A stretch of DNA of 64,000 nucleotides. It comes from Pontibacter anaerobius. Lineage in GTDB: Bacteria > Bacteroidota > Bacteroidia > Cytophagales > Hymenobacteraceae. The stretch covers positions 1-64,000 of the forward strand of contig NZ_JAPFQO010000002.1 of the NCBI RefSeq assembly GCF_026241195.1, given 5' to 3'. Position 1 is the first letter of the stretch; every line of letters starts with the position of its first letter. Under the pieces are notes generated by a model that saw only the letters and a list, made by a program, of their open reading frames with translations, had not been told where the DNA came from and made no database searches. The position numbers were made by a program, and so were the translations under genes. Of this stretch, positions 1 to 64,000 are shown piece by piece.

Positions 1-112
1 TTCCTGCAAATCGCCTAATGATAAAGTAAGCGACTATTATACCTATGACAACTTGTAGGATGTTTATTATGAAATCCATCTGAGCTTCTAATTCATTGAT
101 TTTATTTGCCAC
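1..112 (-). CDS. Small membrane protein, N-terminal part (runs off the left edge)
   Basis: About 37 N-terminal residues can be read: a short polar helix (NKINELEAQ) then a hydrophobic segment (ILQVVIGIIVAYFII) ending in RR, a likely single membrane helix. The GTG at 112 is preceded directly by an in-frame TAG, so it is the first possible start; the ATG at 79 is the alternative. The DNA is AT-rich like the next small gene and unlike the rest of the window. The function is unknown. Confidence 0.45.
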   Translation of the reverse strand, partial: MANKINELEAQMDFIINILQVVIGIIVAYFIIRRFAG

Positions 113-125
113 CTAACGTGTTTGG

Positions 126-151
126 CTATGGTGCATTTAAATGCACTATAG
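126..151. repeat. 26-nt near-perfect palindrome between two small genes
   Basis: CTAT, a G/T pair, then GTGCAT TTAA ATGCAC and ATAG form a hairpin with one imperfect pair. It lies between two minus-strand small genes and is flanked by CCTAAC (112-117) and GTTGTAT (157-163). That arrangement recalls an attC-like recombination hairpin, but the second box departs from the GTTRRRY consensus at one position. It could equally be a bidirectional terminator. Confidence 0.4.
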
Positions 152-156
152 GCTTT

Positions 157-170
157 GTTGTATAAAGGCT
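157..170 (+). repeat. 14-bp terminal inverted repeat, left copy
   Basis: GTTGTATAAAGGCT here is matched in inverse orientation by AGCTTTTATACAAC at 570-583, with 13 of 14 positions identical. The two copies bracket the AT-rich small membrane-protein gene at 247-564. Confidence 0.5.
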
Positions 171-246
171 TTGTTTTCAGTTACTAACTCCACTTCTTTT
201 TGCTGTGTCAAGTTAACAACTTCTTCATAGTCCATTTTAGAAAGAT

Positions 247-564
247 TTACTTTGTGTCGGACCTGAATACTTCAACTTTTGATTCTTGAAAATCATTGTA
301 AATGTATACCCAATTATAAAGATCAACCTTCTCCTTTCTATTATCAACTATGTAGATTCTTCTTGAGTCTTTTTCAATGAGACCAAACTTTTTACTTTCA
401 TGGTTAATAATTATGTCCCCGTCCTTTGACTGATAGTAGAAGTGCTGTAGATCTCCATAATGATCTTCAATTTCCATGGTATGTAATGACAGGTATAGAA
501 AGCCGCTAAACAAGAATACCAAGCCTACAGATAATAAAACAACAATCTTAGTTCTCTTTTTCAT
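247..564 (-). CDS. Small membrane-anchored protein of unknown function
   Basis: 105 residues from the ATG at 564; the reading frame extends to a TTG at 582 that lies in the inverted repeat, so ATG is preferred. MKKRTK is followed by a hydrophobic segment (VVLLSVGLVFLFSGFLYL), giving one N-terminal membrane helix, then about 75 residues rich in charged and aromatic residues, probably extracytoplasmic. No family is recognised. The gene is AT-rich and enclosed by 14-bp inverted repeats at 157-170 and 570-583, which suggests a horizontally acquired unit. A coding-looking tail continues past its stop in the -1 frame (146-250). Confidence 0.6.
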   Translation of the reverse strand: MKKRTKIVVLLSVGLVFLFSGFLYLSLHTMEIEDHYGDLQHFYYQSKDGDIIINHESKKFGLIEKDSRRIYIVDNRKEKVDLYNWVYIYNDFQESKVEVFRSDTK

Positions 565-569
565 GCTTG

Positions 570-583
570 AGCTTTTATACAAC
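570..583 (-). repeat. 14-bp terminal inverted repeat, right copy
   Basis: AGCTTTTATACAAC is the inverse of the repeat at 157-170 (13/14). It lies directly upstream of the small membrane-protein gene and next to the hairpin at 592-636. Confidence 0.5.
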
Positions 584-591
584 GAAATGGT

Positions 592-636
592 CTAGCAGAC
601 GCTTTGGCTTGTCAGGCTTGCGAGGGTGTCTGCTAG
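592..636. repeat. Inverted repeat CTAGCAGAC / GTCTGCTAG
   Basis: A perfect 9-bp inverted repeat (592-600 with 628-636) with a 27-nt loop. It marks the boundary between the AT-rich small-gene unit and the GC-rich structured element that starts at about 642. Confidence 0.5.
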
Positions 637-641
637 GGTGT

Positions 642-1095
642 GTTGGGCGGGGTTGTTTTTCCCTTTTTCCCCCCGGCACTGCGTTGTAAAAACAAGGGAA
701 AAGCAACCCGGATGGTTGGGTTATTTTCTCCTTTTAAACTCCTTCTCGAGTGGCGCTTTAGCCGGCGGCAATGCCGTTAATGCAGTATTGGCGACGTTGC
801 CAGAGGCGTCAGGCTCCGGGCTGGCCCACCATCAAAAGAAAAACCAATCCTATCATTGGCCTCTCTATTGCCGGGCAACCCTCTGTAAAAGAGCCACCTG
901 CCGAAGTTATGCTCTTGACTTTGTCATTCCCGAGCTATAACTTCGCCCCTCAAAGTCTTGCCTGGACGCCCCCGTCCGAAAGCCAGCTTTCTCCCGGCTT
1001 CGCCGAGGCAAGACTTCCAGTCAGAAACGCCATTTCTTCCTTTGGCTCTTTTTCTGATCGTTGCCCCGCTTTAGTGGCCTTTGATGCCGCCCAGC
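642..1095 (+). other. Large multi-stem structured element (candidate structured RNA or folded DNA)
   Basis: No convincing gene occupies this stretch; the overlapping frames at 626-1100 have no family features. Instead it folds repeatedly. An outer stem 642-650/1087-1095 encloses: a 15-16-bp stem 650-665/694-709; hairpin 766-769/773-776 inside 767-771/797-801; 799-803/821-825; 844-848/855-859; 881-884/890-893; a long stem 902-910/937-945 continued by 911-914/932-935 and 916-919/923-926; a cloverleaf 953-1016; and 1021-1027/1051-1057 with 1029-1032/1043-1046. The two non-Watson-Crick pairs in the longest stems (656-703 and 643-1094) are T/G on the plus strand, so they would be U-G in a plus-strand RNA but A-C in a minus-strand one. 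That weakly favours a plus-strand transcript. I do not recognise a known RNA class. Confidence 0.5.
953..1016. other. Perfect four-way (cloverleaf) junction inside the structured element
   Basis: An 11-bp perfect stem (953-963/1006-1016) closes three hairpins that abut with almost no unpaired bases: 964-968/973-977 (loop CCCC), 978-982/987-991 (loop CCAG) and 995-998/1002-1005 (loop TTC). Only the three bases 992-994 are unpaired between arms. The outline is tRNA-like, but there is no 7-base anticodon loop, no T-loop GTTC motif and no CCA-type acceptor, so it is not a tRNA. On the minus strand the third arm contains GCGAAGC, a DNA mini-hairpin known to be unusually stable. Confidence 0.6.
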
Positions 1096-1164
1096 CCTAA
1101 AAAAGCCTGAAAGACACGCCACTTTAAAACCTGAAAATAATCCCAATCACGGCCAACTTCTGTG

Positions 1165-1185
1165 TAAACGTCACTGTGACGTTTA
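1165..1185. promoter_or_regulatory. 21-bp palindrome TAAACGTCA-N3-TGACGTTTA
   Basis: A perfect 9-bp inverted repeat (1165-1173/1177-1185) with a 3-nt centre, about 175 nt upstream of the DNA glycosylase gene and just after the structured element. No T-run follows, so an operator is more likely than a terminator. The bound protein is unknown. Confidence 0.35.
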
Positions 1186-1359
1186 TCTGCATTATGTGCG
1201 GAGTCCAAAATTCCTTTTCGCCTCCTAAAATAAGTATAAATTCATACTTTTCTATACTAGATGTATGAAGTTCTGCAAGGTTATACTTTCTGTTTGAAAA
1301 CCAAGTAAATAATAGCGCAAAGTATAACCGTAAGGTGTAGCATGAAGTAAAAGAGAAGT

Positions 1360-1923
1360 ATGCTGTCTACTAAAAGCCCAACCAAAGAAGAATTAGCCGC
1401 CGCCTCCGGAAAGACTGTGCCTGATATAATTGCCCCGGGCCTGAAAACGCTTTTCTGTGGCATAAACCCCGGTTTATATACTGCTGCAAAAGGACACCAC
1501 TTCGCAAGGCCGGGAAACCGCTTCTGGCCCACACTGCACGCCGCCGGCTTTACCCCGGAGAAATACCAGCCACACCAGGAGAATGAGCTTCTGCAATTGG
1601 GCTATGGCATTACCAACGTGGTGGAGAGGGCAACAGCCAGTGCGGCTGAGCTAAGCAAAGCAGAATTGATCGAGGGAGGCATTACGCTGGTGGAGAAAGT
1701 GATCCTGTACCAGCCGCAGGTGCTGGCCTTGCTAGGACTTGGCGCATACCGCGTGGCCTTCGGCAAAGCAACTGCCGACATCGGGCTGCAGGAGCAGACA
1801 CTGGGGCAGACCCGGCTTTGGGTTCTCCCCAACCCAAGTGGGCTTAACGCTCATTTTCCCCCTAAAAAGCTTGCCGCCGTTTACCGGGACCTCCGTGAGT
1901 TTGTGTACCAACTAGAGGGTTAA
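1360..1923 (+). CDS. mug: Mismatch-specific uracil/thymine DNA glycosylase (Mug/TDG family)
   Basis: 187 residues, close to the usual length for Mug. The enzyme removes uracil or thymine mispaired with guanine in the first step of base-excision repair. The signature GINPGLYTA lies at residues 34-42, with Asn36 in the water-activating position; the second motif PNPSGLNAHF near residue 152-161 matches the intercalating PNPSGL loop of the family. The ATG at 1360 leaves about 30 residues before the core, slightly longer than E. coli Mug. It stands alone, downstream of several TATACTT/AAGTATA copies. Confidence 0.88.
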   Translation: MLSTKSPTKEELAAASGKTVPDIIAPGLKTLFCGINPGLYTAAKGHHFARPGNRFWPTLHAAGFTPEKYQPHQENELLQLGYGITNVVERATASAAELSKAELIEGGITLVEKVILYQPQVLALLGLGAYRVAFGKATADIGLQEQTLGQTRLWVLPNPSGLNAHFPPKKLAAVYRDLREFVYQLEG

Positions 1924-2275
1924 ATCTGCATCTCGCTAGAGCAAATTAAACCCCAACGCATAATATACTGTAGGTCTGATATAAAAAGGTGAAGGGCCGG
2001 CAGGCTAAGCTGGCTCTCCATATATGCGTAACCAAGTATAAACCCCAAAAATAGTTGAGATTCTGTTAAGAAAACTGGTGTAAAATGAGCGCCCCTTCTC
2101 CCGGAGGTAAAGCCTATACTACCACAACCAAGATCCTTTCAGGATAACAATAAGTTGGAGATTAAAACGGCCCTGCCACAGATAGGGGTTTCGTAAAAAG
2201 TGTAGTGTAGGTGGTTCCCCTCCCCGGAGGGGTTAGGGGTGGGGTAATCACAACTTAAGGTAAAATTCAAAAGCT
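1924..2275. other. Gene-free stretch holding one repeat module
   Basis: No plausible gene on either strand. It carries the G/C-rich repeat module described at 2191-2260 and one AAGTATA copy; I see nothing else in it. Confidence 0.5.
2191..2260. repeat. Short interspersed repeat (CCCCTCC..GGAGGGGTTAGGGG module)
   Basis: This module, ending in CAACTTAAG, recurs at 37661-37724 with the same order of blocks (GTAAAAAGT, GATTCCCCTC, GGAGGGGTTAGGGGTGG, TAATC.CAACTTAAG). Its G/C core also occurs inside the two long repeats at about 10070-10100 and 29560-29600. The core CCCCTCC/GGAGGGG is a hairpin. Confidence 0.6.
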
Positions 2276-3226
2276 ATGGCAAAACAAATGAAAGCGGCTA
2301 CCTATTCTGCGTTTGGTGGTCCTGAGAAAGTAAGTATTAACACAGTTGATATACCTGAGACAGGAGAGGGCGAGGTGCTTATCCGGATAAAGGCTGCCGG
2401 CGTGAACCCGGTAGATTATGCGGTTCGGGAGGGTTACCTAAAAGATCACTTGCCAACAGCGTTTCCGGTTATACCTGGCTGGGACCTGGCCGGTGAAATT
2501 GTGGAACGCGGCTACAGCGCCAGGAGGTTTGCTGTGGGGGAAGAGGTATATGCGTATGCCCGACGGCCCGTGGTGCAGCATGGCACCTTCGCAGAATATA
2601 TTGTGATACCGGAGAGTTACATTAGCGGCCGACCCCTGAACGTGTCGTGGGAGGAAGCGGCAGGTATTCCACTGGTGGGGCTTACGGCCTATCAATCGTT
2701 GTTTGATGCGGGTAAACTGCAGGAAAACCAAACCGTGCTCATTCTCGGCGCCTCAGGTGGCGTAGGTAGCCTGGCCATACAGCTGGCCAAGGCCAAAGGG
2801 GCTAACGTTATAGGCGTGGCCAGCGAAAAGAACCATTCTTACATGCGTAATTTAGGAGCTGATTATACAGTGGATTATAAAAATACCCATGTAGGTGAGG
2901 CGGTACAGCTGCTGGTGCCAGATGGTGTGGATATAATTTTTGATTGTGCCAGCGGCGAAACGCTGCAGCAAAGCCTGCAAGCCCTGAAGCCTTCTGGCAA
3001 GCTGGTATCCATACTTAACCACGGCACAGACCTGGACCCGAAGATAGATTTCAGTTATGTGTTTGTGGAGCCCAATACGCGGCAGCTGGATCACTTGCGG
3101 GAACTGACAGAGGCGGGGCAACTTCGTGTGCCAGTAACCCAAACTTATACTTTGGATGAAACCGCCGAGGCGATGAAGCAGATACAGTCACAGCATACCA
3201 CCGGTAAGCTGGTCATAGTTCCGTAA
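2276..3226 (+). CDS. Zinc-independent NADP-dependent alcohol dehydrogenase/quinone oxidoreductase (MDR superfamily)
   Basis: 316 residues, the normal length of quinone-oxidoreductase-type medium-chain dehydrogenases. The GroES-like N-terminal domain (GEGEVLIRIKAAGVNPVDY) lacks the zinc-binding cysteines of true alcohol dehydrogenases. The Rossmann dinucleotide motif GASGGVGSLAIQLAKAKG sits near residue 159. It probably reduces quinones or enones with NADPH in the cytoplasm; the substrate cannot be read from the sequence. It is a single gene followed by a strong terminator. Confidence 0.85.
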   Translation: MAKQMKAATYSAFGGPEKVSINTVDIPETGEGEVLIRIKAAGVNPVDYAVREGYLKDHLPTAFPVIPGWDLAGEIVERGYSARRFAVGEEVYAYARRPVVQHGTFAEYIVIPESYISGRPLNVSWEEAAGIPLVGLTAYQSLFDAGKLQENQTVLILGASGGVGSLAIQLAKAKGANVIGVASEKNHSYMRNLGADYTVDYKNTHVGEAVQLLVPDGVDIIFDCASGETLQQSLQALKPSGKLVSILNHGTDLDPKIDFSYVFVEPNTRQLDHLRELTEAGQLRVPVTQTYTLDETAEAMKQIQSQHTTGKLVIVP

Positions 3227-3250
3227 GCTGGCTAAGGCTACTTTATACTT

Positions 3251-3300
3251 TGCGGTTAGCTGCCTGCCGAATCTCGGCTGTTTGCTAACCGCATTTTTTT
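3251..3300 (+). terminator. Rho-independent terminator
   Basis: TGCGGTTAGC (3251-3260) pairs perfectly with GCTAACCGCA (3284-3293), followed by a run of seven T. It ends the oxidoreductase transcript. Confidence 0.85.
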
Positions 3301-3343
3301 TGAGTTTCAAAGGCTTGTTAGTATAAACTGGTACTAAAAAGCT

Positions 3344-3964
3344 TTAAGGCTTGTAGGGGGTGATCTTTCCATCATCTACAAGAAAGGCTTTGTCCGCTTC
3401 GTCAAGTATAACTTCTTTGCTGTCGGAGTAGGCTTCGATGATGTTGAACTTCCTGCCTTTAAAATGCTTTGTGATCCGGCGCAGTTTCTCCTCTTCTTTG
3501 CAGGCTTCGTCAACTACCAGGTAGGTGCCGCCTTCATACTTCACTTCAGTTCCGGCAAAGCCATCTACCGGGAAAAGGTCAAAAAGCGGCTTTACATACA
3601 GCTCCAGCCCGCCTGTGGCGCAAAACAGCAACACGCCTTCTTTCCGCATCTTCTCGAAATGCTGCTTTAGCTCTTTGTTAAAGTTATCCGGGTACTCTTT
3701 TTCCCAGAACTCTTTGGCTAAGGCTTTTACACGCTCAGGCTGAAGCTTGTCGAGGTAGTTGAAAAAGTTCTCTTTAAACTCTGTCTGGCGCATCTGGTGG
3801 AGCTTGTGCAGCAGCTTGTAATAGGCCATCTCGAACAGGAACTTTATCCGCCCGGGCTGTTTGCTAAGTATAAATTTATAGAATTCAGTTTTGGAGCTCT
3901 TGTTGTAAAAAGTGCCGTTTAAATCAAACACGATAATTTTTGCCTCAGCCTCTGTTGGAGCCAT
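3344..3964 (-). CDS. HAD-superfamily protein with an altered catalytic motif
   Basis: 206 residues with a HAD fold (phosphoserine-phosphatase-like type): motif I is IIVFDLNGTFYN (residues 10-21), a helical cap follows, motif II lies around LLFCATGGLE, a lysine region around KEEEKLRRITKH, and motif III/IV reads AYSDSKEVILDEADKAFLVD. In active phosphatases motif I is DxDGT, and the second aspartate is the general acid/base; here it is asparagine. The usual GDSxxD metal motif is SDSKEV. Phosphatase activity may therefore be weak, altered or absent. A single gene. Confidence 0.75.
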   Translation of the reverse strand: MAPTEAEAKIIVFDLNGTFYNKSSKTEFYKFILSKQPGRIKFLFEMAYYKLLHKLHQMRQTEFKENFFNYLDKLQPERVKALAKEFWEKEYPDNFNKELKQHFEKMRKEGVLLFCATGGLELYVKPLFDLFPVDGFAGTEVKYEGGTYLVVDEACKEEEKLRRITKHFKGRKFNIIEAYSDSKEVILDEADKAFLVDDGKITPYKP

Positions 3965-4127
3965 TTTGATGCCTCTTTAGTGTGGATGTATATACGTGGT
4001 GCAGTAGGTTTACAACTGTTTAATTGATGCAATTTCTGCAGTTTAAAGTATAGCCGGAGAAAGCTGGGCGCAGCATAAATATGCCTTAAAAAAACTTGCA
4101 GAGGTGCTGTAAGGAGGGGTAAAAAGA

Positions 4128-4176
4128 AAGTGGTAGGGCATCCAGAACCTGACTGGCTCAGAACATCCTACCACTT
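4128..4176 (-). terminator. Rho-independent terminator of the small lipoprotein gene
   Basis: A perfect 10-bp stem (4128-4137/4167-4176); read on the minus strand it is followed by a T-rich run (4121-4127). Confidence 0.7.
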
Positions 4177-4195
4177 CCATTACAATTTATACTTC

Positions 4196-4414
4196 TTAGT
4201 TATCTGCTGTATCTGTTTCGATGGTTTCAGTCTCAGTTTCCATCGTAGTGTCGATATCGCGTACGGTTCTTTCAACCTCAAGCTCAGATACTGTAGTGTC
4301 TGTGTCTATTACTGTGCCATCAGTTTCTTCGTTGGTTACGCCTTCGTTGCCACCGCAAGAGTAAAAACCAAGGGAACCGAAAGCTATAGCACATGCAAAT
4401 AATACCTTTTTCAT
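4196..4414 (-). CDS. Small acidic lipoprotein
   Basis: 72 residues: signal peptide MKKVLFACAIAFGSLGF ending in a lipobox-like FYSC, then about 50 residues made almost only of Asp, Glu, Thr and Val (TDTTVSELEVE, METETETIETDTADN). Such low-complexity acidic tails are common in small Bacteroidota lipoproteins of unknown role. It has its own terminator and stands alone. Confidence 0.7.
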   Translation of the reverse strand: MKKVLFACAIAFGSLGFYSCGGNEGVTNEETDGTVIDTDTTVSELEVERTVRDIDTTMETETETIETDTADN

Positions 4415-4682
4415 ATTAGTTTTATTTAATTTAACATCTGGTAAATACCTGTTTGTTAGCTGCAGGTATGATTTGTACTTTATGACAATCGTTAGTTTCT
4501 ACGGGTTAAGCCGGAGAAAGGGTTTTGTTCAGGCCTTTATTCCGTGCCTGGCACGCTAAAAGTCCGATAAACGTTGCAAACTGATGTGTGAAAACGTTTG
4601 CCAAGCGATAATACATCAAGTTGAATAGGTTAGATTACAAGCCAGCACAAGTATAAATAAGACTAGTTTTAGCTATTTATAC

Positions 4683-6236
4683 TTACTCCTGCACCTGCTT
4701 ACGCAGCACTTTGCCCTGGCGGTTGCTGGTGTAGTTTTCTCCCTCCTTCACTATTTTACCGCCTATCAAAACATACCGGAAGCCGCTGGCTAGCTGGTCT
4801 GGCTTTTCGTAAGTGGCGTTCTCTTTTATCTCAGAAGGGTCAAAGATTAACAGGTCGGCTTTGTAGCCGGGCTTCAGCAGACCACGGTTTTGCAGGCCAA
4901 TGGTTTCGGCAGGCAGTCCTGTCATTTTACGCACGGCCTCTTTGAGTGTCAGCAGCTTTTTATCCACTACGTACGTCTCTAAAATTTTAGCAAAGGCACC
5001 GTAGCCGCGTGGGTGGTGCATACTGGGGCTTCCGTCGGTGCAGATCATTACGTGCGGGTCCAGCATCAGTTCTTCCTGCAGTTCCTCGTTCATGATAAAG
5101 TAGGCCCCGCTGGCACCGTAAGGCCCAATGTTCTCCACCAGCACATCCTCAAAAGGCTTATTTAATTCCTTGGCTATCTGGGCCAGGTTTTTACCCGTAT
5201 ATCGGCCAGAACCGATCAGTGTAGCTTCCGGACCATTGCGCTGTATGATCTTCTTACGCATGTAATCCCTCAGTTCCTCCTTGCGGGTTTTCAGCACTTC
5301 TTTGTAATCGTAAGGCGATTTAGCCCATTCCGGGAAGAGTATGGCGATGCCGGTAAAACTGGCGGTGTAGGGGTATAAGTCGGCTGTTACCTTGGTGCCG
5401 CTCTGGCGGGCGCTGTCAAGCAGCTGCAGCACCTGATGCGCCCGCTCCTTACCCTTGCCGTACACCACTTTTATATGCGATACATGCACCGGGCAGTACT
5501 GCCCCTGCTCCAACAGTTCTTTGATAGATGCCTCTATCAAGGCATCATCCTCATAGCGCATGTGGCTCATCACTAATCCATTTTTAGAGCCTACTACCTT
5601 TGCCAGGCGGTTCAGTTCGTTGCTGGTGGCGTAGTAGCCGGGGTTATACTCCAGGCCGGTGGTCAGGCCGTAGCAGCCGGCATCCATGGCATCGGCCACC
5701 AAGGCTTCCATAGCTTGCATGTGCTCCTCCGAGGGAATAGAATCATACATGGCACCCGATAGCACACGAAGCGAGTTGTGGCCGGCAAACATGGCAACAT
5801 TTACGCCCGGTTTAGCTGTATCCACGGAGTCCATCCAAACACTCATGTCTTTGTTATTATGGCTAAAGCCGTCCTGACCCAGGCAAATCGTGGTAACGCC
5901 CATCGCCAGAAAGTTTTTAAATTCCGGCTCCTTCATCGGGTCGCCGTGGGCGTGGGTGTCTATAAACCCTGGGGTAATGACCATCCCCTGGGCCGGTATG
6001 GTTTTCAGGGCAGTGTAGGTATTGGCGGTGTCCTTGTCGATAAGGGCGATAGTGTCTCCGCCGATGAGCACGTTGGCCATATAGGGCGCTGCGCCTGAGC
6101 CGTCTACCACAGAGGCTTTCTCCAGCAACAGGTCGTATGTTACGTCTGCTTGTTTTTCCGTGGTTTGGCAGGAGGAAAAGATGGCTGCGGCTACAAGGGC
6201 CGGAAGTAGTTTTCGGAGTGATTTATACTTTGTCAT
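4683..6236 (-). CDS. N-acyl-D-amino-acid deacylase-type amidohydrolase, lipoprotein
   Basis: 517 residues. A signal peptide ends in AAIFSSC, a lipobox, placing the enzyme on the periplasmic face of a membrane. The metal-binding HxH is in GFIDTHAHGDPM; later ligands lie in CPVHVSHIKV and ICTDGSPSMHHPRGYG, and the C-terminal strand ADLLIFDP is typical of the D-aminoacylase branch. Members hydrolyse N-acyl-D-amino acids or related amides with Zn. Here it may act on cell-wall or environmental D-amino acid derivatives; the substrate is inferred from the family only. Confidence 0.82.
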   Translation of the reverse strand: MTKYKSLRKLLPALVAAAIFSSCQTTEKQADVTYDLLLEKASVVDGSGAAPYMANVLIGGDTIALIDKDTANTYTALKTIPAQGMVITPGFIDTHAHGDPMKEPEFKNFLAMGVTTICLGQDGFSHNNKDMSVWMDSVDTAKPGVNVAMFAGHNSLRVLSGAMYDSIPSEEHMQAMEALVADAMDAGCYGLTTGLEYNPGYYATSNELNRLAKVVGSKNGLVMSHMRYEDDALIEASIKELLEQGQYCPVHVSHIKVVYGKGKERAHQVLQLLDSARQSGTKVTADLYPYTASFTGIAILFPEWAKSPYDYKEVLKTRKEELRDYMRKKIIQRNGPEATLIGSGRYTGKNLAQIAKELNKPFEDVLVENIGPYGASGAYFIMNEELQEELMLDPHVMICTDGSPSMHHPRGYGAFAKILETYVVDKKLLTLKEAVRKMTGLPAETIGLQNRGLLKPGYKADLLIFDPSEIKENATYEKPDQLASGFRYVLIGGKIVKEGENYTSNRQGKVLRKQVQE

Positions 6237-6378
6237 CGGTGCTTTTTATACTTCAGCTGTGCATTTAAAGGCTAATTTGGTGCGATGGTTTCAGCCATCA
6301 TACAGGTGTGGCATGAAACCGGCAGTATAAGTTACGGATAAGTATTTTAACTCAATAATCCCAGGCACGGTCTATACT

Positions 6379-7176
6379 TTAAAACGCAATAAAATCCGGG
6401 TTATGCAGGTCGGGTTTGTTGTACACCAGTTCCTGCTGCAGGTCCTTCTGGTAGATACCTCTGTTAAGTGCTGAAAGGATGGCATGGGCGGCGGCGGTGT
6501 CCCACTCCATGGTGGGTGCGAAACGTGGGTAGAGGTCTGCCTTGCCCTCTGCCAGCAGCATGAATTTTAGCGAACTGCCCATGCTGCTAGTGTTTGCCCC
6601 CGGGAAGCGCTGTATAAAGGCTGCTGTTTCGGGGCTTTGGTGCGTGCGGGAAGCAATTAGTGTAAGTTGCGGCATTTCGAGCAGATCTTCCAGCGTTCGC
6701 CGCTGGGGCAGAGGCTGCAGCTGAGTTTTGTTGCCGTCAGTTGCTTTAAACACGCCAGTTTCAGAAGAGCCAACGTATAAATTGCCCGGCACGGGGGCAT
6801 AAATTACGCCGCCCACCGGCTTGTTGTGGTGCATCAGGGCAATGTTGATGGTAAACTCCCCGTTCCGCTTCAGAAACTCCTTAGTGCCATCCAGCGGGTC
6901 CACGAGCCAGTACTGTGCCCATTTCTCCCTTTGCTCAAAATCAGTGTGCCTGCCTTCCTCCGAAAGTATGGGCAAGCCTGTCGTTTCTAAGTGCCGGCTT
7001 ATTATTTCGTGTGCAGCGCTGTCTGCCCTGGTCAGAGGCGAATCGTCGGTTTTCAAGGCTACGCCTACATCACCGGAAGTATAAATCTCCAAGATGGCAC
7101 GCCCAGCTTCCAGTGCTGCTGTTCTGGCAAGCTGTAATAAGGAGGCTATACTTGCTCCTGGTCTGTCTGAATTCAT
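6379..7176 (-). CDS. cysQ: 3'(2'),5'-bisphosphate nucleotidase CysQ
   Basis: 265 residues of the inositol-monophosphatase fold. The metal site is visible: LSEEGR (residues 71-76), VDPLDGTKEF (92-101, with Asp93 and Asp96) and EWDTAAAHA (near 225). CysQ hydrolyses adenosine 3',5'-bisphosphate (PAP) to AMP, removing the by-product of PAPS-using reactions. It lies 35 nt downstream of cysC in the same direction, and a sulfotransferase is divergent from them, so it completes a PAPS make/use/clear module. Confidence 0.92.
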   Translation of the reverse strand: MNSDRPGASIASLLQLARTAALEAGRAILEIYTSGDVGVALKTDDSPLTRADSAAHEIISRHLETTGLPILSEEGRHTDFEQREKWAQYWLVDPLDGTKEFLKRNGEFTINIALMHHNKPVGGVIYAPVPGNLYVGSSETGVFKATDGNKTQLQPLPQRRTLEDLLEMPQLTLIASRTHQSPETAAFIQRFPGANTSSMGSSLKFMLLAEGKADLYPRFAPTMEWDTAAAHAILSALNRGIYQKDLQQELVYNKPDLHNPDFIAF

Positions 7177-7211
7177 ACTTTAAAAGGTTAAAAACGGGAA
7201 GGCCACGTATA

Positions 7212-7826
7212 TTACATGGCGGCTTTCATATTTTGTTTTAACCGCAGTTGCGGCTTCACAAAAGTAATGAGTTTGTGCAGCGAATCCTCTATTGGCTCCT
7301 GATCGGTTTTAAGTATGAGGTCGGGTTGCTGCGGAGCCTCGTAAGGTGCGCTGATGCCGGTAAAGTTTTGTATAAGACCTTGCTGCGCTTTGGCATAAAG
7401 CCCTTTGGTGTCGCGTTGCTCGCATACCTGCAGGCTGCAGTTAATGTATACTTCCGCAAAGCGCTGCGGCCCCACAATCTCTTTCACTAGGGCCCTTTCT
7501 GATGCATAAGGGGAGATAAAGGCACAAATCACCACCAACCCGGACTCCAGCATAAGATTCGCCACCTCTGCCACCCGACGCATGTTCTCTTTCCTGTCTT
7601 GTGCTGTAAATCCTAGGTCCTGGCAAAGGCCGTTTCGGATGTTGTCGCCATCGAGCAGAAAAACCTTGTAGCCCAGGTGAAAAAGATGGTGCTCCAGGCG
7701 CAGGGCCAGGGTGCTTTTACCGGACCCAGACAGGCCCGTGAGCCACACCAGCCGTGGCTCCTGCTGCATCAGTTGCTTCCGCTGCTCATAGCAAACCTTC
7801 GACTCAAATGGGTAGATGTTTTGCAT
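7212..7826 (-). CDS. cysC: Adenylylsulfate (APS) kinase
   Basis: 204 residues, the usual length of stand-alone CysC. The P-loop GLSGSGKST is at residues 31-39 and the APS-kinase signature DGDNIRNGLCQDLGF at 59-73; FISPYASERALVKE and the KGLYAKAQ loop follow. It phosphorylates APS to PAPS in the cytoplasm. First gene of a cysC-cysQ pair. No ATP sulfurylase (cysND or sat) is visible in the window, so APS must come from genes elsewhere. Confidence 0.93.
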   Translation of the reverse strand: MQNIYPFESKVCYEQRKQLMQQEPRLVWLTGLSGSGKSTLALRLEHHLFHLGYKVFLLDGDNIRNGLCQDLGFTAQDRKENMRRVAEVANLMLESGLVVICAFISPYASERALVKEIVGPQRFAEVYINCSLQVCEQRDTKGLYAKAQQGLIQNFTGISAPYEAPQQPDLILKTDQEPIEDSLHKLITFVKPQLRLKQNMKAAM

Positions 7827-7942
7827 GGTTCCTCTAGGTTGAGCTGAAGTATAAGCTATACTTCAGACCAACTTGTACGGCAATAAGCCTGGAAAAGTCG
7901 TATAGCCTGCTTGACGATGTTAAACCGTACCAGACCAACGCT

Positions 7943-8839
7943 ATGAAAATTCTGCAAGGGGGCGCTCCCAAATGCGGTAACCTATGGCTTTACCAGATCA
8001 TACAGCAAATACTGCAACGTAACGGGCAATCCGTTTCAAGCTTTATTCAGCGGCAAGCAATCTATGAACTGGCAAAAACCTGGGACCTGAACTACCCCAG
8101 CCAGGCCAGCATTGATGTGCTCGACGTAACTGACCTACAGTACAGTTACCGCATCAGCAGCATTTTCCGGATGCCGGTGGAAAGTGTAGAAAACTACGTT
8201 GCCCAGACTGATCATGTATGGACGCACTCGCCGGTTTGCAAGCGTAGCGACGAACTGTTCAGCCTGTTCGATAAAAAAGTATACATTGTGCGTGACCCCC
8301 GCGACCGCGCCATCTCCGCCTCCAAATACTATACTTCGGGTTACATGCTGAAGTACTACCCACAGGAGGAAACCGATAGTGGCCGCTACCTGGAGAAACA
8401 TTTTGAGGAGCTGATGTTGGAGTGGGTATGGCATGTTTACGACCACCTGCGCCTGAGCCGCGAGTATAACATCCACATCGCATTTTATGAAGGGTTCCTG
8501 CTAGACTTTCAGCAGGAGCTGGGCCGGTTGTTGCGTTACCTCGAAATAGATTTGAACGAGGAACAGCGGCAGGAGCTGCAGAAGGATATGAGCTTTGCCA
8601 CCATGAAAACCCAAAACCCAAAACACCTGAAAAAGGGGCAGTCAGGTTATTGGATGGACCAGCTAACGGAGGCGCAAGTGGAGCAGGCAGGTATTATCGC
8701 AAGCCCCTTGATTCGTTTCCTGGGTTATCCGGATTCCATTGGCCAGCCCATGCAATACAGCCCTGAGCAGCCGCACAGGGATTTTGAGGAACTGAAGCAG
8801 GAGATCATCGCCTCCCAGCAGCCGCTGTACCAAAGTTAG
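7943..8839 (+). CDS. PAPS-dependent sulfotransferase
   Basis: 298 residues. The 5'-phosphosulfate-binding loop appears as GGAPKCGNLWLYQ (residues 6-18), a variant of the usual PKSGTTWL, and the 3'-phosphate motif as VYIVRDPRDRAISASKYY (113-130). These are the two PAP-contacting motifs of cytosolic-type sulfotransferases. The acceptor is unknown. It is divergent from cysC across 116 nt containing two TATACTT-type motifs, so PAPS supply and use may share a control region. Its stop codon directly abuts that of the convergent DinB gene. Confidence 0.8.
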   Translation: MKILQGGAPKCGNLWLYQIIQQILQRNGQSVSSFIQRQAIYELAKTWDLNYPSQASIDVLDVTDLQYSYRISSIFRMPVESVENYVAQTDHVWTHSPVCKRSDELFSLFDKKVYIVRDPRDRAISASKYYTSGYMLKYYPQEETDSGRYLEKHFEELMLEWVWHVYDHLRLSREYNIHIAFYEGFLLDFQQELGRLLRYLEIDLNEEQRQELQKDMSFATMKTQNPKHLKKGQSGYWMDQLTEAQVEQAGIIASPLIRFLGYPDSIGQPMQYSPEQPHRDFEELKQEIIASQQPLYQS

Positions 8840-9334
8840 CTACCAAACACCGAGCTGCCGGCCAATCGTCTTCAATTGCCCGATGTGGTAACCCGTGTGG
8901 TGCAGGATCGTTATGGCGGCCCAGGAGCGGGTTTTGCCGTTTGGCTGTACTTTAAACAGGTCGGTGGCCGGGGCTTTTACCAGTACAATCACTTCCTCCA
9001 ATTCTTGGGCATATGCATCTATGGCCTCGTTCCATTCCTGCTCACTTGCCGGCTGGTGGTTCTCCGGCCAATGCGCGTCAGGCCATACATCAATGTCCTG
9101 CTCCGGGTGCTTCATAAACTGCAGCAAAGTCTGCTGCCGCGCCCGGATATGCCCCAGCAGTATCCAAGCAGAGAAGTGCAGCCCGTCAAGTATAATTCCG
9201 GCTTTTTTAAAGTCGAACTCCCGCAGCAGGATTACGTTCGGGGCAAAGCCGCCTTCCAGCATTTCCACCAGTTGCTCCCTTACAAGCCCGGCTATCTCTT
9301 GTGTTGTTTGTTGGGGTATGTTTATACTTTCCAA
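8840..9334 (-). CDS. DinB-family protein (putative metal-dependent thiol transferase fold)
   Basis: 164 residues, four-helix DinB/YfiT-like. The probable metal-binding histidines lie in LHFSAWILLGHI (about 52-63) and ILHHTGYHIGQL (near residue 150), the last being the typical C-terminal HxxYHxGQ motif. Several relatives are bacillithiol- or mycothiol-dependent transferases, but the substrate here is not known. Its stop abuts the sulfotransferase stop with no base between. Confidence 0.75.
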   Translation of the reverse strand: MESINIPQQTTQEIAGLVREQLVEMLEGGFAPNVILLREFDFKKAGIILDGLHFSAWILLGHIRARQQTLLQFMKHPEQDIDVWPDAHWPENHQPASEQEWNEAIDAYAQELEEVIVLVKAPATDLFKVQPNGKTRSWAAITILHHTGYHIGQLKTIGRQLGVW

Positions 9335-9584
9335 ATTCGTTTCTTTTGATGGTTTATACTTTCAGCTCATCAGAAACGAGGAGGAGAGGGGTTGGGTTTA
9401 TACTTTGGATTGAGCGCCGAATAAAGGAGCTGGTATAGTGGCTTGGCTTCTGATAAACCGTTTGCTCTACATTGCATAGCCTGATGTTTTGGTAGTCTGA
9501 CATAAGCTTTACTTGCTGGCTGCTGACCTACTTTTATACTTAGGCGATACTTTTAGACTTTCATAGCCACAGCTTCTTCCTTCT
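9335..9584. other. Gene-free stretch rich in TATACTT motifs
   Basis: No gene seen. It holds several copies of TATACTT (9330, 9354, 9399 and 9535 regions) and leads into the long composite repeat. Confidence 0.5.
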
Positions 9585-10275
9585 GGCGCAAGTCTTCAGA
9601 CTTGTGTCTTTTTATGGTGTTGAGTTTGTAACTCAACTGGCTTGAAAAGCCATACTTATACTACTTGCTGTTCCGGACATCCTTGTCCGGAACCTTTCTG
9701 CCGCGGACTTCCTAGTCCGCGCAATCCGTACTTTATACTTCCAAAGCCACTGCTCTCTTCAACTGGATACAAGTTATTCTTCCTCGCTACCGTACATCCT
9801 CAGTCTTACAAACCTATCGTTTCAATTTTGGCTTTGGCTCCCTCCAGCCCGGGAGGGCTCGTCTTCCCGCATCGCGCTGGGAGCTTTTCTTTGCTCGCTG
9901 TCGCTTTGCAATCCCGCTCTCGCGGGACCGAAAAACTCCAAAGGCGCTCAACGGAAAGACTGGGATCAGTTTTCGATAGCCATTGCTATACCACTGGGAC
10001 CGGACTCCCTCTCCTGTTTTGGGGGTAGGGGCCCTCGAGAAAAGGAGAGGGCTGGGGAGAGGTGCAATTCCCCTCCTGGGAGGGGTTAGGGGTGGGTTTA
10101 CACTTTTGCTGATGGCAGCCATCCCCAACTATGAAACTTACACTTCAACATCAGTAATTACAGGCTCCCCGCCTTGGACAAGGAGGGGCAGGGGTGGTTG
10201 GACAATTCCCCTTTCGGGACTAGCCAAAACGGGAGTTTTGAGCTAGCGAGCGTAGCTCTTAAGGGGTGGGTTTAC
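9585..10275. repeat. Long composite palindromic repeat, copy 1
   Basis: Matches 29089-29785 block by block: CAAGTC-TTCA-GACTTG hairpin (9589-9604), GAGTTTGTAACTC hairpin, a block with CATCCTCAGTCTTAC, a block with GGCTCCCTCCAGCCCG, a block GGCGCTCAACGGAAAGACTG, G/C-rich CCCTCTCC...GGAGAGGG and CCCCTCC modules, and a final GAGCTAGCGAGCGTAGCTC palindrome. This copy also has an extra module with two perfect hairpins, 9671-9678/9685-9692 and 9703-9709/9714-9720. No transposase or believable gene lies inside. Confidence 0.8.
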
Positions 10276-10354
10276 ACCTACGCGCTTTACCACCAACCAT
10301 GCAGTTTATACTTTAACCAAATCTGTTACAGAAACCCCCATACCTTGCTACACA

Positions 10355-11971
10355 CTACAGCGTTTTGTCTCCTGTCACCACCTTCTTTAGGTACCATCCC
10401 TTTTCATCAACCACAGGCGCAGTTGTAGATGTTACTTGCACTGGCTTACCAGACAGCTCCAGGCGTTTCGTGCCACTATCTGTTCTCACATCCATGGGTA
10501 AGTTAAAGTCAATGTTAGGGATGCGGATGGAGTAGTTGTTTTCAGATGTTTGCTCCACCACAACCTCCGGCACCTCTGTAGTGCGCAGGTACAGGTCAAA
10601 GAAGGGCTTGATATCATACCCTGTTTCTTTTGTAAAGTACTCCTGCAGGTCAGCAGTTTTTACCTGGTTGCCATACGTATAGGCTGGGTCCAGAATAAAG
10701 CTTTTGAGTGTTCGAAAGAAGACCTCATCGCCGAGCATGTAGCGCAGCGAGTGCATTACATGGGCACCTTTAGAATAGATCTCGCCATGGTAAGCCTCGT
10801 CGGAGTCCACATTATTTTCCCGCATGATGATTGGGTTGCGGTTCGGAATATTCTTGCCGATTTGCTGCACGTGTTTCAGGTAAGCTTCGTGGCCGGCATG
10901 TTCCTCCACAAAAAGCCAGTCGCCGTAGGTGCAAAGGCCTTCCTGTATCCAGAAATCAGCCCAGTCTTTAACGCTTACTTTGTTGCCCCACCACTCATGG
11001 CCCAGTTCGTGGTGCAGCAGATGGTCATAAGGGGCGTCACCAACCTGTGTAAACCGGAACTTGTTACCGTAGGCGTTGATGGTCTGGTGCTCCATACCTA
11101 AGTATGGCGTTTCTACAATGCCCACTTTATCTTTCCGGAAGGGGTATTCGCCAAAGTATTTCTCCTGCGTCTTCAGGCTGATCTCCAGTATGTTCATCAA
11201 CTCTGGCGCCTTATCCGCATTTTGTTTGAGTAGGTATAGCACCATCGGCACCGTATTTCCATCCATGGTAGTATAGTCGCGGCGGGTAACGGCAAAATCG
11301 CCAACTGTAAAATTGATTCCGTAGTTGTTAATGCTATAGTCGGTCTTCCAGTGATAGGTGATCTGGTCTCCTTTTTTCTTTTCCGATACCAGCACACCGT
11401 TGGCCGCTACCTGGTAAGGGGCAGGCACCGAAATATACTGCTCCACACCCTCGTCCGGCTCGTCGGAAGGGTGGTCTTTGCAGGGCATAAAGATCTTGGC
11501 CCCCTCGTTCTGCGACGATAATCCTATCCAGTGCTTGCCATTTGCATCTTTCGTGAAAGTAAAGCCTCCCTGCCACGGCGGGCGTACTGCCTCGGGCGGG
11601 GTGCCGGCATAGTCTACCGTCACGGTTACCCGCTGCCCTGGCTGGTATGTCTGCTTCAGCTGCACATCCAGGGCGTCCTTACCTCTGGTATACTTTGCTT
11701 TCTTGCCGTTTACCTTCACGCCGCTCACGGTATAGGCATCAATCAGGTTCAGCCTGATCTTATTGGTTGGAGCCACCAGTTCTACCTCGGCATCGGCCGA
11801 GCCACCTATGGTACGTGCTTCCGGAGCCACCTCCAGCCGCAGGGTGTAGTGCTTCACATCAAAAGTGGCTTGCGCCGGGTCGAGAGGGCCGCCCCAGGTC
11901 CAGTTGTTGTCCTGCGCCTGAGTGGTGAGGCAGAGGGCGGAGAGTAGCGTGATGAGAAGGTGTTTTTTCAT
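10355..11971 (-). CDS. M1-family zinc metallopeptidase, exported
   Basis: 538 residues with a signal peptide (MKKHLLITLLSALCLTTQAQ). The zinc site is HELGH at 321-325 with the third ligand Glu344 in WIQEGL; GMEHQTINAYG (292-302) is the variant of the GAMEN exopeptidase loop. It is shorter than full-length aminopeptidase N because the C-terminal helical domain is missing, as in many Bacteroidota members. It probably trims peptides in the periplasm. The neighbour downstream is the composite repeat; upstream is the NamZ-like gene, 44 nt away. Confidence 0.88.
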   Translation of the reverse strand: MKKHLLITLLSALCLTTQAQDNNWTWGGPLDPAQATFDVKHYTLRLEVAPEARTIGGSADAEVELVAPTNKIRLNLIDAYTVSGVKVNGKKAKYTRGKDALDVQLKQTYQPGQRVTVTVDYAGTPPEAVRPPWQGGFTFTKDANGKHWIGLSSQNEGAKIFMPCKDHPSDEPDEGVEQYISVPAPYQVAANGVLVSEKKKGDQITYHWKTDYSINNYGINFTVGDFAVTRRDYTTMDGNTVPMVLYLLKQNADKAPELMNILEISLKTQEKYFGEYPFRKDKVGIVETPYLGMEHQTINAYGNKFRFTQVGDAPYDHLLHHELGHEWWGNKVSVKDWADFWIQEGLCTYGDWLFVEEHAGHEAYLKHVQQIGKNIPNRNPIIMRENNVDSDEAYHGEIYSKGAHVMHSLRYMLGDEVFFRTLKSFILDPAYTYGNQVKTADLQEYFTKETGYDIKPFFDLYLRTTEVPEVVVEQTSENNYSIRIPNIDFNLPMDVRTDSGTKRLELSGKPVQVTSTTAPVVDEKGWYLKKVVTGDKTL

Positions 11972-12015
11972 AGTATGGCTTCTGTTTATACTTGTTGTAT
12001 AGAGAATTCAGGAAA

Positions 12016-13263
12016 TCAATACAGCAGATACTTCTCGCGTACCTTTTGGAATTGCGCCAGTTCTTTGTCCCATTGTTTTATAATATCCTGTGGCTTTTTG
12101 CCGGCCTGCAGTTGCTCTCTGATCTTTGGTGTGCCCCACAACTTATCCATGCGGGCATCGCGCCATTCCAACTGCTCCGGGTAAATCGTTTGCAGCGCAT
12201 GTAGAATGTATACGGCCGCTTTAGCCGATTCAAATGTGTTCCGGTCGTTAACTACCATCTCGGCACCAAAACACTGCTCGCCCATAAATTTAGGTGGGTA
12301 AATCTTGATGCCATCCACCATACTATCCGGCACAAACGTAACGGGGCGGAAGGTTACGCCTTCCAGCTTATAGCTGTTGAACTGGTCTGCCAGTTTCTTC
12401 CCATCTATCCAGGGTGCAGCAATGCGCTCGAATGGGTGCAGCGTGCCACGGGATTCTGATATGTTGGTGCCCTCCAGCAGACAGGTGGCGGGGTAAACGG
12501 TGGCAGTGGTGAGGGTGAGCATGTTAGGGGAGGGCTTCACCCAGGGCAGTTGCGTGTCATCATACCACTGTTCGCGGTTGTAATGCTTCATGGGGATAAC
12601 CGTTAATTTGGCCTGTCGCAGCTTGCGGGCAGCGCGTTCTCCGTTAAACATGGTGGCCAGTTCACCCACTGTCATGCCGTGTACTACGGGCAACTGGGCT
12701 ACTCCGCTTATGGGCTCTCCTGCTTTTTCTCCTACCGGGCCATCTACATACTTTCCGCCAATCGCATTGGGCCGGTCCAGTACCAGGTAGGGGATGTTTT
12801 GCTCTGCCGCAGCCTCCAACACATAGTTCATGGTGGCGATATAAGTATAAAATCGTGCACCGATATCTTGTATGTCAAAAATCAGCACATCCACATTTCG
12901 CAGCATTTCGGGGGTAGGCTTGCGCACTTTACCATAAAGGGAGATGACCGGCAACCCGGTTTTGGCATCAGTGCCGCTGGCCACGTGCGTATCCTGATCT
13001 CCCCGGATGCCATGCTCGGGGCCGAAGAGGGTTGTCAGTTTTACATCCTGGCGCTCATGCAGCACATCCACCAGGTGGCGGCCATCTGGCAGCAGACCAG
13101 TATGGTTGGTTACCAGTCCAATGCGTTTGCCTTTTATCAGGGACAGGAACTCGGGCGTGAGCAGCTGCTCCGCGCCAATTATAACGCGTGGAGCCTGGGC
13201 AAAAGCGTAGGAGGACAGGCTAATAGCCAGCCAAAGCAGGACAAGAGAAAACGCTTGTTTCAT
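12016..13263 (-). CDS. DUF1343/NamZ-type exo-beta-N-acetylmuramidase, exported
   Basis: 415 residues with a cleavable signal (AISLSSYAFAQ). The DUF1343 core is clear: GKRIGLVTNHTGLLPDGRH, LFGPEHGIRGDQ, FDIQDIGARFYTYI, YLVLDRPN and VVHGMTVGELA. NamZ (GH171) releases terminal N-acetylmuramic acid from peptidoglycan fragments and is best known from cell-wall recycling in Tannerella and Bacillus. It is in the same direction as the M1 peptidase, 44 nt upstream, so both may serve degradation of wall or protein debris. Confidence 0.85.
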   Translation of the reverse strand: MKQAFSLVLLWLAISLSSYAFAQAPRVIIGAEQLLTPEFLSLIKGKRIGLVTNHTGLLPDGRHLVDVLHERQDVKLTTLFGPEHGIRGDQDTHVASGTDAKTGLPVISLYGKVRKPTPEMLRNVDVLIFDIQDIGARFYTYIATMNYVLEAAAEQNIPYLVLDRPNAIGGKYVDGPVGEKAGEPISGVAQLPVVHGMTVGELATMFNGERAARKLRQAKLTVIPMKHYNREQWYDDTQLPWVKPSPNMLTLTTATVYPATCLLEGTNISESRGTLHPFERIAAPWIDGKKLADQFNSYKLEGVTFRPVTFVPDSMVDGIKIYPPKFMGEQCFGAEMVVNDRNTFESAKAAVYILHALQTIYPEQLEWRDARMDKLWGTPKIREQLQAGKKPQDIIKQWDKELAQFQKVREKYLLY

Positions 13264-13335
13264 AGGGGTAAGATAGCGCTTTTCGCTGCGCTGTCAAACC
13301 ATTCGTGCAGTAGGGCAGAAAGCAGGGTGGTGGGC

Positions 13336-13794
13336 TTAGTGGCTGTAAAGGCCCATTAGTTCGCCGGAGCCGAGAATGTGGTTCTCCATCTGCAGAAAAA
13401 CCTGTTCTTTGGTGCTGCCCTCCGGCAGGCCTAATTTGGTATCCAGGGCGTACAGCCTGAAAAAGTAACGATGTGTGCTAATAGGAGGGCAGGGGCCGCC
13501 GTAACTGGTGTTCCCAAAATCGTTCACACCCACAATGCCTGGTCTGCTGTTTTCCTCTATCGTGTGTATAAGCGGAATGTCCCACATCAGCCAGTGAGTC
13601 CAGCTACCTTTGGGGGCATCAGGGTCGTCAACAAGTAAAACAAGGCTTTGGGTACCTTCCGGAAAGTCGCCGATCTCCAGTGCCGGGCTGATGTCTTCGC
13701 CGTCGCAGGTGTACTCCTGAGGGATGCTTTCGCCAGCTTCGAAAGATGGGCTGCTAAGCTGTAAATTTTGGGCTACTTTGGTTTCCATACTCAT
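13336..13794 (-). CDS. YbhB/YbcL-family PEBP-like protein
   Basis: 152 residues. The phosphatidylethanolamine-binding-protein fold is shown by YTCDGEDISPALEI, LVLLVDDPDAPKGSWTHW and the GPCPPISTHRYFFRLYALD stretch. The reading frame opens at a TTG at 13800; the ATG at 13794 (or 13788) is preferred. Bacterial YbhB/YbcL proteins have no firm enzymatic role. A single gene between NamZ and the LLM flavoenzyme. Confidence 0.88.
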   Translation of the reverse strand: MSMETKVAQNLQLSSPSFEAGESIPQEYTCDGEDISPALEIGDFPEGTQSLVLLVDDPDAPKGSWTHWLMWDIPLIHTIEENSRPGIVGVNDFGNTSYGGPCPPISTHRYFFRLYALDTKLGLPEGSTKEQVFLQMENHILGSGELMGLYSH

Positions 13795-13846
13795 AATCAA
13801 TGTTATTAAATGTACATCAGGTTATACGGGAAACAGTGCAATTAAT

Positions 13847-13901
13847 CTGAAGCCGCAACCCGCCATTTCTGCTAAACAGGCGTGGCGGGCTACGGCTTCA
13901 G
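13847..13901 (-). terminator. Long hairpin terminator of the LLM gene
   Basis: Outer stem CTGAAGCCG/CGGCTTCAG (13847-13855/13893-13901) and inner stem CCCGCCA/TGGCGGG (13859-13865/13883-13889), just beyond the LLM stop codon on the minus strand. Confidence 0.65.
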
Positions 13902-13908
13902 TAAAGCA

Positions 13909-14922
<1,014 letters not shown>

Positions 14923-15078
14923 CGTATACTTTGTATATTATAATTTGATAAATACTTTAGATGGCTTCTACATACTTCTTTAGAAGGCACACCAAAGTAT
15001 GACATATAACTCCTGTTTTTGTTTAGAAATGGGAGCTATACGTTTGTAGCAGGAATGAGCGATGGGCTTAAAGTATGC

Positions 15079-15624
15079 TTATTTCTCCGGAACGGTCCAC
15101 AAATAGATTTTGGCACCGTCTACCTCTACGGTTTGCTCAGGTTCCCAATCGCCCATGTCAAAAGCATGAGACACGATACGGGTTCCGGGCTTTAACTGCT
15201 CCAGCAGGATAGGCTGCAGCTTTTTATTAACGCTGGGCAGCAGGTACAGTGTCACCACGCTTGCTTGGCTGAAGTCCGAGTCAAACAGATCGCCCTCAAT
15301 AAAGCGCACTTTATCGGTAACGCCTGCCTCGCGGGCATTCTGGTTGGCTTCCTGTATGCGCTCAGGGTTTATGTCGATGCCTGTGCCGGTGGCGCCATAC
15401 TTCTTCGCTGCCGTTATCACAATGCGCCCATCGCCGCAGCCCAGGTCATAAAGTACATCGCCTTCCGAAACCTGTGCCAGCTCCAGCATGGCATCCACCA
15501 CAGCCTGTCGAGTAGGTACGTAGGGTACATCAGGTACCCGCTTCATGGTTTCCTGCGCCTGAACTATAACGGTGGCACAAAGCAAGATTAACAGCGTGAA
15601 GAGGGAGTTGGTTAGGATTCTCAT
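15079..15624 (-). CDS. Class I SAM-dependent methyltransferase with a signal peptide
   Basis: 181 residues from the ATG at 15624, chosen because it gives MRILTNSLFTLLILLCATVIVQAQ, a textbook signal peptide; the longer frame to 15669 would bury it. The SAM-binding motif I is YDLGCGDGRI, with GIDINPERI and FIEGDLF following. Export is odd for an enzyme that needs cytoplasmic SAM. The substrate is unknown. Confidence 0.78.
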   Translation of the reverse strand: MRILTNSLFTLLILLCATVIVQAQETMKRVPDVPYVPTRQAVVDAMLELAQVSEGDVLYDLGCGDGRIVITAAKKYGATGTGIDINPERIQEANQNAREAGVTDKVRFIEGDLFDSDFSQASVVTLYLLPSVNKKLQPILLEQLKPGTRIVSHAFDMGDWEPEQTVEVDGAKIYLWTVPEK

Positions 15625-15812
15625 ATGCCTCACTTTAAGTTTGAATAGTATAAAACAGGATTCTTTCACTACACATGTTTCGGTTTGTCAGCCGCCGGGT
15701 AAGGTGACGTAGAGAGATGAGAGGGGGCAGATAAAAGATAAGTCATACTTCTACGGGTTTGGCTGATTTACAGTTCTATGTAAATTTATACTTGTGCCTA
15801 AGCTGTTGGTGT

Positions 15813-17267
15813 TTAGCCTTCCTTTTTATTGGGATAATACTTGTTAGCGTTGCCATTTCCTGACCACCTGTTCAGAGCGGGCAGGGCAAGCAGCAACAGT
15901 ACCCCGATTAGCAGCACCGCTACCCCCACCAGGGCCCCAAGGCCGGTGTAGACCAAACTAGAGTAGAGCAGGTAGGCGCTGGTAAGGCAGAAGATAAGCG
16001 GTGTAAACGGGTAGAGCGGAACCCGGAACGGGCGGTTCAGATGAGGTTCTTTGCGGCGCAGCACAAACAGCGCAATGCCCACCAGCAGCAGGAAAAACCA
16101 GAACACCGGCGCTGTGTACTCTACCATCGTCTCGAACCCATTGCGGGTGATATAGCCCAGCCCGATCAGGGCGAGCGCGATGGCGCCCTGCACAAGGAAG
16201 GCATTAACCGGAGAGGAGGTCCTGGGGTTCCACTTGCCCAGGAAGCCGAAAACCGGGAAATCCCTGCCAAGGGCATAGTTAGTGCGGGCCCCGGTAAAGA
16301 TGGTGGCGTTTGCTGAAGTAAGTGCGGCTATGGCTACAATTACACCGATCAGCACCAGGCCGCCCTCTCCAAAAACAGCCCCCATCAGGTCCCCGGCCAC
16401 TGCACTAGACTGTGCCATGCCCTGCAGGCCCAGCACGTTCAGGTATGAGAGGTTCATGAGCACATAAATGGTGGTGATGAGGAGAATGCTCAGGATCATG
16501 ACGCTGGCCATACCTTTGCGGCCGGAGCGCAGTTCTGCAGAAATATAGGCCGCTTCGTTCCAGCCCCCGAAGGTGAGCAGCACAAACACCATCGCCAGCC
16601 CCAACGAGTTGGCAGTTTCAGGCGCAGCTGGCGGAGCAGAAGCTGTACTGCCGGAAGGTGCAAAGAACAGGCCGGCCGTTATCACGATCAGGATGCCCAG
16701 TACCTCCAGCGCCGTCAGCAGCTTCTGTGTACCCGCCCCCACACTTATCCCAATTATGTTAATGCCCGTCAGCAGGGTTACGACCAAAGCCGCATACACA
16801 ACCGACGACAACTCCCCAATACTATAGATCTGGGCGGCATAATCACCGATAATGAAAGCCAGAAGTGCGATGGAGCCTGTCTGGATGACGCTCATCCGGG
16901 CCCAGGCAAACAGAAAAGCTGGCTTCTTCCCGAAAGCGCGTGTCAGGAAGTGGTAGTCGCCGCCTGCATTAGGGAAGGTAGTGGTCAGTTCGGCATAACA
17001 CAGCGCCCCTATCAGCGACACCAACCCACCCAGCAGCCAGGCTACCAGGAACATGGCAGCCCCATCGGTATTGGCCGCCACCAGAGACGGTGTCCTGAAA
17101 ATACCCGCTCCCACTACTATGCCTACAATCATCGAAATAGCATCGACTTTACCCAGAACGGGTTTGGGCGCCGCAGAAGGCGTTATAGTGGCTGGTGCTG
17201 CTTGGGTAGGGGCCTGCTGGGCCTTAGCGCTTTGGAGGCTTGCTTCTTTACCCTTAAAGTATTCCAT
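15813..17267 (-). CDS. APC-superfamily amino acid permease
   Basis: 484 residues with about twelve hydrophobic segments after a roughly 40-residue Ala/Pro/Gln-rich cytoplasmic tail. The first helix carries the broken-helix motif VGIVVGAGIFRTPS and helix 6 shows the GGWNEAAYI region typical of amino acid/polyamine/organocation transporters. Inner membrane; the substrate cannot be told. Divergent from the DegQ-like protease gene across about 320 nt. Confidence 0.88.
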   Translation of the reverse strand: MEYFKGKEASLQSAKAQQAPTQAAPATITPSAAPKPVLGKVDAISMIVGIVVGAGIFRTPSLVAANTDGAAMFLVAWLLGGLVSLIGALCYAELTTTFPNAGGDYHFLTRAFGKKPAFLFAWARMSVIQTGSIALLAFIIGDYAAQIYSIGELSSVVYAALVVTLLTGINIIGISVGAGTQKLLTALEVLGILIVITAGLFFAPSGSTASAPPAAPETANSLGLAMVFVLLTFGGWNEAAYISAELRSGRKGMASVMILSILLITTIYVLMNLSYLNVLGLQGMAQSSAVAGDLMGAVFGEGGLVLIGVIVAIAALTSANATIFTGARTNYALGRDFPVFGFLGKWNPRTSSPVNAFLVQGAIALALIGLGYITRNGFETMVEYTAPVFWFFLLLVGIALFVLRRKEPHLNRPFRVPLYPFTPLIFCLTSAYLLYSSLVYTGLGALVGVAVLLIGVLLLLALPALNRWSGNGNANKYYPNKKEG

Positions 17268-17490
17268 AGGCTAACTGTTAAAGTATACGCCCTGGTGGCG
17301 CACCCGGTAAGTATGGTTTTGGTTAGAAAGCTTTTGTACGTTAAACGGCAGTAATTGAGTGGTTTATGCGGCGCTATTTTGTGGGGATATTAGGTATGAT
17401 ATAAGGAGGCGGAGCAGGAAACAGGCGTGCAGCTTCTGACGTGCAGGTGGCAGGCTCAGAGGGTTTGGACCGAACAAAACATATAAAAAG

Positions 17491-17546
17491 AGCCTCTCGT
17501 TAAAACAGGAGGCTACGGGTAATACCTCTTCACCCGTAGCTGTTTT
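17491..17546 (+). promoter_or_regulatory. Leader with two mutually exclusive hairpins, the second terminator-like
   Basis: Stem A AGCCTC/GAGGCT (17491-17496/17509-17514) and stem B GCTACGGG/CCCGTAGC (17512-17519/17533-17540) overlap at 17512-17514, and B is followed by TGTTTTT. The set lies 41 nt before the protease gene. The geometry is that of an anti-terminator/terminator switch. Confidence 0.4.
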
Positions 17547-17586
17547 TAGCTTGAGTGGTACGCAACATTAACCTGAGAGAAAAAGC

Positions 17587-19092
17587 ATGAAGCGTGTTGG
17601 CCTTATTATACTTACTGCACTGGTCACGGCCACGTTGGTGGTGGCAGGATACTGGTGGGTAGATAGCCGTAACAACGAGCAAACGGGTATACTTCAGGAG
17701 GAACCTTTGGTGGCGTTAGGCAAGAATACAAGCACCGTTTCTTCGGCTGGATTTCCTGATTTTGTAAATGCCGCCGCCGCTGTTACACCTGCCGTCGTGC
17801 ACATCAAGACCTCCTATGCCACCCAGGGAGCTAACCGCTCATACTTCGATCTTTTCGGTTTGCCGCAGTCTCCTGTGCCGGCAAGTGGCTCCGGCTCCGG
17901 TGTGCTCATCACGGAGGACGGTTATATTGCCACAAACAACCACGTGGTGGAAAGCGCCTCCGGCATAGAGGTAGTGCTGCCCGACAAGCGCAGTTTTCAG
18001 GCGAAGCTGATCGGCACCGACCCTAGCACCGACCTGGCACTGCTAAAGGTGGATGCTGAAGAGCTGCCGTTTGTTACCCTTGGCAACTCAGACAGTGTGC
18101 AGGTGGGGGAGTGGGTGCTGGCTGTCGGTTACCCGCTTTCGTTAAGCTCTACGGTTACAGCGGGCATCATCAGCGCTAAAGGCCGGAGCATCGGTATACT
18201 TAACCAGCCCAGCCAGGACAGTTTTTCAGACCCCGACCAGGTTACAGGAAACACCGCCATCGAGTCTTTTATACAAACGGATGCTGCCATTAACCGCGGT
18301 AACAGTGGCGGTGCGCTGATAAACACAAATGGCCAGCTGATTGGTATTAATGCCGCCATAGCCTCCCAAACTGGTAGCTATGCCGGTTATGGTTTTGCCA
18401 TACCTGTTAACCTGATGCAAAAGGTGGTAAACGACCTGCAGAAGTATGGCGAGGTGAAGCGCGGCTACCTCGGGGTGAGCTTTCCGGCCCCTGCCGCAGA
18501 AGACCAGATACTGAAGGAACGCGGTATAGATCCAGCCTCGGTAAAAGGCGTGTACATAATGGGCGTGCAGCCTAAAAGTGCAGCAGCGGTGGCGGGGCTA
18601 GAGGAAGGTGACATCATTCAAAGTATAAACGGTGCGAGGGTAGCCTCCTCCACAGAGCTTTCGGAGCGGATTGCCCGCCAGTACCCCGGGGATAAACTTG
18701 AGCTGACGTACCTGCGGAACGGCCGCAGCCGCAGAACCAGTGTCGTTCTGAAAGGAGAGGAGGCGGAGCAACTGGCCGAAAGCGAAGATGCGGGTACAGC
18801 CAGGGGACTTCAGGCCAAGCTAGGGGCCACCTTTGAGCCAGTGCCAGACCAGGTTAAACAGCGCTATGGCCTCAGGTCGGGCGTGTATGTCACGGAAGTA
18901 CAGCGAGGGGGCTTCTTCGACATGGCTGGCATACCTCGCGGCACCATCATTACCAGGGTAAACGGAAGGCGCGTCAACAACCTGTCGGATATGAGCAAGG
19001 CCGTGGAAGCCTCCAGGAGGGGGTCGGTCCGGCTGGATGGCATCACGCCTGACGGTGCAAGCTTTGTGATCAGCTTCCCGCTTAGTGCTTAG
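17587..19092 (+). CDS. DegP/DegQ (HtrA) serine protease with two PDZ domains
   Basis: 501 residues. An N-terminal hydrophobic anchor or signal (LIILTALVTATLVVAGYWW) places it in the periplasm. The catalytic triad is His119 (TNNHVV), Asp149 (STDLALLK) and Ser240 (RGNSGGAL). The first PDZ domain carries RGYLGV and GLEEGDIIQSINGARV; the second ends in FDMAGIPRGTIITRVNGRRV. It degrades or refolds misfolded envelope proteins. A possible attenuator precedes it (17491-17546). Confidence 0.92.
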   Translation: MKRVGLIILTALVTATLVVAGYWWVDSRNNEQTGILQEEPLVALGKNTSTVSSAGFPDFVNAAAAVTPAVVHIKTSYATQGANRSYFDLFGLPQSPVPASGSGSGVLITEDGYIATNNHVVESASGIEVVLPDKRSFQAKLIGTDPSTDLALLKVDAEELPFVTLGNSDSVQVGEWVLAVGYPLSLSSTVTAGIISAKGRSIGILNQPSQDSFSDPDQVTGNTAIESFIQTDAAINRGNSGGALINTNGQLIGINAAIASQTGSYAGYGFAIPVNLMQKVVNDLQKYGEVKRGYLGVSFPAPAAEDQILKERGIDPASVKGVYIMGVQPKSAAAVAGLEEGDIIQSINGARVASSTELSERIARQYPGDKLELTYLRNGRSRRTSVVLKGEEAEQLAESEDAGTARGLQAKLGATFEPVPDQVKQRYGLRSGVYVTEVQRGGFFDMAGIPRGTIITRVNGRRVNNLSDMSKAVEASRRGSVRLDGITPDGASFVISFPLSA

Positions 19093-19120
19093 CCTGCAGT
19101 AACTTTCCGGGATTCATACG

Positions 19121-20533
19121 TTACTGCCGGTAATGCTGCTTCAGCTGCTCCCGCAGGTCCCAAAGCTTTTGGCTAAGGCCAACGTTATAGCCCTGCGGGT
19201 TATCAAAATGCTTAAAGGCATCGGGCAGCAGCTTTAAACGGGATTGGGAAAAGGCGGTAATTTCAGGCAGCGGTGGCTGGGGTGCTGTTCTTTTACCGTT
19301 CTCCATTACTTTCTGCAGCAGCGGCTCCTGCAAGTATCCGTTTATACGTAGCGATGTATCATCTTCAAAAGGATGGCGCAAAAGGTCCGCATGGTCGCCT
19401 TCTGCGGCAAGTACAATGGCATCAGCTCCGTAAAACATTCCATTTGTATCCATCAACCGCAACACCTGTTTTATGCCTGGCAGGGTGATTTTCTCTTTAG
19501 TCTCTGATAGCTTGAGTCGCGGTTTGCCGGCGGCCATGGCTATTTTGTACACGCCGTCCAGGGCGGCGTCTGGAGCGCCGGTTACCAGCTTGGTGCCAAC
19601 ACCGAAAATATCGATAGGTGCCTGCTGCTCCAGCAGCTCTTTGATCACGTATTCATCCAGTTGGTTTGAGGTGATGATTTTCAGGTATGGCAAGCCGGCT
19701 TCGTTCAGCATGGTGCGGCTCCTTTTGGCCAGCGTAGCCAGGTCGCCGCTGTCGAGCCGTATGCCTATGGCTTTATGCCCCAGCGCCTCCAATTCCCTGG
19801 CGGCAGTAATGGCATTGGGGACTCCGCTTTTAAGCGTGTTGTACGTGTCCACCAGGAAGATGCAACCGTCAGGGCGGGCGCGGGCAAAAGCGCGGAAAGC
19901 CTCCAGTTCATCGTCGTAACTTTCTATAAAGGAGTGTGCCATGGTGCCGGCAGCAGGTATGCCGTATTTCTGCGCGGCATATACGTTACTGGTTGAGTTA
20001 AAACCACCCACCATTGCTGCCCTTGCCGCCAGCACAGCGCCCGGACCGTGTGCCCTCCGCAGGCCAAAGTCGCTCAGGATGCGGTTACCAGCCACGTAGC
20101 GCATGCGGGAGGCCTTGGTAGCCACCAGCGACTCAAAGTTAAGTATGTTCAGCAAGAGGCTCTCCACCAGCTGCGTCTCCAGGATCGTACCCTCCACGCG
20201 CACCACGGGCGTGTTCGGGAACACTACCTCGCCCTCTGCGGCGGCATACAAAGTGCCCTTAAAATTAAATCCTTTCAGAAAATCGATAAAGGAAGGATTC
20301 AGATTCAGGTCCTGCAGGTATGCAATATCCTCATCGGTAAAGTGCAGGTCCTCCAACACATCAAGCAGATCGTGCAGGCCGGCAAAAAGCACGTAGCCCC
20401 CCTTGTCGGGTATCTTCCGGAAGAAATAATCGAAACTAGCCGGCTCCTCCTGTCGCCCCTCCAGGAAATACGTCTGCCCCATGGTAATCTCATACAGGTC
20501 TGTGTAAGTGCCGCTGATAGAAAAAGAGAGCAT
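19121..20533 (-). CDS. pncB: Nicotinate phosphoribosyltransferase
   Basis: 470 residues; the start TDLYEITMGQTYF and the blocks SFDYFFRKIPDKGGYVLFAGL, GTMAHSFIESYDDE, FLVDTYNTL and GIRLDSGDLA identify the NAPRTase family. The enzyme joins nicotinate to PRPP in NAD salvage in the cytoplasm. It is convergent with the DegQ-like protease (28-nt gap) and divergent from the phosphoribosyltransferase-CapA pair. Confidence 0.93.
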   Translation of the reverse strand: MLSFSISGTYTDLYEITMGQTYFLEGRQEEPASFDYFFRKIPDKGGYVLFAGLHDLLDVLEDLHFTDEDIAYLQDLNLNPSFIDFLKGFNFKGTLYAAAEGEVVFPNTPVVRVEGTILETQLVESLLLNILNFESLVATKASRMRYVAGNRILSDFGLRRAHGPGAVLAARAAMVGGFNSTSNVYAAQKYGIPAAGTMAHSFIESYDDELEAFRAFARARPDGCIFLVDTYNTLKSGVPNAITAARELEALGHKAIGIRLDSGDLATLAKRSRTMLNEAGLPYLKIITSNQLDEYVIKELLEQQAPIDIFGVGTKLVTGAPDAALDGVYKIAMAAGKPRLKLSETKEKITLPGIKQVLRLMDTNGMFYGADAIVLAAEGDHADLLRHPFEDDTSLRINGYLQEPLLQKVMENGKRTAPQPPLPEITAFSQSRLKLLPDAFKHFDNPQGYNVGLSQKLWDLREQLKQHYRQ

Positions 20534-20712
20534 AGATTGAGTTTTATACTTTCGAGGGGCTACAAGCGCAGCATCCTGAATAAGTATGGTTCAAATTATT
20601 CACTTATTAGTACTGTTAACGTAAAATGTAAACGTATAGCTGTTCCGTGCAGTGGCTGCCTGTGCCCGTGCATGGTAGCGCATCATCAGAAACCATACTT
20701 GAGAAAACACGC

Positions 20713-21345
20713 ATGTTTAAAGACCGCAAAGACGCCGCCCTGCAGCTGGCAAAAGCTTTGGATACTTACAAAGACTCGGGAGCCATTGTGCTGGGTATAC
20801 CAAGGGGTGGAGCCGAGACAGCCTACTACGTAGCGAAGCACCTGGGGGCAGAACTCTCAATGCTGGTATCCAGAAAGCTGGGCCACCCCAGCAACCCGGA
20901 GTATGCCGTGGGGGCCATAGCAGAGGACGGTAGCATCTACCTGAATCCTAAAGCCCAGTCAGGCTTGTCTGAAGAGACGATAAATAAGCTGGAGGAGCAG
21001 CAGCAAAAGGAGATTGAGCGGCGGATACAGTTCCTGCGAAAGGGCGAGCCGCTGCCGGAGCTGAAGGGGAAGACCGTCCTGCTCGTGGATGACGGCATTG
21101 CCACGGGGTCTACGGTGTTTGCCGCCATTAAACTGTGCAGGAACAAAGGGGCCGCAAAGATTGTGGTGGCTGCACCGGTGTCCGGGCGGGAGAAGAAGCG
21201 GGAGCTACTGGAGGAGGCCGATGAGGTGGTGATCCTGGAAACGCCGGATCTTTACACTGGCGTGTCGCAGGTATACTATAACTTCTACAACCTCACCGAC
21301 CAGGAAGCGCTGGAGTTTATGGAGCGATGGAAAGAGGAGCAGTAG
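20713..21345 (+). CDS. Phosphoribosyltransferase-domain protein
   Basis: 210 residues from the ATG at 20713 (MFKDRKDAALQLAKAL); the frame opens at a GTG at 20647 but those residues do not fit the family. IVLGIPRGGAETAYYVAKHL and the PRPP loop VLLVDDGIATGST define a type I PRTase fold. The substrate is unknown; many relatives are annotated as ComF- or hypoxanthine-PRTase-like. The end overlaps the next gene by 19 nt, implying translational coupling. Confidence 0.82.
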   Translation: MFKDRKDAALQLAKALDTYKDSGAIVLGIPRGGAETAYYVAKHLGAELSMLVSRKLGHPSNPEYAVGAIAEDGSIYLNPKAQSGLSEETINKLEEQQQKEIERRIQFLRKGEPLPELKGKTVLLVDDGIATGSTVFAAIKLCRNKGAAKIVVAAPVSGREKKRELLEEADEVVILETPDLYTGVSQVYYNFYNLTDQEALEFMERWKEEQ

Positions 21346-22595
21346 CCAGCCTTGCCAATATTTTTATACTTGCCGGGCTCTTTTACGTGCCTTTAAACGG
21401 CTGCTCAAAACCTGATGCAAATGTGCAGAGATCAAATGTGTATTCTATAGGCAGCAGAACCGGTACCGGGAAAGTATACTTGCCGCCCGCTGCCTCCGGG
21501 GCCATTACCTTGTTTATGTGTGGCGATGTGATGACCGGGCGGGGAATCGACCAGATTTTGCCAGCCTCTGTTGATCCGCGCATTTACGAATCCTATGTAA
21601 AAGATGCCCGGGACTATGTGCGGCTGGCTGAGCGGAAGAACGGGGAGATCCAAAAACCGGTGGACTACAAGTATATCTGGGGCAATGCACTGGAAGTATG
21701 GGAGCAGGAAAAACCGGATGTCAGGCTCATTAACCTGGAGACAAGTATAACCACGCAGCCAGAACCGTGGCCAGAGAAGGAAGTGCAGTACCGTATGCAC
21801 CCCGATAACGTAGCCGTACTGACCATCGCAAGTATAGATTTTGCCTCTCTTGCCAACAACCATACGTTAGACTGGGGCCGCAGCGGTCTAATGGAAACCT
21901 TGCAGGCCTTGGGCCAAACCAACATAACCACAGCAGGAGCCGGAAAAGACCTGGAGGAGGCGCAAAAGCCTGCCATACTTAAACTCCCGAAGGGTCGGGT
22001 GATTGTGGTAGCGTATGGCTCGGTTAGCAGTGGCGTGTACAAAGAGTGGGCTGCCACACCTTCTCGGGCGGGCGTAAACCTGCTGCCAGACTTAAGCCAG
22101 GAGGCGATACAAGGTATAGCCGCACAGGTAAAGGCTGTAAAAGAGCCAGGGGATGTGGTGGTTTTCTCGGTGCATTGGGGCAGCAACTGGGGCTACAAAA
22201 TACCGCAGGCCCAGCAGGATTTCGCGCACAGCATGATAGATGAAGCTGGGATTGATCTGGTTTTTGGCCATTCTTCACACCATCCTGTCGGTATGGAAGT
22301 ATACCAGGGTAAGCTCATTGTTTATGGAGCTGGCGATTTTATAAATGATTACGAAGGGATTAGCGGACACGAGCAATACCGGGGCGATCTCTCACTTATG
22401 TACTTCCCAACTCTCGATATGGAAACCGGTAAACTGCTGTCACTAAAGTTGGTGCCCATGCAGTTACGAAAGTTCCGGCTGCACCACGCCTCCGAAAAAG
22501 ACGTGGCCTGGCTGGCCGACGTGCTTCACCGTGAAAGTATGGTATTTGGTACCGGCCTGGTACGACAAAAGAATTACCTGATGCTCGATTTTTGA
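21327..22595 (+). CDS. CapA-family (PGA capsule-type) metallophosphoesterase, lipoprotein
   Basis: 422 residues. A signal ends in PLNGC, a lipobox. The CapA/calcineurin-like blocks are LFMCGDVMTGRGID, VRLINLETSIT, DFASLANNHTLDWG, VVVFSVHWGSNWGY and DLVFGHSSHHPVGMEVY. In Bacillus, CapA takes part in poly-gamma-glutamate export; most Bacteroidota homologues have no proven role. It starts inside the end of the PRTase gene. Confidence 0.8.
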   Translation: MERGAVASLANIFILAGLFYVPLNGCSKPDANVQRSNVYSIGSRTGTGKVYLPPAASGAITLFMCGDVMTGRGIDQILPASVDPRIYESYVKDARDYVRLAERKNGEIQKPVDYKYIWGNALEVWEQEKPDVRLINLETSITTQPEPWPEKEVQYRMHPDNVAVLTIASIDFASLANNHTLDWGRSGLMETLQALGQTNITTAGAGKDLEEAQKPAILKLPKGRVIVVAYGSVSSGVYKEWAATPSRAGVNLLPDLSQEAIQGIAAQVKAVKEPGDVVVFSVHWGSNWGYKIPQAQQDFAHSMIDEAGIDLVFGHSSHHPVGMEVYQGKLIVYGAGDFINDYEGISGHEQYRGDLSLMYFPTLDMETGKLLSLKLVPMQLRKFRLHHASEKDVAWLADVLHRESMVFGTGLVRQKNYLMLDF

Positions 22596-22713
22596 CGAGT
22601 CAGACAGTACAATCTATAATGATGAAAAAGCAGGCATTTCCTGCCACACACAGACGGTGCCTCCCAAAACCTGGAACAGCTATTGGTGGCATTTATATCA
22701 AAAGTATAAAGCG

Positions 22714-23130
22714 CTACAGGAACTTCCCTGCAAACCGGTACAGGTCTCGTTTATAGTCTCTGTAATCGCGCTCAAAGGCATCCATCTTGGCCTCATACTT
22801 TTTGTGCACCTGTCGGTAAATTTGTTCGTTAAAAGGCGCTCTTTGGTCTAACTGATAACCGAGATACTGTTCGTGCTCGCGCACATTATGCCTTAGCTCA
22901 TCTAGCAGCTCCCCCTTAAAATAAAAGATGAGGTTCTGGAAATGGTCGATTCGCTTTTTGTCTTCTTCTGTGGGCATTCTGGCCGCCACCCTCTCCAGCA
23001 GCCTCTGAAAGAAGCCTAGTTCTACTCTCCAGAAATCAATCTGGGATAACCACGTGGTGCTCTCACTGTGCAGCTGTTCGAGGCTTACCTCTAGCAGATA
23101 ATTGGTGTTTACCGGACTTAAGCTTTTCAT
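22714..23130 (-). CDS. Conserved all-helical protein of unknown function
   Basis: 138 residues with no signal peptide, predicted to be almost all alpha-helix and rich in charged residues (RVAARMPTEEDKKRIDHFQN, YRDYKRDLYRF). It has the look of a four-helix bundle or coiled coil. No family can be named. Same direction as ftsH and 168 nt downstream of it, with TATACT-type motifs between. Confidence 0.65.
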   Translation of the reverse strand: MKSLSPVNTNYLLEVSLEQLHSESTTWLSQIDFWRVELGFFQRLLERVAARMPTEEDKKRIDHFQNLIFYFKGELLDELRHNVREHEQYLGYQLDQRAPFNEQIYRQVHKKYEAKMDAFERDYRDYKRDLYRFAGKFL

Positions 23131-23298
23131 ACTTGCTGTATTATGGTTATACTAAAAACGAAAGCGATACAACAGCTGGTAAGTATTGAACTTACAAGTA
23201 TAGTATTGTAAACGGTAGGCCGGTAAAAAGGCGTTTGCACCGGCTTACATTTTAGTAAAGCCATACATTTTTGATGTAAGCCGGGGTAAGATTCTTAC

Positions 23299-25275
23299 CT
23301 AAACCTTTGCCTTGCCTTCTTTTGCAGGTAGTATTTTTGACTCCGGGGCAGGGCAGATGCGTTTGCCAAGTATGGTTTCCAGGTCTTCCTTAAAAACAAC
23401 TTCTTTCTGCAGCAGCAGTTCGGCCAGTTTAACATGTTCGTCGCGGTGCTGCAGCAGCAGGTCTTTTGCCCGTTCGTAGGCTTCGTGTATCAGCCGGATC
23501 ACCTCGGCATCTATCACCTTGCCGGTTTCCTCGCTGTAGGGTTTGGAGAGGCGGGTATCCTGCTGGCCCGAGGAGTCGTAGAAGCTGATGTTGCCGATCT
23601 TCTTGTCAAAGCCATAGTAGGCCACCATCATGTAGGCCTCCTTGGTCGCTTTCTCCAGGTCGTCCAGCGCGCCCGAGGTTACTTCGCCAAAGGTGATCTC
23701 CTCAGCGGCCCGGCCGGCCAGCATGGCGCTCAGGTGCTCCGAAAAAGCGGTGGCAGACTTTAGCTGGTGCTCCTCGGGCAGGTACCAGGCAGCGCCCAGT
23801 GTTTTGCCCCTCGGTATGATCGATACCTTGATGAGTGGGTCTACATGCTTGAGCAGCCAGCTGACAATGGCGTGCCCGGCCTCGTGGTAGGCGATGATCT
23901 TTTTCTCCTCCGGCGAGATGACCTTGCTTTTCTTCTCCAACCCTGCCACAATCCTGTCGAGGGCATCGTGGAAATCCTGCTTGTCTACTCGGTCTTTTTT
24001 GCGGCGGGCGGCAATGAGAGCAGCCTCGTTGCACACGTTTGCAATGTCGGCACCGGAGAAACCGGGAGTCTGCCCGGCCAGGTAGGCGGCATCAATCGTT
24101 TCGTTCAGCTTAAGCGGGCGCAGGTGCACTTTAAATATCTCTTCCCGCTCCCGTATGTTGGGCAACTCCAGGTAAATATGCCTGTCGAAGCGGCCTGGGC
24201 GCAGCAGGGCGGGGTCCAGCAGGTCGGCGCGGTTGGTGGCGGCCAGCACAATCACGCCGCTGTTTGTCTCAAAACCATCCATCTCAGTCAGCAGTTGGTT
24301 CAGGGTGCTCTCGCGCTCATCGTTGGAGCCGGAATAGAAAGCCTGCTTGCCACGGGAACGGCCAATGCTGTCGATCTCATCTATAAAAACAATGCAGGGC
24401 GCCTTCTCCTTCGCCTGCTTAAACAAGTCGCGCACGCGTGAGGCTCCCACGCCCACAAACATTTCTACAAACTCGGAGCCCGACAGCGAGAAGAAAGGCA
24501 CCTGTGCTTCACCGGCCATGGCCTTGGCCAATAGCGTTTTACCGGTGCCCGGCGGGCCAATCATGATCACGCCTTTCGGAATCTTGGCACCCAGCTTCGT
24601 GAAGTCGTCCGGGTTTTTCAGGAAGTCCACCACCTCTTTCACTTCCATAGCAGCCTCTTCCAGGCCTGCCACATCCGCAAACGTTACCTTGCTTTTCTGC
24701 CCCTCATCAAACAGCATCGCCTTAGACTTACCAAAGTTAAAAACGGAACTGCCGCCTGCCCCTGCCGACCCTGCGCCGCGCAAGAGGTAACGCCAGAAAA
24801 GTATCAACAGAAACAGCGGAAGCAGCCATACCATCAGGTTGCCCAGCCAGTTGTCGCGGTTTTTGTAGATGACTTCCACCTGCTTCTCCACCGGTACACC
24901 CTGCTGCGCTTCCTCCAACTTGCGCTCAAACGTCTCCACAGAGCCTATGGTCAAGGTATAATGCGGGCCCGGAAGCACTGATTTGCTATCGCCGGGTTTC
25001 ATCACCTCTTTAAAAGGGATTTCGTCGGCAAAAGTCTCTTTAATGTAAATGTTAGCCTCCTGTCCGTTTACTACCTCTATCCTTTCTATGGCCTGCTGGC
25101 TCAGCATCTGCCGCTCCACATCCAGCCAGGAGGTTTCCTGTTGCGCCGCATTGTTCGCATTATACACCAGGAACAGGATAATCATCCCTAGAATCATCAG
25201 GTAGTTGAGGATAGAGGGCATCTGCGTGCGCGGGGTCTTGCCGTTTGGCTCTTTATGTGCGGGAGTATCAGCCAC
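23299..25275 (-). CDS. ftsH: ATP-dependent zinc metalloprotease FtsH
   Basis: 658 residues. Two membrane helices (about 23-40 and 145-163) bracket the periplasmic domain; the AAA module has Walker A GPPGTGKT (240-247), Walker B IVFIDE (295-300) and [23 protein letters not shown] (346-365); the protease site is HEAGH (464-468). It extracts and degrades membrane and regulatory proteins. Complete, usual length. Confidence 0.96.
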
Positions 25276-25507
25276 AATTGTAAGGGTTGCTTATGTACTT
25301 GTACTTAAGTAACTATAAATTAGATGTATAAGGTGCCCTTTTAGACGTTTGTTGCCTCTTGTAGATTGGGTTGTAAGAGATGAAAAGCGGGATTTCCTGT
25401 GCGTCAGCTAATTATACTTGCCATATTTTCCATTCAGAGCCATACTTGCGTAAAACCTAAAAACAGGGCTAACCTGGGGCAGAACCATACATTTTATACT
25501 TTCAGGG

Positions 25508-26500
25508 ATGGATGTAACCTTCTTTAACTCAAAAGTATACGACAAGCAGTTTTTTGTAGAGGAGAACAAGCGATTTGGGCATAAGCTTAATTTCCTGGAG
25601 GTGCCGCTGAACGAGAAGACGGTGTTGCTGGCGAGGGAGGCTGAGGCTGTCTGCATCTTTGTAAACGACATAGCCGACTCTAAGGTGTTGCAGCAACTGG
25701 CTAAGGCGGGTACTAAACTTGTAGCCTTGCGCTGTGCCGGTTTTAACAACGTAGACCTCAAAGCAGCAGCAGACTTGGGCCTGAAAGTGGTGCGGGTGCC
25801 GGCTTACTCGCCTTATGCCGTAGCGGAGCATACACTGGCGCTCATACTTACCCTTAACCGCAAAACCCACCGGGCCTATAACCGCGTGCGCGAAGGAAAC
25901 TTTTCCCTGAATGGCCTCATGGGCTTCGATCTGCATGGCAGGACTGTTGGGCTTATCGGGGTTGGAAAGATTGGCCTGGTAACGGCCCGCATCCTGAAAG
26001 GCTTTGGGTGTACCGTATTAGCCTATGATGTCCGGGAAAGTGCGGAGGCGCAGGAAATCGGGGTGGAATATACTTCGCTTGAACAGCTTTACCAGCGGTC
26101 CGACATTATCTCGCTGCACTGCCCGCTCACGCCGCAAACTTACCATTTAATTAACGATTACGCCATCGCCAGTATGAAAGACGGAGTCATGTTGATCAAC
26201 ACCAGTCGGGGCGCTATCATTGATTCCAGAGCAGTGATAAAAGGGCTGAAGAGTGAGAAGATAGGCTACCTGGGGCTGGATGTATATGAGGAAGAAGGAG
26301 ACCTGTTTTTCGAGGATCTCTCCAATAAGGTGATCCAGGATGATGTGTTTGTACGGCTCCTTTCTTTCAACAACGTGCTGATAACGGGCCATCAGGCCTT
26401 TTTTACCACCGATGCCATGCAGGGGATAACCCGGGTGACGCTCCAGAATATAAGCGACTTTGAAGAAGGCAAACCGCTGGTAAATGAGGTGCTGCCTTAA
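25508..26500 (+). CDS. ldhA: D-2-hydroxyacid dehydrogenase (D-lactate dehydrogenase type)
   Basis: 330 residues. RCAGFNNVD, the Rossmann motif VGLIGVGKIG (about 147-156), INTSRGAIID and GLDVYEEEGDLFFEDLSN match the LdhA group, including the characteristic C-terminal loop and NVLITGHQAFFT with the catalytic His. It interconverts pyruvate and D-lactate with NADH in fermentation. Confidence 0.9.
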   Translation: MDVTFFNSKVYDKQFFVEENKRFGHKLNFLEVPLNEKTVLLAREAEAVCIFVNDIADSKVLQQLAKAGTKLVALRCAGFNNVDLKAAADLGLKVVRVPAYSPYAVAEHTLALILTLNRKTHRAYNRVREGNFSLNGLMGFDLHGRTVGLIGVGKIGLVTARILKGFGCTVLAYDVRESAEAQEIGVEYTSLEQLYQRSDIISLHCPLTPQTYHLINDYAIASMKDGVMLINTSRGAIIDSRAVIKGLKSEKIGYLGLDVYEEEGDLFFEDLSNKVIQDDVFVRLLSFNNVLITGHQAFFTTDAMQGITRVTLQNISDFEEGKPLVNEVLP

Positions 26501-26643
26501 CAGCCGGCAAGTATACTTCTGATGTGATGCTGAGGCAACAACTATACTTGCACGGGCAGCAGAGTAAGTGCTTTATACTTTGCAGCTCAACATAGTGCTG
26601 TGTCCGCTCTGTTTTCCGAAGTATGAAAGTATAAAGTCGGCTT

Positions 26644-27795
26644 TTACAGCAGTAGTGTGTCTATGCGGTGGGCTTGCACCATTTCCTCGCACGGCGACCA
26701 GGCAAAGATGGTGAAGCTGCCGTCCTGCGAGGCAACCAGGGCCAAAGCCTTGTGCTGGTCATGTATAAACTGCGCTGCCGACAGGTGCCGGGTGCCGCCA
26801 TGCTGGGAGGGATGTATTACCGTAGCCCTGGTGCCCTTAACCGGTTCTGTAAACAGCAGGCGACTTACAGGTTCGCTGCCTCTGGGGCGCCCAATTTTAA
26901 CTCCAAACGCTAGCAGGTCATAGGTATCCGTTATCAGGGTGGCGCCATCTACGGCTGTTAAGCCGGCTATACTTTCCACCTCTCGCCGCAGCGATTCCTG
27001 CCAGCGGCTCCGCTTTTTCTTTTCCTCTTCCTGCTTCATCAGGTCTGCCAGGGCGCAGAAGGCCGGTTGTATAGCGTAGGAAATGGGCTGTACAATAGAC
27101 TTCTGCCAATCCATGGAGCCTGCAGGTACTACCAGCAGCGTGCCGCCCCGCTTGTGTGCACGCATAGATACAGCCAGTTGGATCAGCACATTGGGCGTGG
27201 TGCTGCCGGTGGCAGACGGCGCAGAGAGCCCGAGCAGCGAGGTAAGCTGTTCGGGGCAGTCGGGCAGGTTAGCGCTGTACTCGTCCACCAGTTTTACCTG
27301 GTCGCCTTTTAGCACCGCCACGTTGGCGAATTTGCCGTAGCCATCGGTGCGGCGGTGCTTAATAACCAAAAGGCCAGGCTCCGGAACATCCACCACAAAA
27401 CAGTAACTGGGCACCGTGCGTGTTGTACCCCAAACACGCAGCTCATCCTGCTCAAACCAAACCCCTAGGTGTATGCCCGGACGCTCAACCCCAGGTGCAA
27501 TCTTTGTCAAGCCCCCGGGGGATAAGGAAAGTGTATGCTCGAAAAGCAGCGGCTGCTCCGTCTGTTCTGGTGGCAGAAAGGCCAGGGATATTTTAGGCGA
27601 TTGTCCCTCTTCGCGCCGCAGGCTGGCCCAGAAGGCGGTGTCCAGTATCGCTTCTATAACAGGCCGGGGAGGGGCAGGGGCGAGTCCGTCCGTACCGCTT
27701 TCCAGGGCAGACTGCAGTTTGCCTTTGAAGAGATCTTCTACCTGTGGCGCTATTAATTGAGCAGCCTGGTACGTGATAGGCCGGGGTGTGTACAT
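26644..27795 (-). CDS. DAC-like (DisA_N-related, DACNV-type) sensor domain protein
   Basis: 383 residues. The C-terminal third recalls the diadenylate cyclase (DAC) fold: VDGATLITDTYDLLAFGVKI (283-285 is DGA) and GGTRHLSAAQF (333-343), where active c-di-AMP synthases have GTRHR. The central block IKHRRTDGYGKFANVAVLKG is also conserved-looking. The N-terminal 130 residues are a separate region. The family is thought to hold nucleotide sensors rather than enzymes, so signal binding is inferred. Divergent from the VAT-1-like gene. A coding-looking frame continues upstream (to 27919) in another phase. Confidence 0.6.
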   Translation of the reverse strand: MYTPRPITYQAAQLIAPQVEDLFKGKLQSALESGTDGLAPAPPRPVIEAILDTAFWASLRREEGQSPKISLAFLPPEQTEQPLLFEHTLSLSPGGLTKIAPGVERPGIHLGVWFEQDELRVWGTTRTVPSYCFVVDVPEPGLLVIKHRRTDGYGKFANVAVLKGDQVKLVDEYSANLPDCPEQLTSLLGLSAPSATGSTTPNVLIQLAVSMRAHKRGGTLLVVPAGSMDWQKSIVQPISYAIQPAFCALADLMKQEEEKKKRSRWQESLRREVESIAGLTAVDGATLITDTYDLLAFGVKIGRPRGSEPVSRLLFTEPVKGTRATVIHPSQHGGTRHLSAAQFIHDQHKALALVASQDGSFTIFAWSPCEEMVQAHRIDTLLL

Positions 27796-28003
27796 GTTTT
27801 TGCTTCTTAGTTGTTTCTGCTCCTGCGGCAGCAGAAGTAGCTGGTACTGCTATACGTTCAGGTTTAGGTACGGTCTGTGGCGCCGCAGTAGCCAGGAAAG
27901 TATTAAAATCTTGAGCCACTACGAAACAGACACGAAAATATCTCCGTCAGGGCCATTTTTGCTGTATCTTTAAAATAGATTTTAAATCAACAAAAGTAAG
28001 TAT

Positions 28004-29026
28004 ATGTTCGAGCGCCAGGTGTACCGCATGCCAAAGGCAGGTTCTATCAATAGCCTGAAATTACAGACGGAAGAAATAGGACCTCCCAGCGCAGAGGAAG
28101 TATGTGTGCAGGTAAAGGCGATCGGTCTCAACTTTGCCGACATTTTTGCCATGCAGGGTCTTTACAGCGCCACTCCAGAGGGGCCGTTTATACCTGGACT
28201 TGAGTTTTCGGGTGAGATTGTGGCAGTGGGGGAAGGCGTTAAAGAATGGAAAGTGGGAGAGAGGGTGATGGGAGCCACCAAGTTCGGTGGCTATGTGTCG
28301 CATATCAACCTGAACCATCGCTACGTCATTTCCTTGCCGGAGGGTTGGAGCTTTGAAGAAGGAGCCGGTTTCCTGGTTCAGGGACTTACAGCATACTATG
28401 CCTTAAAGGAACTAGGCAATTTGCAGCAGGGTATGACAGTGCTGATCCACAGCGCGGCAGGTGGGGTGGGGATACTGGCCAACCGTATCTGCAAAAAGTA
28501 TGGCGCATACACTATCGGTACGGTTGGCAGTAACAGCAAGGTGGATTTTCTGCAGAAGCAGGAAGCTTATGATGCTGTTATTGTTCGTGATGGCGATTTT
28601 TCTGGTAAGCTAAAGGATGCTTTGGGGGAGCGCCCGCTGCGCCTGATAATGGAGTGCATTGGCGGCAAAATTCTGAAGCAGGGGTGGGAGGCGATGGCTC
28701 CGATGGGTCGGATGGTGGTGTATGGCAATGCCAGTTTCAGCAGCCATGGCGCTACTCCCAATTACCCCAGGCTGATCTGGAAATACCTCTGGCGGCCCAA
28801 AATCGACCCTTTGCGTTTGCCTACCGAAAACAAATCGCTCATGGGTTTTAACCTTATCTACCTTTACGAGCAAACCGACATGATGCACCAACTGCTGGGC
28901 GAGCTACAGGCACTACATCTGAAGCCGCAACACATCGGGCATGTGTATGAGTTCGGGCAGATGCACGAGGCGATAAAGCTATTCCAACGGGGTGAGTCTG
29001 TAGGGAAGGTGGTGGTGAAAGTATAG
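28004..29026 (+). CDS. VAT-1-like zinc-independent quinone oxidoreductase (MDR superfamily)
   Basis: 340 residues. GLNFADIFAMQGLYSATPEGPF and PGLEFSGEIVAVGEGV form the GroES-like part without zinc cysteines; VLIHSAAGGVGILANRICKKYGA is the nucleotide-binding motif. The tail (MMHQLLGELQALHLKPQHIG...GESVGKVVVKV) matches the synaptic-vesicle VAT-1 branch of the superfamily. It probably reduces quinones with NADPH. Confidence 0.85.
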   Translation: MFERQVYRMPKAGSINSLKLQTEEIGPPSAEEVCVQVKAIGLNFADIFAMQGLYSATPEGPFIPGLEFSGEIVAVGEGVKEWKVGERVMGATKFGGYVSHINLNHRYVISLPEGWSFEEGAGFLVQGLTAYYALKELGNLQQGMTVLIHSAAGGVGILANRICKKYGAYTIGTVGSNSKVDFLQKQEAYDAVIVRDGDFSGKLKDALGERPLRLIMECIGGKILKQGWEAMAPMGRMVVYGNASFSSHGATPNYPRLIWKYLWRPKIDPLRLPTENKSLMGFNLIYLYEQTDMMHQLLGELQALHLKPQHIGHVYEFGQMHEAIKLFQRGESVGKVVVKV

Positions 29027-29088
29027 ATTTTATACTTATACTTTTTCATACTTCATACTTGTGCTATACTTCCCTTCTGGACCCCAGC

Positions 29089-29785
29089 TGACGCAAGTCT
29101 TCAGACTTGTGACCTTTTATGGTGTTGAGTTTGTAACTCGACTGGCTCGGAGAGCCATACCTGTTGCATTGCTATACTTTATACCTGTCCATTTATACTT
29201 TAGCCACTGCTTCCTTCAACTCGAAACAAGCTATCCTTGCTAGCTGCCGTTCATCCTCAGTCTTACGAACCTACCGTTGCACCTCCTGCCTTGGCTCCCT
29301 CCAGCCCGAGAGGGCTCGTCTTCCCGCATCGCGCTGTGTTCCCTCCTGCGCCAAGGCGCTGCCGCTCTCGCGGCACCGGATCTCACAAGGCGCTCAACGG
29401 AAAGACTGGGATCAGTTTTCGATAGCCACTGCTCACGAAGCTTGAACCAAGTCCCCCTTTGAAGGGGGCAGGGGGATGACAATCGTCTGCCGAAAACTCC
29501 CTCTCCTGTTTTGGGGGTAGGGGTCCTCGAAAAAAGGAGAGGGCTGGGGTGAGGTAAATTCCCCTCCTTTGATAAGGAGGAGCTAGGGGAGGGTTCATAC
29601 TTTTGCTGATGACAGCCATACCCAACGATGGAACTTACACTTCAACATCAGTCATTACAGGCTCCCCTCCTTTGACAAGGAGGGGCAGGGGTGGTTAGAA
29701 CCGGTACTGCGAAACTCCCCTCCTCTGGACTAGCCTAAACGATAGTTTTGAGCTAGCGAGCGTAGCTCTAGGGGTAGGTTAATCA
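29089..29785. repeat. Long composite palindromic repeat, copy 2
   Basis: Same block order and orientation as 9585-10275: CAAGTC-TTCA-GACTTG hairpin, GAGTTTGTAACTC hairpin, CATCCTCAGTCTTAC, GGCTCCCTCCAGCCCG, GGCGCTCAACGGAAAGACTG, G/C-rich modules, and GAGCTAGCGAGCGTAGCTC at the end. It lacks the module with the CCGGAC and GCGGACT hairpins. It sits in a convergent gap (VAT-1-like gene and pcm). Confidence 0.8.
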
Positions 29786-29866
29786 TTCTGCACCTTCGTA
29801 AAAACGTATCACGACCTGTCCGAAAAACCTATGCTATTTACACTTTGTCCAAAGCAACTACAGCCT

Positions 29867-30568
29867 TTACTGCTTATCACCACCCGTAAAAGGCACAAAG
29901 GCAACGGGCATTAACTCTTTCGTGACTATCTTTCCTTTCTTCTTCTCTATTAGCAGCAGCGTTTGTATTTGAAATTCCGGACCGATGGGGATAACCATTC
30001 TTCCGCCTTCTTTGAGCTGATCCAGTAAAGGAGGGGGGACAGATTCGGCCGCGGCGGTTACCACAATGGCATCAAAAGGAGCATATTCTTTCCAGCCATG
30101 GTAGCCGTTTCCTACCTTCACTTGCACGTTATCATAACCGAGGTCTTTTAAACGGTTGGCAGCCGATCGCCCGAGTTCAGGTATGATCTCGATGGTGTAC
30201 ACCTGCTTGGCGATTTCGGCCAGCACCGCCGCCTGGTAGCCATTGCCGGTGCCTACTTCCAGCACCTTCATCTGCGGGTTTGGCTTAATCACCTCTGTCA
30301 TATACGCCACCATGTAAGGCTGCGAGATGGTTTGTCCAGAGCCAATGGGTAAAGGATGATCTTCATACGCATAGGTAGCCTGATCCGGGGGGACAAACAA
30401 ATGCCGCTTTACTTTGCGCATGGCATCTAGCACGGCTTTATCTTTGATGCCCCTGCCTTCAATAGACTCCCGCACCAAGTTTTCTCTTTTCTCCCTGTAA
30501 CGATCCTGCTCCTGCACAGGATGGAAAAGCAGCGTGAACGACAGCAGAATAAAAACCGGAAGTTGCAT
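29867..30568 (-). CDS. pcm: Protein-L-isoaspartate O-methyltransferase, exported form
   Basis: 233 residues from the ATG at 30568; the frame opens at a TTG at 30610 but the ATG gives a clean N-terminal hydrophobic segment (PVFILLSFTLLF). The core DHPLPIGSGQTISQPYMVAYM, VLEVGTGNGYQAAVLAE and FDAIVVTAAAESVPPPLLDQL is unmistakable PIMT. It methylates damaged isoaspartyl residues with SAM. A signal or anchor segment is unusual for this enzyme, although it occurs in some Bacteroidota and Proteobacteria. Confidence 0.9.
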   Translation of the reverse strand: MQLPVFILLSFTLLFHPVQEQDRYREKRENLVRESIEGRGIKDKAVLDAMRKVKRHLFVPPDQATYAYEDHPLPIGSGQTISQPYMVAYMTEVIKPNPQMKVLEVGTGNGYQAAVLAEIAKQVYTIEIIPELGRSAANRLKDLGYDNVQVKVGNGYHGWKEYAPFDAIVVTAAAESVPPPLLDQLKEGGRMVIPIGPEFQIQTLLLIEKKKGKIVTKELMPVAFVPFTGGDKQ

Positions 30569-30819
30569 AAGCCAAAGTTGTTTACCGGGTTGTAGGAAAG
30601 GAGGAAGCAACAGTAACCGCTGGGAGCGTACCGGGGGGGTACTAATTTATACTTCGGATGGCAGGATAAGTTCTGCAGCGAAGGAGTGGAGATAAGCAAA
30701 AGAGCAGCTGCAAATCAAATTTCCATTTCATGGATGAGGTTTTCGCGCGGACAGGTCGCGGTCTATCCCTAAGAGGATTTTATACTTTGAACGCTGCAGC
30801 GAGCCGTGAAAGAACCGGC

Positions 30820-31071
30820 TTACTTTTTACTTTTACAGTACCCAAAAGCGGCTTTCCTTTTGCGTTGGCAGTACCCTTTTATTCTTCTGAAACTTTTTCT
30901 TTCAGTACGGTGGTTGCTGTGCTCGTGCGGTAAATGGCAAACCGGGCATTCAGGCACTGGTGCCTCCAGTTCTTTGAGCAACTCCGGCATTTTATCCTCC
31001 ACCTGTCTGAGGTAGGCTACTATAAAAAGTGTTCCTATGGTTCCGATCAGGGCAAGTAAAAATGTTATCAT
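30820..31071 (-). CDS. Small membrane protein with a CPVCxxPH motif
   Basis: 83 residues: an N-terminal membrane helix (ITFLLALIGTIGTLFIVAYL), then a short linker with ECPVCHLPHEHSNH, which could bind a metal ion, and a basic tail (RKSFRRIKGYCQRKRK). No family is recognised. Starts at the ATG at 31071. Confidence 0.5.
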   Translation of the reverse strand: MITFLLALIGTIGTLFIVAYLRQVEDKMPELLKELEAPVPECPVCHLPHEHSNHRTERKSFRRIKGYCQRKRKAAFGYCKSKK

Positions 31072-31253
31072 GGCAAATTCTTATTCAACAAAAAAACTCA
31101 GTAAAGGGACTTTAACTTGTGTTATAGCGTGATGAGGTAATTACTTAAACCCTATATAAGTTTTAATATTGTGCCGCAGAAACCTTTTTTAGTGAACAGG
31201 CGTAGGGTGGACCTGGATTCTTAAAATAGTACTTTTTTACCTCCTGAAATAAA

Positions 31254-31287
31254 AACAGCCGCCCCACCTTAAGGCGGAGCGGCTGTT
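31254..31287 (-). terminator. Rho-independent terminator of the 4-TM protein gene
   Basis: AACAGCCGC/GCGGCTGTT (31254-31262/31279-31287); on the minus strand a T run (31251-31255 complement) follows. Ends the transcript from 31747. Confidence 0.8.
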
Positions 31288-31309
31288 ATACTTTTTATAC
31301 TTAAATGGC

Positions 31310-31747
31310 TTAGTTGCCTGGCCAGGCGTTCCAGGGAATGCGCAGCAGGATCAGGAAAAGGCCGATGCCGTAGAAAATGGCGATGCTCTTGAAACCTCTG
31401 TTATCGGTGCCGATCTGGCGCTTGGCGCGGGAGTAGCCAATAGTGATCAGCACGACAGCGATGATCATGGTAAGCGGGTGCTCCAGAATGTATAGCCTGG
31501 ACACCGAGTCGCCCATGGCTTCGCCGGAGAAATTTTTCATGCCAAGTGGAGAGACAAAGTACAAGATAACCCCGATCACCCACTGCAGGTGCACCGGAAT
31601 AAGGCCTAGCAGCCCCATCTTTCTGTCTTTGTCCGTAAAGGTTTTGTTACCCAGCCAACCCGCCAGGGCAGCGCCGAAACTGATGAGCACACCGAGAAGC
31701 ACCAGGTATGTCATGTAGGAGTGTAAATGTTGTAATCCTGTATCCAT
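31310..31747 (-). CDS. Four-helix membrane protein of the TsdA locus
   Basis: 145 residues with four hydrophobic segments (YLVLLGVLISFGAALAGWLG, LIPVHLQWVIGVILYF, HPLTMIIAVVLITIG, IAIFYGIGLFLILL). Histidines near the membrane edges (LQHLHSY, PVHLQW, LEHPL) would allow a b-type haem or quinone site, but this is inference. It follows the TsdA-like cytochrome on the same strand, separated by a hairpin. Confidence 0.65.
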   Translation of the reverse strand: MDTGLQHLHSYMTYLVLLGVLISFGAALAGWLGNKTFTDKDRKMGLLGLIPVHLQWVIGVILYFVSPLGMKNFSGEAMGDSVSRLYILEHPLTMIIAVVLITIGYSRAKRQIGTDNRGFKSIAIFYGIGLFLILLRIPWNAWPGN

Positions 31748-31846
31748 GCTGTTGTTTGTTGTTGTCTGGTGTAAATATAGGAATTATAAGGTAAAACATC
31801 CTGCAATAAAAATAACAGTCTTTTGAGATAGCCCGGGCACAAAAAA

Positions 31847-31874
31847 GAAGGGCTCCTGTAACAGGGAGCCCTTC
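31847..31874 (-). terminator. Rho-independent terminator of the TsdA-like gene
   Basis: GAAGGGCTCC/GGAGCCCTTC (31847-31856/31865-31874), followed on the minus strand by six T (31841-31846 complement). Confidence 0.85.
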
Positions 31875-31902
31875 AAAATCATAAGTTGCAGCTTGCCGAT
31901 GG

Positions 31903-33024
31903 CTATATGTTCTTTTTCTCCTTTTCCTTTTCTTTCGCCTCAATAATTGGCTTAAACGGCCCGTATTTATGTTGCTCCTCGCTGTAAGGGTCAGAGAAAG
32001 GACCAAACGGATGGTCAAACGGCTTCGTTGAAATGTCCGGCCAATCTTTGGTAATGTCTTTTTTCGGGCGCGGTTGAGAGTTTACGAAAGCAGCCAGGTC
32101 CCATGCCTCTTCATCCGTCAGCATAGGGTTATCGTGGGTGGCACCCAGTGGCATGTTGGCTTTCACATACTTGGCAAAGTTAGAGATACGGTATAAACCG
32201 GCGCCATCATTATAGCTGTCATCACCCCACAAAGGAGGGTATACATACTCTGGGTTGCCTTCCGGTTTCATGCCCTGGCCATCAGCGCCATGGCAAACCT
32301 GGCATTTCTGCGCGTAAATGGGTTTGCCTAGTTCCGGGCTGGCAGGACGATCAAGGAACTCAATTGGCATCAGGCCTGAGCCTTTCGGCGTTTCGCCTTT
32401 CTGCACATCTTTGCCTACCCACTGTATATAAGCCACCATTGCCTGCATTTCCTTAGTATCCACGTCCAGGGGCTTTCCGTTCAGGCTGCGCTGAAAACAA
32501 CCATTTATACGGCCGGCCACATCAATAACGGTTCCGGAGCGGGGCCGGAATTTAGGGTAGGTGGTAGACATGCGGGAGTAGTTGTTGCCATAAGGCTTCG
32601 TGCCTGCGTCCAGGTGGCAGTTCTGGCAATTAAGGCCGTTGGAGATGTGCAGCACGCTACCCTGTGGGCCAAGGTACTTAGCCGTGTGCGCTATCAGTTC
32701 GCGGCCATACTTAATTTGCTCGCCTTCGGGGCCTGCCGGTAGCGATGCAAGGTCGGGGGCTCGCCACATGTCGTCGGCAGGGGCTGCAGTTGCAGCAACC
32801 GGAGCCGAAGCGGAGGCAGGAGCAGCGCCTTCAGGAGTAGCCTGCTCAGGCGTACTTTCCGCTAACCTGTTCTGAAAGAATGAGGGCGGGCTGTAGATCA
32901 AAAGCATGATCAGGCCCAGCAGCATAATGACGGCCAGTATGTTAAGGCCGACAATCCTAGTGATCCTGACAAGCACTTCCCCGAATTCCTGATCCTGGTT
33001 TACTTGATCCTGATTCGATTTCAT
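31903..33024 (-). CDS. TsdA-like dihaem c-type cytochrome (thiosulfate dehydrogenase/tetrathionate reductase), membrane-anchored
   Basis: 373 residues. One N-terminal membrane helix (about 26-45) is followed by an Ala/Pro/Glu linker, then two haem-binding sites: CQNCH at 133-137 and CQVCH at 241-245. GRINGCFQRSLNG (171-183) matches the TsdA segment whose cysteine (here Cys176) is an axial ligand of the catalytic haem. TsdA couples two thiosulfates to tetrathionate in the periplasm. The last 20 residues are a Lys/Glu tail. A CRP/FNR-type site lies about 70 nt upstream. Confidence 0.8.
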   Translation of the reverse strand: MKSNQDQVNQDQEFGEVLVRITRIVGLNILAVIMLLGLIMLLIYSPPSFFQNRLAESTPEQATPEGAAPASASAPVAATAAPADDMWRAPDLASLPAGPEGEQIKYGRELIAHTAKYLGPQGSVLHISNGLNCQNCHLDAGTKPYGNNYSRMSTTYPKFRPRSGTVIDVAGRINGCFQRSLNGKPLDVDTKEMQAMVAYIQWVGKDVQKGETPKGSGLMPIEFLDRPASPELGKPIYAQKCQVCHGADGQGMKPEGNPEYVYPPLWGDDSYNDGAGLYRISNFAKYVKANMPLGATHDNPMLTDEEAWDLAAFVNSQPRPKKDITKDWPDISTKPFDHPFGPFSDPYSEEQHKYGPFKPIIEAKEKEKEKKNI

Positions 33025-33087
33025 AATAATTAACGTAGCGTAAGGTGTATAGATTTTTTAAAAATAACAGCTTGCGATCACCTGTAC

Positions 33088-33103
33088 CGTGACATTTGTC
33101 ACA
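33088..33103. promoter_or_regulatory. CRP/FNR-type site CGTGA-N6-TCACA
   Basis: CGTGACATTTGTCACA, one base from the TGTGA-N6-TCACA consensus, centred about 71 nt before the TsdA-like start codon. One of seven related sites in the window. Confidence 0.7.
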
Positions 33104-33340
33104 GAAACCCGCCTGCTTGAAATTATTTAGGTAGTTAAAGTATAAACTGCGGTACTTCTTCCTTCCACAAGCCATGTTCAGCCTAGGAGTAAGCAGGGGT
33201 TAAGGTGCCTGGGGTGTTTAAGTTGCTCGGTGCCCTATTTTCTTAAACGGATTTTGTTTCTAAAGGTGCTAAGTGCTAAATCGGCCGGGTTGCGTGGCAC
33301 CAGTCTTCTATGCTTAGACGTTGGGGTAGTAGTATTAAAA

Positions 33341-33370
33341 CCGGGCAGGAAGTATAAGCTCCCTGCCCGG
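33341..33370 (-). terminator. Terminator of the SoxB-like lipoprotein gene
   Basis: CCGGGCAGG/CCTGCCCGG (33341-33349/33362-33370), followed by TTTT on the minus strand just beyond the stop codon at 33377. Confidence 0.75.
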
Positions 33371-33376
33371 TAGGTT

Positions 33377-35038
33377 TTATCTGAATACGTAATCAACATT
33401 TGGAAGCTGCGACAGCACTGGGGCTGGCAGGTCCAGCGCTACGGCTCTTCCGTCTGTCTTTGGAGAGATGGTGCCGTGTACTTTCAGGTACTCTTCCATC
33501 ACATCGTGGATAGTATAGTCCAGCACCTGCGGATCCTGTGCGTTTGGCATGCGGCAAAGCATGTGCTCTGGCTCACCTCTTCTGAGGCAGGCTGCCATGG
33601 TGTACACGCGGCTCGGGTCCAACGGCTGGCCACCGATCTTGATAGACTGTACGCGCTGGCCTTTCGGCGCATTGGCGTTAAAAGTCATTTCCATACCTGA
33701 AAAACGGATCACCCAGCCTCCGAAACGCTCCAGTGGCTTCTCGGCAAACACGTTGTGCAGCTCTTTCTCCATCCACTCCTGAATCTGCTTTCCTGTGGCT
33801 TTTCCTGTTTTCACGTTTTCGTTTACAGGCAGCATGTTCCAGATATCGCTGTAGGTAATGGCTGCTTTGCCAGAGGCATCCGGTACGATAGGCGTACTAA
33901 AACGGAAACCGTTAGAGATGGCCACGTCCACGCCTGTTTTCCAGCGCACAGCATCCGTGATCATGTTATCCATTGGGTTCTCCACCACCAGGTAGCGGTA
34001 AAGCGGGGTAGTGGTATGGCCCAGCACTTTGTCCATTCTCTCTTTATAAGGTGCCATCTGCTCGTCAACCACTTTCTGCACAATCGGGTCAGCAGGGTAT
34101 TTGGCAGGGTCCACATCAATCAGTTCGTAGCGCTGGTCAACGATCTTCCCGTCTTTCACGTCGAGGTCCAGGCGGCCAACAAAAGAGGCAAATGCGCCCG
34201 GCTCTACCACTTGCGCATACTTACGCTGGATAGGCTTGCGAACACGCTCATGTGTGTCGTTACCAAGTATAAAGTCCACGCCCTCAATCTCCGGCTGGTC
34301 GGCCAGGTATATCTGCTTCGAAATGCCCAGGTGCGTCACCAGGAACAGGATGTCCACGCCTTTCTCCTCCTTCAGCTCCTTGATCAGGGGCTCCAGGTTT
34401 TCTTCCAGGCCTTTAAAGATGAGTCCTTTGCTGAACGATGGGTTCTGGCGGACAGGTACCTCCGGGTCGTTGTAGGAGATAAAGCCCAGCTTTACGCCTT
34501 TCACCTCCTTTATCAGGTATGGCTTGTACAGCATTTGGGTGCTGGCCTCATCGTAGATGTTGGCGCAAATAACCGGCTTGTTGTAAGAAGCCAGCACGCT
34601 GCGCATTTTCTGGCTTCCGAAGATCACTTCCCAGTTGCCCGGAATCAGGAAATCATAGTCCATGGCGTTGATTACCGGCCCGAAAACCTCTCCTTCCGAA
34701 AGTGCCGCCGCCGCGCTGCCCTGTATTAGGTCACCGCCATCCACGATCACCGTGCCGCCCGGGTTCTCTGTTTTTACCTGTTTAAAAATGGTTTGAATGT
34801 GGGCTACCCCGCCACGCTCCTTAAAGGAGAACTTTCCGTCCTCGATAAAAAATTCGTTGTGGGGCAACAGCTGGCCATGGATATCAGCTGTCTGTAAAAT
34901 AGTGATGGTCTCTACGCCATCCTCCGCTGCCACAGCCTGTGACTGGTCTTGCGAAGTAGAAGTCTGGCAGGAGGCGAAAAGTGACATGCCTATTACCGGA
35001 ATGGCGGAATAGACAAGTTTCTTGAAGTTAAGTATCAT
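33377..35038 (-). CDS. SoxB-like/5'-nucleotidase-family metallophosphoesterase, lipoprotein
   Basis: 553 residues from the ATG at 35038, which gives MILNFKKLVYSAIPVIGMSLFASC with the lipobox cysteine at 24; the frame continues to 35149 but that hides the signal. The N-terminal metal motifs are LQTADIHGQ (48-56) and DGGDLIQG (100-107). The third motif is GNWEV (134-138): true 5'-nucleotidases have GNHEF, whereas thiosulfohydrolase SoxB carries Trp here, as I recall. The C-terminal domain lacks the SoxB PDPYxQQGG block. Probable periplasmic or surface enzyme acting on a sulfur or phosphate ester. Confidence 0.7.
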   Translation of the reverse strand: MILNFKKLVYSAIPVIGMSLFASCQTSTSQDQSQAVAAEDGVETITILQTADIHGQLLPHNEFFIEDGKFSFKERGGVAHIQTIFKQVKTENPGGTVIVDGGDLIQGSAAAALSEGEVFGPVINAMDYDFLIPGNWEVIFGSQKMRSVLASYNKPVICANIYDEASTQMLYKPYLIKEVKGVKLGFISYNDPEVPVRQNPSFSKGLIFKGLEENLEPLIKELKEEKGVDILFLVTHLGISKQIYLADQPEIEGVDFILGNDTHERVRKPIQRKYAQVVEPGAFASFVGRLDLDVKDGKIVDQRYELIDVDPAKYPADPIVQKVVDEQMAPYKERMDKVLGHTTTPLYRYLVVENPMDNMITDAVRWKTGVDVAISNGFRFSTPIVPDASGKAAITYSDIWNMLPVNENVKTGKATGKQIQEWMEKELHNVFAEKPLERFGGWVIRFSGMEMTFNANAPKGQRVQSIKIGGQPLDPSRVYTMAACLRRGEPEHMLCRMPNAQDPQVLDYTIHDVMEEYLKVHGTISPKTDGRAVALDLPAPVLSQLPNVDYVFR

Positions 35039-35279
35039 GGTAGTTAAAGTAAAATGTGTAAAGGTTGTAAGTGTAGTGTACAGGGTAAGACTGCATAGAG
35101 CGCCATAAGCCCTGAGAAAAGCGCATGATGGCATCGCCAGGTATGCCATGCTATGTTATACTACTAGCAGCAGGCATAGCCAGACGGGATTATGCAGAGG
35201 CACATAGCGTTAGGTTGCCAGCCTTTAGGGCAGGGCAATTGCTCTTGTACCAGTATCGAATAAAAGAAGTAGGGGTAAA

Positions 35280-35654
35280 TTAGCAGTGCCTAGGAGGGTC
35301 GGGCTCCAGGGATTCTGTAATGGAGTGGTAGGCTTTGTAATTAAATTTTACTGTTTTTAAGACCAGCGGTGGCGTCAGGGAGGTAACAGATTCAGTAGCT
35401 GCGGTACAGAAAAGCTTTAAAGAGCATACTTTAATTTCTGTTTTCTGCTTTTTTTCAGATTTGTCAAAATGATCGAAGGGAGAGGGGTGGTAATCATTAG
35501 AGGCCGCAACAACCGCATGTTTACTCTTCTCCCGCAAGCACTCTTTTTTATAAGAAATACCCGTGCTCTCTCCCGGCATAAAGCTAGTGAATGCCAGGAA
35601 AAAAAGATGTGTGTACAACATCAGCAAAGACCATATTTTCAGGAAGCGCTCCAA
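35280..35654 (-). CDS. Small exported protein with C-terminal EPDPPR motif
   Basis: 124 residues if a TTG at 35654 is used (the first ATG is 35621). N-terminal hydrophobic segment (IWSLLMLYTHLFFLAFTSF), a polar basic middle (KKECLREKSKH, KSEKKQKTEIK), and the ending SLEPDPPRHC. The ending EPDPPR plus two residues is shared with the otherwise dissimilar protein at 52117-52482. Function unknown; it lies between the SoxB-like lipoprotein gene and the porin. Confidence 0.5.
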   Translation of the reverse strand: MERFLKIWSLLMLYTHLFFLAFTSFMPGESTGISYKKECLREKSKHAVVAASNDYHPSPFDHFDKSEKKQKTEIKVCSLKLFCTAATESVTSLTPPLVLKTVKFNYKAYHSITESLEPDPPRHC

Positions 35655-36066
35655 GTCGGGGGTGTTGTGTAAGGGTATTTCTGCGTGTTATATATTATAT
35701 ATGTAAATACGGATAATTTGAAAGTATGTACTCACTTATGTGTGCAATATAAGAAAATTGCACCATTATTTGGTGAGTGACTGAAAAAAATCATTGTTTT
35801 TTAAATTTACACAGTGCAAGCGGGAGATTGTGAGGGTAGTAAGAAGCCTGAAAAATAAAAAAAGGTCAGCACCAAATATAAAAACCACCTTCGTTACATG
35901 TGACATTTATCACACAACACAGGAAAGTATGTTCCTAGCTTGCATGTTTCTCTCAGTAATGCAGGTTTATCTTTCTGAAAAGGCCCAGCTTCTGAGGTTT
36001 TTATCGGTAATACGTATAAAAATACCGTAGCGCCTCTGCGTGATAGTCCCAACTTTAAAAACATAG
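35655..36066. other. Intergenic region upstream of the porin
   Basis: AT-rich and without a gene. The one clear element is the perfect CRP-type palindrome at 35899-35914. Confidence 0.5.
35899..35914. promoter_or_regulatory. CRP/FNR-type site TGTGA-N6-TCACA (perfect)
   Basis: TGTGACATTTATCACA matches the canonical CRP consensus at all ten fixed positions. It lies about 160 nt before the porin start and about 245 nt from the divergent EPDPPR gene. Confidence 0.7.
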
Positions 36067-37596
36067 ATGCTGAAAACAAATAAGATTGCCAGAACCGCTT
36101 TGGGATTGGCAGCCGCTACCTTATTAGGTGTGAGTACAGCCAGCGGGCAAGGGCAAGTACAGCCCGACAGCAGCCGTGCTGAGATAATAACTGTTAACGG
36201 TGCGCTCAAGACAGAGCAAGCTTCTGTGTTACCTCAGGATACCGTGAAACAGACCGTACCAGTACCTGAAGACCAGAACCTAGCTGAGTCGAAGCCTGGA
36301 AGTATAAAATCCTTTTTACAGCGGGGCAAGTTCAGCGGGCACGTCCGCAACTTCTTTATGTACACGGATAACACCGGTGATTACCCCGACTACCACGCGT
36401 TGGCAATGGGGGCAGGCTTATACTATGAGTCAGCTAAGTTCCATGGCTTACAGGTAGGCGCCGGAGGTTTCTTTGTCTTTAACGCCTTCTCCAGTGACCT
36501 TGGCACCGACCCGCAGACCGGCCTCAACAGCCGCTACGAAATCGGCCTGTTCGACCTGCTGGACCCGGATGATAAGCACGACCTGGGCCGTATGGAGAGC
36601 CTGTTTCTGCGCTACAACTATAAAAAATCCAGGGCCACGTTAGGCCGGCAGAAAGTGGTTACGCCTTTCCTGAACCCGCAGGACGGACGTATGCGCCCCA
36701 GCCTGGTAGAGGCGCTTTGGCTGGAGGTGAATGAATTGGAGAAACTGCGCTTCCAGGGCGGCTGGGTGTTCGGTATCGGGCCACGCTCTACACAAGATTT
36801 TTTCTCGGTGGAGGAAAGTATAGGCTCCATTCCTGTTGGCCGCAGCGCCTTTGGTGGCCCCTCGCAGTTTCGGGAAAACATAAGCAGCGCAGGTATGGCC
36901 GTTGGACAACTTACTTACATGCCTGTTAGTGCCCTTAAATCCACGCTTACCCACTATTTTGCGGAGAACCTATTCAACTTCACTTTCTCGCAGACGGATG
37001 TTGACCTGCCCTTGAGTCAGGAGAAGAAGAACGCGCTTGTGCTGGGCCTGCAGGCCGGTTACCAGACAGCAGCAGGTGATGGCGGCAACGAGGACCCGCT
37101 TAAAGCCTACATTGAACCGAATGCGGAAACCTGGTTGTACAGCGGCAGGCTAGGGTATAAGACGCCGGTCTTCTTTACCAGCCTCAACTATACCCGTATC
37201 GGCGACGGCAACCGCTGGCTTTTCCCGCGTGAGTGGGGCATCGAGACCTTTTACACGTTTATGCCGCGCGAACGCCTCGAGGGAACAGCCGATACCCGGA
37301 TGGTGTCCCTGATAACCGACATTAACCTGAACAAGCGTTGGAAGGCCCGCATCGGCTACGGCCACGCTGACCTGCCGGACGTGAAGAACCTGGCCCAGAA
37401 CAAGTATGCCATGCCTTCTTACTCGCAGTTGCAGCTCATGACCAATTACAGCTTCCAGGGAAGACTGGATGGGCTGGCCCTGCAGGCGTTGTACATTCGC
37501 AAAGGCGAGCGCGGCAAAACCTACGAAACCCCGAACTTCATCGTGAACAAGGTTGATATGTCGCACCTGACGCTGGTGATGAACTATACATTTTAA
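36067..37596 (+). CDS. OprD-type outer-membrane porin
   Basis: 509 residues with a signal peptide (ALGLAAATLLGVSTASGQ), a disordered Pro/Gln region (21-80) and then a beta-barrel with alternating aromatic strands (GHVRNFFMYT, LGRQKVVTPFLNPQDGRM, LTHYFAENLFNFTF) ending in NYTF, the C-terminal Phe expected for outer-membrane insertion. LRYNYKKSRATLGRQKVVTPFLN style blocks fit OprD-like small-solute porins. The substrate is unknown; the sulfur-regulon operator upstream suggests a sulfur oxyanion or related anion. Confidence 0.75.
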   Translation: MLKTNKIARTALGLAAATLLGVSTASGQGQVQPDSSRAEIITVNGALKTEQASVLPQDTVKQTVPVPEDQNLAESKPGSIKSFLQRGKFSGHVRNFFMYTDNTGDYPDYHALAMGAGLYYESAKFHGLQVGAGGFFVFNAFSSDLGTDPQTGLNSRYEIGLFDLLDPDDKHDLGRMESLFLRYNYKKSRATLGRQKVVTPFLNPQDGRMRPSLVEALWLEVNELEKLRFQGGWVFGIGPRSTQDFFSVEESIGSIPVGRSAFGGPSQFRENISSAGMAVGQLTYMPVSALKSTLTHYFAENLFNFTFSQTDVDLPLSQEKKNALVLGLQAGYQTAAGDGGNEDPLKAYIEPNAETWLYSGRLGYKTPVFFTSLNYTRIGDGNRWLFPREWGIETFYTFMPRERLEGTADTRMVSLITDINLNKRWKARIGYGHADLPDVKNLAQNKYAMPSYSQLQLMTNYSFQGRLDGLALQALYIRKGERGKTYETPNFIVNKVDMSHLTLVMNYTF

Positions 37597-37660
37597 CCCA
37601 GGTTGCGATTTATGAAATGCTGTGAAGGTATAAACCCACTCTAACTCCGGATAGGCATTT

Positions 37661-37810
37661 CGCAAAAAGTATAGGTGATTCCCCTCTTCGGAGGGGTTAG
37701 GGGTGGGTTAATCGCAACTTAAGTTTAATCTGCTGTTTCGGACATCCTTGTCTGTGGACTTCCTAGCCCGCGTAAACAGTAGTACGGGGACTAGGAAGTC
37801 CGGAAGAACA
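37661..37810. repeat. Fragments of the short and long interspersed repeats
   Basis: 37661-37724 repeats the module at 2191-2260. The next about 80 nt contain TCGGACATCCTTGTC and GGACTTCCTAG..CCGCG blocks related to the extra hairpin module of the long repeat at 9671-9720, here with a second, inverted GACTAGGAAGTCC copy. Confidence 0.65.
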
Positions 37811-37900
37811 GCGTAAAGCAGATACCATTGCTTCTACTGACCAGGCACAAGGTAGATACTGAAGTGACAACACAGCCCATATGAAACGCTTTTCCAAACT

Positions 37901-38068
37901 ATGAAAAAACAACTGACCATCCTGCAGCTAAACGACAGCCATGCTTACCTGGAGCCGCACCAGGAGATGTTCTGGGAGGGTGGCGGTAAAGTATACCGCA
38001 CAGCCGGGGGCTTTGTGAGAGTTGCCGGATACTTTACGAAAGTGCGTGAGGAGGAGCGGGAGGCGTAG
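37901..38068 (+). pseudogene. Truncated 5' duplicate of the cytoplasmic SoxB-like gene
   Basis: A 55-codon frame encodes the first part of the protein at 44623-46065: TILQLNDSHAYLEPHQEMF is identical. At DNA level 37919-38015 and 44641-44737 differ at only two of 97 positions, after which similarity drops sharply and a TAG stops the frame at 38066. It is a recent partial duplication or the relic of a recombination about 6.7 kb from the intact gene. Confidence 0.85.
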
Positions 38069-38132
38069 TTCAGCCGTGTGTAGGCTTTAATGATGTTTCT
38101 GTAGGGAGTGACCTGCTTTCCAGTGTTACTCC

Positions 38133-38609
38133 TTGATTTTAAATAGTAATTTAGTTTTGTTTGCAAAAAACAAGTTATTGGCAGCTATCAAACGATATCG
38201 TTTTTATCAGAACTCTGACCGTTCTGGCTTATCATGGGCACTCCTGTTCCTGATAACCTGCCTGCTTTTAACCTGTCCGATAAAGCTGGAGCTACGGGCT
38301 GCCCTTAACATTGCCCGCGCCGTTAATCCCTTGCCTGCACAGGCCGCAGTAGCACAGGAGGTACCCTCCCTGCAACAGCTGCAGGAATCCTGTAAAGCGA
38401 CGGAACTCACTTTGCTGGATAAAATAGACCTGGAAAGCGCCCAGGCCCCTGTGCTGCTGAAAGCACCGCTTGTGATGGCGCTTCTGGTCCTGCCAATGCT
38501 CTTCCTGTTAATGTACTATGGCAGAGGCGCACCTTCCGGACAGGCACACAAGAACCTTTCTCCATTACCCATACCTTTATTTCTGCTGCACCGCAGCATC
38601 CTGCTATAA
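38133..38609 (+). CDS. Small membrane protein preceding the RND efflux operon
   Basis: 158 residues if the TTG at 38133 is the start; no ATG is available near the N-terminus, so the start is uncertain. Two hydrophobic segments (LSWALLFLITCLLLTCPI and LVMALLVLPMLFLLMYY) flank a soluble stretch with a single cysteine (LQESCKATE). The conserved-looking ending PIPLFLLHRSILL follows. No family is named. It precedes TolC, RND and MFP genes on the same strand and may belong to that locus. Confidence 0.5.
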   Translation: MILNSNLVLFAKNKLLAAIKRYRFYQNSDRSGLSWALLFLITCLLLTCPIKLELRAALNIARAVNPLPAQAAVAQEVPSLQQLQESCKATELTLLDKIDLESAQAPVLLKAPLVMALLVLPMLFLLMYYGRGAPSGQAHKNLSPLPIPLFLLHRSILL

Positions 38610-38740
38610 GCTTTATACTTCTTTTAGACTAGTTCTGCACCAGGCCCGGCTTTGTGCAGGCAACTGTTTTCTATTCCCTTAGCTGCTTTGAATCAGCTCC
38701 CGGGGAGTACACTTTTTACTGTCTATTCTTTTAAAGAAGT

Positions 38741-40123
38741 ATGATAAAGCGAAAACTTTATCTGGTCGGCATGTTTATGCTGGCCAGTATCTATACGCAC
38801 GCCCAAAATTCAACACCTCTTTCTTTATCCGAGGCCTGGCAGCTGGCGTTCGAGCATTACCCTGAGTTTACAGAGCAAAAGGCGCTGATCAAGGCATCAG
38901 CGTACAACAAGAGAGCCGTTAAGAACAGCTACCTGCCTAATCTTCAGCTGCAGCTTCAGAATACCTATGGTTCTTATGAAGGCAGCGCTGGTGGGTTTTT
39001 CCCGCTGCCCGGCATTTTTAACGTTACCCCAAAACCGGCTTTAGAGAACCAGCCGGATGCCACCTCCAGCTTCTATTCCTCAGCTGTGGTAGACTGGAAA
39101 ATATTTGAGTTTGGCCGCAGGAACAAGGCTCTTGAAGTTGCCACATTTCAGCAGAATGCAGCCCAGAACGGTTTGTTGGCCTCGCAGGTGGCTGTGCAGG
39201 CGAAGGTCAGCCGTTTGTTTGTGGCAGTAGAGTACAACCAGGCTAACCTTACCTGGGCCAAGGCAAACGCAGAGCGATTGGAAAAGATCCTGAGCTTGTC
39301 GAAAAGCCTTGCTGCGGCAGGCCTCAAAGCCGGTGCCGATTCGCTGTTAGCGGCTTCGGTGCATCAGCAAGCGGTGGCTGGAACCAAAAGCTGGCAGGGC
39401 AAACTCAATTCCAGTAAGGTGCAGCTATCCGAGTTAATTTCTCTTTCGCCGGGCAGCATCCAGGTAAGCTCATCCAGCTTCATGCCTTCTGATGTAGGCC
39501 CTATGAAACTTACACAGGATACTGTGGCGGCGGGGCATCCTTACCTGGAGGTTTTAGATCAGCAGGTGAATGTTGCCAATGCCCGCAAAGAGCTGGCAGA
39601 ACGCCAAAAGTACCCTTCACTCTCTTTTCTGGGCGGCCTTTCTACCCGTGGAAGCGGGGTGGACGCAGGCGGTAACGTAAGCCGTGAGTGGGGTGCCGGT
39701 TTCAATAACAGGGCTGACAACTACCTGGTGGGCTTAGGCCTTACCTGGAACCTGACGGCAGGCTACACCAGCACGCTGCAAAGCAAGGAAGCAGGCGCGC
39801 AGCTGGCCGCCACCAAGGCCCGCTACGACAAGCAGGCCCTGCAACTGACTGCTTCGCTCCAGGCCGTGGAGGCGAACATGCAGGAGCAACTGCAGCAGTT
39901 AGAAGCCACGCAGCAAGCCCTTGAAAACGCCTCCAAAGCCTACGAGCTATACCTGAGCCGTTATGAGAACGGCCTGATTAGCCTGACAGAACTGCTACAG
40001 CTGCAAAGTGTGCTGCAGCAGCTTGAAAAAGACAATATCGAAGCGCATCAGCAGTACTGGGATCAGGCCATTATGCAGGCAGAGGTTTCAGGCGACTTCT
40101 CTTACCTCTCGACTAAATTCTAA
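38741..40123 (+). CDS. TolC-family outer-membrane efflux protein
   Basis: 460 residues with a signal peptide (MFMLASIYTHAQ) and two TolC-type repeats rich in long helices: SLSEAWQLAFEHYPEF, ARKELAERQKYPSLSFLGGL and LLQLQSVLQQLEKDNIEAHQQYWD. It forms the outer-membrane exit duct of the RND pump encoded next. It starts the three-gene operon; the RND gene follows after 17 nt. Confidence 0.9.
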   Translation: MIKRKLYLVGMFMLASIYTHAQNSTPLSLSEAWQLAFEHYPEFTEQKALIKASAYNKRAVKNSYLPNLQLQLQNTYGSYEGSAGGFFPLPGIFNVTPKPALENQPDATSSFYSSAVVDWKIFEFGRRNKALEVATFQQNAAQNGLLASQVAVQAKVSRLFVAVEYNQANLTWAKANAERLEKILSLSKSLAAAGLKAGADSLLAASVHQQAVAGTKSWQGKLNSSKVQLSELISLSPGSIQVSSSSFMPSDVGPMKLTQDTVAAGHPYLEVLDQQVNVANARKELAERQKYPSLSFLGGLSTRGSGVDAGGNVSREWGAGFNNRADNYLVGLGLTWNLTAGYTSTLQSKEAGAQLAATKARYDKQALQLTASLQAVEANMQEQLQQLEATQQALENASKAYELYLSRYENGLISLTELLQLQSVLQQLEKDNIEAHQQYWDQAIMQAEVSGDFSYLSTKF

Positions 40124-40140
40124 TTTAAAGCGGACACCTT

Positions 40141-43100
40141 ATGAATATGATCAGGTTTGCCTTACGAAAACCTATAACGGTGATAGTGGCTATTCTTGCC
40201 ATCGCCTACTTTTCGTTTTCGGCCCTACGCAACATAAACATTGATATTTTTCCTAAAATTGAGTCTCCGGCCATCTACGTGGCCATGCCTTACGGCGGCC
40301 TCACGCCCTCTTACATGGATGGCTTTATGGCCAATGAGTTTCAAAAAGTGCTCGTGTATGTAAGTGGCGTAAAAGAGCTGGACTTTAAGAGTGTACAGGG
40401 TTTTACCCTCATGAAGCTTACTTTTTACCCGGGCACGGATATGGCGCAGGCCTCGTCCGAGCTGTCGGCCCAAGTATCGCGGGCCATGGCCTTTTTGCCC
40501 CCGGGCTCTGTGGCGCCACAGGTGGTGCGCTTCGACGGCAGTTCGCTCCCGATCGGGCAACTGGTGTTTGAGAGCCCCAAACGTTCCATCACGGAGCTGC
40601 AAAACCTGGCTGTCACGCGCATACGCCCTCAGTTTGTGAACATACCGGGCGTAACGGCACCAGCTCCGTTCGGAGGCAACATCCGCACCATGGTGGTGAA
40701 CGTAAATCCGGAGCTGATGCAGTCTTATGGCCTTTCTGCGGAGGAGGTGACGCTAGCCATCGCCAAAAACAACCTGCCTTCCCCGGCCGGAAACATACGC
40801 ATCGGTGACCAGAACCTGATGGCGCCGGTAAACTCTATCGCCCGCAACCCGGAGGAGTTTCTGAACATCCCTGTCCGCACGGGTAGCGGGCCTACCGTTT
40901 TCGTGCGCGATATAGCCCGGGTAGAAGATGCAGCCGACGTGACAACGGGTTATGCCATCGTTAACGGCAAGCGCTCTGTTTACCTGCCTGTCATTAAAAC
41001 GGCGGATGCCTCTACCTTGAAAGTGGTGGAGAACCTGAAAAACGCCCTACCTACCTTAGGAGCCGCTTTGCCCGAGGATGTAACGATAAAGTATGTTTTT
41101 GACCAGTCGGTATACATTGAGCATGCCCTGAACAACCTTGTGCATGAAGGCCTGCTGGGCGTTATACTTACCGGCCTGGTGATACTGCTGTTCCTGGGCG
41201 ACAGGCGCGGCGCTTTGATCGTGGTGCTTACCATACCTATTGCCATACTTTCGGCGGTGATCATGCTCTACTTGTTTGGGCAGACGATCAACATCATGAC
41301 GCTGAGCGGGCTGGCCCTGGCTGTGGGCATACTGGTGGATGAGGCTACGGTAACGATCGAGAACATCCACCAGCACTTTGAGATGGAAAAGCCGAAAGAA
41401 CGTGCCATACTCGACGCCCTGCTCGAAATTTCGGTTCCTAAGTTGCTGATCCTGCTGTGTATACTGGCCGTGCTGGTGCCTTCCGTGATGATGACAGGTA
41501 TACCAAAGGATATGTTTATGCCGCTCTCCATGGCCGTGGCTTTTGCGATGATCGCCTCTTTCGTTGCCTCCCAGACCTTTGTGCCCATCATGGCCAACTG
41601 GATCATGAAAGCCGATCATACCAAGCACCATAAGGCGAAGGGCGAGAAAGGCAAGCTGAGCCGTTTTGATAAATTTAAGCGACGCTACCTGGTGCTGATG
41701 AAGGCCTCACAGCAACGGATAACAGGTGTAACCCTGGCTTACATTGCGGTGGTGGTTGCCGTGATTAGTGTGGGTGCCCTGAGTATAGGTACCGACATAC
41801 TCCCTACTAGTAACAGCGGCGACATACAGGTGCGTATTGTTGCCCCGCAGGGAGCACGCCTGGAGAAAACGGAATCATATCTGCACCAGGTAACCGAAAT
41901 CTTCGAGTCGAAGCTGCCAGACGACGCGATCAAGATCAGCTCTGCCTTCGTGGGGATGCAGCCCTCCGGTATGGCCATCAACCCCATCTTTACTTTTACA
42001 AGCGGCACCCATGAGGCCGTGCTGCAGGTATCTGTGGACCAGGAAAAGTATACGGGCTCGATCGCGGACCTGAAGGAGGAGGTGCGACTGGCCGTGCAGG
42101 AGCAGCTCCCTGATGTGGAGCTCAGCTTTGAGCCGATGGAGATGGTGGAGAAGATCATGAGTCAGGGAGCCGCCACGCCTATTGAGATCAGCGTAGCCGC
42201 CCGGCAGTTAGGAGTGGCTACCGCACATGCTAAAAAGATAGAGGCGGAGCTAAAGAAGAACAAATCGTTGCGCGCTGTGCGCATTGCCGAGCCGCTGCAA
42301 TACCCCAGCCTGAACATTGAGGTAGACCGGGAGCGTGCGGGGCAGTTTGGGCTAACCATGCAGGATGTAACCAGGGCCCTTACCATCGCTACTTCCTCTA
42401 CGCGCTTTACCAATAAAAACCTGTGGCTTGATCCTAAGTCAGGGCTTGTGTTTCAGACGCAGGTACAGATACCCGAGGCGGCTATGCAGTCTCTGGACAA
42501 GTTGCGGCAGCTGCCTCTGAAAGAAGGGCAGCCGCGCCCGGTGCTGGAAGACGTGGCTACGCTGCAACTGGCGAAGCAGCCGGGGCAGGTAAACAGGAAA
42601 GGGGCAAACCGCTACGTAACGGTACAGGCCAACACCTACCAGCAGGACCTGGGCTCTGCGTCTAAGGCCGTTCAGGAAGCAATTAAAAGTGCAGGCGAGC
42701 CGCCAAGAGGCGTATTGGTAAACACCGGCGGACAGCTGCAACTGCTGGAGGAAACGTTGAGCGGTCTGCAGGTTGGCCTGGGGGTAGCCATTGTGGTGAT
42801 CTTCCTGATGCTGGCGGCTTACTACCAGTCGTTTGCCATCTCAACGCTTATACTTTCTGTGGTGCCGGCTGTGATTGGCGGTAGTTTGCTTACCCTGTTG
42901 CTATTCGGCAGCTCACTTAACCTGCAGTCCTATATGGGCATCATCATGTCGGTGGGGGTGTCGGTGTCAAACGCGGTGCTGATGATCAACCAGGCGGAAT
43001 ACAACCGGCTGGACCGCGGCATGAACGTGAAACTGGCAGCTATGCTGGCGTCCTCTTCCAGGCTGCGTCCCATCCTAATGACAACGCTTGCCATGATCAT

Positions 43101-43317
43101 GGGTATGGTGCCTATGGCCTCCGGCATGGGCGATGGCGGCGAGCAGGTAGCGCCCCTGGGGCAGGCCGTGATCGGAGGGCTTCTGTTCTCCACGCTCACG
43201 GCATTGCTGGTGTTGCCTCACCTGTTTGTAGCCGTGCGCAGAAAAGCCAGCCGCATCAGCAATTCCCTCGACCCGGATGATCCGAAAAGCAGGTTTGCTG
43301 TAGCACAGACAGTTTAA
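40141..43317 (+). CDS. RND-family efflux permease (AcrB/MexB/CzcA-like)
   Basis: 1058 residues, usual for RND pumps. Twelve membrane helices and two large periplasmic loops; conserved start RFALRKPITVIVAILAIAYF, GLALAVGILVDEATVTIENI (helix 4, proton relay region) and MLIMNQAEYN-like MIMSVGVSVSNAVLMINQAE (helix 10). Helix 4 has DEAT in place of the DDAI found in AcrB-type drug pumps. It exports a substrate using proton motive force; the substrate cannot be assigned. Confidence 0.93.
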   Translation: MNMIRFALRKPITVIVAILAIAYFSFSALRNINIDIFPKIESPAIYVAMPYGGLTPSYMDGFMANEFQKVLVYVSGVKELDFKSVQGFTLMKLTFYPGTDMAQASSELSAQVSRAMAFLPPGSVAPQVVRFDGSSLPIGQLVFESPKRSITELQNLAVTRIRPQFVNIPGVTAPAPFGGNIRTMVVNVNPELMQSYGLSAEEVTLAIAKNNLPSPAGNIRIGDQNLMAPVNSIARNPEEFLNIPVRTGSGPTVFVRDIARVEDAADVTTGYAIVNGKRSVYLPVIKTADASTLKVVENLKNALPTLGAALPEDVTIKYVFDQSVYIEHALNNLVHEGLLGVILTGLVILLFLGDRRGALIVVLTIPIAILSAVIMLYLFGQTINIMTLSGLALAVGILVDEATVTIENIHQHFEMEKPKERAILDALLEISVPKLLILLCILAVLVPSVMMTGIPKDMFMPLSMAVAFAMIASFVASQTFVPIMANWIMKADHTKHHKAKGEKGKLSRFDKFKRRYLVLMKASQQRITGVTLAYIAVVVAVISVGALSIGTDILPTSNSGDIQVRIVAPQGARLEKTESYLHQVTEIFESKLPDDAIKISSAFVGMQPSGMAINPIFTFTSGTHEAVLQVSVDQEKYTGSIADLKEEVRLAVQEQLPDVELSFEPMEMVEKIMSQGAATPIEISVAARQLGVATAHAKKIEAELKKNKSLRAVRIAEPLQYPSLNIEVDRERAGQFGLTMQDVTRALTIATSSTRFTNKNLWLDPKSGLVFQTQVQIPEAAMQSLDKLRQLPLKEGQPRPVLEDVATLQLAKQPGQVNRKGANRYVTVQANTYQQDLGSASKAVQEAIKSAGEPPRGVLVNTGGQLQLLEETLSGLQVGLGVAIVVIFLMLAAYYQSFAISTLILSVVPAVIGGSLLTLLLFGSSLNLQSYMGIIMSVGVSVSNAVLMINQAEYNRLDRGMNVKLAAMLASSSRLRPILMTTLAMIMGMVPMASGMGDGGEQVAPLGQAVIGGLLFSTLTALLVLPHLFVAVRRKASRISNSLDPDDPKSRFAVAQTV

Positions 43318-43334
43318 TTTTATCAAAATCAACC

Positions 43335-44474
43335 ATGATATCCTATCTAATGAAAAAGAGATTCTTTAGCCATTCTGTAGTAAGTGGCTTTTTTTATACT
43401 ATAGTTCTGCTGTCGCTGGGCGCTTGCACGGGCAGTGCCGAGAATACCCAGGTAAGCCAAGAGAATGAGCAGGTGACAGTACCCAAAGTACCGGTAGTAA
43501 CCGTGCAGCGTGACCAGCCGGAGTATGCCTTGTCTTTACCCGGAGAGTTGCAACCCTACGAGCAGGTAGACATTTATCCGAAGGTTAAAGGCTTTATCAA
43601 GACGTTGCATGTGGACAGAGGCAGCCATGTAAAACAGGGGCAGGTACTGGCCACACTTGAGGCCCCTGAGGTGAACCAGCAGCTGAGTGCAGCTAAGGCA
43701 CAGGCACAAAAGCTTTACGAGGACTTCGTGTATAGCAAACAAGCGCTGAAACGCCTGCAGCAGGCTGCAGCAAAGGATGGAGCCGTGGCAGCCATAGAAC
43801 TGGACAGGGCATCCACAAAAGTCCGTAGCGACAGCGCTGCCTATGTGGCAGCCAAAGCAAGCGCTAGTTCTATCTCATCCATGAGGGGCTATCTGACTAT
43901 AAAAGCTCCTTTTGATGGCATTATTACGGCACGAAACTTTTCGGTAGGGGCCCTGGTGGGAGAAGCAAGCGCACAGGCTACACCGCTGTTCTCGGTGGCA
44001 CAGCAGTCGCGCCTGCGCCTGGTGGTTGCCGTGCCCGAAAAACATGCGCAGTCCCTGGACGAGGACACACCGCTTACGTTTACGGTAAGCAACAGGCCGG
44101 GCAAAGTGTTTCATGCCACTCTGTCGCGCAACAGCAAAGTGCTGAACCAGAAGCTGCGGTCCGTAAATGTAGAGTTTGATGTAGACAACCGGGAGAATGC
44201 GCTGAGCGGCGGGGAATACGCGCAGGTGCAGCTAAAGCTCCAGCGGCCAGACTCCACGGTTTGGGTTCCGGCAAGTAGTGTGGTGAACGCGCAGTCCGGT
44301 GTTTTTGTGCTGAAAGTCGAAAATAACAAAGTGCAACGGGTTCCGGTAGTAGAAGGCATGCGCCGGGAAAACCTGCAGGAAGTGTTTGGCAATGTTACAA
44401 CAGGAGACCTGGTGGTGCTAAAAGGCTCTGAGGAGCTGAAAGAGAAATCTAAAATACAACCCGTTAAAAACTAG
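43335..44474 (+). CDS. RND periplasmic adaptor (membrane fusion protein), lipoprotein
   Basis: 379 residues with a lipobox LSLGAC. The adaptor core is clear: VDIYPKVKGFIKTLHVDRGSHVKQGQVLATLEAPEVNQQ (lipoyl half), a coiled-coil hairpin, GYLTIKAPFDGIITARNFSVGALVG (second half) and a beta-barrel. The alternative start is the ATG at 43350. It is last in the operon, an order (TolC, RND, MFP) less common than MFP first. Confidence 0.9.
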   Translation: MISYLMKKRFFSHSVVSGFFYTIVLLSLGACTGSAENTQVSQENEQVTVPKVPVVTVQRDQPEYALSLPGELQPYEQVDIYPKVKGFIKTLHVDRGSHVKQGQVLATLEAPEVNQQLSAAKAQAQKLYEDFVYSKQALKRLQQAAAKDGAVAAIELDRASTKVRSDSAAYVAAKASASSISSMRGYLTIKAPFDGIITARNFSVGALVGEASAQATPLFSVAQQSRLRLVVAVPEKHAQSLDEDTPLTFTVSNRPGKVFHATLSRNSKVLNQKLRSVNVEFDVDNRENALSGGEYAQVQLKLQRPDSTVWVPASSVVNAQSGVFVLKVENNKVQRVPVVEGMRRENLQEVFGNVTTGDLVVLKGSEELKEKSKIQPVKN

Positions 44475-44622
44475 TATAAGTGCCTCCTGAGCCTTGCCTC
44501 TGCCGCCTGTTCCTGCGTTTAACCGGAGCAGGGGACAGAGGCAGGGCTTAAAGCTTTGTAACAAAATTTTACTTATCGCAGAAAAGGAAACCAGCGTTCC
44601 TGTTCTGGAATGTATTTATATC

Positions 44623-46065
44623 ATGACGAAGAAAATAACAATCCTGCAGCTAAACGACAGCCATGCTTACCTGGAGCCGCACCAGGAGATGTTCTGGGAG
44701 GGCGGCGATAAAGTATACCGCACAGCCGGGGGCTTTGCCCGCATTGCTGGCTACTTGAAGCAGCTGCGCGAGGAGCAGCAAGGGGCGGTACTGGCCCTGG
44801 ACTGCGGCGACACCTTCCATGGCACTTACCCGGCGGTGCATACCAAAGGCGAAGTGATGGTACCCATACTTAACAAGTTGGGCCTTGCCGCCATGACGGC
44901 GCATTGGGAGTTTGCCTATGGCCCGGAGCAGTTCAAAAAGATCACTACCGCGCTAAACTACCCTATGCTGGCCATCAACATCTACGATAAGCAGACCGAT
45001 GAGCTGGTGTATAAGCCGTACCTGGTGCAGGAAGTGAACGGGGTGAAAGTGGGCGTGATAGGGATTGCCTGCAACATCGTAGACAAAACCATGCCGCCCC
45101 ACTTTAGTAAGGGTTTATACTTTACGCTGGGCAACGAAGAGCTTCCTGGTAATATCAAAAAACTGAAAGAAGAAGAAAAAGCTGACATTATAGTTTTGAT
45201 CTCGCACCTGGGTTTTCCGCAGAATATGAAGCTGCTCTCGGAGGTGCCGGGCGTGGATGTTTGCCTGAGCAGCCATACGCATTACCGCACACCAGCACCA
45301 GCCAGGCAGGGAGATACTATCGTGATCGAATCCGGTTGCCACGGCTCCTTCCTGGGCCGGCTGGACCTGACGCTGGAAGACGGCAGAATCACAGCTTTTA
45401 GCCACGAGATGGTGGAAGTGTCGGAGCAATTGCCGGAGGATGAGGAGATAAAGCGTATGGTAGAAGAGGCTGTAATACCTTACCGGGAGATGCTGCGCGA
45501 AAAAGTTGGCGAAACCAAAACCGCCCTCGACCGCAACACCATCCTGGAGTCCACGATGGATAACCTGCTGCTGCAAAGTATGCTGGAAGCCACCGGTGCA
45601 GAACTGGCTTTCTCGAACGGCTGGCGCTACGGCGTTCCCATCGTTCCGGGGCCAATCCTGCTGAACGACCTCTACAATATCATCCCGATGAATCCGCCGG
45701 TACAGACCGTGGATATAACAGGCCAGGAACTGTTGGAGATGCTGGAGGATAACCTGGAAAAAACCTTTTCCCCGGATCCGTATAACCAACAGGGCGGTTT
45801 CGTGAAGCGAAGTATGGGACTGAAGGCTTTCATCAAAATCGAGGCACCGAAAGGTAACCGTATTCAGAAGCTTTTTGTGAGCGGCGAAGAAGTGGAACCC
45901 CAGCGCAAGTATAAAGCAGCTTTCGTAACGGAGCAGGGCGTGCCGGCAAAGTATGGGCATAACCGTGCAAGTTCAGGTATAAAAGCTGTTGAGGCCATGA
46001 TAGATTACCTGAAGTATCATGCCCCGATAGAGGTTGCGTTACTCAGTACATTTACAGCTGTCTAA
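44623..46065 (+). CDS. SoxB-like thiosulfohydrolase-family metallophosphoesterase, cytoplasmic
   Basis: 480 residues from the ATG at 44623; the upstream frame to 44494 has no homology. Metal motifs LNDSHAYLE (10-18) and LDCGDTFHG (59-67) are normal, but the third is MTAHWEFAYG (91-100) where 5'-nucleotidases have GNHEF. The C-terminal block SPDPYNQQGGF closely matches the NPDPYYQQGGD block of SoxB. SoxB hydrolyses cysteine S-thiosulfonate on SoxYZ in the periplasm; here there is no signal peptide, and no SoxYZ is visible. A truncated duplicate lies at 37901-38068. Confidence 0.72.
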   Translation: MTKKITILQLNDSHAYLEPHQEMFWEGGDKVYRTAGGFARIAGYLKQLREEQQGAVLALDCGDTFHGTYPAVHTKGEVMVPILNKLGLAAMTAHWEFAYGPEQFKKITTALNYPMLAINIYDKQTDELVYKPYLVQEVNGVKVGVIGIACNIVDKTMPPHFSKGLYFTLGNEELPGNIKKLKEEEKADIIVLISHLGFPQNMKLLSEVPGVDVCLSSHTHYRTPAPARQGDTIVIESGCHGSFLGRLDLTLEDGRITAFSHEMVEVSEQLPEDEEIKRMVEEAVIPYREMLREKVGETKTALDRNTILESTMDNLLLQSMLEATGAELAFSNGWRYGVPIVPGPILLNDLYNIIPMNPPVQTVDITGQELLEMLEDNLEKTFSPDPYNQQGGFVKRSMGLKAFIKIEAPKGNRIQKLFVSGEEVEPQRKYKAAFVTEQGVPAKYGHNRASSGIKAVEAMIDYLKYHAPIEVALLSTFTAV

Positions 46066-46155
46066 CAACCTAACTCGGCTGGCGTCCTAAGTCTGTGGCA
46101 GCCTGTTCAAAGTATAAACTCAAAGTATAACATCAATAAACAACTCACTATTATT

Positions 46156-47781
46156 ATGAAAAAGCGAAGTTACCTGCCGTTGATGATGGCACCCCTGCTG
46201 ATGGCCGGGGCATGTACCAGTACTACGACAGATACCAGTACAGCAGAAACAACTGAGGCAACGAATTCAGACCAGAAGGTTATCACCATCCTGCATACCA
46301 ATGACATGCACGGATCCTACATGCCATTTAAAGCAGTAACCGACAATGCCACGGCACAAACCGGTGATCCTGGACGTGACACCCTGATTAACTTCAGTAA
46401 AGAAGCCGAGATAGGTGGCTACGCTTACATGGCCAGCGCCATCAAAAAGGTACGGGAAGACAAGGGTGCCGAGAACGTGCTGCTGCTGGATGGGGGCGAT
46501 ACCTTTGGCGATGACCAACTGGCAAACCTGACAAAAGGAGAGGCCATGATCCGGCTGATGAACACCGTAAACTATGACCTGATGGCATTGGGTAACCACG
46601 ACTTCGATTATAGCCTGGAGAGAACACGCGAACTGGAGGGTCTGGCTAATTTCCCGATGCGCGCCGCCAACATCCAGGACAACCAGACTGGGCAGCCTAT
46701 TTTCGGAGAGCCCTACATCATCAAAGAGAAGAATGGGGTAAAGGTGGCGATATTACCGCTCGGTTACCGCAACACCCCTAAAACCGGAAACCCCAAAAAC
46801 GTGGAAGGCCTGACATTCAGCATCGGCCAGGAAGTGGCGCAAAAGTACGTGCCGGAGTTGCGCCAGAAGGCGGATATTGTGGTGGTGCTGTCGCATGAGG
46901 GCACGGCCGTGGATTACAAGATGGCCCGCGAGGTAGAAGGCATCGACGTGATTATAGGTGCCCACAGCCACGATATTATTGAGCCACGCAAGAAAATAGG
47001 GGACACCTATGTGGTGCAGGCCATGTCGGATGCCGCCGTGCTGGGCGATACGGAGCTGATTCTGGAAGGCAAGAAGCTTGTAGAGGTGAAAGACAACTAC
47101 CACTGGCTATGGCACGATGAATGGCAGCCAGACGCTGAAGTGGAGGCGCTGGTAAACGAGTTGCGCAAGCCACACCTGGCCAAGCTGCAGGAGCCTGTGG
47201 TGGAAAGCAAGGACGTGATCGGCAGACAGTATAAGTCTGAAAGCCCTTTTGACAGGTTGGTAGGTAACCTGCTGAATGAGGGCTACAACGGGCAGGTGGC
47301 GATCATGCCGGGCGTTGGCTATGGCATCTCGTTTAAGCCTGGCCCTGTTACGAGCGAGGAAGTATACAAACTGCTGCCGCATTCGTCTAAGATCGTTACG
47401 CTGAATATGACCGGTGCCCAGCTGAAGCAGACGCTTGAGCAAAGCGCCACCAACCTGAAACCAGGCAACAAGCTGGATGTGGTAGGGGGCCTGATCCAGA
47501 CGGCAGGTATTGCTTATTCACTTGATTTTACCAAGCCGGTGGGGCAACGCATCAGCAATGTAAGGATAGAAGACAAACCGATAAGCGACAGCCAATCTTA
47601 TCGTGTAGTTACGCATTCCGGCCTACTGACCGGTCTGCACAATTATAAGGAGATCGGCAAAGGGCAGAACATCAAGAGAACCGAAAAGCCGCTGACGGAA
47701 TTTATCATCGAGAAGCTGAAGGAGAAGAAAACTGTATCGAAGCCGGACAACCTGGGCGAGGTAAGCATCACGCGAAAGTAA
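46156..47781 (+). CDS. 5'-nucleotidase/UshA-family lipoprotein
   Basis: 541 residues, signal peptide with lipobox MAGAC (Cys20). Metal motifs LHTNDMHGSY (46-55), LDGGDTFGDD (111-120), GNHDFD (146-151), VLSHEGTAVD and GAHSHDII are all canonical, in contrast to the two SoxB-like paralogues. It probably removes phosphate from extracellular nucleotides or related esters. Adjacent to the SoxB-like gene in the same direction. Confidence 0.85.
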   Translation: MKKRSYLPLMMAPLLMAGACTSTTTDTSTAETTEATNSDQKVITILHTNDMHGSYMPFKAVTDNATAQTGDPGRDTLINFSKEAEIGGYAYMASAIKKVREDKGAENVLLLDGGDTFGDDQLANLTKGEAMIRLMNTVNYDLMALGNHDFDYSLERTRELEGLANFPMRAANIQDNQTGQPIFGEPYIIKEKNGVKVAILPLGYRNTPKTGNPKNVEGLTFSIGQEVAQKYVPELRQKADIVVVLSHEGTAVDYKMAREVEGIDVIIGAHSHDIIEPRKKIGDTYVVQAMSDAAVLGDTELILEGKKLVEVKDNYHWLWHDEWQPDAEVEALVNELRKPHLAKLQEPVVESKDVIGRQYKSESPFDRLVGNLLNEGYNGQVAIMPGVGYGISFKPGPVTSEEVYKLLPHSSKIVTLNMTGAQLKQTLEQSATNLKPGNKLDVVGGLIQTAGIAYSLDFTKPVGQRISNVRIEDKPISDSQSYRVVTHSGLLTGLHNYKEIGKGQNIKRTEKPLTEFIIEKLKEKKTVSKPDNLGEVSITRK

Positions 47782-47802
47782 GCCAGTTTATACTTTGTTT
47801 TT

Positions 47803-47840
47803 CAAAAGTCACACAGCCTTAGGTGGTTGTGTGACTTTTG
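47803..47840. terminator. Strong hairpin terminator
   Basis: A perfect 13-bp stem CAAAAGTCACACA/TGTGTGACTTTTG (47803-47815/47828-47840) after the 5'-nucleotidase gene, T/A-rich on both flanks. Confidence 0.85.
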
Positions 47841-47928
47841 TCATTTTATGAAGTACCATTGTTTTATACTTTAGTCGTATACTTTAAGAGCCAAGGGAAT
47901 ACCTTTTTCTAACTTAAAAAGAGGGCTT

Positions 47929-48363
47929 ATGAAAGACAAAAGTATGAAGGCTGTGCTGGTGTTGTTAATGAGTGGCTTGCTGGCAGGCCCCGCCATGGCG
48001 CAGCAAACTACGCAACAGCAAAGCCAGCAGCAGACCACAGAGCAGAAGGCGGAGCGCATGACGCAGGACCTGAAAAAGCAGCTGAATCTTAATGAGCAAC
48101 AGACAAACCAGGTAGCGGAGATTAACCGACGCACAACCCGGGAGATGCAGCAAGTCAAGGATAACAGGGGCCTAAGCCGGAAGGAGAGGAAAGAGCAGAC
48201 GCAGCAGATACAGGAGCGGCGCACTGCAGAGATCAGGGCACTGCTGACGGAGCAGCAGCAGTCCCGTTTCGAACAGCATCAGCAGCTTCGGCAGAAGCCC
48301 GCCAAACAGCGCCAGAATCCTGTTGATCGGAGAAAGAGCTCAGGAAAGAAAGGTAAGAATTAA
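47929..48363 (+). CDS. Gln-rich periplasmic Spy/CpxP-like protein
   Basis: 144 residues: signal peptide ending in GPAMAQ, a Gln/Thr-rich stretch, then an LTxxQ-like helical repeat region (LKKQLNLNEQQTNQVAEINR, EIRALLTEQQQSRFEQH) and a basic tail (RRKSSGKKGKN). It resembles the Spy/CpxP or DUF4890 type of envelope chaperones that respond to stress. A single gene closed by a convergent terminator. Confidence 0.75.
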   Translation: MKDKSMKAVLVLLMSGLLAGPAMAQQTTQQQSQQQTTEQKAERMTQDLKKQLNLNEQQTNQVAEINRRTTREMQQVKDNRGLSRKERKEQTQQIQERRTAEIRALLTEQQQSRFEQHQQLRQKPAKQRQNPVDRRKSSGKKGKN

Positions 48364-48385
48364 GAATTGTAGGATATCCTAAAAG

Positions 48386-48422
48386 CAGAAAGCCTCACCA
48401 AGTATGTTAGTGAGGCTTTCTG
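48386..48422. terminator. Bidirectional terminator
   Basis: CAGAAAGCCTCAC/GTGAGGCTTTCTG (48386-48398/48410-48422), a perfect 13-bp stem between the convergent Spy-like and sterol-desaturase-family genes. Confidence 0.85.
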
Positions 48423-48436
48423 ATGATGAGGTGGGA

Positions 48437-49360
48437 TCAGGCACTTTCCAGTTTCTGCGGATCTTCTACGGGTGTGTTATCCGCTTCTTTAACCTGTCTC
48501 TCTTTAAATGGATAAAGCTGTTGCTCCATAAACGACTTCGGGTACTTCTCCACTTCATCAAAACCTAATTCAATGTCGCGGCCATCCTCTGGCATATAAT
48601 CTGTGCCGAAAAGGTAGTCCCACAGGCTCAGGCTGATGCCATAGTTGGCGCCGTAGCGGCGCGGCATGTGCTTGGCATGATGCCAGATGTGCATCTGCGG
48701 GTTGTTGAAGATGTATCGGAACGGCCCCAGCGGCACATGAAAGTTGGAGTGGTTAAAATGCCCGATAGCCGTGGCGAAGATGTGCACCAGGAAGAAGTCC
48801 TGGATGCCGAAACCGATCATGGCCAGCGGTATATACTCCAGTGTGCGGTATACGATGGTCTCTCCCCAATGAAAGCGCAGGTGCGCTGCAAAACCCATCT
48901 GCCGTACCGAATGGTGTACTTTATGGAAGCGCCACAGGAACTCCGAGCGGTGCAGCAGGCGGTGCACATTCCACTGTATAAAATCGCGCACTACGAACAG
49001 CGTCAGCAGCTGTGCCCACACCGGCCACGATTGTACCTCAAACGCCACGAGGTTCTTGATGCCAAACAGCCCCAGGAAATCGTTGAACGCCTCTACCCCT
49101 ATATTGGAGATGGCGTTAAAGCCCACCAGGGAAAACAGGAAAAAGTTAAAGAACATGTAGAAACCATCGAGCCAGAAATCCTGCCGGATCTTCGCCTGGT
49201 TCTGGCGCCACGGAAGTATAACCTCCAGCAGCCAGAAGAACAGCGATAAGCCAATTAGCCAATAGAAGTAATTGCCCCAGCTGGGGTTCAGTATCTCGCG
49301 CCACAGATAACCTCCGTAATCTGCGAACGACGAGATAAAAATGTTCCAGTACTTTTCCAT
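48437..49360 (-). CDS. Sterol desaturase/fatty acid hydroxylase-family membrane protein
   Basis: 307 residues with about four membrane helices. The histidine boxes that bind the di-iron centre are HRLLHRSEFLWRFHKVHH, HFNHSNFH and HIWHHAKHMP. Members hydroxylate or desaturate lipids, using oxygen in the membrane. The substrate is unknown. It lies at the edge of the sulfur gene block without obvious link. Confidence 0.88.
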   Translation of the reverse strand: MEKYWNIFISSFADYGGYLWREILNPSWGNYFYWLIGLSLFFWLLEVILPWRQNQAKIRQDFWLDGFYMFFNFFLFSLVGFNAISNIGVEAFNDFLGLFGIKNLVAFEVQSWPVWAQLLTLFVVRDFIQWNVHRLLHRSEFLWRFHKVHHSVRQMGFAAHLRFHWGETIVYRTLEYIPLAMIGFGIQDFFLVHIFATAIGHFNHSNFHVPLGPFRYIFNNPQMHIWHHAKHMPRRYGANYGISLSLWDYLFGTDYMPEDGRDIELGFDEVEKYPKSFMEQQLYPFKERQVKEADNTPVEDPQKLESA

Positions 49361-49389
49361 GTAGCTTTTTATAGTATGTTGAAGCCGGC

Positions 49390-49842
49390 TTAGAACTTAA
49401 TATAGCTCCAGCCTTCTTCCTGTTTCATTACGACTTCTCCGATGCCCATCGGTACTGTGATGACGCCGGGCAGCAATTGTGCTTTTTCTACTTTCCGGGC
49501 GCGCATGCTATTCTCACAAGCGGCAAAAACCACGCCTTTTTCCTGCAGTTCTTTAATGGCTGCGGCATTGGTTGATTTCTCAGACACCAGCATATCCAGT
49601 GCTTTGCCATGTACCACAATTTCTATCTGCGCTTCAGGCCAACCACGTTTAATGTTGTTCAGCTGCCTCATCAGCATAGACTGTTGCGTTGTGTCGGCCG
49701 CCGTCATGTCGTACACGATGCGGTGCGGCGTAGCCTGGGCTGTTTTGCTGCTGGCTTTTTTTGCATTGGTTTTAACCTGCGCAAACGACGGCGAAGTCAC
49801 ATAAGCAAACAGGACTAGTACAAGGATCAGTTTAATTCTCAT
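49390..49842 (-). CDS. DsrE-family sulfur-relay-like protein, exported
   Basis: 150 residues: signal peptide (LILVLVLFAYVTSPSFAQ), Lys/Ala/Thr linker, then the DsrE fold (HRIVYDMTAADTTQQSML, IEIVVHGKALDML, GVVFAACENSM). The single cysteine in FAACENS is the likely sulfur-carrying residue. DsrE-like proteins bind persulfide sulfur; a periplasmic location is typical in Bacteroidota but the partner is unknown. Confidence 0.8.
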   Translation of the reverse strand: MRIKLILVLVLFAYVTSPSFAQVKTNAKKASSKTAQATPHRIVYDMTAADTTQQSMLMRQLNNIKRGWPEAQIEIVVHGKALDMLVSEKSTNAAAIKELQEKGVVFAACENSMRARKVEKAQLLPGVITVPMGIGEVVMKQEEGWSYIKF

Positions 49843-49870
49843 GATTACATAGATTTAAGTTATAACACCA

Positions 49871-50314
49871 CTATTCTACAGAAACACCAGCATTTTTCAG
49901 GGCCGCATATCCTTCTGTTGCATCATATACCTGCTGAAAACCCAATTGTTGCATCATCCGCACAGCCTCACGGCTCCTGCCCCCAACGGCACAGTAAACC
50001 AGGTATGGCGTTTCAGGATCCAGCGCCTTCAGTTTCTGCGCAAAGTCGGCCTGATAAAAGTCGAGGTGCTGCGCGTTTGCCAGGTGGCCGGCGTTAAACT
50101 CTCCGGGAGTACGGATATCCAGCACCACAACATCTTTCTTTTGATCCAGCAGGGCTTTCGCAGCCTGGCTGCCGATGGTCTGCACCTTGGCGGCTTCCGC
50201 GGTTTGGGAGAGGGGAACAGCGCTTGACTCGATTTGCGCATTCGTAGCCGATTCGGCACTGCAGGAAGCCAAGAGTGAAGCTACTGCAAGTATAAGGGGT
50301 ATTCTTTTCATCAT
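49871..50314 (-). CDS. Rhodanese-domain lipoprotein
   Basis: 147 residues from the ATG at 50314 (MMKRIPLILAVASLLASC, lipobox LLASC). A single rhodanese domain with VVVLDIRTPGEFNAGHLANA and the active-site loop VYCAVGGRSREA. It should transfer sulfane sulfur between thiols in the periplasm. It follows the TlpA-like gene, from which it is separated by a terminator hairpin. Confidence 0.85.
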   Translation of the reverse strand: MMKRIPLILAVASLLASCSAESATNAQIESSAVPLSQTAEAAKVQTIGSQAAKALLDQKKDVVVLDIRTPGEFNAGHLANAQHLDFYQADFAQKLKALDPETPYLVYCAVGGRSREAVRMMQQLGFQQVYDATEGYAALKNAGVSVE

Positions 50315-50344
50315 TGGTTGGAAGTATAAGTTGAACGTATAAAT

Positions 50345-50385
50345 ATAAGCAGGCTGCAACTTTATATTGCTGGCAGCCTGCTTAT
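50345..50385 (-). terminator. Hairpin terminator after the TlpA-like gene
   Basis: ATAAGCAGGCTGC/GCAGCCTGCTTAT (50345-50357/50373-50385), a perfect 13-bp stem just past the TlpA-like stop codon and upstream of the rhodanese lipoprotein. Confidence 0.8.
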
Positions 50386-50390
50386 TTGTG

Positions 50391-51026
50391 TTACTTCTTC
50401 GCCATACCTTGCAGGAACTCGCGCACCTCCTTGGTATCGTAGTCAGCCATACCTTCCTGCTTGGCCACTATCTTACCCTCTGGCGAGATAATGAACGTGG
50501 TAGGGATAGCATTTGAGTAAAACTCCTGCGGAAACTGGCTGGCCGGCATGTAAACCGGGAACGTAAAGCCTTTCTTGTCGATAAACTTCTTTACTTTCTC
50601 CATGCCGCCTTCATCCACCGAAAGCATTACGAAGGTGATCTTGTCAGAGCCTACTTTCTCGTACAGCTTCTGGATGTTCGGCATCTCGGCCACACACGGA
50701 GGGCACCAGGTAGCCCAGATGTTCATGAAAACCACTTTGCCCTTCAGGCTCTCGAAGTTAACCTGCTTGCCGTTCAGGTCTACCATTTTAAAGCCGGCAC
50801 CCGCCATCGGCGAGCCAGCCGCAGCTGATGCCTCCACTACGGCGGTAGCGTCAGGGTTTTGCAGTGTCTCCGGCACATCGGCGTTCTTTATGCCGGTTGC
50901 CAGCAGCAGGCGCTGCACCTGGCCAATGGCCTCTGTATGCAGGCCGGTTAAGTATAAAATACCGAAAATGCCCAGCATTACTGCCCACCCCGGTATGCTC
51001 TTGATCGAAAATTTCTTCTTATCCAT
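50391..51026 (-). CDS. TlpA/ResA-like membrane-anchored thioredoxin
   Basis: 211 residues: one N-terminal membrane helix (WAVMLGIFGILYLTG), then a periplasmic thioredoxin fold with the redox motif WATWCPPC (Cys108, Cys111) and the cis-proline in NAIPTTFI. It probably reduces disulfides or persulfides of the neighbouring periplasmic sulfur proteins. It is 36 nt downstream of the DoxX-DsrE gene and likely cotranscribed. Confidence 0.88.
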   Translation of the reverse strand: MDKKKFSIKSIPGWAVMLGIFGILYLTGLHTEAIGQVQRLLLATGIKNADVPETLQNPDATAVVEASAAAGSPMAGAGFKMVDLNGKQVNFESLKGKVVFMNIWATWCPPCVAEMPNIQKLYEKVGSDKITFVMLSVDEGGMEKVKKFIDKKGFTFPVYMPASQFPQEFYSNAIPTTFIISPEGKIVAKQEGMADYDTKEVREFLQGMAKK

Positions 51027-51062
51027 GATAATGTTTTTTATTAGTTGTTCTAAATGTCGTGC

Positions 51063-51968
51063 TTAAAGCTCCACGGTGTTGTAGCCCTGCAGTTGCAGGT
51101 CAAACATGTGGGTGAGGCCGTTCGGCACTACCTCCACACCGTCCATCAGCTGGCTTTTGTCAATGTTAAACTTCTTCATCGACATGCCGCAGATGCGGTA
51201 GGTAACGCCTGCTGCCTTGCCTGCCTCAAACTCCTGGACCATTTTACTATCCTTCAGGAAAGCCTCCACAGACTTGCCGCAGGCCATGATCACAAAGCTG
51301 TTGCTGTTATACTTGCTGTCCGATTTAATTGTCTGGGCGGTGTTCACAGCGGCTTTCAGGTGGTTTGGCTGGCTGATAAGCACAGCATAATCTTTTTTAG
51401 CCGCAGCAGTTGCCGCACCTTGCGCCGTAGCAGGAGGAGTCTGCGCCACTGTTGTGCCTGTAGCGCATGAGCCTAAAACGAACATAATTGCAGTAGCCAG
51501 CATCGCTACATATTTTCCACTATGTACTACTTTCATATTTTTCTTGATTTTCTTTTTCGCTTCTAAAACTTGATCCAGGCTATAGTAACGTGCACCGTTT
51601 ACCATAAAGAAGAAAAGTATGCCCAGCAGGGCCACATTCTTGAACAGCGGGCCTGCGCCCTCCGGGTTGTTTACCTGAACGGTAAGGGTTATCGGCACAA
51701 GTATGCCGGCAAGCGCCAGGGCTGCCAGCCTTGTTCTAAAGCCTACAAACAACAGTACACCGCCCAGTAGCAAACCTATTCCCGAAAGTATGATCAGGGT
51801 TTCGGCAGGGGCTATCCAGGTTACCAGAGGTGCAAAAGCGGCTTTCTCAAGACGGGCAGTTGGTTCAGCGGTTTTAGCTAAATGAAGGATGCCTGCTAAA
51901 ATATAGAGAAGGCTGCCCAAGATGCGGAGCACCAGGAAGGAAGCCTTTTGCAATGGCGTATTTTCCAT
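51063..51968 (-). CDS. DoxX-DsrE fusion with an internal lipoprotein signal
   Basis: 301 residues from the ATG at 51968; the longer frame to 52073 has no homology. Residues 1-140 form a four-helix DoxX-like membrane domain (FLVLRILGSLLYILAGILHL, AETLIILSGIGLLLGGVLLF). After KKKIKKN comes MKVVHSGKYVAMLATAIMF ending in LGSC, which on its own would be a lipoprotein signal peptide, then a DsrE-like domain with cysteines in IMACGKS and YRICGMS. The internal ATG (51536) has an A-rich leader and could start a separate 157-residue lipoprotein. DoxX proteins are subunits of thiosulfate:quinone oxidoreductases. Confidence 0.7.
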   Translation of the reverse strand: MENTPLQKASFLVLRILGSLLYILAGILHLAKTAEPTARLEKAAFAPLVTWIAPAETLIILSGIGLLLGGVLLFVGFRTRLAALALAGILVPITLTVQVNNPEGAGPLFKNVALLGILFFFMVNGARYYSLDQVLEAKKKIKKNMKVVHSGKYVAMLATAIMFVLGSCATGTTVAQTPPATAQGAATAAAKKDYAVLISQPNHLKAAVNTAQTIKSDSKYNSNSFVIMACGKSVEAFLKDSKMVQEFEAGKAAGVTYRICGMSMKKFNIDKSQLMDGVEVVPNGLTHMFDLQLQGYNTVEL

Positions 51969-52116
51969 GATAACAAGATTTAGTTTTCTTAAGATTGATC
52001 TGCATAGCCATACTCCAGGCAGAGATTGCCTGTATACTTGCCCTGAAAGAGCAGGATATAAAGTATAGCACAAAACAAGGAGGCCCTAAAGCGGACTGCC
52101 TTACGTGTACAGTAAT

Positions 52117-52482
52117 TTAAGAAAACCGAGGTGGGTCGGGCTCTATCTCCAGAGGAGGGGAGAGGGGCTTGGGGGTAAGCGGCTGCACGTTGTCCTGGCG
52201 TAACACCAACGCGTGCAGCAACTGCTCTTCCAGCGGATTAACGATAGCATAAAACGGCTGGCTGCAGTCTATTACCACGCCGGCTGTGTTTTGCTGTTCT
52301 GAATGCGTCTGGTGTTTAAGGCAACCCTTTACGCAGTTGCGCTTCACGAGTCTTTTATAGGTACATGCTTTTTTTACCACAGCTTTCTCCATACCGGGAA
52401 TGCTGTTCCCGTTGCTGCCGTAGCGGGGCAGGGCAAACAGCAAAAGTATGGTGCTGATAAATAAAAGAAGGTAGTTCCTCAT
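52117..52482 (-). CDS. Small exported protein with C-terminal EPDPPR motif
   Basis: 121 residues from the ATG at 52482 (MRNYLLLFISTILLLFALP as the hydrophobic start). Cysteines lie in KKACTYKRLVKRNCVKGC and IDCSQPF. The ending EIEPDPPRFS resembles that of the protein at 35280-35654, whose remaining sequence is different. Function unknown; it sits between the DoxX-DsrE and YeeE genes. Confidence 0.6.
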   Translation of the reverse strand: MRNYLLLFISTILLLFALPRYGSNGNSIPGMEKAVVKKACTYKRLVKRNCVKGCLKHQTHSEQQNTAGVVIDCSQPFYAIVNPLEEQLLHALVLRQDNVQPLTPKPLSPPLEIEPDPPRFS

Positions 52483-52901
52483 ATGTCTTCTTAAGGGTAA
52501 ACCAGTAGTTAGCAAACCAACTGGCATTCCTTTCCTCGGGAACAGGCATTTAAGAATGGTGTTTTTGCCTGTATGCCTCTTCTAACAAAAATACAGAATC
52601 ATGTGTTCCGTTGCAAGCGTTTAAAGGCTTTGTGTTGGATGAAGCTAATTATTGTTAAGCACACTTTTTAAAAGCCCGCAAGAAGCTGCTCCGCATATAT
52701 ATTTTCTTGTAGTTAAAGTATAAACGGAAAGAGCGCGCTGTATCCGGCAGCCAAAAACTTGACGAAAACCAGTTTAACAGAGCGCTCTACATCCACCAAA
52801 ACACCAACATAGTGTTGATGAGGTTAAACAAGCCGTGCTGCTGCTTCCTGCTGCGAGTTGGCAACACGGCTGTATTATGTGTTATACTTTTATACTTAAA
52901 C
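52483..52901. other. Gene-free stretch
   Basis: No gene seen. It holds the hairpin at 52831-52871 downstream of the YeeE/YedE gene, a smaller palindrome CAACATAGTGTTG (52805-52817), and little else. Confidence 0.5.
52831..52871 (-). terminator. Hairpin downstream of the YeeE/YedE gene
   Basis: AGCCGTG/CACGGCT (52831-52837/52865-52871) with further pairing inside (GCTGCTGC..GCTGC); likely terminator of the rhodanese-YeeE-YeeE operon, 31 nt past the last stop. Confidence 0.5.
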
Positions 52902-53315
52902 TTAGTGAGGTAACCTGTCGCGTAGCACACCATACAGGTATGTTCCTACCAGAGCACCTACCACGGCTACAATAATTGCCCAGTAAGCGTGGCCAATGTT
53001 TACGAACATAGGGCCAGGGCAGGCTCCTGTAAGCGCCCAGCCAAGTCCGAAGATGGTACCCCCGATCAGGTAGCGCGGAATAGACATCTCCTTCGGGTGG
53101 AACACGATCGGGTTGCCCTGGTAATCGCGCAGGTTATACTTCTTGATGATGTAAGTAACGATGACACCCAGCACTACGGCCGTGCCGATGATGCCATACA
53201 TGTGGAACGCCTGGAAGCGGAACATCTCCTGGATACGGTACCACGAAATGGCCTCCGACTTACTCATGACAATGCCGAACAAAATGCCGGCGATTATATA
53301 TTTTAATCCTTTCAC
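52902..53315 (-). CDS. YeeE/YedE-family half-transporter (second of two)
   Basis: 137 residues, four membrane helices (YIIAGILFGIVMSKS, IIGTAVVLGVIVTYIIKK, YLIGGTIFGLGWALTGACPG, WAIIVAVVGALVGTYLYG). The ALTGACPGPM motif carries the conserved cysteine of thiosulfate-transporting YeeE proteins. The DUF6691-type half pairs with the product of the gene upstream. Likely moves thiosulfate or a persulfide-type sulfur species across the inner membrane. Confidence 0.83.
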   Translation of the reverse strand: MKGLKYIIAGILFGIVMSKSEAISWYRIQEMFRFQAFHMYGIIGTAVVLGVIVTYIIKKYNLRDYQGNPIVFHPKEMSIPRYLIGGTIFGLGWALTGACPGPMFVNIGHAYWAIIVAVVGALVGTYLYGVLRDRLPH

Positions 53316-53469
53316 GGTACGAATAATTAAGAATTACTAATGATGAATGAACAATTAATTTAGAATGATGTATGACGACAATAGTTAAATGATTGCTGTA
53401 AACAGATTATAGAGCGAAACCACTTTATTACTCACTAAACAACAGTCATCATTCATTACTTATCATTCA

Positions 53470-54027
53470 TTAAAAGATAAGCGGCATCAGCAGAAAGGTG
53501 GTGATTAGACCTCCGATGAAAAAGCCGACCACAGCAATAAGCGATGGCAGCTGCAGGTTAGACAAGCCACTGATGGCGTGGCCTGAGGTACAACCACCCG
53601 CGTAACGCGCTCCGAACCCGATGGCAAAACCGCCAAGCAGCAGCACCAGGAATCCTTTTAGTGTAAATATTGCCTCCAGGCTAAAGATCTCCTCAGGCTG
53701 CAGGTCGTCCGGGGCTGAGAAGCCAAGTGCTGTCAGATCCTGAACAGTTGCCTGAGAGATATCAACCGGGGCGTTTCCGTTTAGGAACTGCGCTGAAATT
53801 AAACCTCCCAAAATGGCTCCTACCAGGAACAAGAGGTTCCATACCTGGCTGCGCCAGTCGAAATCGAAAAACTTTGCTGTTTTACCCGCACCGCATGCAG
53901 AGCAGATAGTACGCAGGTTGGCCGAGAAGCCAAAAGACTTACCGAAGAACAGCAGCACGACCATCACAAAGACAATCAGGAAGCCTGATACATACCATGG
54001 CCATGGCTGGCTAATGAATTCTAACAT
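53470..54027 (-). CDS. YeeE/YedE-family half-transporter (first of two)
   Basis: 185 residues, about five membrane helices. The family cysteine motif is [16 protein letters not shown]; the [15 protein letters not shown] segment adds two more cysteines. Together with the 137-residue partner it makes up what is a single protein in other bacteria. In the operon rhodanese-YeeE-YeeE, which has a CRP/FNR-type site in front. Confidence 0.85.
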
Positions 54028-54131
54028 AATGTTTAAGTTAATGGTGTTGATAATGGTGGTAGTGTTGTAGTAGTAGCAGGCAAATAAGATGCATTTAGCC
54101 GCACCTTATCTGCACATGCATGTCAGAGCTG

Positions 54132-54458
54132 TTACCTAGGCCAGGCGCCAATACCTCCGGCCAGATTGTATACTTTAAAACCTTGGTCAGCCATCATTTT
54201 GCAGGCCGACCCGCTGCGGTTTCCGCTGCGGCAGAACAGGAAGTACTCCTTGTCTTTGTCCAGCGTCTTCAGCGCTGACTGAAACTGTGCGGAAGTAACA
54301 TCTATGTTCTGGGCTCCTTTGATGGTGCCCGCAGAAAACTCGCCTGGTGTTCTTACGTCCAGAAGCTTTGCCTTAGGCGTTGCTTCAAACTTCGTTTTAA
54401 AAGTTTTTCCGTCCAGGTCCTCATAGTTCTTTGGAGCGGATTTGAAAATATTGAACAT
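54132..54458 (-). CDS. Single-domain cytoplasmic rhodanese
   Basis: 108 residues. KLLDVRTPGEFSAGTIKGAQN and the active-site loop FCRSGNRSG with Cys76. No signal peptide. It probably accepts sulfane sulfur brought in by the YeeE/YedE pair encoded directly downstream, and transfers it to thiols. First gene of the operon; the operator at 54532-54547 lies about 82 nt upstream. Confidence 0.9.
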   Translation of the reverse strand: MFNIFKSAPKNYEDLDGKTFKTKFEATPKAKLLDVRTPGEFSAGTIKGAQNIDVTSAQFQSALKTLDKDKEYFLFCRSGNRSGSACKMMADQGFKVYNLAGGIGAWPR

Positions 54459-54531
54459 GACTTTGAATCTTTTACTAGTTTATACTTTAACTGATTACTG
54501 TACAAAGGTCGGAAAAGCATTACGCTGATTC

Positions 54532-54547
54532 AGTGACTTTAATCACG
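54532..54547. promoter_or_regulatory. CRP/FNR-type site AGTGA-N6-TCACG
   Basis: AGTGACTTTAATCACG, upstream of the rhodanese-YeeE-YeeE operon. It shares AGTGAC with the sites at 56147, 57123, 59740 and 63684. Confidence 0.65.
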
Positions 54548-54640
54548 CAGGTCTTAATATCCGGCACTAAGTACAGACAGGGAGTAAGGCAGTAGTCGGG
54601 GCTGCCCTATACTTGCAGGCAACCCCAACACAAACTGCTA

Positions 54641-56053
54641 TTACTTAAGGGTTGATGGGCAAACGAAAGCTGTTTTAGGTACGTTTGTCTCGGCAATCGC
54701 CTTGAAACCACCCTCTACGTTTACCAGTTTATCGAAACCTCTTGCCTTCAGGATAGACGCCGCAATCATAGAGCGGTAACCGCCAGCACAGTGCAGGTAC
54801 AGGTCCTCGTCTTTTGACAGCTCGGCCAGGTGCTCGTTCAGGTAGTCAAGCGGAGCGCTCTGGGCTGTCTCTACGTGCTCAGCCTGGTACTCGCTTGGCT
54901 TACGTACATCCACCACCTTCATTGTGCTGTTCTGCTCGTAACGCTTGGCAAACTCCTCAGCAGAGATCGACTGGATAGTGTCTACTTCCTGACCAGCATC
55001 TTTCCAGCTCTGGAAACCACCTTTCAGGAAGCCGATAGCATTATCGTATCCTACGCGTGCCAGTCTGGTTACCACTTCTTCTTCACGGCCCTGGTCGGCA
55101 ACGATCAGGATCGGCTGCTGGATGTCCGGGATAAGGGCTCCCACCCATGGGGCGAAGTTGCCGTCAATTCCGATGCTCACGGAGTTCGGGATGAAGCCTT
55201 TTGTGAAATCTTCCGGCTTGCGGGTATCCAGTACCAGTGCGCCGGTTTCATTAGCAGCCGCCTCAAATGCCTCCGGAGAAAGCTCCTGCAGGCCCTGGGC
55301 CATCACGTCGTCAATGCTGGCATAGCCTTCCTTGTTCATCTTCACGTTCAACGGAAAGTATCCCGGAGGAGGAAGCAGGCCTTCTGTCACCTCTTTCACG
55401 AATTCTTCCTTCGTCATGTCGGCTCTCAGGGCGTAGTTGTTCTTTTTCTGGTTGCCCAGCAGGTCGGTTGTCTCCTTGCTCATATTCTTACCGCAGGCAG
55501 AACCGGCACCGTGAGCCGGGTAAACGATCACGTCATCAGCCAAAGGCATGATCTTGGTGCGCAGCGAATCGTACAGGTGCTCAGCTAGTTGCTCTTCGGT
55601 CAGGTCAGACTTCACCGCCAAGTCCGGACGGCCAACATCACCGATAAACAGGGTGTCGCCGGAGAAGATACCGTAATCCTTACCATTCTCATCCTTCAGC
55701 AGGTAAGTGGTAGATTCCATGGTATGGCCAGGTGTGTGCAGCACCTTAATAGTCACGTCACCCACTTTCAGTTCCTCGCCGTCTTTAGCGATGTGCGCCT
55801 CAAAGGTTGGCTGTGCATTCGGGCCGAAAACAATCTTTGCGCCAGTAGCTTTTGCCAGATCCACGTGGCCAGATACGAAATCAGCATGGAAGTGCGTCTC
55901 TAAAACATACTTGATCTTAGCGCTATCCTTCTCTGCTTTCTCCAGGTATGGTTTTATCTCGCGAAGCGGGTCAATGATTACGGCCTCGCCATTGCTCTCG
56001 ATGTAGTAAGCGCCTTGTGCCAGGCAGCCGGTATAGATCTGTTCTACTTTCAT
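54641..56053 (-). CDS. MBL-fold persulfide dioxygenase-type protein with two rhodanese domains
   Basis: 470 residues. The metallo-beta-lactamase iron site is ETHFHADFVSGH (His54, His56, Asp58, His63) with LHTPGHTMEST and FSGDTLFIGDVGRPDL following, as in ETHE1-type persulfide dioxygenases. The first rhodanese domain lacks its cysteine (IVADQGREEE in place of the loop); the second has LYLHCAGGYRS with Cys422. It would oxidise glutathione-type persulfide to sulfite. A CRP/FNR-type site lies about 100 nt upstream. Confidence 0.88.
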   Translation of the reverse strand: MKVEQIYTGCLAQGAYYIESNGEAVIIDPLREIKPYLEKAEKDSAKIKYVLETHFHADFVSGHVDLAKATGAKIVFGPNAQPTFEAHIAKDGEELKVGDVTIKVLHTPGHTMESTTYLLKDENGKDYGIFSGDTLFIGDVGRPDLAVKSDLTEEQLAEHLYDSLRTKIMPLADDVIVYPAHGAGSACGKNMSKETTDLLGNQKKNNYALRADMTKEEFVKEVTEGLLPPPGYFPLNVKMNKEGYASIDDVMAQGLQELSPEAFEAAANETGALVLDTRKPEDFTKGFIPNSVSIGIDGNFAPWVGALIPDIQQPILIVADQGREEEVVTRLARVGYDNAIGFLKGGFQSWKDAGQEVDTIQSISAEEFAKRYEQNSTMKVVDVRKPSEYQAEHVETAQSAPLDYLNEHLAELSKDEDLYLHCAGGYRSMIAASILKARGFDKLVNVEGGFKAIAETNVPKTAFVCPSTLK

Positions 56054-56146
56054 GGTTATTGGGTTTTAGTAATTTAAGCTCCTATAATTTGTGTCGTCCT
56101 AATGCTGGATGACAATACAAATATCGTAAGATTATCAGCCCTTATC

Positions 56147-56162
56147 AGTGACTTTGGTCACC
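56147..56162. promoter_or_regulatory. CRP/FNR-type site AGTGA-N6-TCACC
   Basis: AGTGACTTTGGTCACC between the TauE stop and the MBL-rhodanese start, centred about 102 nt before the latter. Confidence 0.65.
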
Positions 56163-56173
56163 TAGGGATATTT

Positions 56174-57034
56174 TTAGAAGAAAAGTTCTTTTGCGAAGAT
56201 GTAAAGACCCATCAGCAGCACGAACCATCCAAAAGAAGTCTTCAGTTTATCTGCATGGATCTTGGTTGACAGGAAAGACCCGATGAAGATGCCTGCAATG
56301 GAGATGGTAGAGAAGATCGCCAGGAACAGCCAGTTGATCTCATAGTTGTAAATGTCGCCAATGAAGCCGAACAGCGACTTAACCGCAATAATCAGCAGGG
56401 AGGTACCCACGGCCATTTTCATATCGAGTTTACTGAACAGCACCAGCGCCGGGATAATCAGGAATCCGCCACCTGCACCAACCAGACCCGTTAGCGTACC
56501 AACTACTACGCCTTCAGCCAGAATGCCGCCATAGTTGAATTTTGGCTTCGGGTGCGGAGCATTCGGGTTCTCGTGCTCTACGTCAAGCTCTGTGTCGATA
56601 TTCTCGTCTACAGGTTCGGCCGGGTCAGCAGGCGTTTCTTTTTTCTTCTTGATCATGCTGATAGAGGCAAACACCATAAGGCCGGCAAACAGCAGCATAA
56701 GCAGTACGCCCTTGGTTACCACCAGGTCACCCACCGTGAACAGATTGTCAGGTATGGCTGGTACAATGTAGCGCCGGGTAACGTAAACGGCCACAATAGA
56801 TGGCAAACCGAATACCACGGCTGTTTTAAGGCTTACCAACCCTTTTTTGTAAAACTTATATGAACCTACCAAACTTGTAAGGCCCACAATAAATAGCGAG
56901 TAAGCGGTAGAAATTACCGGGCTTAGCCCTATGAGGTAAACCAATACCGGCACCGTAAGGATAGAGCCGCCACCGCCAATTAAGCCCAGCGAAAGTCCAA
57001 TCATCAAGGCTGCAATATATCCAAGTATTTCCAT
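56174..57034 (-). CDS. TauE/SafE-family sulfite exporter-like permease
   Basis: 286 residues from the ATG at 57034; the frame to 57112 adds a region without homology. About eight membrane helices in two related halves, each with a Gly-rich motif (LGLIGGGGSILTVPVLVYLIG and LTGLVGAGGGFLIIPALVLF). A charged loop (KKKKETPADPAEP..) joins them. Likely exports sulfite made by the persulfide dioxygenase next to it. A CRP/FNR-type site lies about 97 nt upstream. Confidence 0.87.
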   Translation of the reverse strand: MEILGYIAALMIGLSLGLIGGGGSILTVPVLVYLIGLSPVISTAYSLFIVGLTSLVGSYKFYKKGLVSLKTAVVFGLPSIVAVYVTRRYIVPAIPDNLFTVGDLVVTKGVLLMLLFAGLMVFASISMIKKKKETPADPAEPVDENIDTELDVEHENPNAPHPKPKFNYGGILAEGVVVGTLTGLVGAGGGFLIIPALVLFSKLDMKMAVGTSLLIIAVKSLFGFIGDIYNYEINWLFLAIFSTISIAGIFIGSFLSTKIHADKLKTSFGWFVLLMGLYIFAKELFF

Positions 57035-57122
57035 TGATAGTTTGTGTTTTAGTGTGTTGTTAAGTGATACGAGTGTATTAGTTTTTACTGATACAAAAGT
57101 ATATAATGGCAAAAGGAGATAC

Positions 57123-57138
57123 AGTGACTATTATCACA
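57123..57138. promoter_or_regulatory. CRP/FNR-type site AGTGA-N6-TCACA
   Basis: AGTGACTATTATCACA, one base from the canonical consensus, about 97 nt upstream of the TauE-type gene. Confidence 0.68.
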
Positions 57139-57281
57139 GAGGGCGATTTTTAGGTAAAGTTTACCGGATGAGATAAACCTTGTGGGTGGGTGTAAGTAGC
57201 TAAATAGTAGGGTTTTTGCGTTAGCAGTACGGATGGGTAAAATGGCCGCTGAGTATAAAGATAATTACTATATATTAATCT

Positions 57282-57328
57282 GTTTCCCCCGCTGGCACTT
57301 TCATAAAGTATTCGCCAGCGGAGGAAAC
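57282..57328. repeat. Long imperfect hairpin downstream of the Crp/Fnr gene
   Basis: 57282-57296 pairs with 57314-57328 over 15 positions with one mismatch (GTTTCC.CCGCTGGC/GCCAGCGG.GGAAAC). It may terminate the Crp/Fnr gene transcript, although it is about 120 nt from that stop and has no clear T run. Confidence 0.4.
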
Positions 57329-57447
57329 GGATTTTCGTCTGACCCAAAGCATAAATCGGGAAGCGAAACCTGCAGCAAGCTTTGTGTACTTGCTGCATCT
57401 GCCTAAAGTATAATTTGGGGAGGCGCAAGCTGCTGCGCGTGGGAAGG

Positions 57448-58095
57448 CTATACTACGTCCAGGTCGTGCACCTCTATGTAGTTACGGTGCAGGGTGATGG
57501 CGCCGGTTTGCTCAAGCTTTTTGAGCAGCCTGGAAATTACCTCGCGGGAGCTGTTCAGTTCATCGGCAATTTGCTGGTGAGAAAGCCTTACCTCTTTGCC
57601 GCTTACCTTTACGTGGCGCTTCAGGTAGAACAGCAGGCGCTCGTCGAGCCCTTTAAAGGCAACACTGTCCAGGGTTTGCAGTAGCTCCTCGAAGCGCTGC
57701 CGGTAAGAGGCTATCACGAAGTTATGCCAGGTCTTATACTTGCCCAGCCACATTTCGGACAGGTGAGACGGCACAAGTATGACTTCGGACCTGGTTACGG
57801 CTTTGGCTTTTATCTGGCTTTGCTCGTTTCGGGCGGTGCACATCATGGACAGGGCACAGGCGCTGCCGGGCTCCAGGTAGTACATCAGGAATTCATTCCC
57901 TTCGTCATCTTCCCGGTATACTTTCAGAAGGCCGCTGAGCAGCAAAATCGTTGATTTGATGTATTGGCCGGTGCGCATCGCCTCTTCGCCTTCCTCTACC
58001 TCTTTTAAGGTGCTTTGCGCCAGGAGCTCGTCCAGCAGGGGTTGCTCTAGTTGAGGAAACTGTTTCAGTACGATTTCTTTATCCAGAATTTCCAT
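57448..58095 (-). CDS. Crp/Fnr-family transcriptional regulator
   Basis: 215 residues: cyclic-nucleotide-binding-type beta-roll (30-115), dimer helix and a C-terminal winged helix (LSHQQIADELNSSREVISRL, about 169-188). Cys80 and Cys86 (SACALSMMCTA) lie in the sensor domain; there is no Fnr-type iron-sulfur cysteine cluster. The gene lies inside the sulfur block whose promoters carry seven CRP/FNR-type palindromes, so it is the obvious candidate for their regulator. A thiol-based signal such as persulfide is plausible but unproven. Confidence 0.85.
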   Translation of the reverse strand: MEILDKEIVLKQFPQLEQPLLDELLAQSTLKEVEEGEEAMRTGQYIKSTILLLSGLLKVYREDDEGNEFLMYYLEPGSACALSMMCTARNEQSQIKAKAVTRSEVILVPSHLSEMWLGKYKTWHNFVIASYRQRFEELLQTLDSVAFKGLDERLLFYLKRHVKVSGKEVRLSHQQIADELNSSREVISRLLKKLEQTGAITLHRNYIEVHDLDVV

Positions 58096-58200
58096 AGTAG
58101 TATGTTCAGTGGGTTCAGTTAGTGGATGATAGGATGATATTATTAAAGTATACTGTTGTGTTTACTATTGAATACGAAAGATACGCATTTAAATAAAAAA

Positions 58201-58230
58201 CCAGTGCGGGCACAAAGGCACCCGCACTGG
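58201..58230 (-). terminator. Rho-independent terminator of the second MBL-rhodanese gene
   Basis: CCAGTGCGGG/CCCGCACTGG (58201-58210/58221-58230), followed on the minus strand by TTTTTTATTT. Confidence 0.88.
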
Positions 58231-58252
58231 CAATTTGGTTTGTTTATACTTG

Positions 58253-59599
58253 CTACTGGCCGTTTTTGAAGTCGTTCACGGCTTCGCTAAGGTCCAGCAC
58301 TTTTACATCCGGAAGGGCGGCCTCTACAATGCTGCTGCCTGCTGCAGAGCGGTAACCACCGGCGCAATGCACCACCACTGGCTTGTCTTTCGGTATTTCA
58401 TTAGCGCGCTCACGCAGTTCCGGCAGCGGAATGTTAATGGCCTTATCGAAGAATTTGCCACCCTTCACCTCCGACGCATTTCGGATATCCACGATGGTAT
58501 AGTCCCCCTGGTGCTGTTTAAACTCCTCCACATCAATCTGTGGGGATTTCACATCAGCCGCTGCATCCATCACAAAGGCACCCTTGATCAGGAGCTCGTA
58601 ACCGATCTTGGCGGCTTTGGTGATCAGTTCAGAGAGTTCTTCCTCGCTTTCGGCCACCAGGTAGTAGCTCTCGCTTGGGCCAACTATACTTCCCAGCCAA
58701 GTTTCGAATTTACCACCGTTCTGTATGTTGATGGCTCCCTGGTAGTGGCCTTTCTTGAAGGTGCTCTCGCTGCGGGCGTCTACCACGATGGCGCTACCCT
58801 CCGGCTTAAAGTTTTTCTCCAGCCTGGCAACGCCTTTTATACTTTGCTGGTAGGAGGGGGCACCCTGTTTGTTCAGGCCCACATCATAGCCAAAGTACTT
58901 CGGTATAAATGGCTGGTCTTCGGTCAGGATTTTCACGAATTCGTCCTCGCTCATATCCTGCAGAGCGTAGTTGCTGCGCTTCTCGGCTCCGATGGTGCTG
59001 CTGTTGGCCTCGCTCAGGCCTTTACCGCACAGGGTGCCTGCACCGTGCGCCGGGTAAACCGTTACGTCATCATCCAGCTTCATGAGCTTCTCGCGGGTGC
59101 TTTGGTACATCTGGCGGGCCAGTTCCTCGCGCTTAGCAGTGATGTTACCGGCACTCTCGCGTAAATCCGGGCGGCCCACATCCCCGATGAACAAGGTATC
59201 ACCGGTAAATACAGCTACATCCTTACCCTCATGCTCCGCCACGATGCTGATGCCATCCGGCGAGTGGCCCGGGGTGTGTATCGATCTGAAGGTTACTTCG
59301 CCGATTTGTAGTGTATCACCCTCGTCAAAAGCCTTATGCGGGTAGTCGGCGCCAACCAGGCTGTGGGCATAAATCGTGGCGCCTGTTTTTTCGTGTATCT
59401 CTAGGTGCGAACTTACAAAGTCTGCGTGTGGGTGCGTTTCAATCACACCTACAATCTTGGCGTTGTTGTCCTGTGCATAATCGTAATACGGCTGCGGATC
59501 GCGGGCTGGGTCTACCAGCACCACTTCTTTGTTCTCTTCACTAAGTATGGCATAAGAGTAATGCGCTAGTCCTTTGTCTTCAAACTGTTTTATCTTCAT
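58253..59599 (-). CDS. MBL-fold persulfide dioxygenase-type protein with rhodanese domains (paralogue)
   Basis: 448 residues with the same plan as the protein at 54641-56053: iron site ETHPHADFVSSH (His56, His58, Asp60, His65), HTPGHSPDGIS, FTGDTLFIGDVGRPDL, an inactive first rhodanese (LVAESEEELS) and an active second one (VVVHCAGGYRS, Cys412). The start ATG is at 59599. A CRP/FNR-type site lies about 149 nt upstream. The two paralogues differ enough to suggest an old duplication or different acceptors. Confidence 0.88.
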   Translation of the reverse strand: MKIKQFEDKGLAHYSYAILSEENKEVVLVDPARDPQPYYDYAQDNNAKIVGVIETHPHADFVSSHLEIHEKTGATIYAHSLVGADYPHKAFDEGDTLQIGEVTFRSIHTPGHSPDGISIVAEHEGKDVAVFTGDTLFIGDVGRPDLRESAGNITAKREELARQMYQSTREKLMKLDDDVTVYPAHGAGTLCGKGLSEANSSTIGAEKRSNYALQDMSEDEFVKILTEDQPFIPKYFGYDVGLNKQGAPSYQQSIKGVARLEKNFKPEGSAIVVDARSESTFKKGHYQGAINIQNGGKFETWLGSIVGPSESYYLVAESEEELSELITKAAKIGYELLIKGAFVMDAAADVKSPQIDVEEFKQHQGDYTIVDIRNASEVKGGKFFDKAINIPLPELRERANEIPKDKPVVVHCAGGYRSAAGSSIVEAALPDVKVLDLSEAVNDFKNGQ

Positions 59600-59739
59600 G
59601 GTTCAGTTTTTTGATTTATTGATCTATAATACTCTGCAGGAAAGCATCGTGTTTTGTTCCTGCTCACAAACCTGAGCAGGTATTAAAGATACTTTCCTAA
59701 TTTGTATATACAAAGATAAGTTTCTAAACTGCTGTACTC

Positions 59740-59755
59740 AGTGACCTAAGTCACA
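59740..59755. promoter_or_regulatory. CRP/FNR-type site AGTGA-N6-TCACA
   Basis: AGTGACCTAAGTCACA in the gap between the SQR stop and the second MBL-rhodanese gene. Confidence 0.68.
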
Positions 59756-59766
59756 TTGGCAGCACA

Positions 59767-61032
59767 TTACATAATGCCTTTCAGCATGAGGTTCCAGTAC
59801 ATCCAGGGTAACCCATACTTCTTCAGCAGCCACATACTCCACTGCTCTTTGGTGGTATCTACAAACTTACTTATCAGCGGGTCGCTGTCGCGGAGATTAT
59901 CATACTTGAACTCGGCCAGCACCATTTTGCCGTAACCGGTAATAAAAGGGCAGGAGGAGTATCCTCCGTACTGCAGTTCCGGCTGCTTTTCCTGGTTTAT
60001 CTGGGCCAGCAGGTGTGCCGCCACGACAGGAGCCTGCTTCCGTACGGCTGCCCCGGTTTTAGCGGTTGGAAGGGCGGCAATATCTCCCAGTCCATAGATG
60101 TTGGGGTAGCGCTTGTGCTGCAGGGTATGGATGTCCACATCGAGCCAGCCTTTGTTACCTCCTTCCTCGGTCACCGCCAACTTAGGGTTGTTGCGGATTA
60201 CATCCGGGGCTACGTGTGGCGGGGCCAGGTGCAGCATGCCGTAGGGTATCACCACAGTGTCAGGGCCTTCTTCACGTTCATGCAACTTCTCATCGGGTGT
60301 AAAGGGAGGGGCATCAGGTTGGGTGCGTTTGTAGTGAATTTCGCTGCGCTCGCCATCTATTTTGATGGGGGCATAAAAAGTCCTGACGATGATGTCTTTC
60401 CGCTCTATCACCCCTTGCAGTGTGGCCAGGAATTCCTTCACGCCAAATACCGTGGAGCCGGGTGTGGCGAAGATAACCTCGCTTTTATCCCGCACGCCTG
60501 TTTTCCGGAAATAGTCATCGGCCAGGTACATGATCTTTTGGGGTGCCCCACCGCACTTGATCGGCGTGGTTGGCTGGGTGAAAACCGCGTTCCCGCCCTT
60601 AAAGTTAAGCAGCACATTCCAGGTTTTGCGCGGGTCGATGTAGTTGCTGCACACATTGGGCTGCTGCATTGCCTCGGCCAGTCCCTCAATGGCTTCCAAA
60701 TCATACTTTGCGCCTGGTGCCACCACGAGATAATCATAGGTGTACTCTCCGCTTGTTTCGGTGCGAACCATATGCTCATCCGGAAGTATGTCTACGGCTT
60801 TATCCTGTATCCAATCCACGCCTTCGGGGATAACAGATGCCTCCTCGCGGCGGGTATCCACGTAGTCAAAAGTGCCGGCGCCAACCAATGTCCAGGCGGG
60901 CTGGTACCAGTGACTTTGGGAAGGCTCTATAATGGCGATGCGCAGGTGCTTTTGCTCGCGATGCAGCTTGGCCGAGAGCATGATGCCTGCCGTGCCTCCG
61001 CCAATTACTAATACCTGATAATGCGTATACAT
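59767..61032 (-). CDS. sqr: Sulfide:quinone oxidoreductase (SQRDL-like)
   Basis: 421 residues. FAD-binding VLVIGGGTAGI (8-18) and YGLGDIAALPTAKTGAAV (313-330); the redox cysteines are Cys160 (PIKCGGAPQKIMYL) and Cys361 (YSSCPF), with a third at 128. The KCGGAPQK motif matches the mitochondrial-type (type II) SQR group. The enzyme oxidises sulfide to persulfide and passes electrons to quinone, feeding the MBL-rhodanese proteins. The C-terminal WSMWLLKKYGLPWMYW is the amphipathic membrane-binding tail. Confidence 0.87.
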   Translation of the reverse strand: MYTHYQVLVIGGGTAGIMLSAKLHREQKHLRIAIIEPSQSHWYQPAWTLVGAGTFDYVDTRREEASVIPEGVDWIQDKAVDILPDEHMVRTETSGEYTYDYLVVAPGAKYDLEAIEGLAEAMQQPNVCSNYIDPRKTWNVLLNFKGGNAVFTQPTTPIKCGGAPQKIMYLADDYFRKTGVRDKSEVIFATPGSTVFGVKEFLATLQGVIERKDIIVRTFYAPIKIDGERSEIHYKRTQPDAPPFTPDEKLHEREEGPDTVVIPYGMLHLAPPHVAPDVIRNNPKLAVTEEGGNKGWLDVDIHTLQHKRYPNIYGLGDIAALPTAKTGAAVRKQAPVVAAHLLAQINQEKQPELQYGGYSSCPFITGYGKMVLAEFKYDNLRDSDPLISKFVDTTKEQWSMWLLKKYGLPWMYWNLMLKGIM

Positions 61033-61146
61033 AAGCTTGCTGTTAGGTTAGGAGCTATTCCTTAGTTCACTTTTAAAGTATAAATTCAAACCTGCTGGCT
61101 TTTATGCGTTCTCCGGTTTGTTTGCCAACTAACGTACGGCCACAGG

Positions 61147-61794
61147 TTAGAGGTTTTTCTTAGCCAGGTAGAAGTCTACCATCTCCAGGTCGCTGTTCAC
61201 GCGCTCATCCAGGGCATCCAGGCTTTTCGGTGGCGGTACAATTACCTTGTCGCCAGGTTGCCAGTTCAGCGGCAGCGCTACCTGGTTTTCTGATGCTGTC
61301 TGCAGCGCCACCAACACCCGTTTAATCTCCTCCATGTTGCGACCCACGTTCAGGGGATAGTACATAATCAGGCGGATAATGCCTTCGGGGTCTATAATGA
61401 AAACGGCGCGCACGGCGGCAGTCTCGCTCTCACCGGGCTGCAGCATGCCGTAAAGCTTGGCCACTTTCATGTCAATGTCGGCGATGATCGGGAATTTGAA
61501 GTAGACGCCTGTTTTCTCGCGCACATTTTGGACCCAGGCAATGTGCGAGTGGATGCTGTCGATGCTCAGACCGATGAGCTTAGTATTGTGTTTGGCGAAA
61601 AACTCGTCCTGCTCCTGTGCAAAGCCGCTCAGCTCGGTGGTGCAGACTGGGGTGAAGTCGGCAGGGTGCGAGAAAAGGATGACCCAACTGCCTTTGTTAT
61701 AATCAGAAAATCTCAGATGCCCGGTTGTTGTGTTTGCCTCAAAATCCGGGGCTTTGTCGCCTATCCTGGGCATCGTGTTTACTGTTTCTTCCAT
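61147..61794 (-). CDS. 1-Cys-type peroxiredoxin (Prx6-like)
   Basis: 215 residues. The peroxidatic loop is HPADFTPVCTTE; the long C-terminal domain (LPLNWQPGDKVIVPPPKSLDAL) is that of the Prx6 group. It reduces hydroperoxides using an external thiol. It is 114 nt upstream of the SQR gene in the same direction and may be cotranscribed, protecting against oxidant or polysulfide by-products. Confidence 0.92.
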   Translation of the reverse strand: MEETVNTMPRIGDKAPDFEANTTTGHLRFSDYNKGSWVILFSHPADFTPVCTTELSGFAQEQDEFFAKHNTKLIGLSIDSIHSHIAWVQNVREKTGVYFKFPIIADIDMKVAKLYGMLQPGESETAAVRAVFIIDPEGIIRLIMYYPLNVGRNMEEIKRVLVALQTASENQVALPLNWQPGDKVIVPPPKSLDALDERVNSDLEMVDFYLAKKNL

Positions 61795-62042
61795 ACCTGG
61801 TTTTATATGTTACACTTGATGAAATCTATACTTTATCCTGTAGCAGTAGCTTAAAGTTATACCTTAAAGTCGTTGTATACGAGCCATTTAGTATTTTAGC
61901 TGTTGAAGAAAGAATGATATTGGTCAACTTCTGGAGTGATGGATTAAGGTGAAGTATAAAGGTTGGCGGGAAGTATGGCTTGGCGTAAACTGTACGCGAA
62001 AAACAGGCTTTTTGGCATAGTTGCGCATTATGCTTCAAATGA

Positions 62043-62088
62043 AAAGCTGCAGCAGCCTACTCGAAAGAGAGGAGGCTGCTGCAGCTTT
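62043..62088 (-). terminator. Strong hairpin terminator after the Usp gene
   Basis: A perfect 16-bp stem (62043-62058/62073-62088) just past the universal-stress-protein stop codon. The T run on the minus strand is weak. Confidence 0.7.
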
Positions 62089-62114
62089 GACACGACGCCC
62101 CCTGAGTACCTTTA

Positions 62115-62957
62115 CTACTTCAGGTGGTACGTCAGGAGCGGACGGATACAGTGGTTGACAAGCGTCTCGGCGATGCTGCCGTAGAAGATGTGGTTAAACC
62201 CTTTGCGCGCATGCGTGCCGATCAGCACCAGGTCCATTTCGGTTTCCTGGTTAAAGTTGCGGACACCGGCCGGCACCTTATAGTCGTGCCGCAAGTGCAG
62301 CTCGTAGTTCTGCAGGTTCATTTCATCTGCAAAGCGCTGCATTCTTTCTTTTATTCTGGTGATGTGTGCCTCGTCCTCCTTGTCCACGATCTGGAGCAGG
62401 TGAAGCTTGGCACCGAAGAGTTGCTGCAGCGTTTTAAGGGTATTTATACTTTGCTGCGGCTGTTTCTCCGCCTCAAAATCGGCTACCCAAAGTATATTTT
62501 GCACAGGCGTGAGCGAGGCGTGCTGGTGGATGGTGATAACCGGTACATTGGTGTACCTTACCACGTGCTGTGCTTCCGAGCCGGAGATGCGCTCATACCA
62601 TCCTTCTGCACCTTCTGTGCCCATAATCACCAGGTCAATCTGCTGCTGCTCGGCATACTTGGCGAGAGTGGTGGTAAGGCCCCCGTGCAGGATCTCGGTG
62701 CTGAAGTCGAAGTTTACCTGCTGGCGCAGGGCCTCAAACTGCTGCTCCGCCTTCTGGTCCAGAGCACGAATTTCGCCCCTGTCCAGCGTTTCAGACGACT
62801 CAGTGCCACCTGTCCACTCGGCGGTGTTTACCTGCACCACATGCACCAGGTGCGTTTCAATCGGGGTTCTCTGCATCAGGAATCCCAAAAACTCCATTGC
62901 CTTGTAAGATACCGGCGTGAAATCAACCGGAACCATAACCTTTAGTTTCTTTTCCAT
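62115..62957 (-). CDS. Tandem universal stress protein
   Basis: 280 residues made of two Usp domains (about 1-140 and 150-280). The second ends in VLIGTHARKGFNHIFYGSIAETLVNHCIRPLL, close to the ATP-binding G-x2-G-x9-G(S/T) signature; the first has VIMGTEGAEGWYERISGSEAQHVV. Cytoplasmic; the signal is unknown. Sits among the sulfur genes on the same strand. Confidence 0.88.
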   Translation of the reverse strand: MEKKLKVMVPVDFTPVSYKAMEFLGFLMQRTPIETHLVHVVQVNTAEWTGGTESSETLDRGEIRALDQKAEQQFEALRQQVNFDFSTEILHGGLTTTLAKYAEQQQIDLVIMGTEGAEGWYERISGSEAQHVVRYTNVPVITIHQHASLTPVQNILWVADFEAEKQPQQSINTLKTLQQLFGAKLHLLQIVDKEDEAHITRIKERMQRFADEMNLQNYELHLRHDYKVPAGVRNFNQETEMDLVLIGTHARKGFNHIFYGSIAETLVNHCIRPLLTYHLK

Positions 62958-63021
62958 ATACTTATGTTGTGTAGAGGCTTTTTGTGCAGCCTGCTTTATG
63001 TGTTAGTGATTTATGTTTCGG

Positions 63022-63624
63022 TTACTGTGCTGGTTTGGTAGCCACTAACCTGGTCACGAAGCCTTTGCCACTGTGGTAAGGCCCCTCCTGAAGCTCTGTT
63101 TCCAGTTCCTCCAGCTGGTTTATCTGTAGCCCGCTAAAATCCTGGCGCAGCATATCGGCTGTATAGAGCATCGCCTCATCCTTTGGCCCGCCTGAGTTAT
63201 ACCCGAGCTGCTTTGGGTGGAAAGCCTCCAGTATCACCGTGCCGCCCGGTTTCAGCCAGCCAACCACTTTCCGGTGAAAACCCTGCCGGAGGGCGGGAGG
63301 GAAGTGGGCGTAGATGAGGGCCACCGCATCCAGGCTATCAGGCTTGGCGTTATACTTATCCGCTTCAGTTAACTGGTAATCTATACTTACACCGCGTTCC
63401 TGAGCTAGTTTCAGGGCCTTTTGCTGGCCGGCCTCACTGTAATCAAAGGCCTGCACCTCCCAGCCCTGCTCGGCCGCATACAGGGCGTTTCTGCCTTCGC
63501 CTTCTGCGGGTAGCAATAGCTTTCCGGGCTGCAGCTTACTCAGTTGCTCCTTAAAGAAAACATTAGGCGCTGTGCCGTAAACCGTTTCCTCTTCGCTGTA
63601 TCGTTTGTTCCAGAATTCCTGCAT
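63022..63624 (-). CDS. Class I SAM-dependent methyltransferase (TehB/TPMT-like)
   Basis: 200 residues from the ATG at 63624 (MQEFWNKRYSEEETVYG); the frame to 63657 begins at a TTG. LLLPAEGEGRNALYAAEQGWEVQAFDYSE is the SAM motif of the tellurite/thiopurine-methyltransferase-like group. It may methylate small thiols or chalcogen anions. A CRP/FNR-type site about 68 nt upstream groups it with the sulfur genes. Confidence 0.8.
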   Translation of the reverse strand: MQEFWNKRYSEEETVYGTAPNVFFKEQLSKLQPGKLLLPAEGEGRNALYAAEQGWEVQAFDYSEAGQQKALKLAQERGVSIDYQLTEADKYNAKPDSLDAVALIYAHFPPALRQGFHRKVVGWLKPGGTVILEAFHPKQLGYNSGGPKDEAMLYTADMLRQDFSGLQINQLEELETELQEGPYHSGKGFVTRLVATKPAQ

Positions 63625-63683
63625 GGTTTTTTCGGGATTATCTTTTCGTTCAAACAAATTTGTCTATACTTTAAGCCATGTTC

Positions 63684-63699
63684 AGTGACAATGGTTACA
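63684..63699. promoter_or_regulatory. CRP/FNR-type site AGTGA-N6-TTACA
   Basis: AGTGACAATGGTTACA, two bases from consensus, upstream of the methyltransferase gene. It is the weakest of the seven sites. Confidence 0.5.
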
Positions 63700-63835
63700 C
63701 AAGCCGCTTCTTCAGGAAATCGAAGTATAAATATGCAGCTGGGAGTAAAAAGAAGCTGGAGTGTTGTTAAGTATGCACCCAATGAAGATTATACTTTTAG
63801 GCTCGCCATAGAAGTATAAAATTGCGTTGGCGGGG

Positions 63836-64000
63836 TTACTGGCTCACACCATACTTAAGGCAAAGCGCCAACTGACCGGCGTGGTAGGCAGTGTGAGATA
63901 TGATTCTGCCCATAGCCTCTGCTTTTGTTTTCGTGCCGAATTCTTTTGTGGTTATTGTCTCCTCCCAGGCGTCATTAGCCTGACTTTTGATTGCAGCCCG
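63836..64000 (-). CDS. DinB-family protein, C-terminal part (runs off the right edge)
   Basis: The last 54 residues can be read: ETITTKEFGTKTKAEAMGRI, then ISHTAYHAGQLALCLKYG, the DinB C-terminal motif with HxxYHxGQ, ending at TAA 63838-63836. The start lies beyond the window. This is the second DinB-type gene here (the other is 8840-9334). Confidence 0.75.
   Translation of the reverse strand, partial: RAAIKSQANDAWEETITTKEFGTKTKAEAMGRIISHTAYHAGQLALCLKYGVSQ

Follow-up and report, generated by a model that had tools for sequence, protein, structure and literature searches.

An ORF-less cassette with a conserved fold on an integron-like platform of Pontibacter anaerobius

The window analyzed here, 64,000 nucleotides long, makes up the start of contig C2 in the draft genome (4.65 Mb) of Pontibacter anaerobius. 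Read on the minus strand, its beginning runs from an attI-like site through a folded core and an attC-like site into the next cassette, and the stretch 583-1156, 574 bp in size, is almost certainly a mobile cassette without an ORF that belongs to an integron-like platform. An earlier note, made from the letters alone, had described a structured, gene-free element at 642-1095; these bounds turned out to enclose only the inner part of a unit that extends from 1156 down to 583. The features of the locus are as follows.

1157-1215, minus strand: attI-like primary site, GATAAACGTCACAGTGACGTTTACACAGAAG|TT, of which there are 15 in the genome
583-1156, minus strand: whole ORF-less cassette, starting TTGGCCGTGATTGGG (from 1156 downwards) and ending ...GACCATTTCG (583)
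642-1156, minus strand: conserved folded core, 515 nt, about 20 helices (26 aligned homologues, covariation, DNA folding)
581-648, minus strand: attC-like site with R'' GCCCAAC (642-648), L'' CTAGCAGAC (628-636), L' GTCTGCTAG (592-600) and crossover G|TT at 583/582
111-582, minus strand: next cassette, with an ORF (247-582) and its own attC-like site at about 111-163, as read from the sequence and the ORF list

The boundaries emerge from an alignment of the copies within this genome, which have the stretch (G)TTGGCCGTGATTGGG...GACCATTTCG in common and diverge on either side of it; beyond the cassette end, the sequence after the following TT is different in each copy. The start falls at the G|TT crossover of the attI-like site, a palindrome of about 50 bp, GATAAACGTCATAGTGACGTTTACACAGTAG|TT, that lies upstream of the element. 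Judged by the number of cassette starts, there are eight copies or more in the genome, and a search of the genome with 590-1210 returned three complete ones (contigs C2, C6 and C1) together with partial copies at contig ends. The next cassette shows the corresponding organization, in that an inverted repeat, 154-170/570-586, fits the expected R''/R' complementarity. Positions 1-119 of the window are themselves a repeat, identical over 119 bp to the end of contig C10 and probably belonging to a second repeated cassette, and contigs C3 and C4 have another 118 bp in common. No tRNA or tmRNA was found within the 64-kb window.

The 15 attI-like sites are dispersed over the contigs, and some are degenerate. 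Similarity among them ends at or near G|TT, where the cassette begins, and the same pattern of likeness up to G|TT followed by divergence recurs behind the element's end, so that G|TT is the crossover at which cassettes are joined. The element is the first cassette at 6 of the 15 sites, and no other first cassette is common to several of them. The attC sites, read by eye, are imperfect palindromes whose ends match the AAC...GTT core, though not every base of RYYYAAC/GTTRRRY; a simple attC scanner was dropped because it missed sites that had been read by eye. Each of the roughly 15 dispersed attI-like sites appears to head a short cassette array. The array on contig C1, for instance, opens with its attI-like site, after which come an ORF cassette, the element and a further ORF cassette, each with an attC, then an ORF pair that by eye resembles MazE and MazF, and finally chromosomal genes. 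Such a pair is seen at 11032-11591 of L041, as a cassette of two overlapping short ORFs that, by eye, have the look of a MazE/MazF toxin-antitoxin pair.

On contig C3 (633-684 and 774-2225), the gene of a tyrosine recombinase is directly followed by one of the attI-like sites. This gene, 483 codons long, matches PF00589 and is closest to IntI and Xer models. It scores 205.7 bits against TIGR02249, below the cut-off of 265, and does so in two pieces that leave model positions 180-241 unmatched; in a comparison with IntI4 (2a3v), a stretch of about 66 residues in IntI4 corresponds to one of only about 23 here. The feature that defines IntI is an additional domain, according to a passage in PMC9668308 that cites Messier and Roy 2001. 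As predicted from these comparisons, the recombinase is without the IntI-specific additional domain, and because that defining domain is missing we call the platform integron-like rather than an integron. Its N-terminal extension resembles a duplicated domain, both copies of which begin with LEHEGK. Of 200 family genomes, 82 contain relatives of the recombinase, and homologues are widespread in Bacteroidota; in Pontibacter relatives as well as in other Bacteroidota, a conserved palindromic site and a GTT follow shortly past the stop codon. Many flavobacterial recombinase loci (among them L154, L160, L170, L176, L178, L191, L195, L198, L200 and L208) are likewise arranged as gene, short palindrome, a few bases, GTT and ORF, much like a compact attI, and several flavobacterial contigs stop right at such a site, as would be expected at repeats.

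With its attI-like site beside a tyrosine recombinase gene, its G|TT-joined cassettes, its attC-like imperfect palindromes with AAC...GTT and its Pc-like promoter (see below), the platform is thus comparable to a sedentary chromosomal integron (IntI/attI/attC). It differs from one in the recombinase, which lacks the IntI domain, falls under the TIGR02249 cut-off, carries an N-terminal extension within its 483 residues and is oriented in the same direction as the cassettes. It also departs from the expectation of one attI per integron, since 15 dispersed attI-like sites stand against one recombinase of its kind found in the genome. Integrons have been reported to be rare in Bacteroidota; IntegronFinder 2.0 yielded a single complete one, in Salinibacter ruber, beyond Chlorobi and Ignavibacteriae (PMC9024848). 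Our literature search, which covered few subscription journals, found no paper describing either the platform or the element.

Matches to the element occur in 28 of 200 family genomes, its own included, and 26 of these 28 belong to the same genus; the longer matches have 69-88% identity. The earlier note had proposed searching related genomes with a covariance model, and an RNA model of the core's central domain found matches in 19 of 204 family genomes, while the 390 genomes sampled from the order gave no match beyond the genus. The core was unmatched in plasmid and phage collections. In several genomes the element begins about 145 bp past the recombinase gene, on the same strand, and among 27 family copies we read 13 as lying directly after an attI-like site and 14 as lying after another attC. 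Across these relatives, four or more unrelated attC stems are seen behind the same core, which is why we regard the core as the unit and the attC as the part that is exchanged.

That the core has a conserved fold is, in our judgment, likely. We aligned 26 full cores and carried an RNAalifold consensus over to the alignment (A3), which gave 164 pairs in 20 helices with 93.4% of cells paired. Since the structure was derived from the same sequences, the share of paired cells leans its way, and the counts of changes on both sides of a pair are firmer: such changes affect 50 of the 164 pairs, whereas shuffles give 22±2 and slid controls no more than 23, and they amount to 157 double-change cells compared with 47±6 in shuffles. 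The compensatory changes that had been named earlier as a check on the stems are thus present, yet under a stricter, phylogeny-aware null, in which substitutions are placed on the tree of 25 related sequences and power is low, one pair reaches E≤0.05 when all column pairs are considered. With a single significant pair, this analysis limits the structural claim and cannot carry the case alone. The principal helices, listed with the evidence for each, are the following.

643-1156, minus strand: terminal helix pairing the cassette start (1150-1156) with the R'' end (643-649); double changes GC:15 to AU:7 and GC:15 to UA:7
713-1149, minus strand: long-range helix 1133-1149 (TGATTGGGATTATTTTC) / 713-728 (GAAAATAACCCAACCA); 95% of cells paired across its 15 pairs, 5 of them changed on both sides
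873-1065, minus strand: long helix 1043-1065/873-896 around the central multibranch domain; 20 pairs, 10 of them changed on both sides
952-1017, minus strand: central multibranch domain with three hairpins (995-1005, 978-991 and 964-977); helices 13-16 of the helix list
900-947, minus strand: hairpin 936-947/900-911 with an inner GACAAAGTC hairpin; helices 17-18 of the helix list
761-807, minus strand: hairpin 787-807/761-781; 16 pairs, 6 of them changed on both sides, including UA:11 to CG:10
650-709, minus strand: 3' hairpin 696-709/650-663; 14 pairs, 6 of them changed on both sides, 85% of cells paired

The first two of these helices close the fold, which therefore reaches 1156. In the long-range helix, ATTTTC/GAAAAT is replaced by ATTTAC/GTAAAT in four homologues. 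The double changes of the terminal helix are also predicted by attC logic, because the first bases of the cassette are R' in its circular form. The outer stem that the earlier note had drawn between 642-650 and 1087-1095, by contrast, is not conserved, with 67% of cells paired over 25 homologues and several positions mostly unpaired. In homologue L132 (G131:C77) the central multibranch domain is cleanly absent as a unit, which suggests a modular fold.

Folding far exceeds chance on both strands: RNA folding over 642-1095 gives z-scores of -7.8 (plus) and -5.1 (minus), and with DNA parameters over 642-1156 the values are -8.9 (plus) and -7.7 (minus). A protein-coding reading is ruled out, as no reading frame is conserved in the 26 homologues, the longest ORFs lie at differing places and only 29 of the 306 indels have a length divisible by three. 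None of the Rfam 15 covariance models, including those for the group II intron, ROOL, GOLLD and OLE, matched at its gathering score, and the best relaxed matches were at chance level. Of what had been noted before, the folding into stems and the lack of a frame thus hold up, whereas the extent, the closing stem and the plus-strand reading do not.

The plus-strand reading had relied on T/G wobbles in the longest stems. Over the homologues, departures of the G.T and A.C type number 82:61 (strand-neutral pair set; sign test 35:32, p=0.4), and the sense strand of the cassette is the minus strand. RNase P of the order, passed through the same pipeline as a control, gave 195:51 (sign test 49:15, p=1e-5), and the two skews differ (Fisher p=8e-6 by cells, 0.006 by pairs), although the RNase P sequences are the more divergent ones (mean identity of 56% compared with 72%) and the extra mismatch types of the element dilute its skew. 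With these differences in mind, the near balance leans no more than tentatively towards DNA: it is unexpected for an RNA and counts against that reading, as does the poor conservation of unpaired columns, 15% of which are invariant compared with 42% of the paired ones. Because the element in this respect is unlike RNase P, a fold at the DNA level is possible.

What speaks for an RNA is found upstream. In 19 of 30 loci the recombinase stop codon is overlapped by a Pc-like promoter, TTG-N19/20-TATATTAG, which is absent from all 541 control windows and is directed through attI into the first cassette; going by the general consensus, we take this motif to be a promoter of the Bacteroidota type. 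Copies in first position beside the recombinase are likely to be transcribed in the cassette sense. It is mainly because this promoter reads into the first cassette that we rank an RNA product first. Our best reading, to which we would give about an even chance, is accordingly a mobile cassette for a large structured non-coding RNA, which would account for the multiple copies with identical boundaries, the attC swaps, the covarying fold, the missing coding capacity and the promoter. Judging from the junctions, the recombinase would excise the cassette as a circle at attC, and the circle could be reinserted at any of the roughly 15 attI-like sites; a copy landing first in an array would then be transcribed in the cassette sense from the Pc-like promoter upstream of attI, and the product would be the large structured RNA. 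The choice posed in the earlier note, between a large non-coding RNA and a DNA element acting while single-stranded, was a fair one, and the conserved covarying helices speak for a structured element, but the note missed the mobile, multi-copy cassette with a recombination site at each end.

The same observations can also be read at the level of DNA. If selection acted on the folded DNA itself, the whole cassette, as a single strand or a cruciform, would collapse into a branched rod with the attC hairpin at its end, R'' pairing with the cassette's 5' end; this could aid presentation of attC to the recombinase and hence mobility, and we regard this as a real, if tentative, possibility. Both strands fold with DNA parameters, a circular DNA fold closes the R''/R' stem, the attC hairpin and the core into one structure, G.T and A.C are nearly symmetric with stems conserved and loops not, and this is the sole cassette that recurs in first position at several attI sites. 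To our knowledge, however, no cassette has been described with a multibranch DNA fold of 500 nt, large structures would be expected to impede replication, R'' also pairs with the 5' end in the integrated state and would compete there with attC folding, and some G.T excess may persist once background mismatches are allowed for. A known feature of integrons remains on the side of DNA, namely that attC sites recombine as folded single strands or cruciforms (PMC8946536). Somewhat improbable, in our estimate, is a viroid-like form of DNA cassette that owes its mobility to the folding of its DNA, in which the circle, single-stranded or extruded, would fold into a branched rod ending in attC, with structure selected on both strands, and would spread through the roughly 15 attI-like sites by means of a recombinase other than a canonical IntI.

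The frequent first position would also suit a cassette that acts in cis at the head of the array, its core providing a stable 5' structure or a promoter for the cassettes behind it with no separate RNA function, and promoter-active ORF-less cassettes are indeed known in Treponema (PMC6557892). We consider this unlikely, given that about half of the copies are not first, that a promoter has no need of some 20 conserved helices and that no clear promoter was found within the core. Least probable of all, and in our view a poor prospect, is a non-functional, self-complementary parasite whose paired changes arise from templated repair of quasi-palindromes. Multiple copies and near strand symmetry would fit such a repeat, but paired changes also occur in long-range helices with arms 400-450 nt from each other, many species retain the core although their attC varies, and the paired columns show the invariance given above.

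For the RNA cassette that we favor, sRNA-Xcc1 provides a precedent of a regulatory RNA borne on a cassette (PMC6557892, PMC12444791). Like it and other ORF-less integron cassettes of Xanthomonas and Treponema, which yield a regulatory RNA or a promoter, the present element has no ORF and is moved by attC; unlike them, it has a conserved fold of about 515 nt, resides in Bacteroidota and is present in at least eight copies in its genome. Large RNAs of ornate structure (ROOL, GOLLD, OLE), some of which are tied to mobile DNA, offer a further parallel. The element resembles these (PMC12286853) in its length of several hundred nucleotides and its many helices, and differs from them in that it matches no Rfam family at the gathering or a relaxed threshold and in that its core is carried on an attC cassette.

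Taken together, a new large conserved structure is carried here as a cassette, which bears on the role that so big a structure plays on a mobile unit. The platform that carries it has a recombinase free of the IntI domain, with relatives in 82 of the 200 family genomes, and an attI-like architecture of similar kind recurs in flavobacteria; it bears in turn on whether cassette capture requires the IntI-specific domain.
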